Assembly (NCBI GenBank): GCA_018389105.1
Contig: JACATO010002451.1
Span: 506,001 to 570,000 of the forward strand
Origin: Nautilus pompilius
Lineage: Eukaryota; Mollusca; Cephalopoda; Nautilida; Nautilidae
Reading direction: 5' to 3'
DNA length: 64,000 bases
Position numbers and translations under genes: made by a program. Below, piece after piece: positions 1 to 64,000 of the stretch. How positions within the stretch are numbered: the first letter of the stretch is position 1; the number at the start of each line of letters is the position of its first letter. Below the pieces are notes generated by a model. The model was not told where the DNA came from and made no database searches. It saw nothing but the letters and a program-made list of their open reading frames with translations.

Positions 1-3000
1 GTAAAATATCAAAGGCACTAGATGTATTTATTTATTTTTTCTATATCGTCAGAACTAATTGCATTTTTTCCAGAAAGAAAATAAAATGTTTAATAGCTAC
101 CAAATTATTTATATTCACCTTCTCTCTCCCCCACAAATGTTATGTTACTGAATTATTTACAATAATTCTACAGGTAAACCTACGGTAGCGGTCGTCATTA
201 AACGCAAGTAAATGTCGACTTTATTAATCTGTCAACATTGGGAGACTGCATCACGTGCACAGGAAGTGGAAAGTTTTGTTCTTTTAATCAATCACCTGAA
301 TGCGGAAGTGACGTAACGTCGTGGATCTGTTTCACGTTAAGTCATTTCACAGTGACGCAGTGAAACCGCCGAGCCTCGTTCCCATTGTCGACGTCACGCG
401 GAGCTTTAAATTTAAAACGACTTTAAAACCATGGAAATTTTGACAGTCGTTTCCCTTCCTGAGTTAATCTGTTCATCTTCTCCATCGATTTTGTGCACAG
501 ACGTTTCAAAGATGACGTCTCCTTAGTCAGGCTTAACTCTAGAACTCCATTAATTAGTGGGGAGGGTAACAGCAAAGCGAGCGGTAAAACAGGAAATAAT
601 ATCTGAGTAATACGAACAAGGCTCATTTCCGGGAGAACAAACCCCCGAAATAAAATATAGAACATAACCGTGTAAGTTATTCCCCCCTCATGAGAAAACT
701 CATATAAAAGATAATTAAAGAAGTAGTCAATTAATCATCATCTTTGTTAAGTGGAATGTAGATGGGGAAAGATTTTAAATACCCTAAAATTGAAACAGAT
801 GCAAAGGTTTGCTCTATAGCCCGCGAAGGGAACTATTACACTTTGTTTTAAGACTGGTAAGTTCCGATTTCCCAGAAGGAAGCGAAAGCACCCTCCCACG
901 TGTTTGTGATGAGACATGGGAGCATCAAGAAAAGAAAAAAAACAAAAGTTTATTACTATTCTCTCCTTTTCTTCTTAGCCTCATATCCTTAAACTCTTTT
1001 GTGAACTTCAAATTATGATGTTTATAACCAAGCAGACAATAAAAGAGGGGGGCTTCTGCTTGGCTTAAGGAGATGGCGGTCGTAGACGGACGTCTTATGC
1101 AAGGCTTTACTCCGAATGGCAAGGTGAGCCACCTGCGGCGATATGAGCTGTGAGCTAACCCCCCTTTTTTTTTTTTGAAATTAGATGTACGATTCTCAAC
1201 GCTATCCTAAATTAGCCGTTTTTTCCCGACTCTAAATTTTCTTCAGGCGGGCAGTTCATCTGGTCTCTCCCCGGGCAATTCGCCGACGCGCAATTCTTCC
1301 ATTCGCGGTTGAAATTACATTTTAAAGAAAGAAAAAAATGTAGAAGCGCAAATGGCTGCCCTCAGTTCATCTTCCATTAATTCTTTCACGGCCTTCACTT
1401 CTGCCCCTCCACCCTTCGTCTTCCCTCTCTCCAGCGAGCAGCGTGTTCCTACTCGCGATATATGTTTCTCTTCTGATTAAGCCTCACCCCGACTAACTGA
1501 AGGACAGCTGGCATACACGATATCAGTTCGTATCGTTTGCTCTCGAAAACGAAGAACCGCCTTTAGAAATCCAAATCCTCGGCTTATATAGAAACTTAGT
1601 TTGTCCAAGTAGCCAAACGAGTAGAATGGAAGTACTGGTAGCTGATAATTCAATGACACGACTATGAGAGGTTCTGCGTCTGACAGTAGAAAACTGTTCT
1701 TCAATGACGCAGTTTGTCATCTCGTGTTGTTCACATTTGGCGCTTTAAAAAAAAATAATAATGATGTAGAATTCCTCTCGCTGATGAAGTGTAAATTCGA
1801 CAGATAGGAAGGTCGTAATGTTGTGATCAATTTACGAACATTTTTCCTTCTGGGTATTGACGTCGGATTCCTCTCCAGTAAATCAGCCATTCATTCATGG
1901 GGTTGTATTCCCTAAACTTAAAGAATTGAAAATTCGCTGTTATATTGAGCGCTCACGAAATATTTCCTGTCTTTAATTAACGCCACGTGTAGCAGATACA
2001 GGCAAAGTTATTGGTGAATTGCTGGTTACTGGAAGAAGATGAGTTGGTTGGATAACTGAGAACGACGGAATCCAGGCAATGCCAAGTTTACCAAATGATT
2101 TCTGCCAACCGAGGCTTAATATTCTCCACTGTAGGATCGTTAGACGGACCCTCACCTGTACAAATGAGTGGAGACCTCGCAAAGGCCACGCCAAGTTTTG
2201 CTTCAGTGCATAAATCTCTGTGTTGTCTGCTACATCCCAACCAGATCGCTGAGAAATGCTTCCGAGGTTCGTATTCGAGAGCATCCGCGAAGCGTGAAAA
2301 CATTAGATCCGCTGGACTTCGAGCGGAGACGTGCGCACAACTAAGGGTCATAGTTATCAACCGGCTAAAGTGGCGCCAGGCGTCGACATAAAGTATAGCA
2401 ACAGAATTGCAAGTGAACGAACCGGATTCTTTGCTCAGTGACGATTAGACTATTCTTTTTTGTTGTTTTTTTTTTTTTTAAAAAAAGAAATCCACCGTGT
2501 TCTCGATTGAACATTAAAAAGGGACCACAGGGTAATAGGGAACATTGCGTGATTAACGGATAAAAAAGGTGACGACTTTAGAAATAGGATAATGCGTAGC
2601 TCGTTTTCACGACTGCTCCCCCCCCCCCGCGAAAATCTCGCCTTGGACGATGTTTAATTTATCTTAGCAACTCGAATAAAGAACCAAAAGACTATTTTAA
2701 ATTATCTTTGTTTATTGTTATTATTATTTTAATTTTACGTTTGACATCAGGTCTATTTATTATTAGGACGGTCCCTTTTGCTTCTTCGTGCCAGTCGTGG
2801 AAGATGTCTTATACCCCTCCTACGTCCGTGAATACTTGAATAAAAACGTTTAAGTTCATTTCCGTAGGACATCTTGATCGAGCTTAAAGCCGATAAGATC
2901 CCTTAATGTCTTTGCTTACGTTTAATGTGGCTCCGTTTGCATTGAACAGAATGAATAAGTGGACCCTTTAAAGTCTATGCCATTGGCGGCAGTCAGATTA

Positions 3001-4470
3001 ACGACAGGATAAGACGAACGTACAGCATTAAAGTAACTAACGCGGCCTTTTGACAGTTAACAAAAAAGTCGCCCCTCCCTATCTCACTTTATTTATTATT
3101 GCATTATTATTAAGTGAAATACATACAGTATTTTCTAGAATTATTTGCATAAGTTAATATAAGAAATGATGAATCGTACCTGAAGCTTAGACGCTGCACT
3201 AATCAGTTTAATTACGCTTAAACAAACAAGAAAAGGGAATTATTTCGCGTGATGCAGTAACGTTGGCCACGTATCTCCATATAAGGGGACCAGAGTCGGA
3301 GTTGGCTGAAAATTTGCCTACTACGGAATCACGTAAAAATTTAATCGGATCGCCTCTCAACCCTGATAAGTGAAGCTCTTTTCTGAGCTCTAAAGACCGG
3401 GCTATAATGTTCAGCCTACATGGCTATGCTTAAGAAGTGTACATCGCCCTTTAATTCAACATTACACCGACCTTTGGAGTTCATACTATGTCATAAACTT
3501 GGGATACGATTGTAAAATGTTTGGCTGAATTTGTCTTTTGTAGTAGCACAGAGGTGTTAGCGAATATCACGACACCGGTTCAGTATCAGGGAAATAAATT
3601 GTCAGTTGCGCTAATTCATTTGTTATATTCACCAACAGAGTTTAAGACAATCCTATTTTTATCTCCCCCTTTTTTTTTTGAAAAGAGGAAGAACGTTTTA
3701 GTTCAAGTAAATGCATCAGGGCTCTCTGTCCCCTGACATCGAAAGTCGTGACAGAGTTCATCAGGAAATCTTAAGTCGATTGGCAGCATAAAAGAGCTAA
3801 TTTTCGTTTTAGCATCGCGCAGCCCCCCACAACTCCCTGCAGTTCCACAATTAAATATTCCATTTGGAATTCAAAAATAAACATGGCAAAAAAAAAATTA
3901 CTAAGCGTATGAAACTGTCGATAATATCCACTGGTGCTTGTGTTTCCATTAAGGAGCTGCAGCATTTTAATGTCCCAGAGACACGATCCGTGCACAGCAA
4001 AAATAATCTGCAATACGCCAGTCCAAGCATCGAATATCAAACACAAATATTTTATTATTATACGGGACAGAAATCTGGAGACAGACCAAAGTTCTTCCGT
4101 TTAAACTTCAGGATTCCACAAACAGCTGCTGCTGCTGCTTTAGACAAATTCTCAACACCAGATGGCGATCAGAGAAAATTTCGAATGTCGAGCTACGGGG
4201 GAGAGCAGTCAGTCGAAGTTGGAACCAACCACCAGGACAAGAAACCACTGGACGGCAGATGGCAGCTTTTAGGTAACACACGGATAAAGAAGTTCAAAAT
4301 AACGTGAGACGATCGGCGACCAGCTAAAGACCACGGGGAAACGGCAACGTAGAGGCAAAGGACAGAAGCATAGCTAGAAGTCATCGGAATATCTTGGATG
4401 AAAACGATGGGCAGAACCGTCCAAAAAAGAAAACAGTGGTGAAATCCTTTCGTTCTACTTAGAATATAGA
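1..4470. other. Noncoding stretch, no gene recognised
   Basis: Open frames here are short and mostly overlap one another on opposite strands, as expected by chance. The longest, 147 codons at 3864-4307 on the plus strand, begins beside an A-run, contains an alanine run from a GCT repeat and resembles no family I know. Homopolymer runs occur near 1160, 2470, 2620 and 3670. A CTCF-like core, CACCAGATGGCGA, lies at 4156-4168. Confidence 0.6.
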
Positions 4471-4476
4471 GACATG

Positions 4477-4478
<2 letters not shown>

Positions 4479-4509
<31 letters not shown>
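4479..4509. repeat. (AT)n microsatellite
   Basis: About 15 uninterrupted AT dinucleotides, read directly. Simple sequence repeat with no coding role. Confidence 0.95.
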
Positions 4510-4510
<1 letters not shown>

Positions 4511-4899
4511 CTCATACAATGATGGACATGTGTTTACTGAGACAGTAAATATTCTAGTTTGGCCACTGATTGTGGAATTGTATGCAATCCAAGATTTAAA
4601 TTAACAGAATACAAAATAGTATTCCTTATAGTAAGAACCAAATTTAAGTACACAGAGGTAAGTGTATACTCTAATTCACATGATATATGCATATACAGTA
4701 CTGGAAATAATAATAGAAGCAAGGAAAAAAACTCGGTATAGCACGTGATAGGATCGTATATCGTGTACAAATGAAATGCTCCACATTACTATGTTGATAT
4801 ACTTGACCGTGACTGGTTGTCTTAGGAGCAATCGGAAAGTGCCACACGTGCAGAAGGACCATAGAAGCACAGGCAGTGACACTGTAGTGTGGTGAATTC

Positions 4900-5790
4900 G
4901 TGGTGCTTACCGAAAATTGCAACACGACGTCATGTTTCAGGAGCTGCATGCAGGACTCCGAAGAGGATGCGCGTTACTGATCTGGCTGACAATGGAGTCG
5001 GTCGAGAAAGAAGGCCAAAGTCTCAGGATATGTTCTCTAAGTGATAAACGACTGGTCAGCAAAGATCTCGCGAATGACCCAATTGCATGTACGGGATGTT
5101 ATCAATTCTTGGAGAACACTGAGGTACATATTGGGGAAAAAAGGGTGTGTGTCGGTGGATGCGTAGCTGCCCGAAAATCGTTCTGAAGAGAAAGGGACAA
5201 CCAAACGGAAAGGTTGGAATGGGCAGCAGAAATGAAGCTGTGATTACCGAACCTGGCAGAAGATCCTCTTTACTGATGGCTCCTAATTTGAACTTTTTGG
5301 CTATAATCAACGGCAGTTTGTTCCATGGCGGACCGGAGAGTTGAAAACAATAGGGTAGGACATCTACAGTGAAGCATGGCGAGGGATAGGGGTAGTAAAC
5401 CAATACAGGTGGGCGAGTGCATATCGGCCAAGTATGTCAAAGATCGAAGGTACGCCGACTGCCCACAGGTGCAGGCAGGTTTCTCAACCATTATGCCATT
5501 TCTTCACGATGATATCTCATTGAGCGCCAAATTTACAGCCATTGTGGTGAAGAACAGTCTGTAATGTAAAGAGGCTGATGGAACACTCAGGACGATGTCT
5601 TGGCCTGCGAAAAGTCCTGATATGAGCATCATTGAAGCTATCTGAGATAAATGGTTAGCGAGGGAGTCAGACGGAAACCAAACATTTCTGATGAATTGGG
5701 GAAAGTGCTACAGGATATTTGGAACAGCTACATCAAAAGATGCAATAGACAAAACAAAAACTGTGTAAATACGGAAGATATTGAATATTA
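4900..5790 (+). pseudogene. Decayed Tc1/mariner-family transposase
   Basis: This is the remains of a Tc1-like transposase, a nuclear DDE enzyme that cuts and pastes its own element at TA dinucleotides. Reading across frames, three conserved Tc1 blocks appear in the right order. Near 5203-5235 there is ERLEWAAEMKL, the block before the second strand. At about 5263-5335 there is KILFTDGS, a stop, then FELFG and later FVPWRTGE, corresponding to the usual LFSDES..F..FG...YVWR region. At about 5599-5750 there is WPAKSPDMSIIEAI, a stop, then pieces of the usual tail (KPNISDELGKVLQDIWN). The D of TDGS and the D of SPDMS match expected landmarks. Several stops and frame changes show that it is dead. 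I could not find convincing terminal inverted repeats, so the element ends are unknown. Confidence 0.8.
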
Positions 5791-5799
5791 ACTAAATGC

Positions 5800-6500
5800 C
5801 ACATTTTCTTTTTGAATCTTCCTTATTCTAAACCAAGGATTTTCCTGTAAAGAACTGATCACATAAAAATAATGATAACTATAGTAAGGCAATACTACTT
5901 GGTAGATAAACAACTAACGACGATAAGCCATTCGCCTGGATGGTTAGTTGCTCGGCTGCAGCTAACATGTAGCAGAGCAATATCCGATTAAAGAATCGGT
6001 CATTAAAGATTACTACGCAATCGTTAAGGAGATGAGAGCATTTCGCGCGGGAAAAGAATCGAACCAAACCCTTGTTTGCTCTCGTTTAAACCTAGGTAGT
6101 GATACCCGCAAATCAAGTTCGAAAGACTGTTGGAGTTGTTTGTTGAGTTTATTTTAAAAACAGGAAAAAAATTCCTGAATAACTAGATGCTCGTTGTAAT
6201 TTATAAGTCAGGGGAACAGACTCCCTTAATGACTATGTTTCGTCGTAATTAATGATTTTGGTGTTGGTGCGAGTAATATGCAAATTAAGGTGCCGGGTCA
6301 TTCTTCCTGGCTGGACAACTTGTATTCAAGACTTCGTATAATTCTCTGTTTTAATTTCTTGAGAAACAGATAAGGATTATTAAATATAACCGCGGGAAAT
6401 TGTACGCATTATTTGTTTTGTTGATTTTTGACAGTTCAGAGACTTGTTTATTACTTGGTCGCGTGTAGGCTAAGTATTTGGAAGAAAGAACCCGTAACCG
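5800..6500. other. Noncoding stretch, nothing recognised
   Basis: AT-rich sequence without a supported gene or repeat family. A GAGAGCA/TGCTCTC inverted pair surrounds a B-box-like string near 6055, but the piece does not fold as a tRNA. Confidence 0.5.
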
Positions 6501-6990
6501 GTTCTAACTAATGATAGTCTCCCCCTGACTCACGGCGGAAAGAGCGGTGGCGCTGTCTGTTTCGTCTAACCGCTCGCCGAATGTGATCTCCGTTGGCGAG
6601 CGGAGCGGGCTGCCGGCTGTTATTCCGGAGAAGAACCGCTCGCGGTTCGTTTCTCCCGGTAGGATATCTTTAAAACAACCAGCTCCACCTAAGGTGATTG
6701 TTTGCCAAACGAGAGGGTTTCTGTCACAATTAGACACCTGTGGCAGCCCTCGCTTGTTAACGCCGCCATTTTTGCGGTCGCCCGGCTCGGTTGGGTTTGC
6801 CAGCTGTTCCGCTCAATTAGCCGCCGCACACGACAGCCGGCTATTACTTACGGTAGACTGGCGGGGGGGGGGGCAGTCCCACTTCTCACCCTGAGACCGG
6901 GCTCTAGCCTTTTAACTACCGCACGCTAACAAGACTGACCATTATTGGCTTACGTGCGGTCTCCGGTCGGTGCGATCGAATTCTCTCGAA
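6500..6990. other. CpG-rich block with short perfect hairpins
   Basis: GC and CpG content rise sharply relative to the flanks. Perfect inverted pairs include CCGCTCGCC at 6570-6578 with GGCGAGCGG at 6595-6603, and GAACCGC at 6633-6639 with GCGGTTC at 6642-6648. GCCGCCATTTT near 6761 matches the YY1 core. A run of ten or more G lies near 6861. Two overlapping open frames of 75-115 codons (6547-6894 and 6702-6929) follow from the GC content and are not recognised. The block could be a promoter-type CpG island or a GC-rich repeat. Confidence 0.45.
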
Positions 6991-8215
6991 ACTTCTTTAA
7001 CTTTCCTTGCTCTTGTTTATCTTTTCTTACTTGGATAGAACTAAATTAAAGAGTTTAGCAACACAGAAGGCGACAAACTATGGACGTATGTTTCCTTTTC
7101 TCTGGAGGTACAGCAAGTATTTAGTTAGACAGACTGATCACGTTCTGAGAAGGACCTGTACGGAAGGCATACAAATAGAAACTGTTTTAACTACCTTATG
7201 CTCCGCGTAATTATCTTGTTTAGAAAGATCCTCATTAATAGATTTTGAGAACCCTAATAGGATCCAGTAAACTGACAGTTTTCATATACTCTTAAAAAGA
7301 TGTCCATCTATAACTTTTTGTTCCGTGCGCACCAGAAATATCAACACAATGGTATCACCATCACCGGAAGCAATAAACGATCTCGTTGCTTCACGGGGTG
7401 GGAGGGTTAGACGTTCGGTAAAGAGTTTACCGCCTGTATATATTAAATTGTCCTGATTGTCGGAGAAACCTTTACGCTGTGGGGAGGGACGAGCGACAAC
7501 AGCGCCGTTGTTGCTCGTGTAGGAGGTCCCGAGTTTTCCGACTAGCGTCGGAGCGACACCGGCAACGAGGTCAGGAACAAGTTATTCTCGAGGAGCGCAA
7601 GGGTTCTCGTCGGCACTGTGCTACGGAAGACGACGGGAAATGTTAACTGAAACGTCGACACTTCTAGAAATGGTCACGAAAGCCCGAACAATACCAGAAA
7701 AAGAGACTTATTCATATCGCCAAAATTACGAAGTTTTTTTTTATTCTCATTGTTGGAATATTTGCAAAACAAGAATTTATGGTTGATATCATGAATATTT
7801 TATTAAGGCTCGATGTGTTTAGGATAATTACGCATAGAAGACAGGACAAGGGTTCGCAAAGAAAAATAAAAGGAGCAATTATATTAAGAATGATCGTGAA
7901 AATGAGGTGGAGATTAATAAGATTGTCTGAAACGATTTGCTTGATGTTACACATCTTAAGCTTATTGAATTAATTATGTTTTTTTTTGTTTATCCATTAA
8001 TGAAATATTTTCTGTCGAATTACAATAATACTGTAAATAATTAACGTTAATAACAGCAGGGTCACCGGTTATTTCTACCGTAAAGTTACAGTATCCTTTA
8101 ACAATGTAGAAGTTACTTGCAGTTTGTTTTCTAGAGCTTTGGAAATGAATTCCTGAAGGGATCATTTATAGTGGAGAATTGGAATTTATTAACTAATTTT
8201 AGTCTGTTTAACCCT
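6991..8215. other. Noncoding stretch with small GC hairpins
   Basis: No gene is seen. Two hairpins lie together: GAGCGACAAC at 7491-7500 pairs with GTTGTTGCTC at 7507-7516 with one mismatch, and CCGAC at 7538-7542 pairs perfectly with GTCGG at 7547-7551. The rest is AT-rich. Confidence 0.5.
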
Positions 8216-8226
8216 AAGAGAGAAAT

Positions 8227-8577
8227 GACGTCAGTACAGAGAGAAATATATGACGTCAGTACAGAGAGAAATATATGACGTCAGTACAGAGAGAAATGTA
8301 TATGGCGTCAGTACAGAGAGAAATATATATGGCGTCAGTACAGAGAGAAATATATATGACGTCAGTACAGAGAGAAATGTATATGGCGTCAGTACAGAGA
8401 GAAATGTATATGGCGTCAGTACAGAGAGAAATATATATGACGTCAGTACAGAGAGAAATATATATGACGTCAGTACAGAGAGAAATGTATATGGCGTCAG
8501 TACAGAGAGAAATGTATATGGCGTCAGTACAGAGAGAAATATATATGACGTCAGTACAGAGAGAAATGTATATGATG
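8227..8577 (+). repeat. Minisatellite, 13 units of 25-27 bp, each with a CRE or near-CRE
   Basis: The unit is (T)GACGTCAGTACAGAGAGAAAT plus a short TA-rich spacer. By hand count there are 13 units. Seven carry the perfect palindrome TGACGTCA and six carry TGGCGTCA. The first units are 25 bp and the rest 27 bp; since 27 is a multiple of three and the unit lacks stops in two frames, long repetitive open frames arise (repeating about nine residues such as VSTERNVYG), which are not genes. The array runs straight into a GA tract. The same core recurs reversed at 12.9-13.9 kb. Confidence 0.95.
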
Positions 8578-8578
8578 T

Positions 8579-8580
8579 GT

Positions 8581-8671
<91 letters not shown>
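8579..8671. repeat. (GA)n tract
   Basis: About 90 bp of GA repeats broken by GGA interruptions, joined directly to the end of the minisatellite whose unit itself contains AGAGAGA. The tract may have grown from that unit. Confidence 0.95.
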
Positions 8672-8675
<4 letters not shown>

Positions 8676-8689
8676 TACGCTCTCATTTG

Positions 8690-10503
8690 GGGATAATGAC
8701 TAAAAAAGAAGCCAGCTACTGGCTTCGTTCACAGAGATAAGCCAAACACAGCACGGTTTATCATTTCGAAAGTATCTTCATAACCTTTATATCGCCGGCG
8801 AGTTTGGTCTTCCAAGCGAAGAAATCCCTTTTAAAAACAAAATCTGGCCTTAGCCGCCTCTCCAATGGTCGGTCAGCGGGTTACACAACGACGAGGAATC
8901 CTTTCCAGCATCAATGGTAATCAAGCAAATATCTGGCACTGATACAAAGACAAAAAAAAAAAAACTATCAGATCTGAGGCTAACGTGATTGGCCGGCCAT
9001 TCAGGTCCATTGCCGAATGCTTTAACCGAATTCTTCCGGCATACACCTAATTAAATGTTTCGCTTGTTGTTAGCCCGTCACAGTTGGTGTAGAAGTAAAT
9101 CTGGTTAACATGGATCCGTAACAGGAGAATAACAAACTCAATTATGAGCAAAGGACGGGCAGAATGATCGCCACCTCCACCGACTTCCTGTCCGGAGGAC
9201 TTGCTCTGGCGGCATTTCGGCAAATTGGCGAATCGCTTAATGAAGAAAGTCGTGATAACTCAGCACTAAACTAATTAATAAGGGATGATTTCCCCCTTTC
9301 CCAGCGCTCTCTTCTACCTCGAGAAATGAGCAGCAAAAGTCTTATACACGAATGTATTTAACCGAAATTGACTCTTTATGTGTGAGTATATTTACTGGAC
9401 GATGTCTGGTGGGCAGGCATCCTGGCTGTGAACCAGTGTCACCCTGCCAAAAACAAAGAGAACCAGGGATAGTTATTTGCCTGCATAAGCTCCCCAGAGT
9501 TATAAAACACTGCCAGAGATCTCGGGATTTCTGGTGGATCTGTGGCCAATGGCATCGACAGCGACCTAGGGAGCCTTCAACACGAACATCACGACAAGAC
9601 TGTGGCAGTACTCACCAGGTCTGCCATCTTTGTCAGGATTCTTTTGCTGACACGCACACACCCCCAACACACATACACGGTAACAAGCTAACTAACGGTC
9701 CAGAAACATTCGCACGTGTTCTCGATTTTAACCACACGGCCAAACGTTTAAATCAATTTTTGAAAAATCTCTCAGGTAACTTACTTATCTTTAACCAAAT
9801 ATATTCACTTTCACGATGACATCTTATGTCATTTAGTGTCGGGCACCGGGCTAAAACACATCCTTAATTCGTCTTTAACGAATGACGTAAACGGCCAGGA
9901 AATCAACTAAAGGATATTTACACAACATTCAGCAAGAACCGCTACGTTTAAGCGGAAGAGATCTTAAGACTCGAGGAAGTCTCGCAGGCCCTGCTCAGGC
10001 TAAGCCAAAAGTTGCTTCCCCTTGACGATTCGTTTTGACGTATCTGCCATTTGACACCGGCGCAGTTCACTCTCACCCGGGCGCTCTACCGGCAGGGAGC
10101 CGATTTGGCGTAAATCCTCTATCCGGCGATGTTTGCTGCGGCAGGATGCGAAAGCATAGCATTTATCGTCATTCGTCTAAAGGAAAGCGATTTCGACTCG
10201 ATGTACTCCAGGTGCAGCGACTGTTGTGATGTAATTTTTTTTTTCCTTCCACGGTCCGGTTCGTGAATCGAAGTTAATGACGGGATTGGAATTCCCAGTG
10301 AAAGCTTTGAACGCGACATGAATAGGACCGTAATGTGTTGCGGGAGTCAAAGCAGAGCTCCGACAGGCTTTCAGGTTAGAATGACCGGTTGTGTTAATTT
10401 CTGGTGGATAATGTAAAGCCACGAGGATGACAAAGCCTTGTGCACATTAATACGGGAGACTCTCACTCGGCCAATTGCCAGTATCGGTGCATTTAAACGA
10501 CCA

Positions 10504-10546
<43 letters not shown>

Positions 10547-12890
10547 ATGAACACTCTTTTCTATTCAGCTCAATCTCAATACGTCTGGAATGCATTTCTT
10601 GATGGAAGCAGAGAACTGTTCAAAAACGGATCTATGGTGTAGCTTCGATGACTTGGCTTGTGAATAAGCTTGTTGTTAATGTCTATGTGGTTAACGTCTG
10701 CTGTGTAATCTGGGCGGGAGTTAAGGTGTGTAGCTTAGAGCTAAGTATAGAAAGTGTTGCTCATTCCTCGACTGTTTTTCTTACCTGACGTCGGACACCT
10801 GTAAAAGTTGGCATTTATAAATACGGCAAAGATGACGCGACCGCTTATACTTTGGCTTACGTAAGGATGATTAAGAATCTTGCATAAATCCCATAATACG
10901 CGTCTTTAAAACTAAAGAAATACAGAACCCTGCCAGAGGAAAATGAGCACCGTTACGGAAAAACAGAAATATGAAATCAATACATAGTATCTTATCCACG
11001 ACCATCATAGATAGGCAGAACCGTTTGTGGCATACGCGCCTCGAGAGGTTCCGAAAGTTGTCGAATTTTTCTTCAGACCCGCAATCGATGCGGGAGGAAG
11101 TTTTATTTCACGCATTCGGCGATCAAGGTATGTGCTTAATCTGATTCGGGTCGGATTTATTCCCTAATTGGTGCTGACGTTTTTTTTCTCCTTTCTTAAA
11201 TGGGCTGGTGGTGTTTGGAGTTGCGACAACTGGCACAATCTTCCTGCAACAAATGCGTCTTGAATTCCAATTACCTTTAATTGGAAAAAAAAAAGTAGCA
11301 CGTGATGACTTTCGAAAATAGCTGTGTTGCAAAAAAAAAATAAAATTGAGACGTCCGTGGATAGACGCCGAGTCATTATTTACAGAGAATCATATTTCCG
11401 TCCATGTCATTACGGCAAAACTACTGTGTGGTACTATGCAGTGCCTGGCTGGCCTTTTCCCGAATTCATATTGGTCAATCCGACGTCGGTTGACGAAAGT
11501 GAGACTCGACAGAGAACAGAACCCACGTCCAATATTCTGTAAGTTTGTTACTATTTCATGGGGTCCATGCAAGTCTGCGCTCTACACCAGCTATCGAAAG
11601 AGCAAGTTTTTTGCGGAACAGGGTTTCAACGAGCCCAGTTTATACAAATAAAGTTGAGCTGAAGGTTGAGACATATGCAACAATCGCGATCTCTGCAAAT
11701 CTTGTGCATGGATTAGACCCCACCTGAGGAAACAAGGGCTTTCCTTGATTTGCTCTGTAACGATTGATAATCGTCCGCTGATCTTTCGTTTTTCTGACGA
11801 TGCGCCCATCCCGTCTGAGAAATCGAGATTTCGCGCTACCCGCCTTCCACTTTGACCTTGAGTCTGACCGTCCAATCAGGTGACCTCGAGTAAACGATGA
11901 CTCACCGAACGCCAAATGTACCCGGCTTCTTCAGCATCCTACCAGCTGATGTCTCATGGCACGGATATTTATAGTTGGAGCGCGGTACCATTGCTTGTTT
12001 TATTAATTTAATGGACCCTCCTTTTATTTTGGAAGGTGTCTGTAGTTATGGGTTCTACAGGGCTTCTTTATGTCGCGGAATTTCTCTATTAACCAAAAGC
12101 AATAGGCCATCATTATCTCATTCAAACGACCGTTTACCGGTGATTTGCCAACTTTTGGGCCGTCGAATGATTACCGCCCCAGCCAAGCAAGGATTTAGGT
12201 TTTACCCCTGTCGGTATTAATTCTCTTTTGCCCCTCGTCGTTTATTCGTTTCAGTCCACAAAATGTGCCCTCTGCCGTGTTTGTCCCGTTCACGCGAACA
12301 TGTGCCACCTTCTGGAGCAAACCCTGGATCTTATTCAGTCAGCCACCCCTGCTGGAATTAGTTTTAAAAAAAACCCATCAGCCCAATTTGTATGTGCCGT
12401 GAGTAAAAACGGTCCCCTTCCCTTAAGAGTGGTCAGAACCTTAGTTTTATTTTTTTTTAAATCGTTACTAAAACCCCACAAGAAGCATAGAACTTTATAA
12501 ACTTAGTTGTTATTGTTGTTTTCTTTTTAAATAGGTAAACCGTTGCGTCAGAATCGGCAGGTAATTGCTTAATATCTCATGCCAGAATCAATTTATTAAA
12601 CTCCCCAGCGACAGGGAGCGGGAAAGGTATTATTATTTATTTATTTATTTTAGTTCATTTGCTTCACAGACCCCGTTCGCTATAATTACAAAACACGCCG
12701 CAAAACCGTCTGCCTTTACTTGTGTTGGTCGCTTACGTTAAAGATAATTAGTTTAGGCGGGAGGAAATTAAGTTCTATCCTCAAATACTTGGGCTGACAT
12801 ATTTCACTGCATAAAAATGTTTCAGCAAAAGAATTGCAATCGCTCTACGCATTCTGAAGCTTTTTCCATAGTTAGTTAATTTGTCACACG
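8690..12890. other. Noncoding stretch between the two CRE arrays
   Basis: No supported gene. The longest open frame, 155 codons at 9352-9819 plus, ends in compositionally biased H/T/P residues produced by a CA-rich stretch and matches nothing I recognise. Overlapping frames on both strands at 11.1-11.9 kb and 11.97-12.5 kb look random. A GA tract is listed separately. Short A and T runs are frequent. Confidence 0.55.
10504..10548. repeat. (GA)n tract
   Basis: About 45 bp of GA repeats with a single GGA interruption, the same interruption style as the tracts at 8.6 and 18.9 kb. Confidence 0.95.
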
Positions 12891-12894
12891 TCTC

Positions 12895-13910
12895 TCTCTC
12901 TCTCTCCCTCCCTCTCTGTACTGACGTCACTCTCTCTCTGTACTAATGTCATCTTTCTCTGTGTACTGACGTCATCTCTCTCTCTCACTCTCTCCCACTC
13001 TGTACTGACGTCACTCTCTCTGTACTAATTTCATCTTTCTCTGTGTACTGACGTCATCTCTCTCTCTCACTCTCTCTCCCTCTCTGTACTGACGTCACTC
13101 TCTCTCTGTACTAATTTCATCTTTCTCTGTGTACTGACGTCATCTCTCTCTGTGTACTAATGTCATCTCTCTCTCTCTCTCCCCCTCTCTGTACTGACGT
13201 CACTCTCTCTCTGTACTAATGTCATCTTTCTCTGTGTACTGACGTAATCTCTCTCTCACTCTCTCCCACTCTGTACTGACGTCACTCTCTCTCTGTACTA
13301 ATTTCATCTTTCTCTGTGTACTGACGTCATCTCTCTCTCTCACTCTCTCCCACTCTGTACTGACGTCACTCTCTCTCTGTACTAATTTCATCTTTCTCTG
13401 TGTACTGACGTCATCTCTCTCTCTCTCTCTCTCTGTACGACCTCACTCTCTCTCTGTACTAATATTTCATCTTTCTCTGTGTACTGACGTCATCTCTCTC
13501 TCTCACTCTCTCCCACTCTGTACTGACGTCACTCTCTCTCTGTACTAATTTCATCTTTCTCTGTGTACTGACGTCATCTCTCTCTCTCTCTCTCTCTCTC
13601 TGTACTGACCTCACTCTCTCTCTGTACAATATTTCATCTTTCTCTGTGTACTGACGTCATCTCTCTCTCACTCTCTCCCACTCTGTACTGACGTCACTCT
13701 CTCTCTGTGTACTGACGTCATCTCTCTCTCTCTCTCTGTACTGACGTCACTCTCTCTCTGTACTAATATTTCATCTTTCTCTGTGTACTGACGTCATCTC
13801 TCTCTCTCTCTGTACTGACGTCACTCTCTCTCTGTACTAATATTTCATCTTTCTCTGTGTACTGACGTCATCTCTCTCTGTGTACTAATGTCATCTCTCT
13901 CTCTCTCTCT
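12895..13910 (-). repeat. Higher-order tandem array of CRE palindromes and CT tracts
   Basis: Roughly 1 kb of tandem repeat. On this strand three submonomers alternate: CTGTACTGACGTCAC plus a CT tract; CTGTACTAATTTCATCTTTC; and GTGTACTGACGTCATC plus a CT/CACTC tract. Together they make a higher-order unit of about 84 bp, for example from 13,001 to 13,085 and from 13,272 to 13,356. By hand count there are 21 perfect TGACGTCA palindromes, plus variants such as TGACGTAA and TGACCTCA. Read on the minus strand the core is TGACGTCAGTACAGAGAG, identical to the core at 8.2-8.6 kb. There are no unique spacers, so this is not a CRISPR-like array. The submonomer TACTAATTTCATC has lost the palindrome. 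Confidence 0.95.
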
Positions 13911-13914
13911 GCAA

Positions 13915-16420
13915 TGGCTTCGAGACCAAAGGACCAAAGGGCATGTTTTCTAAAGAAGTGGAAAAATGGGGATCTCAAAAAAATGAAATAGTAGCAATTT
14001 TTGCGTCAGATATCGTGATTACAAGTAGAAATTAATTTGTTCCGCCTAAAAGAATGGTCTCGATGGTTTTCTAACCTTCTGAAATGGAAAAAAAAAACAA
14101 CCAAGATGACCTCGGCTATTCGAAGACCGTACAAAACAATTCTATCCCAAATATCTGTAAAGGTTTCTGATTTTTGTTTTTACTTCTGAAATTCCTCCTT
14201 GTAACAGCAACCGGAACTTTATGAAACGGAATCCGCCACAAGCGGATCAGTCGGTGCTTTCTTTAGTAATAGATATCTCAGTTTTAAATTTTAGTTCCGA
14301 TCTGGCAGGTATCCGGATGTTTATAAAATACGAAAGGTCGCCTAGATAGCACTCACCCGTGGACATAATATTACTTTAATATAATTATTTTTAAATTTTT
14401 AGTCACGCACTGCTAACATCGATAAGAGCTCGAAGCAAAGAAAGACAAATAAAAATCCAGCTGTATCAGGTATCGCGCAGAGAACATCTTATCTTAATCT
14501 ATGGTAATTCAGCAAGTTATTTAAACTTGAAAACGTGTGAGAAATAAGAAGTAGATCAAAGAAAGGGTTTCTTCTAAAATATTCATACACAACGCTGTCG
14601 AAAATTAGGAAATTAATTTCTAAAAAAGTAACTTTGATTTTCCAGTTCAAATTTATATCATGAGAAAGTGTCAAAAACAATTTTACTGGTAAGTACTAGT
14701 CCGAAAATATAACAAGAAGGAAAGATAAGGCGATTAGCCATAAATCCAGTAATCACTCTGTGTTATAGTTAGCGCAGATTGGTGGTTATTAGGGTAACTA
14801 CTGTCTTCATCGCGATGCTGACTAAGAAGTTAACGACCTGTTACGTCGTACATCAAGAATGATGGACGATCGTTTTCGAACCACCGATTTGCCTAATTGT
14901 GTCTCCTAAGATGGATAACTGTTCCGCTAAATGAGTTTTGGTTCTGCAGAAGCTCAGTCACCCAGCGCCCTGCAAATCCATATCACGTGATCAAAAGAGA
15001 TTTTAAAATGTGGGCTAATACGCGACATGGGATAGGAGCTACTCACCCCAAAACAGAACATTCTCTGCGCAAATTCTCTTTTGTTCGGCTGCACGTCTAT
15101 CTACATCGCACCCAACAGGCAATTTAAAGCCTGGAAGATATAAACTTTCGTCATTACCAAATTTGGAGCCATTATGCTCGCTCGATTCCCATTCACATTA
15201 ATGGTATCTTTTTTAAAAAACGATCTGAAGAGTTGTGTCTGCAAAATGGCGGTTTATAAAACTTTTTCCAGATTAAGATAATCACAGACATCTAACAAAA
15301 TACTGTAAGCTAACTTGTAAACAAGAAAGACACGAGAATGTTTCTCTAAAGCAAATTATTTATGATTTTTTTCCTAAGGTGAAAAAATTGCCCTGACTCC
15401 AAGTCTCCACTTTTTTTTACAAAACACACATAAATCTTGTTTGGTAAAGTACTTAGACCAGGAATGAATTCCAGCTCTCACCGCCAGTTTTCTTTGCCAG
15501 TTGAGATAAAATGATGTCCACTCTTCTCTTTATGAAGACATTTTTGTGTTTTATGACTCTACATCTTTGTTTAACGATCTTTCACAGAGATTAGCAACTG
15601 GTCTGTTTATTTGAAAATCGCACTGTCAGTAATATCGACGGCACGGAGCTCACATGACTTGATTTATTTTGCTTTTATTGTTTATTTATAATTACAACTC
15701 GATGCAAAGCTATGGCTTCTCCATTTCCAGGCTCATTCGGAAAATAATAAATTTGAAATTCAAAGCTTTTGCGATATTTTGTTGCTATATATTTTTTTTC
15801 TTTCTGACGCCGCAAATATGATAAAGTTTCGTTTTCTGTCAGCCATGGCTGATAAATATTTGAAATGGCTCGCATCCAGCCACCATATTTGCTACAGCAG
15901 TGATGAGGGCGGAAAGTGGGAGAAAGAGTCCAGCAGCTCGGTGGGACTTATCCCTTCGGAAACGGGCCCGACCTTCAAACAACGATGAATTCAAAGTAAA
16001 CCAAAATACAGCGAGGTCCATAATTATTAATCAACCTGGTGATTTCGGAATAAATATTTAAACCTCTTTAAAGGGTTATCATTGTCTAATATGATCTAGA
16101 GGCATGCGTAATGAGGTTTAAAGGTGACATCCACTAAAAAAACAAACATTATTTAAAATATTTTTCATGATTTTTCTTTGTTTTCAAAACTGCTTGAACT
16201 CTGTTACTGTGTACAAACGTACAGGCACTGAAAACGCTACAAAGAAACCCAGGCTTGACAAACAATCTGAAAGAAAAAATACTGGAATTCTATACAGAAA
16301 TACAAAAGTCAACCCAGTGTGCACCACTCCGTCATTATTTGTTTATTTGGTAAACTCTTCACAACGTCGTTATGATAGAACAGGTAATGGACGGGTGTTC
16401 GCCTGAAACGGAAATTATTT
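13915..16420. other. Noncoding stretch, no gene recognised
   Basis: AT-rich sequence with only short open frames (under about 80 codons). Nothing resembles a known family up to the transposase remnant that begins near 16.43 kb. Confidence 0.55.
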
Positions 16421-16429
16421 GTTAAATGC

Positions 16430-16900
16430 GCCACAGTCCATTCATCGATACCACTGAACTGAAGGACCTCTGGAAAACCAGAATGGATGAAAATGATGCT
16501 TGCGGTGGTGGTTCCGTCATGGTGTTGGATGGTGGTTTCTGAAACTGTAAGCTTAATCTCGTCTCTCTGCCCTGAGGCCTGGAAACATTCTTGAGCTCGT
16601 CGTTGTCCCTTATTTGGACATCTGAAGCAATAATATTTATGGACGAATGCACTGGTGTCGCCGGGACAATGGAATCGAGTTTCTTAGTTGGCTTGCTATG
16701 ACCCCGAATTTGGACCAGATATGGAACCTCTACGATGCGATAGGACGTAGAGTAAAGATGAGGGATGGAACAGTGCTAGACTGGCCCAGGCTATCTATGA
16801 GGAGCGTCAATAAAACCTCACAGATTTTCATTTGGCGTCTTGTGTGTTGCACGGGGAGATGTAAGGAAACCGTCTATACAAGGAGTTGGTTTTAAACGTC
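16430..16900 (+). pseudogene. Decayed Tc1-like transposase fragment
   Basis: This is the C-terminal half of a Tc1/mariner transposase. Near 16,500 the DNA reads GGGSVMV-like residues in broken form, corresponding to the family's VMVWG block. At 16,671-16,760 one frame reads NGIEFLSWLAMTPNLDQIWN followed by LYDAIGRRVKMR, matching the usual I.VLDWPA.SPDLNPIENLWD.LGRRVR block. The conserved D of SPDLNP is preserved in TPNLDQIW only approximately. Several stops separate the blocks. It belongs to a different subgroup from the copy at 4.9-5.8 kb, as shown by the LGRRV-type tail. Element ends were not found. Confidence 0.75.
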
Positions 16901-16904
16901 GCAA

Positions 16905-18850
16905 TACGACTTTCCAAACACTGCGACACTTTGAATCAAAACTAGGCCAAGGCTGGTGTTTCACTAAGGAAATTAGATCATTTAATAAAATTAATTTGTA
17001 TTTACTTATCAGAATGAAGATTAATCGTTTATGTATGCAGCATGCACTACGTAATAAATCATTGGAGGTAGAAAACTAGGTTCTGTAAGCTTTTAAACGA
17101 CAGTAGTTCTAATGCAGCGGTCATAACTGCAAACCTATGAAAATAAAAATAGGCAATTTTTTGCATCTTCATATCTTCAGAGTAATTCATGTATTCTTTC
17201 TGTATCAGCTGCTGTTTTGTATGTACTTTTATACGTTTATGGGGGGAATTTTATATCTCGAAACTTAAACTTCTACTTGTAACTAAGAAAAAATGTTTCA
17301 AACAGACTGCATTTTGGTCGCATTTAAGGAGGTTGGCATAAATTCTAAAATACGGAAAAATACATAATGACCACAAAATAGGTTATTCACTGATCAAAGT
17401 AACAGGATTCTGTTGCAAGATCTTAGTCAGGAAATACTTTCACGACTGGTGGCAACGATACTGATCGAAACTCACCTGTTGATTGGCATATGTTGGAACT
17501 GAAAGCCACTGACGCATCGTCTGCGAACGACTGAAGCGAGACGTGCGGATGGCCCATTTTGTGTAGGTTCCATGAAGAGAGATTCCTGAGCCTCTCCAAG
17601 ACATTCATTAAAGGAAAGCTGAGTAGCCGTAACAGGCAGTGGAAGACCGATCTCCATCCACTTTCATAAGATAATCTGGTGCCAGGGGAATTTAAAGTAT
17701 CTCTGCTTTCATCAGAAGACGTAACTGCTGCCATCGGATATCTATAACCATTTTTCACCCTTAGACTAAACACTACATTTTTTATTCTGTGTTTGTTTGT
17801 TTTTTCACCTTGGGAAACTGGGACTTCGTAAAAATACAAGAACTTATTGTCTGTGAGCGTATTATATTACTTCGTACGCTAGATTCGAGCGAGGACTCGG
17901 CCACTGATGGTGGTACACATTTTAGTCAGTAGTTATCATTATCACACAATATACTCATGATTCCCAATACTCCTAAATCTTTGTTTCCATGTGCTTTGGT
18001 TAAAACGGTTTTTTTGTTTGTTTGTTGCGAAAACATCTCTGCCAAATAATTAGCATGTATTTGTCATAGTGATTATTCACAAGGGACCTTCATTTAATAA
18101 GCTAACGTAGCCGATCGCTTTAGAGAGACCTTTTGTTAAAAACCGGTCAAGACAAGATATCAGCTCCGCGCACGAGGAATCAGTAAACATTATATGCAAA
18201 ATGAACCCTGATCCAGTTGTACACATTTCTTTCAGTCAAGGAGACCTTTTGCCAAAGACGAAGTTACAGCTTGGTTGGGTGTCTACATCGCCTTAATAAA
18301 GCCTTCTATGCATTGTCGCATAGCTACAGCAGCATTACGGATAGGCTTAGGCGTGGTAAACTTCGTGTTATGGCAGCATCAGGACCAACGGATGCGACTT
18401 TCTGATCTACGGAATTACTATAGCGGCAAAATTTACCAGTGCATGTAATCGTCGGAAATCCACATCATTGTGCGTCTCAGCGAGTCGCGTGAAAACACGT
18501 GAGTCCAGGCCATAGCAGAGATTTCCTTATTACTTACCGACTTGTTGGAACTCTGTCGGCATCGATAATAGACTGGCTTGTAGTCGAAAATGTTCATTAA
18601 GTCAAAAAATACACGTGTGGCACTAATGATTATTATATTCCTGCCAGCAGGATTGTGTTGCGGGTTTTTAAAAATTAATTTAAATTACCGTTTAGCTATG
18701 TTATTTTTCTTCTTTTGCAAATGTGTTCACATTTATTACTAACAGAATTTCATTCGGCTGCTCATGTATTTATTGTCGAGGGATGATCTGACATGACGGA
18801 AAATCTTAACCTGCCCAAGCAAGTCGTGATGCTGCCAAATGAACCGAATG
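16905..18850. other. Noncoding stretch, no gene recognised
   Basis: A 138-codon open frame on the minus strand (17,423-17,839) is the longest, with no recognisable motif. The string AGTGGAAGACCGATCTCCAT near 17,639 resembles one near 24,880 and may mark an old dispersed repeat. Confidence 0.5.
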
Positions 18851-18853
18851 CGC

Positions 18854-18984
<131 letters not shown>

Positions 18985-18989
18985 GAGTT

Positions 18990-20440
18990 ACTTTAAAGAC
19001 TGAAAAATAATAAATAATTAAAATTAGAAGAAAACGCGTTTACTCCATTGTTGGCTAATTAAGCCTCGTATATCAGAAGTATTTACCCACATCTGCCAAA
19101 AAAATCTTAATTATCCTCGCGAAAGTATTTCCACATTTACGAGAGCAAAAACAAATATGTCTTTATTTAAAATGTTTTTCAGACAGAAACCTCTCTATGA
19201 AAATATAATACTTTCCAACATTAGACAGAAACATAGCACCATGACTTGGAAATTCATCTCTCCATTCAGTTTCTTTTTTATGCCCTAAAAACATCGTTGT
19301 GAAGGTAATTACTTTGAGGAATTTACAGAAGAATAAAATTTTCATGTTAACGTAGGAAGAAGATTAAAGACTTAGTACCCAGATCGTCTCTAAGTGTAAA
19401 CCTGAGCCGGTTTTTGGTGAAAACGTTCGAACGCAAAAATCGGGGCCTAATACTGTCTGCAACAAATCCGCGAAACAAGAAATATTTCTACTTAACATTG
19501 GCTTACATTTTGTCTACATCCTTTAAATATGTTTAATTAATGGTTATTAATTTTTCTTTTTGCAATGTAAAACAAAAAAAAGAAGCGTTAAATACCTCGG
19601 CGTGGTCTGTACTAGTTAGTTGAGTCAGATGTTGCCAAATTTTCAGATGAGCGAAGGATTATTGAAAACATTTACCTGTGCGACTCCCGATCAACGGCTA
19701 TGAATGTACGCCTTCCATAGAAAAATCGTCGGATTGCTACCAGACCCTGCTATTTTAGCTGGTCGGGGTTATCGCCAAGGTAAATATCTTTAAGGATGTG
19801 CAGGGCCAAACTGATGGAGGAATCGAGGAGTTCTCTGATGGTTACTGATGTTTGTTTAGGCGTAGTAATTATCAAGAAATAAAAGACAGTAATAGAACTG
19901 TGGATAAATTGAATAGACTGCCGCCGGTGATATTGCGGTTCCGTTTGAGCAGATATAAGCTGCTATCTTCACATTTTCGGGGAATTAATTATTTATTTAT
20001 CATCCACCATTAGTTTCGTTCGTCCTCGAGAAACCATTAAAGATGTAATATAGCCAACAGCTGTTTTCTTATTATAAAAACGGTATTGTGCTTATCTTTA
20101 AAAGAACTTTAATTTTTTTTTTTTAAAACTGTCCCGCGTTTTCTTTGGGATTGAGAGATAAATAATGATGATATTTACCTTTGAAGATATACGTCAGTTA
20201 TTCTTTCTCAGATTTTGTAGCTTCTTCAGCTTCATTATTTTATGGTACTTTTTTTTGAAAGTATAAACCAACCGCTCTTCCGGCCAAAGTACATTGAACG
20301 ATGTATAGTCGGCTTCAGGAACTGTCTAACGTTTTCTCTCACGCATCCGTTTCTTTCTGTTCTGTTGGATGTTTGGCTTAAAAGGGTGGAAAGTACGGTC
20401 CATTTATGCCAAAAGGAATTCCCTCTACCCGCCGCCACTG
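18990..20440. other. Noncoding AT-rich stretch
   Basis: Nothing recognisable. Short T and A runs occur near 19,575 and 20,112. Confidence 0.5.
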
Positions 20441-20600
20441 AGAGTAGGTGAACCGAAGTCGATGAACGAAACTAATGCCATTAGCTAGCGACAAAAAATA
20501 TCGTGGTAGAGAGATGCGCCAAACCGGAATCCCCTCATCCCAATCGGGAATCGAACTCTGACCCTTATCGGTCATGGCAGCTTGACCGTTGGCCGCCCGT
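20440..20600 (-). mobile_element. Candidate tRNA-derived SINE
   Basis: Read on the minus strand from about 20,600, a tRNA-like head contains an A-box-like GGCGGCCAACGGTCAAG and, about 30 bp on, a B box AGTTCGATTCCCG. It is followed by GGTTTGGCGCATCTCTC. The block AGTTCGA.TCCC...TTTGGCG.(A)CCTCTC-type recurs in the element at 21.6-21.9 kb, suggesting one family. SINEs are transcribed by RNA polymerase III from these internal boxes and moved by LINE enzymes. The body and ends are uncertain. Confidence 0.4.
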
Positions 20601-20604
20601 TTAA

Positions 20605-21630
20605 TGATATTAATGTTACGTTTTGTTTGAAACAGAAGTGTATGCAGTCTGAATCTTGTTTTTATATGCAGATAATGTAAAAAAAAAAAACATTCTCTTT
20701 TATTTTTGAAAACAAAAATGTAGCAGAGATTAGGAGCATCGGCGGAAGGCCATTCTTCACCAGCTGGGAAATCTTTCTGCACCACTTTTCTCGAGCAATG
20801 TATTCCCAATTAGTCAAAAAGAAGAAGTATTTTCCGTTGGTGGGTAAAACTCTGAAAAATAGATTTAATCATTTTAAGAGCAAAGGCCCACAGCTGTGTA
20901 AAGACCTCATTCCGAGATTGTGAGGTTGGAAGATTTTGTCAACCTGCCCAGAAATTAGTGATAAGCTTAAATAGCACGTAGAACCATCTTCTGCTTGAAT
21001 GACTACCTTCAACACGTGGAGACACGGATTCTGCGAAATGTCATCCTGTGGCATCTTGCAGATGCCCGACGAAAACTGGGATCGCAGAAGGGGCTGGGGC
21101 CAGGAAAGACGTTTGAACTTTTGCGAACCATTCTGGCCGGCGGTGTTGTTGCTCTGACTTATCTCACCTTCATCCAAACACGGAACCATCATTCCAAGAT
21201 AAAATATACCGCAAATAAGAATTTTTTTAAAGTTAAACTTTAACCGACATTGAATCTTGTGCATTTTAAAATCCTGTCAGAGCATCCATTTCCACAACAA
21301 AAATGGGAAAACAACAACCCCACATTAAGATGACCAACGTAATGGATGCTTATCGATTTTTAGATTTCCTCAAACATCGCAGGATACAGTAAAGCGGGAG
21401 TTCTAACGGCAGACAGTACAATGTGGAATTCAAAATCTTTTGCATTTATTTAGGTTAATTTTATATTTTTGGTTGCGCCTTTATATTCGGAACTCAACTA
21501 TATGCGTATAATGCCCTCTCTTCATCCCATTCAAACTGTCAGTTGCCATTACAGACATCTGTCGACTAACTCTTAGTTTCTCTTCTTCGGTAATTTTTGT
21601 AAAAAGAAAAGAATCCATGGTTCCAAGCAC
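20605..21630. other. Unassigned stretch with a 131-codon minus-strand frame
   Basis: The frame at 20,869-21,264 on the minus strand overlaps an 82-codon frame on the other strand. I looked for Tc1, mariner and other transposase blocks in it and found none that convince. It may be a repeat of unknown type. Confidence 0.35.
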
Positions 21631-21634
21631 ATTA

Positions 21635-21900
21635 ATTCCGGGCCCCTTGTCACCAAGCAGGGGCCCGGGTAGGGAGTGTGGTGGGTGGGTGACGAATGAC
21701 ACCAGAGACTATGTCTGGCCCACCCAGTGCGCTAACGAACCCACTCGTACGGGAAATCTATATTTCCGCATGTGAGTGGAAAACTCACGCGATCGGCTGG
21801 AGAAGAAATCGAGAGGTACGCCAAACGCAGTTCTTACCGGACTGGGACTCGAACTCTGCCGCTCGACTGTAACGGTCCGTTAGTCAAGCAATCAATGCCA
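21635..21900 (-). mobile_element. Candidate tRNA-derived SINE with GC hairpin
   Basis: On the minus strand from about 21,900 there is a tRNA-like head with B box GAGTTCGAGTCCC, followed by GCGTTTGGCGTACCTCTC, which resembles the element at 20.4-20.6 kb. Further along, CCGGGCCCCT at 21,638-21,647 and AGGGGCCCGG at 21,659-21,668 form a perfect 10-bp stem with an 11-nt loop. Whether the hairpin belongs to the SINE body is unknown. Confidence 0.4.
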
Positions 21901-21904
21901 AATC

Positions 21905-23880
21905 TATAAAAAAAAGAAAGAAAAGATAAAGGAGACTACCGTAAAGTAACACAGGCGCGAGACATGCCCACCTCAGAAAACTCAATGGAACATTTATCAA
22001 CACTAACGCATATGTTCCTTTCTCTCGTTCAATTGCATGATAACAACAACACGGAAATGACATCATTAAGCGCAGGTATTTTTTTGTCTCTTTCATACCT
22101 GTCCAGCCGATGATGACCCTTTTTTCTAATTCACAAAATGAGACGTAGACGGATGTTCGCCGTGCAAGCTGACTGACACACCCATTGATCGCTACGCTCC
22201 CGTCGTTCTCGACATTTCCAGTCTGGCACGCGCCTTCCCTCCATCCGGTAACTTCCCACGTCACGAAGCCGCTGACTTCGGTGAGCAGTCGGATTTGTCA
22301 GCTTAATGGAGCGAGTCAATTTTTAAAACCCCTCTTTACCCAGAAGGCTTTGCTTTCTCTGATCTATAATAAACCCGCCTCCCGAGAAGGCTGAAGGCAC
22401 ACCACTTCTTTTTCCATTTCGTGTCTCGAGAGACCTTGTTAAAAGAAATATGGACACGTCTCATAATCCATCGACTTGATTGATTATTTTGTTTTATCTT
22501 TAGAAATACGATACAACAATGGGTACAATTATAGTTCCTTTACTTCACCTACACAATTGGGATGAAGAAGCATTCTTCGGAAATACCCAGTAATTCTGTA
22601 AAATTTACAAAAAAAAAGAAAAAGGAAGAAGCTTCGTGAGAACAAAATTTGTATTTTCAGCTTTTAAAGCTTTTTAAATGGAACAGTATTTTTAATTGAG
22701 CGTGCGCGAAAAGAAGCTAATGCGATTTATTTAAGTCTTCAAAGTATAGATTTTAAACGCGTTCACACTGTCAGAGTTAGCAGCCGTCTCCGTTACACGA
22801 TTCCTCGCTGACGTAATAAATACTTAATTCTGCTTCTTAGTATTTCTATTGACCACCGTCCGTTTAATATCACTGTATTTTTATACTTTTACCTACTTTG
22901 TCTTGAAAGGATCGCCGAAAACTTCTAATAAGCTGAATCCTAGCCATTTACCTCAGTTTCACTTTACCTGGAAGCATTTAATGGCAGAGAATTAAAAGCA
23001 CCAAACAGAGCATACCTGCTTTCCTACATCGGTTCGGCTTTTAAAAAAAAAAAATGGCCCTGTACCCAGACCTTTCAAAATACCGGTACGAGAGAAAACT
23101 ATCAGAAATACAATCTTAAAAGTTATGCAGGAACGACGTTTGGAATCTGAATTTAGACATTCTTGCAGGTCCACTTTCGGGATATGGGCTGTTCGGGATT
23201 AGGGACTTTCGGGATTATGACCCTAACCCGAGATTTAATGAATCGACGGTCACAAAAAGGAAAACGCGGCTGAACTTATCAAGGCAGCACTACAGCAGTC
23301 AGAAGAAAAAGGGGTGTAGTTTAGGTTCGAGTAAATCATATCTCCACCAAGACAGATTACCTCCTGCCACCTGGATGGTGTTTCTGAAGCTCTTCTCGGC
23401 TTAGCGATCAGGTAAAGGTCCCTAGAACGAGGTGAAGCAGGATTTCGATCCGCTGAAGTGATGCCGAGCATTGTGGTTTGGGAATACTTGTACCATGATC
23501 CAGCACAAAGAGAAAAATTTGGTGTTATAGGCCCTATTTTTGGTTAGCTTTCGACTGTGGAGACCAAAGCGATCTGACCGGAATAGGAAAAGAAAAGAAG
23601 AAAATCAGTAAATCATTGAGGGGGTTCATTCTAAGACGAGGCACATCGCCCTGTCAACATCCTGCTGGTTTCCGCCAGCACCGGATAGTTTTCTCGTACT
23701 CACGTTAAGATAGGCTGATAATTCGGCTAACAGCCGTGCATCTCTGGTGACAAAACCGGAGCGGTCACTTACTAATGGGGATTCTGCGAGTGGTGAAAGA
23801 CGACGGACCGATCTCGGTGAAACCATGTTTTCTCGATGTTCAAAGCTCTTACAGCAACGACCTAGAGAAGCCGGTCGACG
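21905..23880. other. Noncoding stretch, no gene recognised
   Basis: The longest frame (126 codons, minus strand, 21,884-22,264) ends in a hydrophobic run but lacks any motif I know. A B-box-like TTTCGATCC lies near 23,442, without a convincing A box. Confidence 0.45.
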
Positions 23881-23886
23881 CTCGCT

Positions 23887-23900
23887 GTTACCATGGTAAC
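23887..23900. promoter_or_regulatory. RFX-type X-box palindrome
   Basis: GTTACCATGGTAAC is a perfect 14-bp palindrome fitting the X-box consensus GTNRCC-N(0-3)-RGYAAC bound by RFX/DAF-19 factors, which drive ciliary genes in animals. It lies in a CpG-containing region. No ciliary gene is recognisable beside it. Confidence 0.5.
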
Positions 23901-24690
23901 GAAGTAAGCACAGCAGGGAACGCAGGTGCGAACGTAAGTGATGGCTCAGGTATGTTAAAATAACAAGATACAGTTTGGGCGCACTTTTAACTGTATCCGA
24001 AGTCACGTTTGTGTGACGTTTCGTGGTATTTCAGAGGCAAGAAGTTTATTATGATTTCTATAATACGTTTTTAACATTAAGGTAAATTCCTGAACCGGGT
24101 CAACAAATAACTGACATAAACCAAACCTTGCATGTTAACGTGGAGAGACCAAATCACAGGAGCGAATACCTGAGTGAAGAGAAATAACACGCGTTTCAAA
24201 AACTTATGTTGATAGAATATTTTCTGAGCTAAGGCCACCGTCAGCTTGCATTTTCTATATCCACTGTCAAAAGTGTAAGAGGGCGTAGTACTACAAGCAT
24301 CCGCCTCTGCAAATGTCTGGGGCTTTTCGGCCGCTTCATCAAGGTACGAAATCGTAGTAATAGGAAGAAACGCAGGTTAAGAAGCTGCCTTAAAACACAG
24401 ACACCAAGAGACCAAACCCCGAGGCGTTGGAGAGCCTCTCATTCGCGGCCGCCGCCATGACAAATGTTGTACGCTACCGCCAGATGACTCGCCGCCAGAC
24501 GGCGCTACTGGCGAAGTTTTGATGAGGGAACATTTCAAACAGAAGATATCGGAGAACGTGTTTCTGATAAGCGTTAAAAGTACACGCGCACGCGTTTCTT
24601 GAACAAATCGCGAGATACAGAGCGTTTCGGATGCTGCTATTAAAATTCCTAAAACTGTGCCCAACCTGCGTTTCCTGGTGTGCCTACTTC
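23901..24690. other. Interval between two X-boxes
   Basis: This includes a CpG-rich patch at about 24,420-24,510. Within it GCCGCCGCCATGA gives a strong Kozak-like context for a 21-residue open frame (24,457-24,522, plus). The minus strand has an open frame of 108 codons (24,377-24,703) that starts inside the second X-box. Neither product is recognised. The patch could be a promoter or first exon. Confidence 0.35.
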
Positions 24691-24704
24691 GTAACCATGG
24701 CAAC
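24691..24704. promoter_or_regulatory. RFX-type X-box
   Basis: GTAACCATGGCAAC fits GTNRCCATGGYAAC exactly and is one of the best RFX-type sites possible. It lies 804 bp from the first (start to start), at the edge of the CpG-rich patch. Confidence 0.5.
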
Positions 24705-24709
24705 CGCGT

Positions 24710-25318
24710 GCGACGACCGTCTTGATATCTACAGCCTTAGTTTCAGCCTAAGTTCATCGACCTGGTCGACAGCCAGTCGTGAGATCTAGAGTAACGTAAA
24801 AACCGCACACCTCCGCGTGGCTGTTTTTCGCTTTTTAATGAGGAACGGCCCAATAACAGAATGATTCTAAGCTACAGAGTGGAAGACCGAAATCCATCCA
24901 CCGACGCCACAAGACATGATCAATGGCATGTTGTAGACACTCATCATTGTCATTATCTGGAGTATACGCGGAGTTAAGTTTGAGAAATTACGAAGCAACG
25001 ACCTTCAGAATAATTTATTAATTTAATCTCACACTAAAGATAACGCATTTCCAAACATTTTTTTTAAAAAAAAAACTTATTTATAATTTTTTGTAAAAGA
25101 AAAAAAGCCGCTAAATTTTAATTATCTTTTTAAAACCATATTCGTTAAGAATCGATAAGAATCCTAACTTTTAACCTTACATTTCTTATTATTCAAGGCG
25201 CCACGAGTCTTGCAATCAACAATAGGCTTCTCTGTGTGGCCCAGCATGCAAATAAATATTTGAATCATCAATACAAATCGGTTTCTAACCCATCAATTTA
25301 TCCCGACGTTTGTTACAG

Positions 25319-25358
<40 letters not shown>

Positions 25359-25800
25359 ATATAATTTTTCGATATTTCGCCACAAGCTTTTCTACAGGGA
25401 ACAATCGGATCTTATTATTCAGTAGCCATTTACATCTGTTGCTCAGTAATTGATTTGGACCGCTTCAGTGTATTATCCTAATTTATTTCCTCAAACAAAA
25501 TTATTTCAAAAGAACAAACAATTACGGCATTTACGTCGAGATATCCATTTTAAAAATCGCCTACCTTTGTCCATGTCTTTCCTTAATAAGGCGAGGGAAT
25601 CTAATGCTATATGAATTCGTACTTTGCGCTCATTCGAGCAGCAGGAATCGAAATTCTCACAACGCACATTTCTCGTCCTTTCTCTCGCCAGTTCCGAATC
25701 ATGCCCCACTGGGATATTGCGGCTGTCCGTATTATTTTCCTGGTTAAAATGATCCTCCAGAAGATAATCTAGCGGAGCCGTTTGTGCGTGTCAAACGCAA
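24710..25800. other. Noncoding stretch, no gene recognised
   Basis: AT-rich, with A and T runs near 25,060 and the AT tract listed separately. Short frames only. Confidence 0.5.
25319..25363. repeat. (TA)n microsatellite
   Basis: About 22 TA dinucleotides with a single ATT interruption. Confidence 0.95.
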
Positions 25801-25810
25801 GCGTCAGTTC

Positions 25811-25975
25811 TGACGTTTAGTCAGACCTACTGACGTCACTAGATTCAAACTTCGACGGTCACTGCTCCGGATGTGACGTATCAGCGGAAATTACACTGAC
25901 AGTGGGTCCCTGATTGACGTTTTTCTAATGTAGCGCTGATTGGTAAAAGAATCTAATGAGCGGATTTGCATGAAC
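25811..25975. promoter_or_regulatory. Promoter-like cluster: CRE sites, CCAAT box, octamer
   Basis: Within about 160 bp there are TGACGTTT at 25,811, a perfect CRE TGACGTCA at 25,831-25,838, TGACGTAT at 25,873, TGACGTTT at 25,914, an inverted CCAAT box (ATTGG) at 25,939-25,943 and a perfect octamer ATTTGCAT at 25,964-25,971. These are binding sites for CREB/ATF, NF-Y and POU factors respectively. A 71-codon open frame (25,940-26,155, plus) overlaps the downstream end, and its product is unrecognised. The clustering suggests an enhancer or promoter; no transcript is visible. Confidence 0.4.
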
Positions 25976-26159
25976 AAACCCCCTGGATTTAATCCGCTGC
26001 GAGTGGTGTTCCCTGACAGACTGTTTTATCCCGCGAGAGAGTTGTGTGTGAAATTATTTGGCAAAATCTCGGGGATGGTGGAATTACAGATACTGCGTTT
26101 CTTCATAATAGGCGGGCGACTGGTGCAGTCTCCTTTATCTTCACTTCATCTTTAATATC

Positions 26160-27610
26160 CGGTAAACATAAGAGTCCTCTGATAAGACAAACAACATTTA
26201 AATAATGTTTTCGTGATATTATACATTAGAAAATTAGTTTATGTCATATATACCACAAGAAAATAGTTTTAAGCTTCTTACCAATGATTAAAATTGAAAT
26301 AAATCCATATTTGCGTGCTCTCTGGCCAGGGTGGTATAATTGGGGAGATGCTTTGAACGAACGCTCGTCCATCATACAAGATTTTTTTGTCTCTGTCGTT
26401 CTTTCTGATCATAAATAAATAAATAGCGGAATTTTTCCCACTAAAACATCTCAACAATTATCTTGATGATGATCGTTTTACAAAGAGCCACAGCGCCCCG
26501 CCGTAATAATTTGGCAATCTCCATAAATTAAGGAATCTGTTCTAAATGTACATATTTCAGGTGTGACAGTCGTCTAGGTGGAAAGATAATCTGTCTGTAC
26601 CATCATCGTGCCGAAAGCAGGTGGATTCCGCAATGTTTTTCCTTTTACAAAGGTGGCGTTAAAAAGTGAACGATGGAATTGCGTAAGATCAGGAAATTTC
26701 TAGCATATCTTCGGCCAATATTATCTCGACAAAGCTAAAGATGATCCAGGTCATCTCCATCAACTTAGGTTCAAAACCCTGTAAGAAACAACTTCTCCCC
26801 AATAAAAAGGATATGCGTCGAAAGCTTTAATCAGAAGACATGTCTGGAAAGATCCTCGATTATTATTTTAGGCGTGTATTCCTCTAAATTGAGGCCTTAG
26901 AAATTCATGTCTGGAGCCAGCACCTCAGTTTGAAGCGGACGTAGTGAAGACTTTTAAGCCAATGTCTTCAGGCTACAGCGTTAAAGTATAGGTTCCGGGA
27001 ATCTCATGCTATCCGATGCAATCTGATAATCCGATGGTGAAAAGCCGAAATTGATGTTTATCAAAAGACGTCTCATTTCTGCAGGGTACATTGGCATTTT
27101 TAAAGACATGTTTTACCATTGCATTAAGAAGACATACAGGTTCAATACCGATATCCTTCAGGAATTTTGGCTACTCCAAATTTTCGATATGAATCTGAGC
27201 TGTATCCTCAGCTGAGAGGGAAAGCAACCGCCCGTCCGCGTCTCGCCAATATGATGGAATTAAAGGAAGACTTTCCGCGCAGGGTAGACACAGGCCAGAA
27301 GGTGGCCTATCCAAGTGATAGCATAGAGCTTAATTCTATCATTCGTCTTTATCTATCGTTTTTATTCCTCTCCCGCGACAGTCTTACATGCCGCAATAAC
27401 GAGTGACCAAATTATCATGGAAATATTTTCAGGTGAAATAAATTATTCTCTTGTTGTAACCCGTCCTTGGTTTACAGCGTGGCGCCTTTCGCTATCATTA
27501 CATACGGCAAGAATTTTGATGAAAAGCCGCGAGTGGCTGGGATTTCTGGAGCGAGGAGACGAGAACCTCAGCGGGCATCAACGAGTCGATTATTTCTAAG
27601 GATGACGTCT
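26160..27610. other. Noncoding stretch, no gene recognised
   Basis: Small frames only (up to 79 codons at 27,167-27,406). Nothing recognised before the transposon boundary. Confidence 0.5.
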
Positions 27611-27615
27611 AATTA

Positions 27616-29920
27616 CACAGGCCTGCAATGGAACAAGTGTCCGAAAACTAACAGCTGATTCTTATGGATTTCTGGGCGCTGTTTTCAGTAAAAATAGTTT
27701 TAAAATTCCATCACATACCATTTTTCCATAAACTCAAATTTTCGATTTCAATATCTACAGAATCACTGTATTAAGCTTCTAAACAAAAAACTCCTTTTTG
27801 CTGCCCCCTCTCCACACTCCCTACTTGGACTCAGTTGCACTTAGATCTTTGTGTGAGAAGCTTCTGTCATAACCGGTATATTTTTCCAGACCTGTCATTT
27901 CTGCAAAAGTTTACTTTTTTTTCTCCTTTTCCCTTAGTAGTTTTATTTGTGATTTTCTTCTGTTTATAAGTGTACTACATGGCTGCAAGGGTTTGTCTTA
28001 ATGCACCTGATAAGGTTTGTTACATTTGTGGGAACTTTGTAGTGAAGAAACAGACTTTGTTAAGAAAGTGTATTATGAGTATTTTTGTGTGAAACTCGGT
28101 GACCAGGATAAGCCCTGGGCCCTACATAAAGTGTGTTCTATTTATATGGAAGAACTCCGACAGTGGTCTCGGGATAAGAAAAGGTCTTTCCGTTTTGGGA
28201 CCCCTATGATCTGGAGGGAGCCCCAAAATCAGAGTGATGACTGTTACTTTTGTTCTTGTAACGTACAGGGGTTCAATCTAAAAAATAAAGAAATTTTCTA
28301 TCCGAACCTCCCGTCGGAAATACGCCATGTACCTCATGGCCCAGGTATACCAATACCTTTACCTCCAGAAAAACTAGAAGACACGCCTGAAGACTCTGAA
28401 AAAGAAGGCCAGGATTATTATGAGGACTTTCACTATGTTTCAGGAAGCAGCGAGCCCCAACGTTTTCCACAGCTTGAATTGAATGACTTAGTCAGAGACT
28501 TGGGTTTTCCTAAAGATGCAGCAGAATTGTTAGGCTCTAGGTTAAAGGAAAAGAACTTGTTGGCCTCTGGTACCTCGTTCTCATGGTTTAGAAATAGAGA
28601 AAAATATTTCATTCCATACATTACTAAAGAAGGTGACCTGGTTTACTGTATCGATGTCTCTGGACTGATGGAGAGGTTTAACATACAGTATGACGTGAAC
28701 GAGTAGAGGCTCTTTATTGACTCGTCAAAAAAACCCTCAAAGCAGTGCTTCTCCACAATGGCAGCAAGTACACTTCAGTACCAGTAGGGCATTCTGTGTA
28801 TCTGAAAGAATGCTACAAGAATTTAGCCTTAATTCTCACCGAACTGAAATACAAGGATCATGGATGGACGATATGCGGCGATCTGAAAGTAATTTCCATG
28901 CTTCTTGGACAGCAGGGAGGATACATCAAGTACCCCTGCTTCTTGTATGAATGAGACAGCCGGGATAGGGGCCAACACTGGATCAAAAAGGAGTGGCCGT
29001 GTAGGGTAGAATTAGAACCTGGAAGCAAAAATGTAGTACGAGAAAGTTTGGTTGATCCGAGGAAAGTCCTCCTGCCTCCACTTCATATCAAGCTTTGACT
29101 GATGAAACAATTTGTAAAGGCTCTGTCAAAAGAAGGAGAGTGTTTTAAATACCTACCCAACAAGTTTCTGGAACTGTCAGAAGCAAAAGTGAAAGAGGTG
29201 TTTTTGTCGGTCCAGATATTCGGAAACTTCTGAAAGATGATCATGATGTGTTTGAAACAAAAAATGGAAACAGTTGAAAAAGAGGCCTGGAAAGCTTTCA
29301 AAGAAGTTGTACAGAAATTTCATGGGAACTATAAGGACCCCAACTTTAAGTGTATTGTGGAAAACATGCTGATGAAATTCGAAGACTTGGGTTATTCGAT
29401 AAGCTTGAAGGTGTACTTCCTGAATTCTCATTTAGACTACTTCCCCGAAAATCTTGGCGCTGTTAGTGAAGAGCAGGGGGAAAGATTTCATCAAGATATC
29501 AAGGGGATGGAACGCAGATACCAGGGTAGGAGGAAGGTCAACATGATTGTAGGCTCCTGTTGGATGCTGCATAGAGAAGAGCCGCAAGCTGCCTACAAGA
29601 GAAAAAGTACCAAAAGGAGCTTTGAGGGAAAACGGAAAAGCCAGTATAAGGACTTGTAGAGGTGAGTAAGTGTTGAAAACGGTTTTCTATCAATAATTTT
29701 GTAAATGAAACTATTTTTAAAATTTTTTTTGCAAATAGATGTTTCAACCAGAATACGTATTAATAATCTCTCTCCCCATATTTTCGGATTCACTTTGTGA
29801 AAAATCCTCACGTGATAGAGAAAAATGACGGCCATATTTGAAATCAGCGCACCAGGCAACATAAGAATCAGTTGTAACATTGCAGACAATTTCCAATGGC
29901 CTCAATTATGCAGGCCTGGG
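27616..29920 (+). mobile_element. Unclassified DNA transposon, full-length but inactive
   Basis: The 2,305-bp unit is bounded by CACAGGCCTGCAA at 27,616-27,628 and, reversed, CCCAGGCCTGCAT ending at 29,920: 11 of 13 positions agree. Both sides are flanked by TTA, a possible target duplication (27,613-27,615 and 29,921-29,923). A non-coding leader of about 360 bp precedes a gene that fills most of the unit. A second, shorter element at 45.5-46.8 kb has a related gene and related ends (CACTGGTCAACAA). Together these say that the gene and termini travel as one unit. I know the protein family as a repeated, uncharacterised family in arthropod genomes, and I know of no superfamily name for it. Confidence 0.65.
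27979..29659 (+). pseudogene. Putative transposase of the unclassified element, broken
   Basis: The start is ATG at 27,979 (MAARVCLNAPDKVCYICGNF). The N-terminal part has a CYIC pair, then a C near 28,133 and a CYFC pair near 28,246, suggesting a zinc-binding domain. The middle reads ELNDLVRDLGFP...AELLGSRL...NLLA, then RLFIDSS, AVLLHNGSKY and WTICGDLKVISMLLGQQGG. The end reads LPPLHIKL, LNSHLDYFPENLGAVSEEQG and ERFHQDI, with a basic tail. Damage: a frame change near 28,060, a stop at 28,704, a frame change in an A-run near 28,728, W-to-stop near 28,952, G-to-stop near 29,098 and another frame change near 29,190-29,240. The 229-codon (28,017-28,706) and 140-codon (29,237-29,659) pieces remain open. 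Intact length would be about 550 residues. The D of IDSS, the D of GDLK and the E of SEEQGER are candidate catalytic acids by inference. Confidence 0.75.
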
Positions 29921-29924
29921 TTAT

Positions 29925-32900
29925 CAAAACGGAGAGGGTTGGAAAAACAGAAAAGAAGAACGGGAGTTACACTGTTATCGCCGTAGCCGCAGATGATAGT
30001 TGTTCGTTCAGCAGTTCCAAAGCTGTGACGGTTGCTGCTCCCGCTCGGCAAGTCTGCAATTACTTACGGGATAATTTGCGTAATGGGTAGTTGAGAAGGA
30101 AGGGAGAAAGAAAAAAAAATGAGCAACCAGAGAGAGGATCGATCCCTCCATTACTGGCGCTTCTGTTGTTAGATTCTCGCGGAAAAGAAAATCGAAAACT
30201 TTTTAAGTAGATTAATCACCAATTACTGTAAGTGTAGGTGGAAAATAACACTTTCACGTGGTCAGTTCGGGAAGAGCTCTCTTTAATAGCACGGCCGACC
30301 CACGCCAGTACGCCGGACGTCAGGCGAAGAGAGGCGGATATTAACGGAATTCCTTTTCACCCTCACGAAGCAGGTGCTTTTCTCTACTTTGTCGCAGACT
30401 ACGCATGTATAGCTTGAAAATAACTCTCATTCGGGTAAGAAAAAGGTGGACTTTGATATATAATTCACCTATGAACGGAATTAAAGTGTATATAAGACGA
30501 ATCCAAAGCACACGATGACGTATTTCAACTGCAACAATCGGGAATCTTCTTTTAAAGGGAACTTTTGTGAAAACAACAACAAAAAAGGTTTCAGTGCAGA
30601 GGGCAAAAGATGTCAGAAGATCCTTGCTCAACCTTTTCTTGCTTTTGTTTACCATGAAAGCATTCTTAATCTAAGGGAGTTAACAAATACATAACTGCCG
30701 AAATTGTACGTGGCGGTGTTCAGTATAATGATCGTAACCAAAAGAATCATGTTTCATGAATTACGCGATGATTGCATAAAGTAACGACAAGTAGCAGCTG
30801 CGTACAATTATGGTACTAGCGGGTAGTACGCTGTGCATCGTACAGCCATTTTTAAGGGGAGACGATCACGAAAGAGAAAGTGGGAGGCACATACGCATTA
30901 CTAAACGTCAAATACTTCAATTTTAAATGCACATTACTAAATAAACATCGTAATATGCCAGAATATATCCTATAAAGTTTACAAGCATTTTTTACCATGT
31001 TTACGGTCATACAGAAATATTTTACCAAAATTAGAGCATCTGAAGTTAACAGTTTTAGCGTATATTACCATTATTTATGTATTGTGCTTCCTAAAGCTAA
31101 AATTATCAGTCACTTATTATCAATTATACTTAAGAAATAATTTATTATCTTTATAATAATATCCTGAATACTATCATCTTACGATTAGGAACCATTAAAT
31201 GATGTCAGGGCTCATTTGAATGTCCTTCGGCTTAGCGACTTACAAATCTATGATGCATACAAAATCGTTTTCGTTCTTTTTGACAGGAGAGCTATAGCAT
31301 CATCAACTCTGAGTGTCTGGAAAGTAAAGATTTGCTGCTACTAAAACGTTCTTAATACTAACGACTTAAGTAGGTTATTATAAAAATGTTTTATTTATTA
31401 AGTAAATAAAGTCTGTTAGTAGAATGTAACATCCCTTAATAATATTGTTTTCTTTCTTCAAGCTTTGTCTTTATCTTTTAATATCAACAGATATCAGTTA
31501 GGAATACGATCACCTAAGACTGACATTACAGCTAAGAAAGAAGCGGATCTATGTTGGTTCACGTGACCGAGTCTGCTCGTGTTACTTAAAATGTTGGAAA
31601 TTCTGGATCACGCTAAAGTTGCTATCTGAGTTTTTAAAATGGATTTAAGACCAAGAAAATGGCATGAAAATGCAATATTTATAATTTTCATAAGGATTTT
31701 GGCTTTTTTGTGTTTTATTCCTAGTTAGCAAATACATCGATCGATTATATAGCGGTAATCAATGTTACAGACTCGTGTAGATTTACGGGCCCGCCTTGGC
31801 AAACAACGATAGGGGGGAAAGGACACGGAAGTCCGCGCGTGTGTGAATGAAGGTTGTATTAGAAACGTTATCTCAAATTAAAACGGAAAATAAATCTATC
31901 AAGTGGCCAAAACTTGTCAGATAACCAAAGCGCCTCACTTTCTCGAAATTTTGCTTGTTGCTTTGCCATGAATGTCATCCGTCTTGTTTTGTCTCGCATG
32001 GACAAACGGCGGAAAGAAACAAAGGTTCCGTAGCCGAGAACTTATCAAATCAGAAATCACCAAACGATACACAAACGCTATTCGGGTGACATCTGGGACA
32101 ATTTTTAAAATAAATTAACCGATTATAATAAAGTCAAGTGTGTAAGTTATTCTGGGCAAAAAAATCACACGTGCCTGCTCTTTAATATTTGCAATAAAGA
32201 CCATCAAAGAGCAGCGTCGAGATGATGTTTAATATAAAATGTCGTGTAAAATTTATTTAGAATTGGTTTATAATGCAATCGTTTTATGATTGAAAACACG
32301 TAAAATCTTACTAAACATTGATACATTTTGCCGGCGAGACTCTAGACAATGAAAATGAGATCAAAGAAATGTATTTTAGATTGAAAGGAATTGATAAAAA
32401 TATTTTTCCGCACATGATAGTGCTAAGACAGAATAATGAATAATTAAAGATCGATTATTTTTTCTGAATTTAACAAATAAAATAATCATTAATTAGACAT
32501 TTAAGTCAACGGATTAAATTAGCTCCATCTCTAAATTAAAACAGTTTCATTTTTTGTTATATTACTATATTTAATCTTATCAGTGTTTTAAAATCTCTTT
32601 AATTTTAACAAGAATATGTTGGTTGTATAAACTGGATTTTTTTGTTTTTTTTTAGAATCTTGAATGCGGAGAATGAGGAGAAATACCAACTGCCATTAGT
32701 ACACAGAGAACTTCAGGTTATGGCTTTTCATTTTAAAAGTTCCTATTTTCTCGTCATTACGTCGAGCCATTAAAACTTGTCCGTGGACAGTCTTATCATC
32801 CCGGACAAACGTAAATGGCTGTCAGACTTTATAGTAATAACAGTAGAAATAGGCTTCCTAAAAATCTCCTTGTTAAGTACTAAACGGATTTAAAAGGTCT

Positions 32901-35900
32901 GATTTTTAGGCGAAGGAAAGCGGGGTCGTGGCCTAAACAGTTTGGTATTGACCCCTTTCGTCCACCAAAATGTACAAGCTCGAAAACAGATTTTAATATA
33001 TAATAGAGGATTATTTTGTTTGTTCAACTTCATTGAATCATCGCAAATAAAATTTAAATATTCCTCCATGAAATATGACAAGAAAAAAACAAAAAACAAT
33101 GTTGGAATTTTCGGTCGGTCCTTCACAAGCTAATCGGTATACAAATCAGGCGGAACCGTCGACCTGTATTCTGATTTCAAACGTAGATTACCAGGGAAGA
33201 TCTCTGAGCTTGGAAACAGCCATTTACTAATCGTGTAATCGTTCACAGATGCCGACATTTTCAACTTAGTGGGGAATCGCAACAGCACAGGCGGCAAGTA
33301 AAGACTGTTCTGGAATGTACAAATCGATTTTCTTGGCTGTCTTCGATCACTTTAGAAGAGCCATTTCTAGGGCATCAGCACTGAATGAGATGAAAGGTCT
33401 TCCGAGAGCACTTACGGATGACGGTGTGGGCCAATAGAATGTGCTAAAAGATTCAGCGCCTTGGCGTCATTTATCATTGATGAGGTAAAGTTAGAAACTC
33501 TTCATCTATAACCAACAAAATAAGGAACACAAGTGGTTGCACATATAAACCGTAAGGTAAAGCATTCGGGATGCAGAAGCAAAAGCGTTCAACAGTTATA
33601 AATTCTCTCCGAACTACGATATCATCGTTACGATATACATCATACTGGTGCGTGAAATTTGAGATGAATACAGATTTTGGTTTCTGTATATCTATTATAA
33701 TCAGAAACGCAACTTTTCCAATTAAAAAATCGGTGCGCCGACTTTTCATCGACTTGTTTTTGACATCGTTGCCGGTTACTTGCTTTCAGATGAATACAGG
33801 AACTTGCATTATTTTATAAAGATGGCCTAAATGCAGATTGTCTCTTGGCATCTGCTGATTAATACGGCGTTCAGATATCTGCAAAATATCAAATTTAATT
33901 TTGGATCAGCTATCTAATAAGCGTGGAAAGCAAGAATCAAAAGGCAACGGTTGTTTTCTTTGTCTATGATAATGGCGCGTCTTCTCCATGCCTTCAGGCA
34001 ACTCGACTATTGATTTTAAAGAAATTCCACATTCTGATAACGACAGTTGGGATATTTCTCAACAGCCTCGGGTGATTGGCTACTTTCCAGTAGTCCAGTG
34101 GCTCTGCGCGAGTGTGAAACGTTCAAAGGTATCTTCTTCTATCTGTAGGCGGTGTTTTGACTGAACACTGAACGTTAACGTATCACCGAAGCCCAAGAGA
34201 CTGAGAAGTCCCTCTGTGCAGTTCTTGCTGGCTACCTGATAATTCCCATCTCCATTGCCTGATTCCCGTGTCGACCACCTAAGGGAAATCACTGACGATA
34301 AGTTCTGAAAACGGCCTTACTTCGTAGTTATAATGAGGCAGTCGGTGATTAGATGCTGAGTGGCGGACCGTTAAACTGTAATTTGAATAAACATGTGTTT
34401 AACAGTATTTTAAAAAAAATAAGCAAATGCTATAAAGTTTCGATGTAGATTCGTTTAAGAAACGTTTCAGGTTTGCATACTAATTAACAGCCGCGACCGA
34501 TATATGCGAGACGCCAAAGTATGACGTTGGTTGACACACTGACAGCACCTGCTCCGCTAGCAACTCATAAATAAAAGAGATCTCAGAACAAGAGATCGTG
34601 TGATCTTTTCCGGAAGTGCCGCCATTTCTGCCGATATTTGAAACTTCCTTTACACACGTAGGCCGCCGCTTTTCTTTCTGTAGAAAGTTGTACAGTGAGC
34701 CATTAACAATGTACTCCATCAATTTCGTTCTCGAAGATAATTTAAACTTGCGCTGCTTGTTTGTAATTTCCGTAACAAGGGCATTAAGTATTCAGACTAA
34801 AAAGCCACCGCTTTATGACAAACATTTAGCTTACCGGCAGAAGATCTGTAAGGGAAGATGAACGAGGAAAGGCAGACGTTCACATGAACAGGTCTAATTC
34901 TGCCTTGTTTATTCCTTCGTTCAAACGAATTTTTCCTACTTATTACCCGAAGAAATCGGCTTTGAAAATTGCTTAATGTTTCTTCTTATTTTTTTTTTGT
35001 TGTTTTCTGTTTTTCTCATTTATCGCAGGAAATTGCTGTCCAAAAAATGTTCAGGTAATAATTCACGCAGAATTCAGATTAAGTCGGTTTTGTTTTTTTA
35101 AACTGCTTGTAAAGTCAATAATTTTAACGTTTATTCGACAAAAATGAAATAGCACAGAAAGAAGTCGAACAGCAAAATACATTTTGGAAAAATTCAGAGG
35201 CATGCAATTGGAAACGAAAGTCGTTAATATCTTCCATTTCATAAAACAGTATATATATTTTTTAACATGTCTACTTGGATTTTATTTTTACGAAACAAAT
35301 TTTTTGAAACAAAGGTAGAGAATGGACCATCTGTATCCATTCAAAACTGTTGGTCTGAAGTATAAGAAAATTAAATATTTATTGGCTTAATTTAATTTCA
35401 TATATTAACATTAAATATATATTAATTTTTTTAAAAAAAATATATATTATTATTATTATCATTATTATTATTGTTGATATCAAATCGATTTTTCTTATTT
35501 AAAACTGCCGTATTTTCATTGATAGTTATTACAGATTTCACAACAAAAAAGTGAAGAACATCATCAAATCCATTTCACAGAAATAGAGATTTCCTCACTT
35601 AAGGGCGATCAGTCCTCAAAATTCTCCATAGAATGCTCAAGTTTCTAAGGTATAAATTGGATTCTGTCACAGATCGAAATACAAAGGCAGCCCTAAATAG
35701 TAATATAAATTCAAGGAAATTCCACACAAGGAGAAATTCGTTTTAAAACAGCTAAATCAAAATTTCTTCTCTGTGATCTTGTGTTGCGTACTCTATTCGC
35801 TAGATGGCGGTATTGTAGTGATAAATTAGTGAGCGCAAAGATTTTCATTCGATCAGCTAGTTTTCCACTGAAATAGCACCCATTAAGCGATTTTATGCAG

Positions 35901-36890
35901 CAAGCATAAGACCAGAGGAAACTCATTACCTACCAGTCGTACTTTAAAATTTGTAGAGAATGTACGGTCGCAGTCTAACGACAAAAGCCCTTACGAAGCG
36001 GACCGAGACGGCATTCATATCGATTTCCAATCCTGTTAGACGCGCATCCAGACTCCAACATGATAAATGACAACGAACTTTGCAAAACCAACCGAACGAT
36101 GCTTTTACCTGGGAAGAAGCCGCAATAATTACATCATCGAAGATTGTTTTTTTCCAAACGTTACTAACGCCACAGAAGCATTTTATTACAGGATAATCGA
36201 TATTCTGTTTGGGGAATTCTGTTCTCTACCCCTCACCACAGCTCCCATATCGTTCTTACCTAGCATAAATCGCATAAACCACGTAAAACTACGGCTCAAC
36301 GAGCAATCTCTGCAAAGCTGTTGTAATAGAAATGCTTTTATTTAGCCAAATTGTAGCTTGGCTTAAAATAATCTTATTGAAAACGCTGTTAAGTAAAAAA
36401 ATCCTAATTATTTAACAAAGCCTCTTTTTTTTCGAAATAGATCATAACTGTAGAATGCAAAAGTTTCTGTTTGTGTGTGTATGATTGTGAAGGGGGATCA
36501 CTCGTGTTATCAAATTTTTCACGAGTGACTTCTGAAAACGTTTTAGAACTATAATTAATGTTTATAAAACCGCACAATAATATTTATATTAATTAGTTTT
36601 TCTTTTTCATGCAAGAATATTTGCTGATAGTGGATAAACATCCAGTTAAACCTGCGAAAACTTTAACTTTATTTTATGGGTAGGTCGCTAAGGGGTAGCT
36701 TGAAAGTTTTGTTCTAGATCATCGTCGAAGAATAGTAGTTGTCTGGGAGTTGTGGAATCGCGTGACAGCTTCGACGCCCTCACAGTTAATACGCCAAGTG
36801 TCGTCAACGCTGCCCGGGCATTTCCAAGGCGGCGGCTATTGGTTTGCCGACTGCTACGGAACAACGTTAAGCTTCCGGTAAAGTAAAACA
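29925..36890. other. Long AT-rich stretch, no gene recognised
   Basis: Open frames are all under about 105 codons and unrecognised. The density of stops is high between 30.6 and 33.5 kb. An (ATT)n run lies near 35,448-35,475. A CTCF-like core, CGCTAGATGGCGG, lies at 35,798-35,810. A small CpG-richer patch lies near 36,750-36,870. Confidence 0.55.
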
Positions 36891-37039
36891 TCCAACCTGC
36901 TGCAGTTTACAAGGGATTAGCCGTACCATTAAGTTTAAGAAGTGGGAAAGGTTCTAAAGCCGACGTGAATCGTTCATGGATGGCAACTAAGATACATGGA
37001 AAAGAAAAGCGATTGCAGTCTATGCAAGACATCCCTTGC

Positions 37040-37205
37040 ACAGTGATTGTCCTAAGGCGGACGCAATCGCAGGTCACACAAAACTGTTGAACAACTAAGA
37101 AATAATGGGTTTGTCAAAGGTGAGGGTCAGGAAGGGGCGTTGCCGCTCTCTGGACATGTTTAATGCCGCCAGTGGTGAGAAGACTGAGCGTAAGTGGTTA
37201 GAAAT
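37040..37205 (+). repeat. Fragment repeated near 39.6 kb, hAT-element derived
   Basis: From about 37,085 to 37,203 the sequence closely parallels 39,580-39,719, including AATAATGGGTTTGTCAAAG, GGACATGTTTAAT, CGCCAGTGGTG and AAGACTGAGCGTA. The translated block ...GEKTERKWLEI matches GGKTERRWLEI of the larger copy. A few small deletions distinguish the two. It is a stray N-terminal piece of the same hAT-type transposase gene. Confidence 0.7.
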
Positions 37206-37619
37206 CCGAACGATTTCCATTTGAACATCTTTGGTACTTAAAAAAAAAAACTAATTTAATTATTTTCTTTTTAAAAATAAAGTAGATTAGGTCAAAGTTA
37301 TCGGCTTATTAAATGTAGCCCATCCAGAATTCAGCTGCAAAGTATGTATGACTACTTATGCGTGCACCTTTACCAGTATTTTTCTTGAAGTTAAAGCTTT
37401 GAAAATCATCTCTGTTTTTCAAATTCACTCCGGAATTATAATTTACCATTGATATTTATGCTATCTTTTTATATGGAGAAATTGTTTTATGTAAACAAAT
37501 AATTCTTAATACATTATGGCACAAAAATTAGTTCACCGACTGAGATAAAGTAAAGCATTGTTCAAGATTTGTGGCACTGGTTTTGCTAAAGGTTTTCATA
37601 AGTCTTAGAGTCATTATTA

Positions 37620-37960
37620 ATTCTCATTTTAGGTAAAGATTGAGATGCGAAAGATTAAAGACCAACAATGGTGGTCGTCGTCACAAAAACGTCTTCAGAC
37701 GTTAGGCAAAATTAATTAAGAAGTTTGTTTGAACGGATTCTGCGCTTGATGTGCCAGGAAGAGGTAGACAGGAAGAACAAAGGAGAACAGGCGAGCAACT
37801 AGTCCCTGAGAGTTTCCTAAAAGTTCAAAGAAATCTCAACGACAGCCACCAGGCGAACCTAACAACTCACGCGCGAGATCGTAACATCTCGTGAAATACT
37901 CAGAGTCCAAACCGCTGCCACCAAAATAGTAATGTTCATCTCTTTCGGTAAAATACTTTT
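37620..37960 (+). pseudogene. Possible mariner/Tc1 N-terminal remnant
   Basis: One frame reads LIKKFV, a stop, then TDSALDVPGRGRQ, then RNLNDSHQANL. This recalls the end of the helix-turn-helix and the GRPR-type linker of mariner-like transposases (K.F..TGS..D.PR.GRPR). No catalytic block follows. The match is weak and could be chance. Confidence 0.3.
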
Positions 37961-37964
37961 GGGG

Positions 37965-39450
37965 TTACGCTGTACTTTCTCTTGTGCCACACAGTGATAG
38001 TCTACAGAACAGTTGGAAGATTTAAAAACTTAATATTATCACTTATAACTTCTGCGTTATGCTCTTCGTGGCTTGGATTTGCTACCATGGAAATTAATGG
38101 ACAAACGATCATAATCTTTCAGCCATGAACGTTGTCATGGAATGTAATTGTCAATTACGCTTTAAAAATTAACTCTGTTGCTGAACAGATTTTGCGTAAA
38201 CCTAAGTATATCGTGGTGCTAATGTGCAAAATGTGAATCAATGGGAATTATTCTTAGTACGCAAAGCTGATGCAATCACAAGAATTTTCCCCTGTTGATC
38301 TCGTGACTGTGACGCCATCAACTATCGATTGACAAAGCAGTGTCCTATGACTTAACGGACTGTCAAAAAAACTAATGCGATAAGTCACTTGTACCTCGGT
38401 GAGATTGTGAGACCAGTAGTTCTGCCTCTTCATTAAAAAATAATTTCTAAGGTTTGCGTTCCAAGATAGTAACTCCGGGCTACTCAGGACTTAAGCTGTC
38501 ACTGGTTTTTTAGGGCCATGAACGTCACAGCAATAGAAGGGCTAGGAATGTCCACAAATCTTTTCAGCCAGTCTGAAATTTAGATGCCACTTCGACATAA
38601 TTGTGGGTTAGGAACAGCAGCATCACTGCTGTTGATTTGGCCAGAATCGACTTCTGATCATCAGCTAGCAACATCTGGGATTTAACTGGAGTACGTAAGG
38701 TGATTAGCTCAATCAGGGCAACGGATCTAGAAAGTGTTTATAGTATCCGAGATGAAATTTCAAGGTGCTTAGACTTTGGTCTGACATCTGTGACAACTTT
38801 TCTCCCGGTAAATCATCATTTATTACAAAATAAAACGGTTTATTACAACTGTCTTGAAATAACAACGATAGAGGGCACTACTGGTAGGAGAAAAAGAGTT
38901 TGTCCGTTTGTTTATGCATATAATGGCTGACAATGTAACTTATTGGGAAATTAACAGTACAACAGTAGATTACTATTTACTGACGTGACATTATTTTATA
39001 AAGCATGTGGCAACCGGAAACAACTGACAAGTTACTGACAAATGTGAACGGTGTTTAATGCAAACGGCGCCAGTCGTCCATTAGGTGTATCCAAGGCCGT
39101 TTTATCCAACTGGCAAAAGGGACTCACTGCCAACAGGTGCCACTTCATGCGCGAGAAAAAGAGATAAGATTCACTCTTGTAGTATCTTTGTCAATTGGTA
39201 TTTAACTGAGAACGTAGTATCTTCTACTATAATTCTTCTGTTATTTCTTTTGTACGTAGGAAATGTCAGATGGCGCAAAACGAGTTTAATTTCTTGTAAA
39301 AAAAAATTAAAGCCGTTTAGCCAAAATTGGCGGGATTCTTGCACCAGCAACTGGATCGTGTGCACAACGCGATACATCTGGACCCGCTGATGGACTTTCT
39401 CCTGAAAGTGACACACATGGATCTGTTGTAAGTTTCATCCTGAAGCTGTT
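37965..39450. other. Noncoding stretch between hAT fragments
   Basis: Nothing recognisable. It may include decayed parts of the same transposons that flank it. Confidence 0.4.
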
Positions 39451-39479
39451 GTTACACCAGGTGGACTAAATGAAACATA

Positions 39480-40400
39480 GAAGTGAAAGAGCCAGGTTTC
39501 ATATAGAAAGTGGAATACACTCAAACTTGCCTATTGTGGAAATGATCGGGTATTGTGCCAAGAAAGAAGGTACATCAGCACACAAAATAGTTAAACATCT
39601 ACGAAATAATGGGTTTGTCAAAGCTTAGGGTCAAGAATGGGCGTAGCTGCACTATGGACATGTTTAATCGTAAATATGCCGCCAGTGGTGGGAAGACTGA
39701 GCGTAGGTGGTTAGAAATCACCGGCCAGGTGTACGGCTTTGAATGCAAACCTTTTTGGTGCTGCCACTACTGTTCAGTAGTTGTGGATTCATGTGAAGCC
39801 TGCCCTTACCGTTATTTTGCGATACTTTGCAGGAAATCAGCCTGTGGAGCGCTTTGTAACTTTTCTTCAGTCAACAGGGCAAAAGGAAGAAGAAATGACA
39901 GAGGAATTTCTGACATTTATTCACCGTGTTGGGCTCGACATACACGAATGTCGTGGCTAAAGCCACAACAGTGCGACTAACGAGTTTGGTCGATACAAAG
40001 ACATGCAGGCTAGGATAGGCTGAAATTACACCAAAGACAGCTTTTCGTACCTAAGACCTTTCATCAATCTATCGACGTGCTTTCGGTATGCCTGGAACAT
40101 CGGTCAGCAGTATGTCGAAGAATCTGTGATCTACTCGGATTCTCTATAAACGTTTTAACGACGGGTCCTGGTTTCATTATAAATGCCGCAAATAAGCTGT
40201 CGGACTTCCACAATCGGAATCCGGATTTCAACTTCGATGATAAGCTGATCCAGTTCCAGCCATTCCTCTCTATCCTTTAGGATCAGAAAAAGAGGAGAAA
40301 AAAAACTGTAGCCTGGAACAATTTGTGTAATTCCATACTTGAAAACGATGTTCAGGTTACTTTTACTAACAAAGAAATTACTCTGAAGACCTATCTCACA
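39480..40400 (+). pseudogene. Decayed hAT-superfamily transposase (ZMYM1/DUF4371-like)
   Basis: hAT transposases are nuclear DDE-type enzymes. At 39,609-39,795 one frame reads MFNRKYAASGGKTERRWLEI and VYGFECKPF, resembling the N-terminal block (..W....VFCF.CKLF) of the ZMYM1-like hAT group. It continues CSVVVDS, the strand carrying the first catalytic D. After a frame change at about 39,815 it reads LRYFAGNQPVERFVTFL, then MTEEFLTFIHRVGLDIHECRG and, after a stop, SHNSATNEFGRYKDMQARI, matching the family's LRYV...PVERF, LDI..CRGQ.YDNAS and GLQARI blocks. Later sequence (to about 40,300) is too damaged to align by eye. The segment between CKPF and CSVVVDS is shorter than usual, indicating an internal deletion. 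Terminal repeats were not found. Confidence 0.75.
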
Positions 40401-40439
40401 CTAATGATCAATAACTGTTCTGGGGAGCGATGATTTTAA

Positions 40440-43400
40440 AAATTCAAAATGATCAAAATCTTGCAACGGACTGCAGTGACCCAGAGTCGTTCCAAAAACC
40501 ATAGTGCGTGCTGACTCGGAAAACTTCGTAGTCTTGACTTACATGGACATTATTTACATATTTTCCTGCCAAAAGCATCGATTTGAAATAAACAGTATGC
40601 ATACTTAAATTTGTTATATTATTAACATTGGGGTGTAAATATAGAAATATAATTAAGGGGGTCACCCGCTGAAGTTTGCTCAGTGCCGCACATGTGTTTA
40701 AATCTGCCCTGTGTGTGTCTACTATGCCCATATGACTTGCTTGAAGGCATGGAGTCATGGACTGGCACCAACGTGTATCCACTGCTGCTGAATAGCCTGA
40801 AGTTAAGCGAAATTCCACGGTAGATACAGTTTCTTTCATGCTCAGCGGCTAAATCCACCAACGGGGGATTCAGTAAAATCTAAATTGGGAGAGCTGAATG
40901 GATAATAGATTCGTGAGTGTTCTATTAGTTCAAAATAGGTCCTCAACGCCGACCGCATCAGTGCGCTCATTACCATGCTGGAAACTCAGCCCCTTTTGTT
41001 CATCTCCGTGGTGTTTTACCCGGCGGAAAAGCACTGACGACCGGGCATATCCGATACAATTCTGAGCGCGTTCCTGACCACAAGCTGAGATCGGAGTCAG
41101 GAATTAACAGCAGCCCACACCTTCGATGAATGGATCCCTCTCAAGAACGAAGGTCCGTGTGAAACACTAATGTTATCGCCAACCTAGCGAATACTGAAGG
41201 AAATCACGTAAAACTATGCTTCCCCACAATATTCTTCTTGACACGTTCTCCCAAATCTCGGGAATCGATGTTTGAGAAAGCACCAATAATGAGAAACTCG
41301 TCAGGTTCGACAGACAGTTTTATCAGTTAACGTCTTTTCCGATACCAATAATTCCATTCGCATTGGCCACTAAAGTCGGCATTTGGTTGAAAAGATGCTA
41401 GTAGCATATTACGATTTACTCTTATCGGCTACCGGTGTGGGTTCTTCGCATGAATAATCCACAACAAACCCTGTACTTACGCTCTGATTTTATTACCTTA
41501 CCAGGCATTGGTGAACTTTGAAGGTCGAAATCGTTCCTCTATCATTCACTTTTACCAGAATTTTGATTCTATTTACCATTTGTCAATCTTGGAATCGGAC
41601 ACTTTCGAGCGTACGTGTGTGTGTGTGCTATAGACATTTATATCCTTGCTTTTATAGGGCTACATTGCTCAAAAAACACCTGTATCAAGCAAAGTCTTTA
41701 TTATTTGTTCTTTTACCAGTTCACAGTTCCAAACAGCACAAAATCAAACGGTTTTCGCTAAGGTGATCTGCTGTGGCCATATAGTTTATATTGCACGATT
41801 CCTCTTTAAAAACCTGACAAAATCGTTACTGTTTTTAATGCCTTTCTCTGTATATGCAAATATACAAGACATTCAGCTAAAAGAACTCTTACACAAAATT
41901 TAGAGCAAATATTAGATGAAGGTCGTTTTAAAATTACCCATACATGCGATCTATTTCTGAAATAAGTACCTGGCCTGGTACGCTGAAATATATGTAAAAA
42001 TCAGCCGTAGATACCCGCCTCAGGAAACTTAATTGCTGGAGTCCTTTCATTGGGTGAGGTCTGCTTTTGGTGAAAAGCGTATAATTTGCGACGCCAACTG
42101 CGTCTTCACGTTACCGAGTTTATCAAGAGAGATAAAGGGAAATGTCCAGCCGGCATTTAGGTGTGGAAAACGGAATTCTTCAACAGTAGAAAATCCTTGG
42201 ATTTCTGTGTCTTTTTATTTAATAATTTAAAATTTTAAGAAATGACCTTTGAGTAGATTTTTGGCGGAATTGAGCCGGGACGCTGGAAGGCGAACTCAAA
42301 AGGGAAAGTATTAATCAGATCTGTTACTCTCTCACGCGTTATTCAAACAGTTAATAGTGATGGTCTGAAGTCTCAATGTACTCATCCTTTTCATCGCTAT
42401 TCACACTATCGCCAAAAGTTTGGCTAATCCAGGAAATCCTATATTGCTGTTTATGCTTTTTTCTTGCACAATTTTAGAAAACTAAATGAAATATCTTTTT
42501 GTTTGTGGGCCTGCAAATACTTCGTGAGCTCTACGTGATTTCGCTGTCTGTTTATAGATAAAGGCGGCACAGAATCCGACGTGAGACGTCGGGGGACACG
42601 AACGACCGGTTAATTAGCAATTTAATCGAGCAGAAATATACTTGTTTTTTTTTTTTCTCCAAGAGTGGCGAGAGGTCAAAGAATTACTACGGCAGATTTC
42701 CGGTTTTATCCTGTGTGGTCTTCCTGAATCCGCAGTGTGACCGGACGGCAGACGTTCATAGTTCTCTTGCTGTGATCCATTAAGATGAAGGATCATTGGC
42801 GTCATGGGTGAGGCTGCACAAGGTTGGGGGGCGGCGGTTCTGAAACATATGCCCGGGCATGTGGCCAGGAAAGAAGATAAAGCTCTCGCGAGATTCGCAG
42901 ATTTGTTTTATTGGAGAGAGGAAAATTGATTACATTTTTCTTGTTTCGGTCCATCTCGGCTTTCGCGGCGTGTCTGCGAGTTAATAAAGGACGGGGCGAA
43001 AATGAGAGGAAGGAAAAAAAGAAGGATATTTGAGGAATTAGCGTCGAGCCTGGAAAGGAAGAAAAAAAAGATCGAGAAAATAAATGATTTAGAGAAAGTG
43101 AGTGCCACGGAGAAAATTATGGAAAACTTCGATTTCCAAACGTTGTAAACCAAAGGATTGCGCGAGAAGTCTGCGGAAGTTTAGGTTTTTCTTTTTCCTC
43201 GACGCTCTTTCCGGTCGCGTGACCGTGCCATAAAGCGTAAATCACTGAAAGGGTTAACGGATGCTAAATTTCGTAACGAAACGACGCCGGCTTTCTGAAC
43301 CTGCCTTGTTCGTACCGACACCGCGAGAGGAGTCAGGAGGAGTCGCAGACTTCGCGCGAAGTGCCATTCGCCCTTTATCCGCCAAGTGCTGATCAATATC

Positions 43401-43850
43401 GAACAGCTGAAACTGCTTGTCTCGTGCTCGTGCACGGATACGCTGGCGCCGACATCGGGCAGAAATGTTGTTTAGCCCCTTATTCGACATTTAGCATCTC
43501 TTAAAAAAAGGGGACGGAAGAACCCACCTAAGAGATGCTGCAAAACTACTCCATCCAGTTAATCAGAAAAGGTTTTCTTTACCCGACATCCACGAGACGA
43601 AGACTGTCTATGACTGCTTAATCAGATCAGTCAGTCACTTACAGTTGGTGAACATAACTGGGGGGGGGGAGGGGTAATAAACAACAATTACAATTTTCTT
43701 CTGTCTATTAAAAGTTTCAAGACGTCCGGTGAAGAGAAAGAGTTAATTTCTTAAATCTTAATCATGTTTTGATCTCCGCTTTAGACACTTCGGTGACTGT
43801 TTGCTGTAGTGCTTTTATTTTAAAAATGTGGACTCTATTCGCATAATTGG
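40440..43850. other. Noncoding stretch, no gene recognised
   Basis: A 128-codon minus-strand frame at 40,453-40,839 and a 79-codon one overlapping it are unrecognised. CpG-richer patches lie near 42,560-42,900 and 43,190-43,490. Nothing else is identified. Confidence 0.45.
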
Positions 43851-43899
43851 CTCGCATGGACTTGAAAGGGAGGCATCCGCCCGGCTTCACGATTCGAGC

Positions 43900-44000
43900 G
43901 GACCTGATTTCCACTGTTCCGTGGAACAACTGGCGATGTTCAGGCGAAATGAAGCGGGAGGAAGACTCGGGTCGATTCCCCTTCCACCTCGATGTTGAAT
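43900..44000 (+). mobile_element. Possible tRNA-derived repeat
   Basis: TGGCGATGTTCAGG near 43,931 resembles an A box, and GGGTCGATTCCC near 43,970 a B box, about 40 bp apart. Acceptor and anticodon stems cannot be drawn, so it is at best a SINE head. Confidence 0.25.
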
Positions 44001-44009
44001 TTTAACCCT

Positions 44010-45450
44010 TTTTACCTTTAAAATTAAAATGTAAACATTCCTCACCTTTCTTATTTATATCTTTCGCTTCTGTTTTTAATATTTTCTAAATGCCACCAGC
44101 GCGGTCGCACGTGGGTGCCAACTTCCAAGGAATTATTAGGTTTCATTTCAAGGCCCCCTTTTCCAATTGTAATCTTTCGGTTTACTGTCCGATCTCTCAC
44201 CCTGTTTCGGGTTTGGAAATCTAAGAATAGCTACTAACCTTGGAAAAGTAAGCCGCCCTGATTTATTCAGTTGAAATTCATAAACTGTATAATTCAGTAA
44301 GAATAGACTATATTTTTTAAACAAATTTAGTTTAGAAGAAGCTTTAAAGTAACATTTTATTTTTGGTTATTGGGATGGAAACGCTTAAATGAACAGATGT
44401 GTTTTTCTTAAGATACCTGACAAGTTTCGAATGTGAACAAGCGATGGGGCTGTTGGGATCCAGCAGTGGTAGCGCAGCAATCGGTTTTCAAAATGATTGT
44501 TTTCCGTGGTATTTTAACAATTGCTTCACATCCTCTTCAGAGAGATTCTTCGATATGATTTAGCTTACAAAGAATATAAAAGAGTTTGCAGAGAAGAGGC
44601 ATCGAAGACCAGTAAAGTGACCGGTTTCTCAGCCTATCTTTACCAGAGATAACCATTGGACACTAAGTCCAAATTCTTCGTTTTTCAAAGTTAGACCGAC
44701 ATCGACATATCAAATAGCAATTTTCTGATGTTTTCTTGCTCTGAAGGCGATTGAGAAAGTTTTATGATTAAAAGTTTCGGAACTGGATATATGCCCACTA
44801 GGATATCACTTTCTCTATCATATGGCTGTTAATTTTTAACCATTGCAGTAATAATGTTTAAATCTTTTCACAAAAGAACAAAACAAACAGTCATTTGGAT
44901 TTCTGTTACAGAAAAAAGCATTCAGCGCACGAAATATACATTCTATTGATAGATCATCTAGCGAATAAGCTGAGTGATAGTCTAAAGCCGAATACTACAC
45001 GGTTATTTAATGTCTCATGTGATCTGAAAAACGATGACTCAAAAGAACTGACAAATGAAAAAAAATACGGGAGCTACTATATTTGTGCCCGGAAGGAGGC
45101 GCTCTGTATTTGAAGCCGAGAGATTTGGTACTGGAGGTTATGATTCGAATACAAGAAGTCGGAAAGACAGCACGAAGTGAGGAAGCATGTTAGGTCGTGT
45201 GCTAAGCTGTGCGGGAACAGGACGAATGCGCAGAACAGTGTATTATACAGCCAAGACATAAAGACAAATCGACAACCCAAACACTGACCACGTGCAAGAC
45301 TCGGGTATGGTGACGTCGACCGCTTGTATGGACCTTTAAATACTTTGTGATCTTTCGGTCTCTGGCGCTACGCTAACCAACCGCACTGGACCTCCAGTGT
45401 CTTGAATGATCGATAAAAGAGGGTCGTTGGTGTGTAATCTGTTCGGCTTT
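44010..45450. other. Noncoding stretch, no gene recognised
   Basis: AT-rich, with short frames only. It ends at the left terminus of the next transposon. Confidence 0.5.
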
Positions 45451-45456
45451 CAATAA

Positions 45457-46831
45457 CACTGGTCAACAAAATTAAATGTGTTATACTCATTATGAATGCA
45501 AACCAACTTTTTTAGACTAATTTTTCATGCTGATTTCAAAATTTCACTACATTTGTATGCAGCACTTATCAGTTTTTCAGTAGATACATGCAAATATTTA
45601 CATATTTGTATATATGAAATCATTAACGTAATAAATAAGGACATATTATTATTTTTAGAAAGTAAATGAGTTTATTGAGTTAAAAATCATCACTATCATC
45701 CTACAAAGAGTGAATACACAAAAAATGGGTCAGACAAAACAGACAAAGTTAGAACAACAGAGTTAGAAACATTGTGATTTGGATTTCCTGCGGTGTTCCT
45801 GATCTGGTTGATCACGGTAAAGTGTCCAGCAGTAGTCAGCCAGCATACTGTCAGTCCAGAAGCCTTGGTACCGTTTCTCCATAGCACTAATGTCCTGGTG
45901 AAATCTTTCACCATGTTCTTCAGACACTGCTCCAAGGTTATCTGCGAAGAAATCCAGATGGGAGTCCAAGAAGTGAACTTTCAGTGGCATGCGACAACCC
46001 ATTGCTGAGTAACATTTCAGAAGATTCTTGATGCCATCTTTGTAGTCCATTGCCTTCTTGTTGCCCAAGAAATTCTCACAGATCCAAATGAAAGTATTCC
46101 AGGCAGGCAGTTCCAGTTCATCCAGTGTTATCTTGAAGTTGACATCTTTGAGTACTTCTCTAATTTGGGGTCCGACAAAGATACCCTCTTTCAACTTCGC
46201 CTGTGTGATTTTGGGAAACTTTTCTACAATATACTCAAACCCTCTGGCATTTCTCTTCACTGGAGTCTTTACAAACTGTTTCATCAGTCCAAGCTTTATG
46301 TGCAAAGGAGGCAATAGGACATTACATGGATATCTACAAGAGGTGTATTCTTGACGCTAGACAGTCCTGGCTGGCATGATGTTCTTGTCTGCCAGTTTGA
46401 TTCCTAATAATGTCTGTCAGTTGCCCGACTATCCCATAGACACAAGAAACAACAGTATTTTGTGAAACCTGCCTGCATTCCCATTAACATCAGACCAATT
46501 ATGACTGGACAATTTGAGATGTTTAAATACCTATTTCATCAGACAAAACTTGATTGGTTAACTTAAGATGATGAAATATTGCATCTGAACTATGCAGCAA
46601 TGAATAATTTAGTTTATTTTAAAGGTATGTTTCCATGATGTAAATGAAATACATGCATACACGTCATTAATTGGAATTTATATATAATGCATGAGCTAAA
46701 ACCAAAAAACTTTCTCATCTTGAAAACTGTACGTGATATAAAAAAACTAATTGTATATTTTAAATCAGCATTAAAAACTACACTACGTACACCTTGACAT
46801 ATGCTTGATGGAGAATACTTGTTGACCAGTG
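45457..46831 (-). mobile_element. Shortened copy of the unclassified DNA transposon
   Basis: The 1,375-bp unit is bounded by CACTGGTCAACAA at 45,457-45,469 and its exact inverted copy ending at 46,831; the match extends outward to 18 bp (AATAACACTGGTCAACAA). Compared with the 2.3-kb element at 27.6 kb it lies in the opposite orientation and keeps only the last third of the gene, so it is an internal-deletion derivative of a related subfamily. Nine of the 13 terminal bases agree between the two elements. The flanks do not give a clean duplication: TA or AT on each side, depending on where the end is set. Confidence 0.7.
45763..46385 (-). pseudogene. C-terminal part of the unclassified putative transposase
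   Basis: 183 codons are open from 46,314 to 45,763, beginning at PPLHIKLGLMKQFVK. Just upstream in another frame (about 46,350) lies NTPLVDI, the expected preceding block, so there is a frame change near 46,320. Conserved blocks in order are GIFVGPQIREVLKD, LKVHFLDSHLDFFADNLGAV, SEEHGERFHQDISAMEKRYQG and the basic tail RRKSKSQCF. The same blocks occur in the 27.6-kb copy, but this copy has no frame damage after the first residues. The zinc-binding N-terminus and the proposed first two acidic positions are missing, so the product could not be an active enzyme. It could still be translated from an inserted promoter. Confidence 0.8.
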
Positions 46832-46839
46832 TTATTAGC

Positions 46840-49800
46840 TGAAACGAATCATCATGGATCGTAACTGTTCAGCTTTCAGCTTTTCGGTTGTCGGTTCACA
46901 TGTCAGTGCTTTCGGTTGACTGTCCGCATGACTCATCATAGACCAGGGTTGCCAATAGCGATGATGGCGATTAGGTTAAAAACCTCAAACAAAGTGTACA
47001 GAAACCCGGAGAGCCAGGAAAGTAGTTATTTTTTCGTTCCCTGGATTATTAAATAACTCTGATTGTGTTTTATCTTCCGAACAAACGTCTACATGGAATA
47101 CGACAGAGCTGATCCTAAGATACATTTCTCGTGAATTTGTGCCATTAATGTTAGAGCGAGATATTTAAATTGTTCTTCCTCGTGTTGCAGTTGTTAGTGT
47201 AGACCATGAAGTTAACTTTTAGCTGTGTTTATAGAAATAAAACTAATTTATAAAAGTGTATCCTGCTGCATTTCCTCGTTACGTTTGCAGGTAAAATGAA
47301 AGTAAGATTTATTACACTCTGTGGCATCGTGAGAATAAAAGAACCTTTTTAAAGCCTTAGGAACATAGCTTGGACCATGAATCACTGTTTATTCGCAAAC
47401 AGAACAATGAGAAGAAATTCGCATTAACAATAGAAAAATGTATTATTTTTCTAAAACAGGGAAACCTTTTTAACCTCCGTTCCATAAGAAAATCTTAATT
47501 TCCCTACCTCCTGTTTTTTTTCCCTTTTTTCTCCGCCTCGCTAATGATTTTTTTATCCTTTGGAGCTGCCTCGTGTTAACATCAATTTATCCAACGTCGA
47601 CATTTGTAAGCGCTCTGGCAGTTGATTTGCCCGTTGACGCTTTTCACGGTAAAAAACTACTTCGCCGAATTAAATAGACTCTATATCTCGGCGAAGAAGA
47701 GTTTATGTAATTAGAACAACAACAACAACAACAACGTCGCTTTGACAGGAAAGTTTTTACGGTCTCGCGTGAAGGTCACAATCGTACGGAATTTCCGAGT
47801 TGACTTTGCTAACGAAAGCCAACGAGGAATGAAACTCTTGTACGAGAATGAAATTGGATTCTTGCCGATGTTTCTCCCCAACTTTTTTATTATCAACATT
47901 TACGGTATACCTAATGCATAGTAACCGAGCCGTATCTTCACGGGCTCCCTTGTTTGTTGGGATCGCGTCGCAATTGAATTTAAAAGGACTCAATAACTTG
48001 CGAAACGAATTACACCCCGATGTTTCCACGTTTAATTTACATATTTTTTTAATTCTAATTCCGGATCATAGCTACGTTCCCTTGCTCCGTATTCATTCTT
48101 CGTTTTATCTATAATTATATTAGTTTCTAAGGTTCGTTGCCGGACCTGAGAATTTACGTGCTGTAGGGACACTCGTCGTGCTAAAATATTACCAAAAGGG
48201 GCCTGTTATAGAATTATACGCAGGGAGAGAAAAAAAATGGCTCAAGATCAAAATCGAATTGCGTCTCGGGTTGTATGGTTATTAAGTCCAGAGTTGGTAT
48301 TTTAAATTGCAATTTATGGTAAAATAATCTGTATAATGTAACTCTATTCCCGTGTAGTAGCAAAAACTATCGTAAAGTTTATATTTTACCAAAGGCCAGT
48401 CTTCGATTATAGATGATTTTTTTTAAAAAATCAGAGTTAGATTTGTTTGTCTTTTCTTTCTCTACGAGCAGCACAGTTTTGCTTCTCTTCTTGTAAAACT
48501 CCTTGTTTTATATTCGCCAAATAATGGACTTTCAGACTCCAGCAACAAATCTTCTGATGTAAAAAATAAACAACAAGCGTCAAGCAATACACAATATCTG
48601 ATTTATTCTTTTAAAATTTAAAACGAGGCCATCCATGCTACGGATCAACTAAAATAAAAGTAATAATTCTATGAATAAGTAAGCGCCTGACAACATTGGC
48701 TCTGGATGCCCCGTCCATATTGACAGAGAAGCAACTCGCAGAAGACCACGCGGCATAAAACGGCTCGATTAATTGGATTTCCCAGACGAAACCGAGGGGA
48801 TAAGTTTCTGAGGAAATTCAATTGTTGACTCCGGTGGATTGCTTACCTACTGCGAATTAGTTATCGTTTCAATTATTAATGATCAGCATTTATGCCATAA
48901 AACAAGGTGTGAGAGGAGAAAACAGAATTACGACGTAGATTACCATGAATCTCCAAAGGAAAGTTGACACTTTGTTTCTCTGGCACTGACCCATCGAAAT
49001 TAAATATGAATTATGTGGGCTGAATATTAATTCCCAAGGTTAGTGCAGGCAAATAATTTCTAATTCTATATATGTCAAGCACGATTTTGGCATAAAAAGG
49101 TTAAAAATGGACAAAAATTCGGAGACTAATAAAGAATTATTCCATTTGAAAGCGAACAGCAATTAACCAAAGAAGCGCAATTAGTTATCTCCTGTTTTCC
49201 ATGGAAAAGTTGGAATTCAAGTTTAAATGACGCTTCCATCGCAGAGAGCCGTAGTACACCGATAAAGTTCTCAAATAAGTATTCTTCAAACTGATCGTGG
49301 ATGCATTTGAATCCCCGCTACCCTTCAAGTTTGTATTACTCGGTATAGGTTCAGCAACAGACACACAGTACCTTCCTCATTAATATAACCCTTTTTGACG
49401 ACAAATCCGCACATTTCCTCATCTCCACGTGTTTTCCATTACAAGTGTTGACTGAATGTACAGCCAGTTAACTACAACTATAATAACTGGAACTTCTGGG
49501 CTGGAGGTAGAAACTAGCGTGGCACGCAAAGGGTTGAGTTTTCATTAGACATCTATAATGTTACTCAGACTTTGAGATTATAAAATAATTACACGTTTCG
49601 CCTGGATTGTGAGAAGTCGTTCATAATCGACTTATCGTAGACTTTTCTTTTGTAAATAAAATCAGTAATATTAAATTACTATAAATATCCGGATTTAAAA
49701 AAATATATATATATATTTGCAACACTTGAGTGGCAGTGTTATACGTGTAGACTTTCTTACACGGGGGAAAAACAATAATTTCCTTTATTTAAAATATTCC

Positions 49801-49980
49801 GAAACGTTTTCTTCAGTTGTCCGCTGTTTCAGGCCCGCAATGGTAATGCTATGGAGATGCAAGATTAGGATATATGAAGCTTCTATGTGCGCTCATAATC
49901 ATCTACATAATTGGTAAACGTTAAAAAGAAGCCAGAGTCTAGGATAAATATCCACGGTAGAATAGAAATAATTCGTGGTC
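46840..49980. other. Noncoding stretch, no gene recognised
   Basis: Short frames only. An (AAC)n run of about 20 bp lies near 47,716. Overlapping frames near 47,760-48,110 on both strands are unrecognised. Confidence 0.5.
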
Positions 49981-49984
49981 TCCA

Positions 49985-50199
49985 GAATTCTCAGAGATGG
50001 TGGAAAAAAGAAAAAAACAAATCCCAAATCCCAGAAAATCCGCGAGAAATTCACCAAAAATCGAAGAACAACAACTGGATTTGAAATTAGAACTAAGCGG
50101 AAGGGGCTATAGTAGGTTTGACAAACCGGAACCGGAAATTTGCCACGATACTGATGTGTGGCAGGTCAAACACGAAACGGTACAACTATTAATGGAAAA
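49985..50199 (+). CDS. Possible coding exon, protein not recognised
   Basis: An open frame begins at ATG 49,997 (MVEKRKKQIPNPRKSARNS) and runs through a hydrophilic, lysine-rich start into a more ordered stretch ending ICHDTDVWQVKHETVQLLME. The frame is followed at once by AAAGTAAGT, a near-ideal 5' splice donor (GTAAGT from 50,200). A pyrimidine/AG string (TTCTCAG) just before the ATG could be an acceptor. The residue composition looks more like protein than the random frames around it. Without the donor the frame closes at 50,203. I do not recognise the family, and no other exon is visible nearby. Confidence 0.3.
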
Positions 50200-50204
50200 G
50201 TAAG

Positions 50205-52400
50205 TTTGGCAGAGTTTGTTTCGTTTTTTTAATTGCTTCCATAAAGATGAAAAAGACCATCTGGAGGTGACATTAAACGTATAGAAGAGTAAAAATGTCA
50301 AGGAAGCTCCGTCTTTAACGTCGTCGTTGAGGAACGAATTGATTCCCTTTTTTGGTCTGGAGTAGATAGATAAACGGATAAATAAGTAATTAGGTGGAGG
50401 GATCGATAATGGCAGGTCGAACCGAAACAGAGAATAAAACAAGACGTGTGTCCAAATGGCTTGAAAAGGTTAAATCGCCAAAATATTTCAGGAGAATTTA
50501 TTGCGAGGTTATATGAAAGAGACTTTATTCGCAAGACCCATTCAAAGAACTGTAATGGAAAAGCAGGTTCAGGCACAAAAGCCTTGACGTCACGACACGG
50601 CTTTGCTATTAGCTACGTCTGTACGTGTTCTGTCGCAGCCCAAGAGAGAAGATATATCGTCTAATTAAATGCGTGAAAAAAATTGTTTTCTCTCTCTCTA
50701 GAAAACGAGTTTAAACGGCACTTTTAGCGTTATTGTACTTATATTTCTCAAGAATGAATAATTGCCGATACAGCACGAATCCCCCATGGTGTTAGAAGAC
50801 AAGAGATACATTTTATTGATGTTGGTGGTACGATACTATGAAACGATTAAGGTTACGGACGCAAGGGCTATTTAGGTACAGGGAATCAAAAAGTATCCAA
50901 CTACCTTACAATCATTGGACAAAGATGGTCGCTGAAATGTGTTTGTATTCTAGCCAGGTGTGTTTTATCTGTTTTTTTTTTTTTCATACATAACAGATAA
51001 ACGGAAAAGGATAAATTTTTTCTCGAGACCGCGTGCAAATCTATGTTATACGATATGATGCATGCTTCCAGTTGCTTCGTACTGTTCGGAGACCAATAAT
51101 GGCATTCCCACTCTCAGCATCTTTATTCTTTCCTGTATTGGAAGTTTTTTTTTTTTAGCTTCCTTTACCATTTTCTGTCTACTTTCTCACTTGTCTTGTT
51201 CTGATGACAGTCCGTAGGCATATCTTTTATACATTTGCTTGTTATGAGTTTCACAACGGCACCACTCAGGTGAATGTGATGTTGCTGCTCCCTCTTATCT
51301 ACATCACTTATTTAAGGAAGCCACATTTGGCTTAAGCAAAATCTTTAAAATATATCGAGTTAAATATTTATATGGCAACAATTATCCTATTGCAATAAAC
51401 AGTACGTCAAAAACACGTGAAAGTGGAAATATACACAGCAATTCTCTCACTACTGTGATTATTATACGTAAGATATCAGATGACAAGTATGATTACCCAA
51501 AGGTGGTCGAATGAATTTTTAATTCACTGCTGTTGTGTTACTATTGATAGGGTAGTGTAAAATGCGTGAAAATACTATTCACTTTCATATTGGCTGTATT
51601 AAAAATATCATATAATTATCCAAATATTTTTATACGACTCTTCTGATGCTCGATCCTAAGAAACTTAGGATTAAAATACCATTACTGGAAAGTTGTTATT
51701 AAGGGAACCTTAAAAGTAAAACCTATGGATGTTAATTTTCAGCAAGCGATGAAGTTCTGCACCTGCTCGTACAGCATCGTTCCATTTGACCTCATCGCTC
51801 CATCGGCAACGGGTCTTCATTAATCCATTAGAGCAAAGATCAAGACGGTTTAGAATTAATTTAAGATTTTAAAACAACCAAAAGATTTTCTTTTTAGGTA
51901 TAAAAACAATAATAAAGCGCTTAAAACAGAAATTTGAGTAAAGTACAGATAGTCGGAGACTGAAATTATCCCTAGAGTGATGCTGTTTAAATCAGAGATG
52001 TCAGCTGAAACAGAGGAACTCTTGGATAAGCAGATAGACGATACCAGATTCCGTACTTAGCCCGAACCAACTTTTAGAATTCCCAAGCAGAGACCGAAGA
52101 AATCCTGTAGGCGAGAAGGGCCTATCAAAAAAAAAACAAATTGCAACAAATCGAATTAGTTAAAAACAAAAACAAAAACATAAATTAATGTAGAAGAAAG
52201 AGATTTTACGATAAAAAGCCTTGCCACAATAATACGTCAACCTGCTGTTTTTACACTGCTAGTTTAATGAGAAACAACAACAAATAAACACGAGTAATAG
52301 AGTGGAGTTATTTATGTTATTACATGGTCAAGCCAGGTTTTGCGGCATAAGGATTCCCTGTTTGGCCTTAAACCAATGAGATTCTGCTTTACAGTCTGGC
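50205..52400. other. Noncoding stretch, no gene recognised
   Basis: AT-rich with T runs near 50,970 and 51,150 and an AAAAAC-type run near 52,160. No supported gene. Confidence 0.5.
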
Positions 52401-52419
52401 TTTAGCCTTCACATATTTG

Positions 52420-52790
52420 TGCGACATTTCCTTTTGTTTCATCATATTCCCGCAGGTGCTCAACTGGAGATATATCAGTGATTTGTGGCACTTAACGAAG
52501 AGGCTGAATGCTTTGGATTTTCTTCCAGATCGACATACATTAATTTTTCCAGAGGACTCGACTGTGAGCTGAGGACACTGAGGTTGAAGTCTTCTCCATA
52601 CTCAGGTGAAACTTATAGTTGTGAATTTCTGAAACGGATTCATTCAAGTGCCAGTAATAGAATCTTGTCAAGCTCATCCTCTCACCAGACTTTTCATGGG
52701 GTCTTATTCCAATTTTATGGAAAATATTTCTTACGTTCGTTCTGTGCACTCTCTGCAGCCAACTAGGCGGGGACAACATTGGAAAGTTCG
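52420..52790 (-). pseudogene. Probable Tc1-like transposase remnant
   Basis: On the minus strand one frame reads LQRVHRTNVRNIFHKIGIR (about 52,760-52,700), resembling the second helix-turn-helix of Tc1 transposases (..TVRR.LH..G...). Near 52,470, after a large gap and a frame change, it reads DISPVEHLREY, resembling the SPDLSPIEHLWD block. The catalytic middle is lost. Either block alone would be weak; their order supports the call. Confidence 0.45.
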
Positions 52791-52839
52791 GTTCATTTTT
52801 CTTATATGGACGATTTCATCAATAGAATCTTGACGTCGA

Positions 52840-53230
52840 GTACGGAAGTGTAAAAAAAAATAATGTTATTGCGTCACTACCGAAGGACTTCTTGGTTTCT
52901 TTTCCGTAGCAGTAACATTCTCTGCGATAGTATTAGCTGCAGATCTACAAAAAATGTCAAGATCTGTAGAAGTCCACCACTAAGTCCACCATTGACACTG
53001 GCCACTCGTGACACACTTTCTGGAACGTGGCGCTCGTTTTAGACCCAGCGACAGACCACAGCAGTTATCTTCCTACCTATGTTCGATATATGCGCAATAA
53101 CACCAGAAATATGTAAATTGTGTTCAGACATTTTGATTTATAGAATTTGCGAAATAAATATGAAAGGGCCTTGTCTAATAAGAGGGAAACACCATTATAT
53201 GTATTGACAAGAAATATAAGAAACAGCAGA
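52840..53230. other. Noncoding stretch
   Basis: Nothing recognised. Confidence 0.5.
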
Positions 53231-53235
53231 TTTTG

Positions 53236-53640
53236 TTACACAAAAAAAAACACTTTTGAACTTGTATTCTTCCCATAATGGATACTGATGGACATTCTAA
53301 TAAAAATGTAAAGTGAAAGTGCAAACGCTTTCGTGCCACTTTTTTGGGGGGGATTTACGTCTCGCCCTGAAATCTCGGACATTCCTGTTTGTTCTGAATA
53401 TCCTTTGATCTGCAGTTTTCTAATCCTGCGCTGGAAAACGTGAGTCCCGGCTTCAATCACTTCATTTCTGATGATGAATTCGGCCGGGTCAGGAAAAATC
53501 TCGCTCGAGCATCCCTCGTGAGCCAAACAAACCAGCAGACTATCCCTAATTTCCACTCGGACATGTTTGGCTAAGTTACCCCCCCCAACCACCCACTGGT
53601 AGAGCTCGAAACGAACAAACACCGAGAAGGGAGCAGCAGC
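53236..53640 (-). CDS. Possible coding exon, protein not recognised
   Basis: On the minus strand the frame is open from GCT at 53,640, directly after TTTCGGTAG, which could be a 3' splice acceptor, to a stop near 53,236. The first 85 residues look like real protein, with balanced residues such as FVRFELYQ, HVRVEIRDSLLVCLAHEGC, FPDPAEFIIRNEV and HVFQRRIRKLQ. No ATG opens the frame, which suits an internal exon rather than a whole gene. The last 40 or so residues become biased (ending in FFFV from an A/T run), so a true exon would end earlier; I cannot see a clear donor. Family unknown. Confidence 0.3.
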   Translation of the reverse strand, partial: AAAPFSVFVRFELYQWVVGGGNLAKHVRVEIRDSLLVCLAHEGCSSEIFPDPAEFIIRNEVIEAGTHVFQRRIRKLQIKGYSEQTGMSEISGRDVNPPQKSGTKAFALSLYIFIRMSISIHYGKNTSSKVFFFV

Positions 53641-53644
53641 CTAC

Positions 53645-54840
53645 CGAAATATCCGTCGTTCCATCTGAGACAGGAGTATGTCATTGAAGAAACGCTAACA
53701 ATCTCCACAGGGTTGCTATAAATCGTCTCTCGCGCATCCCTGATGTAGGGTCAAAATGCAAATAGGTGATAATTATGAAGATAACTTTAACGTGGGCTTT
53801 CAAGCGTAACTAACGCCTGACGCCTTTAAAGGTGATTACGTCAAAATCTTTTCTGTCTTAACGACGTTGTGTTATATCCCGTCAAAAAGGTATTTATCAT
53901 TTGTTTTTCGCTAGACAATTCTTTCAGCTACTTTTTTTTTAAAAAAGAAACATTCTCTGTTCTCCTTTTCCTTTTTTCTTTATTTTTCAAGTTTCTGCTA
54001 CTGTTTTATGGAAGATATTATCTTTATAAATATCAGTGTTCGGAATCGCTGAATGCGTCTATGAATTCCAATACATAAAAAGTTCAAAACTACAAAAAAT
54101 AATATATATGCTGTAGACTAATTCACAAAGCAGATTATTTGTAGTTATTTTTATGAAAATATCACGATTTGTTAGGTTTTACGCTTCCTAGCTCCTCCCT
54201 GTTCTTTACGGATGTAAGGCTGTGGCCAAACATTTTGCATCACCGTAAAATTTAAAAAAAATTTGTTTGTCAAAGTCGAATTTAACTTTGCTGAATCTGC
54301 TTGATACTGTTGCGTTAATCCATCGAAGTGTATACCTGCTTGCAATTTACTCACAGTCTTCATGGGGAAAGGAGGAAGAATCGAAAAATTCGACAGCTTT
54401 AAGTTTAACTTGCAAGTACACGAGTTCCGATAAGATCTTGGAAACTCCGACGACAAGTGTGGCTGAGTTGGTTAGAATTACTGAAAAGGAGACACTCGAA
54501 AGAAGAAACCACCATTACGGTACCAAGCTATGATCCGAAGATAGATCTTGTTATTTTTTAAGGTGATAGTTTCGGCAGCAATGGCTGTCTCTAAGATTTC
54601 TGAAACCATTCATGGCAACAAAAGAAAAACAACAATAATAAAGAGTTAATCCTTCAGGAAAGAAACTTACAATTGTCATGAAACTATTCAATTCTTTTTT
54701 TAAAAAAATCGATTTCCCTAAATAAAGTAAGTTAATACACTAAACGTCAATACAATTTTTAAAAAAGTAAAATACTGGTTTTTCTTTAAGAATAGATTCA
54801 TCTTTAAAGAAAACATTTCAATTTTCTTACTAGAAAGAAA
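53645..54840. other. Noncoding stretch, no gene recognised
   Basis: AT-rich with T runs near 53,932. Short frames only. Confidence 0.5.
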
Positions 54841-54845
54841 ATTCA

Positions 54846-55088
54846 CCTCACCTGCCCATAGGTAGTTGGGGGCACCTCGAGAGGCATTTTACAACTAGGC
54901 GGAGCCCAATCCCTCTCCAGGTTGAGAGTGAAGGTGAATGTCAGCGTCCAAAGAAGGGCCAAACAGCTGTTTCGTACTTTTGAGCCTCATCAGCAGCAAC
55001 ATATACCTTCGACCCCACCAGGGACCGAACCGGCGACATGGATTGAGGTGCAAAATCACTGCCCACCGCGCCACGACGCCATCTACTA
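54846..55088 (-). mobile_element. tRNA-derived SINE
   Basis: Read from 55,088 on the minus strand, the head has an A box (GTGGCGCGGTGGGCAGTG) and, about 37 bp later, a B box (GGTTCGGTCCCTGG), spaced as in a tRNA gene. A body of about 170 bp follows, with GAAACAGCTGTTTGGCCC and a CACCTTCACTCTCAACC stretch. The upstream boundary is near GATGGCGTCGTGG. The tail is unclear. The box spacing makes this the best supported of the SINE-like pieces in the window. Confidence 0.6.
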
Positions 55089-55229
55089 ATCGAAAAAAAT
55101 AAATTAAAAAAAAGGCATTAAGATTTTGTCAAAAGCCTTCGCTGAAACCTTGACAGATATCACGGGCAGAATTAACTAGTAATAACGTTCTATCAGTGGC
55201 AAATGAAACAATATTACACGTAAACTAAT

Positions 55230-55800
55230 ATCAGCGTCTTCGTATTAGCCGCAGAAGTTTAACAAAATCTGTGTTGTCATTCATCAATAACCTAAAATAA
55301 AAGCTTTATATTTTAAAAAATATTTTCCGAAGCCTATTATATAATATTAGCCGCACGTGATATATCCATAGGTTTCTTCAGTATTTTTCGCAGCTTGTTC
55401 TATTAACAGAAGTGTATTTTTATTAGACACAAAAAATTATATTAACACCTGTTTAATTTTATTACGTTATCTGCCGAATTCTATATTAAATTATTCAAAT
55501 CTTTGTATTATTCACATCTATGGTAGCAGCCGCATATTTGTCCTAGTATCCGCGGTACTTTATATCAGCAGCTGTATATTTTTGAATTATCCGAAACATT
55601 ATGTTAGCAGCTAAACATTTTTACATTGACCTCAGAGAGCTACAGTATATTAGCAATGATTTATTTGATTTTTTAATTACCTGCAGTGCGATATATTATC
55701 TGCGGCGTGTTATATTAGAAGCACTCTGTCTTTATATTAACCGCAGCGTGGTATATTAACAGCGTCCTTTACATGTTAGCCGCGGTAGGCCTATATAAAC
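55230..55800. repeat. Degenerate tandem repeat, TATATTAGCCGCAG-type
   Basis: Variants of TATATTA(G/A)CCGCAG(T/C)GTG recur every 28-60 bp: near 55,242, 55,345, 55,535, 55,573, 55,605, 55,648, 55,690, 55,720, 55,735, 55,755 and 55,775. The copies are diverged, so this is an old minisatellite. No frame is open through it. Confidence 0.6.
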
Positions 55801-55804
55801 CGCC

Positions 55805-56495
55805 AAGTGCGTTCACAGTGAGTAATATTTAAAAAGATAAGGGTAATGCAATATTTCAACAATTGGAACTCATTCCGTGAACACCTTAAGCCACGCACTT
55901 CGTTTTTCGGATACTGCGTGAATAAACTAATTCCTCGAAGATCTCATTTGTTCTATCATTTCAATTTCTTATAAAAGTCCTATTATTGTATTTTCTTTCT
56001 GATTGATATCTTTTCGGGAGGCGATATTAATCAAAGCGTTGCAACGTTCACTTGTTTGCGCTGATTTATATGAGTTCGCTGTGTTTTCAAACAGCCCGAA
56101 ACCAGAAATTGTTTCTTCTTACATCCGGTCAATAGAAAAACCGGTGTTTGTCAAGTTCTTCCCTCGCGCCCAATTCCCTGTCGATTTCGAATTGCACAAC
56201 AAGTGTATTAGATAACTCGACGCGCCCAAGGCACCGTATTTAACTTAAGGAAATTGCAGCTACTTTGTTAATCTGAAATAAATATAATTTTTACGAATCC
56301 TTTCGGTTACCCTGCTCAAAATTACAGATCTTCTGCCTCGTGTTGGTTTCACAAAAGAGTTACATGTACTCGTTAATGGCAATTATATAATGATCACATG
56401 TATTGGGTGTATAAAGCGTACTGACGTATTGGTGTGAAAACATTCGTACACAGTTCAAAACTGAACATAAAGTTTGAAATCTGGAATTTATTTTG
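55805..56495. other. Noncoding stretch
   Basis: A 70-codon frame (56,003-56,215, plus) is unrecognised. Nothing else seen. Confidence 0.45.
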
Positions 56496-56499
56496 TGCA

Positions 56500-57100
56500 G
56501 TACCTAGACATTGTTTGATGAACCAAGTCACCTGGCCTTTGGTAGCGCGTATGGCCGTCTATGGCATCGTTTCAGACTTTTGTCAAGACATGATGTGATT
56601 CCCTGATAGTCTCAGAATCACGTGGCCTCTGTCCAATGCTCTTGAAAGTTGAACTCAGATATGTTTCAACGTAAGGCGATGACCAGCTCATGGAAGATGC
56701 TGGATATTTTCTTTCTTCCTGAAGGTGGTTTACGGCTATTCTTTCACGACGAGCTCTTGCTTTATCATCCCTAAAAGTAAACTGATTTACCAGCTGTGTA
56801 ATCGCAGGTCTAATGATCTCATCCAGGATGTGGTAACTCGGTAACGACTCCATCAAAAAAGAATGATTTGCTTTCTGTGGTCGGGTGATAACAGCAGCCC
56901 AGATTTGAAACGACCTTGCCGACACGTGCCGAAGTAAGAGCGGTTACGTTCAACCAGATAGGTATGTAACTGTTATCGTGACAGTCCGTACTGCTGTAGC
57001 ACGCCATGCCAGGTCCATTGTGAATACCTGAACTGATATTACTATTTTTATGCAAATTTGAGCTGACCTGATGATAATACAAATTTTGTGAAGATCTGCC
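56500..57100 (-). pseudogene. Decayed Tc1-like transposase
   Basis: On the minus strand a 117-codon open piece (56,925-56,572) reads YHILDEIIRPAITQLV, FTFRDDKARARRERIAVNHL and, later, SSTFKSIGQRPRD...VLTKV. This parallels the Tc1 order YRDEIL.P, F.QDNARPHRAR.V..FL, a degenerate SPDLNPIEHLWD zone, LG.RVR and ...L..EW. The D in RDD corresponds to the second catalytic aspartate (QDNAR). The SPDLNP block is badly decayed. Upstream (about 57,030-56,930) a poorly readable segment probably held the first catalytic part. The element ends were not found. Confidence 0.65.
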
Positions 57101-57109
57101 TGCAGTATT

Positions 57110-58590
57110 GAAAGCAATGGAGTAGTCATAGGACCCAAGCCTTGTATTGGCAAAGAGTTAAATGGACACATGGCATTTTCTACAACGGCCAAGGTGACTG
57201 AGAATAATCGTACCTGTGGTATCGAGTAAAATACTCCCCTATATTGTTTTGATCAGAGTAAAATCAACTTACGTGATACATTTGAGCCTAATCTTCTTTC
57301 TATTTTTTTTCAAAACTCATAAGCAAACTTTTTTTGAGAGAGAGAATGTCTTTGTTAGGAGTCACAATGATTTGTACATGTAACACTTACCAAGAGTAAT
57401 ATGAAAGTAATAGGTTTTCCAACCTTACAGCGTCTGGATCAGGAAGTTGTATCTTGTGAAATATTCTATCGTGTTAAAATGCAGCTATCTGAGAAATTAT
57501 GCACCCAGAAATGAAGTTATGCCATTGTGACAGAAGTGAATGCAGGGGAATCACCTGTTAAGAATTTAATTAAGACAATGGTATAACACGTGGTGCTTTA
57601 CAAAAATTCGCCCAGTTTCACTATCTGAAATTCTCTACTTTATTTCGACTTAGCAGCCAATAATTCATCGAATAAGTTAACATTCCATGGAGAATCGCAC
57701 GTGGTTTTAGCGTTTGTATTTTTTTTAAACCTGTGCACCTTAAATACGCGATTAGTTAACAGAAATATTCCATTAATGATATAATGATACATATTACACT
57801 GCCGTTTTAATCGTATTCAACAAATGTTGGAGTCTTTTATAATGTGGGCCATTTTCATCATAATATTAAGAATGATCAGCAAACATTGATACTTTATGTA
57901 ACGTCATGTACCTGTAGTCACGGGCTTCAAAGTTAAGAACTCAGCTACTCAAGAAAAAGACAATACCATTGTTTGTTTTTCTTCTTGTTGTTTGGTACTT
58001 TCAGAGCCAACCAACAATGAAGATGTTTCACACGTAGTGACCCGGTCGAGGACGAGAAGGCCAAATACACTGGACGTTGGCTCTTCTGATTAGTAAAGAA
58101 GGAGAAAGCGAAATATATGGAAGATACTCGCACGCAATAGATCAGAATCAGGATCGGTAAAATTTTCTCCACTTCTCTAAAGTTCTTTTGTCACACCGGA
58201 TCGAACATTGCAGCAAAGATCGAACCCCACGGCGAAGTGAACCAAACCTATAAAAATCACTCTGATTTTGCCCTTCGTACGTATTTCAAAATGTATTCGA
58301 GAGAAAAGCAAAAACATTTATGATTCTGATCACATGATCGCCAAACGTAAAATACAGGGTGGTGTCAGCAGTCTTCGAAATAATTTGTTGTTCTCTTTTT
58401 CACTCTTTTCTTCCTAATTTATCTGAAAACAAAACAGAATTTCCCTTCCTCCCAGAAATGATTGTCTAAATAAAGCGATGTATAGTGTAGCAAACCTTCA
58501 GAAACTTTCTTTCATCGCTGGAACAGAATTTTCGGTAATTCGTTCATTGCCTGCTCTCCTAAAGCATCTTAAACTCTTTCAGTAAAGTCC
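57110..58590. other. Noncoding stretch, no gene recognised
   Basis: Short frames only. Two GATCGAAC strings near 58,200-58,230 look B-box-like but lack A-box partners. Confidence 0.5.
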
Positions 58591-58593
58591 GTT

Positions 58594-58678
58594 CTCAGAC
58601 GAACGCCTCCCCATCTTACACTAACAACAGACCGAACGATCTCAGACGAACGCTACCCGATCTTACACTAACAACAGC
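58594..58678. repeat. 47-bp tandem duplication
   Basis: CTCAGACGAACGC starts at 58,594 and again at 58,641, with CATCTTACACTAACAACAG in the first copy and GATCTTACACTAACAACAG in the second. A few substitutions distinguish the two, so the duplication is not very recent. Confidence 0.9.
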
Positions 58679-58689
58679 TGTAATTAACT

Positions 58690-59535
58690 AACTTTTAAAG
58701 TTGGATCTTTCCTCTAGATTCATTACCTACATCTTTTTATTCGAGATTTAATTTATAACTGCTTCGATTTAAAATATTTCGTGAACTACCTCCATTTTGA
58801 GGCATTCTTGTTTCTTTCTCTCTTCTATGGGTCCACACCATACCCTAGCTGCATAAATCGTCTTTCCCAAACTCTATTTTCACTTTCTATGATGGCGTTT
58901 TATAGTGTAACAGATGTTCAGTCCGTAGCACCGTCTCTTTTTCCCCCCAATCTACTCTCAACCTGCTAAAATTAACCAAGAAACCAACAACAGCTATTGA
59001 AAAGTGTACTGTCGAAAACTAGAACCCCGTTTTGACAGGACTTCTCTCTGCATCCGGACATCATCAGCTTAACGTGGTGAATGAGACATGTACTCTGTCA
59101 TCATTTTAATCTATGCAGACGGGTCCCGGTTGAATTTCATAGCTCACACAACGCGTCGTTCTTTCTGATTCCTACTAGTGGAAGCCGAGAGCCGAGGGCA
59201 AGAGTATCGGACGATATGATTACGATCAGCAGCGCCTATGGTGCAGACAGTCTGTAGTTTCAGAGAGGTTTATCAGCACTAATACATTCTGTAACGGGAA
59301 GGAAGTTGAACCAGCAGCTATAGCTTTGTGGAACCTCGGTCTGACTATAATGTCATCCGCGTGACCTAACTAGAAAGGGGTGATGGCGTAGGGTGACCGG
59401 ATGCAACTGGAGGTTTTCACACTGACCGTGATCGCGGTGCGAGTCCAGCCAACAGTTACCCGGCAGAATCTTCTCCAACGCTACCATCAGAAAAAACCTC
59501 CGCCAAAATTGTTCGCTTTTCCGATGTAAGAAGAA
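58690..59535. other. Noncoding stretch, no gene recognised
   Basis: Short overlapping frames only. Confidence 0.5.
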
Positions 59536-59539
59536 AGTC

Positions 59540-59665
59540 ACGTGATCAAGTAGCGAGGGAGAACGAGAAGGGAACTATGGGCAGGGAGCTGCGGAGAACC
59601 GAGCCCGACTCGATCGGGATTCGAACTCAGGCTCAACCTTTGCAGTCCAGTAGTCGGCCATTGGT
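59540..59665 (-). mobile_element. Candidate tRNA-derived SINE
   Basis: Read on the minus strand from 59,665, TGGCCGACTACTGGA (A-box-like) is followed about 35 bp on by GAGTTCGAATCCCG (B box). Then come GAGTCGGGCTCGG and a pyrimidine-rich stretch. The B-box context resembles the elements at 20.5 and 21.8 kb (AGTTCGA.TCCCGAT). The body and ends are uncertain. Confidence 0.45.
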
Positions 59666-59669
59666 ATGT

Positions 59670-60105
59670 GTAGATGTACGGGAAATTTCCAAGACTGAAA
59701 CTTCCTTTAATAAAGTTTTCACAAACCAAGGATCTGTCAACTTAGAATAACGGTTTCTTTTTAAACTGATCTTTATGATTCTATTCATTACATTTTTTTC
59801 CACCACGATATTAGTTACATTTCTGGGAAAGTGCAGGAGTCCTACAAGAATTCCCATGTCGTATCAAAAAAAGTAAGCACGTTTTCCGTAATCAGACCAG
59901 CAAAATTGTTGAGTTTTGTTTCCTTTATATCTTTATTACAGTCGTCCCATGCGTTAACCGTTTCCAAGGAGACAAATCTGGAATCGCAGTTGCCTTTATA
60001 AATATAAGAAATGGATCATTTCGGCCTGAAATGTCAGTTTCATAGAATCGGTTTCAGGCGAGTAAAGTAATCGAGTGTTTTCAACCACCCCAACCATAAG
60101 TTGTG
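59670..60105. other. Noncoding stretch
   Basis: Nothing recognised before the Tigger-type terminus. Confidence 0.5.
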
Positions 60106-60111
60106 CGTTTA

Positions 60112-61409
60112 CAGTTGTCCCCCGGTATTCGCGGAGGTTACGTCCCTTGAGCACCCGCGAAGAGTGAAAAACCGCGAATATTGGACGTGGTCCATAAAAT
60201 GCCTATAAACGTCAAAATATAACGTAACATATAATAAAATATATAAGTAAATATATAATAATAATTTAATAAAAATACAGTAAAATGTACGGGTACTCAC
60301 CAATAATGAATGATATTGATTGAAGATGACGATGATGAATAAGCTGTGCAGTACGATGAAGATAATGACTGCACAGCAAAGCAGAGGATTTAAAGCTCCT
60401 TAGGTGGCGCCTCTTCTTCAGGAGGAGTCGTATCTTCGTGCAAGGCTTTCTTGGTGGGCTTGAGGAACATTGTGATGGAACGTTGCTGTCGCTGTTTCTT
60501 CATGGTGGTGAGTAGGGTTTTATATGTCTGCATGGCAGCATCGATGGCATTTTTAAATTGGAGAGGCCGAACCATATAGGGATCCCATGCTTCAGCCTTC
60601 CCTTGCAACTCCTTTGCTGTCCTCAGAGGTCGGACAGACGTTCCAGTGTCAGGCCCTCCTCTTCCTCCTCCTCTTGCTCTGGATCTGTGGCTTTCTCCTC
60701 CTTTTCGCTGGCAGACTTCGTTAACTCCAACAAATCGTCCATCAGGGATTCAGAGTGGGCATCGATGAGGTTGTTGACCTCATCTTGCGTGATGTCGTCA
60801 AAACCTTCACCACCAAGTACCTTTGCGGCATAACTTTTGCCTTTCCAGAGAATATCCAGCAGTTGTACCTTCTCCTGGAGTGTCATAACCTTTTTCTGGC
60901 GCTTAGGTTCGTTGCCAGAAGCCTTAGAAGATGCAGGGCGTTTGGGCGGCATCTTAGGACTTTAAGAAACACGCTGCGAAAAACACAACACTGAGAGAAA
61001 CACTCGAGATAGCTACACGCGGTAAACTGGGATGATGCGGGGCTGCTGGGCTGCATCTGCCTGAGACAGCGCCTCGTGGGGAGCAGCCAATCAGCAGCGA
61101 GGAGAAATGAATAACGCTCTCGGATTGGCTACTTTCAAACCTCCAACCAATAGCGTTTATTTTATATTGATATTTTGCTGAACTTACGTTAGTATTTATA
61201 TTACAAAATTAGTAAATTATATTTTTATTAATAATTTAGCGTTAAAAAGCGTGAAAAAATATATATTGCCACGAAAAAAGCCATTAAAAAAATCGCGGAA
61301 GATATTTGCGATTCCGCGAATATGCGGGGGTTTCCACGAACAATTATTAGTTAGGTTCTAAGGAAAATTCCGCGAATAACCGGGGCCGCGATTACGCGGG
61401 GGTCGACTG
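60112..61409 (-). mobile_element. Internally deleted Tigger/pogo DNA transposon
   Basis: The 1,298-bp unit has terminal inverted repeats: CAGTTGTCCCCCGGTATTCG at the left, and on the right, reversed, CAGTCGACCCCCGCGTAATC. Both continue into CGCGG-rich subterminal DNA. TA lies immediately outside each end (60,110-60,111 and 61,410-61,411), the normal Tc1/mariner-superfamily duplication. The interior carries a minus-strand transposase gene with its middle removed, so the element is non-autonomous. Subterminal CCGCGAA repeats occur on both sides. Confidence 0.92.
60390..60952 (-). pseudogene. Tigger/pogo transposase with catalytic core deleted
   Basis: On the minus strand ATG at 60,952 starts MPPKRPASSKASGNEPKRQK and KVMTLQEKVQLLDIL.KGKSYAA, the N-terminal psq-type DNA-binding start of Tigger proteins. 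At about residue 44 the frame jumps directly to GFDDITQDEVNNLIDAHSE and an acidic stretch ending GLTLERLSDL, which is the C-terminal region. The rest of the HTH, the CENP-B-type domain and the whole DDE domain (several hundred residues) are missing. A frame change near 60,615 is followed by LQGKAEAWDPYMVRPLQF ... SITMFLKP, the normal C-terminus. The deletion is in frame at the first joint, so a 109-residue DNA-binding fragment could be made. It has no nuclease function. Confidence 0.9.
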
Positions 61410-61419
61410 TACTCCTAAA

Positions 61420-61940
61420 TTTCGTTGTCATCTTTAAAACGTTCAGCTCTGTTCCCTTGTTTCTCGGAACTTTCAGTCTAATTCCGTGAAACGCGATTAT
61501 AGTACGACCCCGGGGTGGTGGGGATAAAAGAGTGAAGCTTGGTCGAAAGAAGAATTATCACGTCGCCAGAATCGTTTTCCCCCGAACAAATCCGACCGAT
61601 CAAAGATGCTGCGGATGTTCGTTAAATATACCCGACTCTTTTCGGAAAAGAAACTGCGAGTTTCACCGCCAAATTATCAGTGATGCTGGGATAATTCATT
61701 TTAAGACGGTTTTACTTTAATTACGGCTGATAATCAAGTTGCATTAACCCAAAAGAAGGCTGTAAAAAAACGCCATGTAGCTGAGAGCCGTCACCGCATT
61801 TTGAAACTACAAAAAAAAAAGAAAAATAGTACAAGGTGAGGAAAATTATGGTGGGTCAATAAAGATGGCAGTAAATACGTAAATCCGCCGTTATTTTAAA
61901 TGTCAGGAAATATGAAGTAGTGTTCCATTTTTAAAATAAA
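61420..61940. other. Noncoding stretch
   Basis: A 62-codon frame (61,532-61,720, plus) is unrecognised. Confidence 0.45.
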
Positions 61941-61944
61941 TGCT

Positions 61945-62300
61945 GACAAATATTAAGAAACATTCACTTTAATTTTCATTGGTAATTACCAGTAAATAAT
62001 ATATAAAGTTTACCTCTATTAATAACTACCAGTAAACATTAATTTCATCTTCATCTATAATTACCAGTAAACATGTAATGGCCAATTATATGAATAAATT
62101 CCATTAAATACTTGTAAAGTTTATCTTTATCACTGAGTACGTAATGTTGACCCATATCACTAAATTCCACTAAATATTATACAGAGTTAATCTTTATCAG
62201 TAAATGCTACTACATGTTAGGTAAAGTTCATCTTCATTAATAAATACAAGTAAATATTATGTAAAGTTCACTTCTGTGGCTAAATACCAGTTTTAACCAA
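61945..62300. repeat. Degenerate tandem repeat, about 50 bp unit
   Basis: Variants of TA(A/C)TACCAGTAAATATTATGTAAAGTT(T/C)ATC recur about seven times. Examples are ACCAGTAAATAATATATAAAG near 61,988, ACCAGTAAACATTAAT near 62,029, AATACTTGTAAAGTTTATC near 62,107 and AAGTAAATATTATGTAAAG near 62,249. Copies are diverged and contain stops. Confidence 0.65.
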
Positions 62301-62304
62301 AATA

Positions 62305-63740
62305 AAAGCGAGTAGTTTAGTATCTTAACCGATGCTTTTCTCCAGCGATTTCATCAACTTTATGATGCCATCGATTATCGTTGTCGCACATCTTCGTGTT
62401 AGAAAACCGCAGAATTCAAACACAAACCTAAAGCCTCACCCCAGCACAAATAAGATAAACAGTCTTCGCCAATAATAAAAGACAGAAACCCGTATGAATT
62501 TGCTGTCTGTTTTAAATGATTTATGGTCGCCATCGAAAATAGTCGCTGGCTCTATGTTAGATCTTCACGGACCCAAAGTAGGATAACATTGCTTGATTAA
62601 GTTTAAGATAATTAATCAGAATTTCTCTTTTGTTCTGGGGTTTCTTGAGAAAAGTCGGGAGTTTAAATTTGAATTAATTCGCTGACTTCCTTGAAGTCTC
62701 ATTCTTCTTTTTTTTATTGCTATTTCTGTAGTTTTCTGGATTTTGAAGAACAAATAAACAGATTAACCCTGCACCCGACCAGTGTTTGCGGCTACCCGCA
62801 ATAACCAGGACAAATGGCTACTGCAAACATTTAATACAAATTAACACCGCTACAGTTCTCAGAACTGCTCCCTGATGATGATGACATATGGATAAGCAGC
62901 CGCCCAAATGCTAAATAGAGGGTAGGAAATGCGTTACCAATGAGACTCGGTTTTAAAGATACCAAAATTATTAATTTGAAAATTACTACGATGCTGGCCA
63001 TAATCTAAACACATCTTCTGCTCTGTGCAGGCGGTATCCCACACTATACATCGCTGTTAAACAGAATGGATCGCGTTTTCAATGCACACGGATTTACAAG
63101 TTCGACATTTAATTTCGTATACAGCGAGAGATTTGTCAAGAGTCAATTCGTTCTTTAAAATTGAAAACTCGTTTCAATTTTGAAATCTGTACAGAAATGA
63201 AGTCTCAGACATTTGTATAAACAGCATTGGATACTCTTAATAAGATACATTCCTCTTTGGCCGTTCCAAACATGCAGACCAGACAGATAGGTTGCATATT
63301 TTTTAACAATATAAACCGCAGGTTCACGTCGGAAGATTAGGGGGAAAACTTTGAACATACAACGATTTAAGCAAATTTGCATCGATCATCAAATGTAGTA
63401 GAGACGGAGCCGATTTCAAATGCTCTAAAAATTAAGATAAAAATGAGATTTTTTTTAAAAAATGAAAGGGGAATAAGTTAAAAAATGCTATTTTATGTTT
63501 AACTAAAAGTGATTTGAGGGGGCTGGCAGCGATCGAAACTCCTGGTACACAGTAAACCCAAAATTCAGACTAGTTGTGAATAAGCCGTTGTTGCTGTCCT
63601 TCAATTCGGTGTTGCGTCTTTGGTCTACGTCAACAATGAAGTCTGTTTAGCTCGGGTCCTGACTAAATGCTGTTTGTTTTATTTCTTTTAAGCAGTTTCG
63701 TTTCGCCATCACTCGCCAAGCATTTCACGTTTTTAAAGGA
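62305..63740. other. Noncoding stretch, no gene recognised
   Basis: Short frames only. AT-rich. Ends at the small frame listed next. Confidence 0.5.
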
Positions 63741-63742
63741 CT

Positions 63743-63985
63743 ATGTCGGAGCGGTTTGTTAGCGTAGCCGTGCTCGGTTGTCATGGTTCCTGGAGGGTCT
63801 CTAGTGGCTTGGTGCTGTGTTTGCTTTCCCGCCAGTGGTCGGATGCCTCTCGCTTATTTATGTCCGGTTCATTCTATACCAGCCTCAGCGTGCTGTACCA
63901 AGAGCTGGGTTTGTTAGGTTGGAGCGGGTTATATGAAAAGTTGTGTATGTATAATACATTAGCCGTCCGTGGCTTGTTTTTGTAA
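63743..63985 (+). other. Unrecognised 80-codon open frame at window end
   Basis: The ATG lies in a moderate context, and the frame is richer in G and C than its surroundings. It reads hydrophobic residues (LVLCLLSRQW, LYEKLCMYNTL) and closes in TTTTTGTAAGGG, where TTG|GTAAG-like bases could also be a weak splice donor. Nothing identifies it; it may be chance, a first exon or part of a gene continuing past the window. Confidence 0.15.
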
Positions 63986-64000
63986 GGGCCGTCAGATTCG

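Follow-up and report, generated by a model that had tools for sequence, protein, structure and literature searches.

Does the long broken gene in this stretch of DNA belong to a mobile element, and if so, is its protein of a kind already known? We have studied this question in a window of 64,000 nucleotides of the Nautilus pompilius genome, the whole stretch that was analysed. The locus at 27616..29920 on the + strand is a cut-and-paste DNA transposon of 2305 bp, containing a broken transposase gene and having TTA on either side. Its features are as follows.

27613..27615, no strand: left target-site duplication TTA, preceded by A
27616..27627, + strand: left terminal inverted repeat CACAGGCCTGCA, the conserved start of the family
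27635..27666, + strand: left inner part of the inverted repeat, 32 nt, 78% complementary to 29860-29891
27979..29659, + strand: remnant of the transposase gene, its start an ATG picked by eye, with frame breaks and in-frame stops, and with open relatives
28018..28253, + strand: cysteine-rich N-terminal region, candidate Chapa-type zinc finger, its cysteines invariant among three families
28018-28032, + strand: CYICG, within the cysteine-rich region
28134-28148, + strand: CSIYM, within the cysteine-rich region
28242-28253, + strand: CYFC, within the cysteine-rich region
28713..28730, + strand: conserved motif FIDSSK, proposed first catalytic D
28874..28891, + strand: conserved motif CGDLKV, proposed second catalytic D
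28934..28948, + strand: C(2)C motif, decayed to PCFLY (PCFLC in most copies)
29075..29089, + strand: LH motif, PPLHI
29414..29431, + strand: H(4)H motif, decayed to YFLNSH (HFLNSH in most copies)
29477..29497, + strand: conserved motif GERFHQD, proposed last catalytic E
29860..29891, - strand: right inner part of the inverted repeat, pairing with 27635-27666
29909..29920, - strand: right terminal inverted repeat, TGCAGGCCTGGG as read on the + strand and CCCAGGCCTGCA on the - strand
29921..29923, no strand: right target-site duplication TTA, followed by T

At 12 bp the outermost repeat is short, and it is imperfect. The inverted match between the terminal 80 bp at either end has a score of 38, whereas 5000 randomly placed pairs with this spacing scored 35 at most. 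The right end of this copy is GGG where the usual right end of the family is GTG (CAC on the - strand), and GGG is the same end with one base decayed. The gene remnant survives as open pieces of 230 aa and 141 aa together with smaller ones, and this copy has lost one residue each from the C(2)C and H(4)H motifs.

The element was used as the query in a search of its own genome, covering 728 Mb in 2558 contigs. Of 1146 candidates 40 were scored, giving at least 50 matching rows, mostly with 85-92% identity; among the matches listed, most span from base 1-5 to about base 2300 of the 2305. At least dozens of copies of this first family exist in the genome. We fetched 39 of them with their flanks. 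Both ends were recognisable in 33, most being exactly CAC..GTG, with lengths of 1579-2412 bp that were mostly 2.3 kb; in the remaining six, one end was lost or too changed for the threshold. Pairwise identity within the family has a median of 87.4% (703 pairs; range 81.7-99.9%), indicating that the family is old. The longest open frame among the 39 fetched copies is 459 aa.

The 300-bp flanks of the 39 copies and of the window copy were compared all against all. Similarity stops at the common ends, and only two pairs have flanks that are alike, L027/L030 and L054/window copy. L054 sits in a 5.3-kb stretch that is 99.75% identical to the window, and is therefore a duplicate or second haplotype rather than an independent copy. 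The segment 26137-31420 of the window has its 99.75% copy on contig C2019, and further matches pair between contigs C2314 and C2019 at offsets of about 144-145 kb; these contigs look like two haplotypes or a large assembly duplication.

The window contains a second element, of a related family.

45457..46831, - strand: second element, internally deleted, 1375 bp, with terminal repeats CACTGGTCAACAA and flanks TAA and TTA
45763..46356, - strand: C-terminal part of the transposase of the second element, a 197-aa open frame (P0002)

The terminal repeats of this element are perfect over 13 bp, and its terminal 80/80 score of 28 was reached by 2 of 5000 random pairs. On searching with P0002, all 150 of the places scored (the best 150 of 6047 first-look candidates) matched at 91-100%, so that the second family appears larger than the first. 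Many of these matches have open frames longer than the piece used in the search. The second family may be both abundant and fairly young. Our sample comprised 30 of its loci, including the window copy (L065) and a duplicate pair (L071/L072), of which 28 could be oriented and 26 keep both ends. In one of them, L066, a frame is open over 618 aa and, counted from a methionine, encodes a protein of 554 aa.

A search with the first-family copy L062 gave at least 113 rows (109 scored of 7172 candidates). Among the matches listed are copies of the first family, most of them interrupted by stops, and a group of about 30 rows (53-55% identity) whose open frames reach 582 aa; two of this group were fetched as L095 and L096. 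These two share 57% identity with one another, and L096 shares 54% with L062; identities to L066 are 49% for L095 and 51% for L096. L095 has the ends CACAGGGG..CCCCAGTG with TTA on either side, and for L096 no CAC..GTG ends with TWA were found within the stretch examined. In L066, L095 and L096 the transposase is open in one frame. Related families in the same genome thus retain open frames of full transposase length.

The fetched copies were used to define the target site. In the first family identical 3-bp flanks occur in 18 of 33 copies (TTA 8, TAA 8, ATA 2), a count that takes in the duplicates L030 and L054, compared with 330 of 1056 (31%) in a control of mismatched pairs (p 0.005). The excess is modest but real. 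An A precedes the duplication in 25 of these copies and a T follows it in 29. The second family behaves similarly, with identical flanks in 15 of 26 (TTA 10, TAA 4, ATA 1) against 234 of 650 in the control (p 0.02), A before in 25 of 26 and T after in 23 of 26. Among the 33 identical 3-mers from both families, 30 are TTA or TAA and three are ATA. The target is A-TWA-T, with a 3-bp duplication of TWA.

Empty sites were sought with the joined flanks from each of 16 copies, and 40 of 114 places were scored. Continuous or adjacent matches were obtained for L032 alone, at six places, and the other 15 copies gave none among the places scored. L032 has the arrangement TTA-element-TTA, and the paralogous empty sites L097 and L098 carry a single TTA. 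One further place carries CTA, and in the remaining three the sequence around the junction is missing, so that they are uninformative on the TTA.

In 15 of 33 first-family copies and 11 of 26 second-family copies the two 3-bp flanks differ. We pooled both families with four more loci (three usable), dropping the duplicates L030 and L072. TWA is present on both sides in 42 copies; the middle base is the same on both sides in 31 and different in 11 (TAA versus TTA). This agreement is above that expected from independence (p 0.0014), supporting a true duplication. Over 60 copies, omitting the second-family loci L075 and L089, whose left ends are weak and probably false (the count of 42 is unaffected), A/T differences at positions 1, 2 and 3 number 7, 15 and 6, i.e., the middle position is unequal about twice as often as its neighbors. 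The mismatch could arise from decay, from wrong anchoring or from a real effect at insertion, and is compatible with all three. In the last case one end might carry an old flanking base, or the ends of two different elements might be joined.

The protein is the next source of evidence. Comparing P0002 with first-family copy L038 over 182 codons, differences at the three codon positions number 71, 48 and 111. This pattern indicates that the sequence evolved as protein, with coding constraint acting between the families. In the three open proteins L066, L095 and L096 the residues D254, D308, C327-x2-C330, LH376, H485-x4-H490 and E507 are invariant, as are C13, C16, H54, C57, C60, H89, C93 and C96 in the N-terminal region; the latter were likened to the Chapa zinc finger by description rather than by model or sequence. 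The conservation and position of D254, D308 and E507 would suit a catalytic triad, an assignment made by eye; E504 and E517 are equally invariant.

The motifs were counted in the 39 first-family copies as patterns in three-frame translations, so that the numbers are lower bounds. The C(2)C motif appears as PCFLC in 26, PCFWC in 2, PCCLC in 2 and PCSLC in 1, against PCFLY in 4 and PCFLF in 3. PPLHI is present in 27 and other LH forms in 7; HFL(N/D/H)SH in 28 (26 of them HFLNSH) against YFLNSH in 1; and FIDSSK in 24. We considered the HGERFH block (H505..H510 in L066) as the H(4)H motif and rejected it, since its first position is Q in the first family, L095 and L096. This puts H(4)H at HFLxSH (H485..H490), a block that all three open families conserve, and puts the last E at GERFHQD.

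Searches of Pfam, NCBIfam and PDB sequences gave nothing significant, and the Pfam transposase models matched none of the proteins scanned, including the three open frames of 554-582 aa. The lack of a Pfam model may explain the label 'uncharacterised', and the lack of a domain-library match would be consistent with a family that is listed in repeat libraries but missing from domain libraries. No relatives were found in phage, plasmid, viral or prokaryote collections, as expected for an animal transposon. The DNA pattern for GERFHQDI occurs at 15 prokaryote and 2 viral contig loci, where tblastn shows nothing beyond the motif itself, and a literature search found no mention of GERFHQD.

What kind of transposon is this? 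PMC4079192 gives CAC/GTG termini and duplications of 3 to 4 bp as hallmarks of Chapaev elements, with TWA duplications between A and T in Chapaev3, and counts C(2)C, LH and H(4)H among the motifs of Chapaev. PMC12730594 assigns C(2)C and H(3-4)H to the wider CMCT clade and treats Chapaev3 as a sublineage of Chapaev, and PMC4411706 reports that the N-terminal zinc-finger 'Chapa' domain is present in Chapaev3 too. In our material CAC..GTG ends are found in 33 of 39 first-family copies, 26 of 30 second-family loci and L095; they were not found in the stretch of L096 examined, and the window copy ends in GGG. The TWA duplication between A and T occurs in both families, and C(2)C, LH and H(4)H are present and invariant among the three families with open frames. 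Together with a length of about 2.3 kb and a protein of about 555 aa, these traits point to Chapaev3, and it is very probable that the window element is a decayed, once autonomous DNA transposon of the Chapaev3 group, in the Chapaev-Mirage-CACTA clade. We strongly infer this membership from hallmarks matched to published descriptions rather than from comparison of protein sequences. It looks like a new, apparently unnamed family of the known Chapaev3 kind, and not a new type of transposon.

The first-pass annotation had described a cut-and-paste element with these inverted termini and TTA on both sides, and had proposed that copies be collected and their flanks aligned. That part stands, borne out by the inverted-match score, the ends common to the repeat family, the unlike flanks outside the two duplicate pairs, the TWA duplications and the empty sites. 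It had further described the transposase as of an uncharacterised type, without a superfamily. This is not supported: the termini, duplication, element size, gene length and the motifs C(2)C, LH and H(4)H all match Chapaev3. Its caution that the protein may exist in repeat libraries is likely the right answer. Its overall interpretation thus survives as a cut-and-paste transposon with TTA duplications, and not as a new superfamily.

Several observations sit less comfortably with Chapaev3. For one of the two further families fetched, L096, no CAC..GTG ends with TWA were found in the stretch examined, and unequal flanks are frequent in both the first and the second family. PIF/Harbinger elements make 3-bp TWA duplications, so that both the length and the sequence of the duplication would suit an element of that kind. 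However, no Harbinger-type DDE transposase domain is matched in Pfam at E up to 1, the motifs C(2)C, LH and H(4)H belong to the CMC elements and the ends are CAC..GTG; we regard PIF/Harbinger as very improbable. EnSpm and Transib were considered as well and set aside on the points of comparison given below. Still less credible is a host gene family with inverted ends arising by chance. The short, imperfect outermost repeat would allow it, but exact ends common to copies in unlike flanks, and the empty sites, contradict it.

A CMC-clade element other than Chapaev3 is the closer rival. PMC12730594 describes CA..TG ends, duplications of 2-5 bp, C(2)C and H(3-4)H as common to the whole clade, so such motifs by themselves do not single out Chapaev3, and reports CAC ends with 3-bp duplications in EnSpm too. 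Against this, the TWA between A and T, the size of the element and the length of the protein agree with Chapaev3 specifically, and we consider the alternative unlikely. A compound version, in which the related families are an unnamed CMCT lineage outside Chapaev3 and the middle base sometimes differs (TAA versus TTA) already at insertion, is more doubtful again.

For the Chapaev3 reading a mechanism can be proposed, in which the shared ends, the target, the TWA duplication and the coding constraint are observed. A transposase of about 555 aa would have bound the CAC(A/T)GG inverted ends, probably through its cysteine- and histidine-rich N-terminal region. Excision would be catalyzed by a DDE (RNase H-like) core, with putative zinc ligands in C(2)C and H(4)H holding it together. 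Joining with a 3-bp stagger into A-TWA-T targets would then generate the TWA duplications.

Comparison with known systems places the element more closely. Chapaev proper makes 4-bp duplications and so differs from the 3-bp TWA duplication here, although CAC..GTG ends and the CMC motifs are shared. Transib elements make 5-bp duplications. The spacing in RAG1 is 19 residues from D to C and 20 from H to E, compared with 19 and 17 here. Transib and RAG1 resemble the present proteins in having C(2)C and H(3-4)H between the second D and the last E, according to PMC12730594; RAG1 itself was not matched in the Pfam or PDB sequence searches. From the same source, EnSpm/CACTA elements share CAC..GTG ends, 3-bp duplications, C(2)C and H(3-4)H, and are unlike in the strong A-TWA-T target found here. 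The EnSpm transposase domain had no Pfam match at E up to 1, although Pfam may not cover animal EnSpm. The closest likeness is to Garfield, with Garfield_BM being given in PMC4079192 as 2,289 bp and 556 aa, against 2,305 bp and about 555 aa here; ends, TWA inside A..T, C(2)C, LH and H(4)H also agree, compared by description. The same paper describes the transposases of Garfield and Merrow as having two exons, unlike the single open frame of L066, L095 and L096, and most other Chapaev3 transposases as open in one frame.

A protein that has no Pfam model thereby gains a likely identity as a Chapaev3-type transposase, and a transposon origin can be suspected for genes that are labelled only 'uncharacterised' and contain PPLHIKLGL, HFLxSH and GERFHQD. 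The open frames of the related families in this genome would be suited to tests of how relatives of Transib and RAG1 work. Elsewhere in the window, two tandem arrays of one and the same TGACGTCAGTACAGAGAG-like unit lie at 8225-8575 and 12891-13904, in opposite orientation and about 4.3 kb apart.
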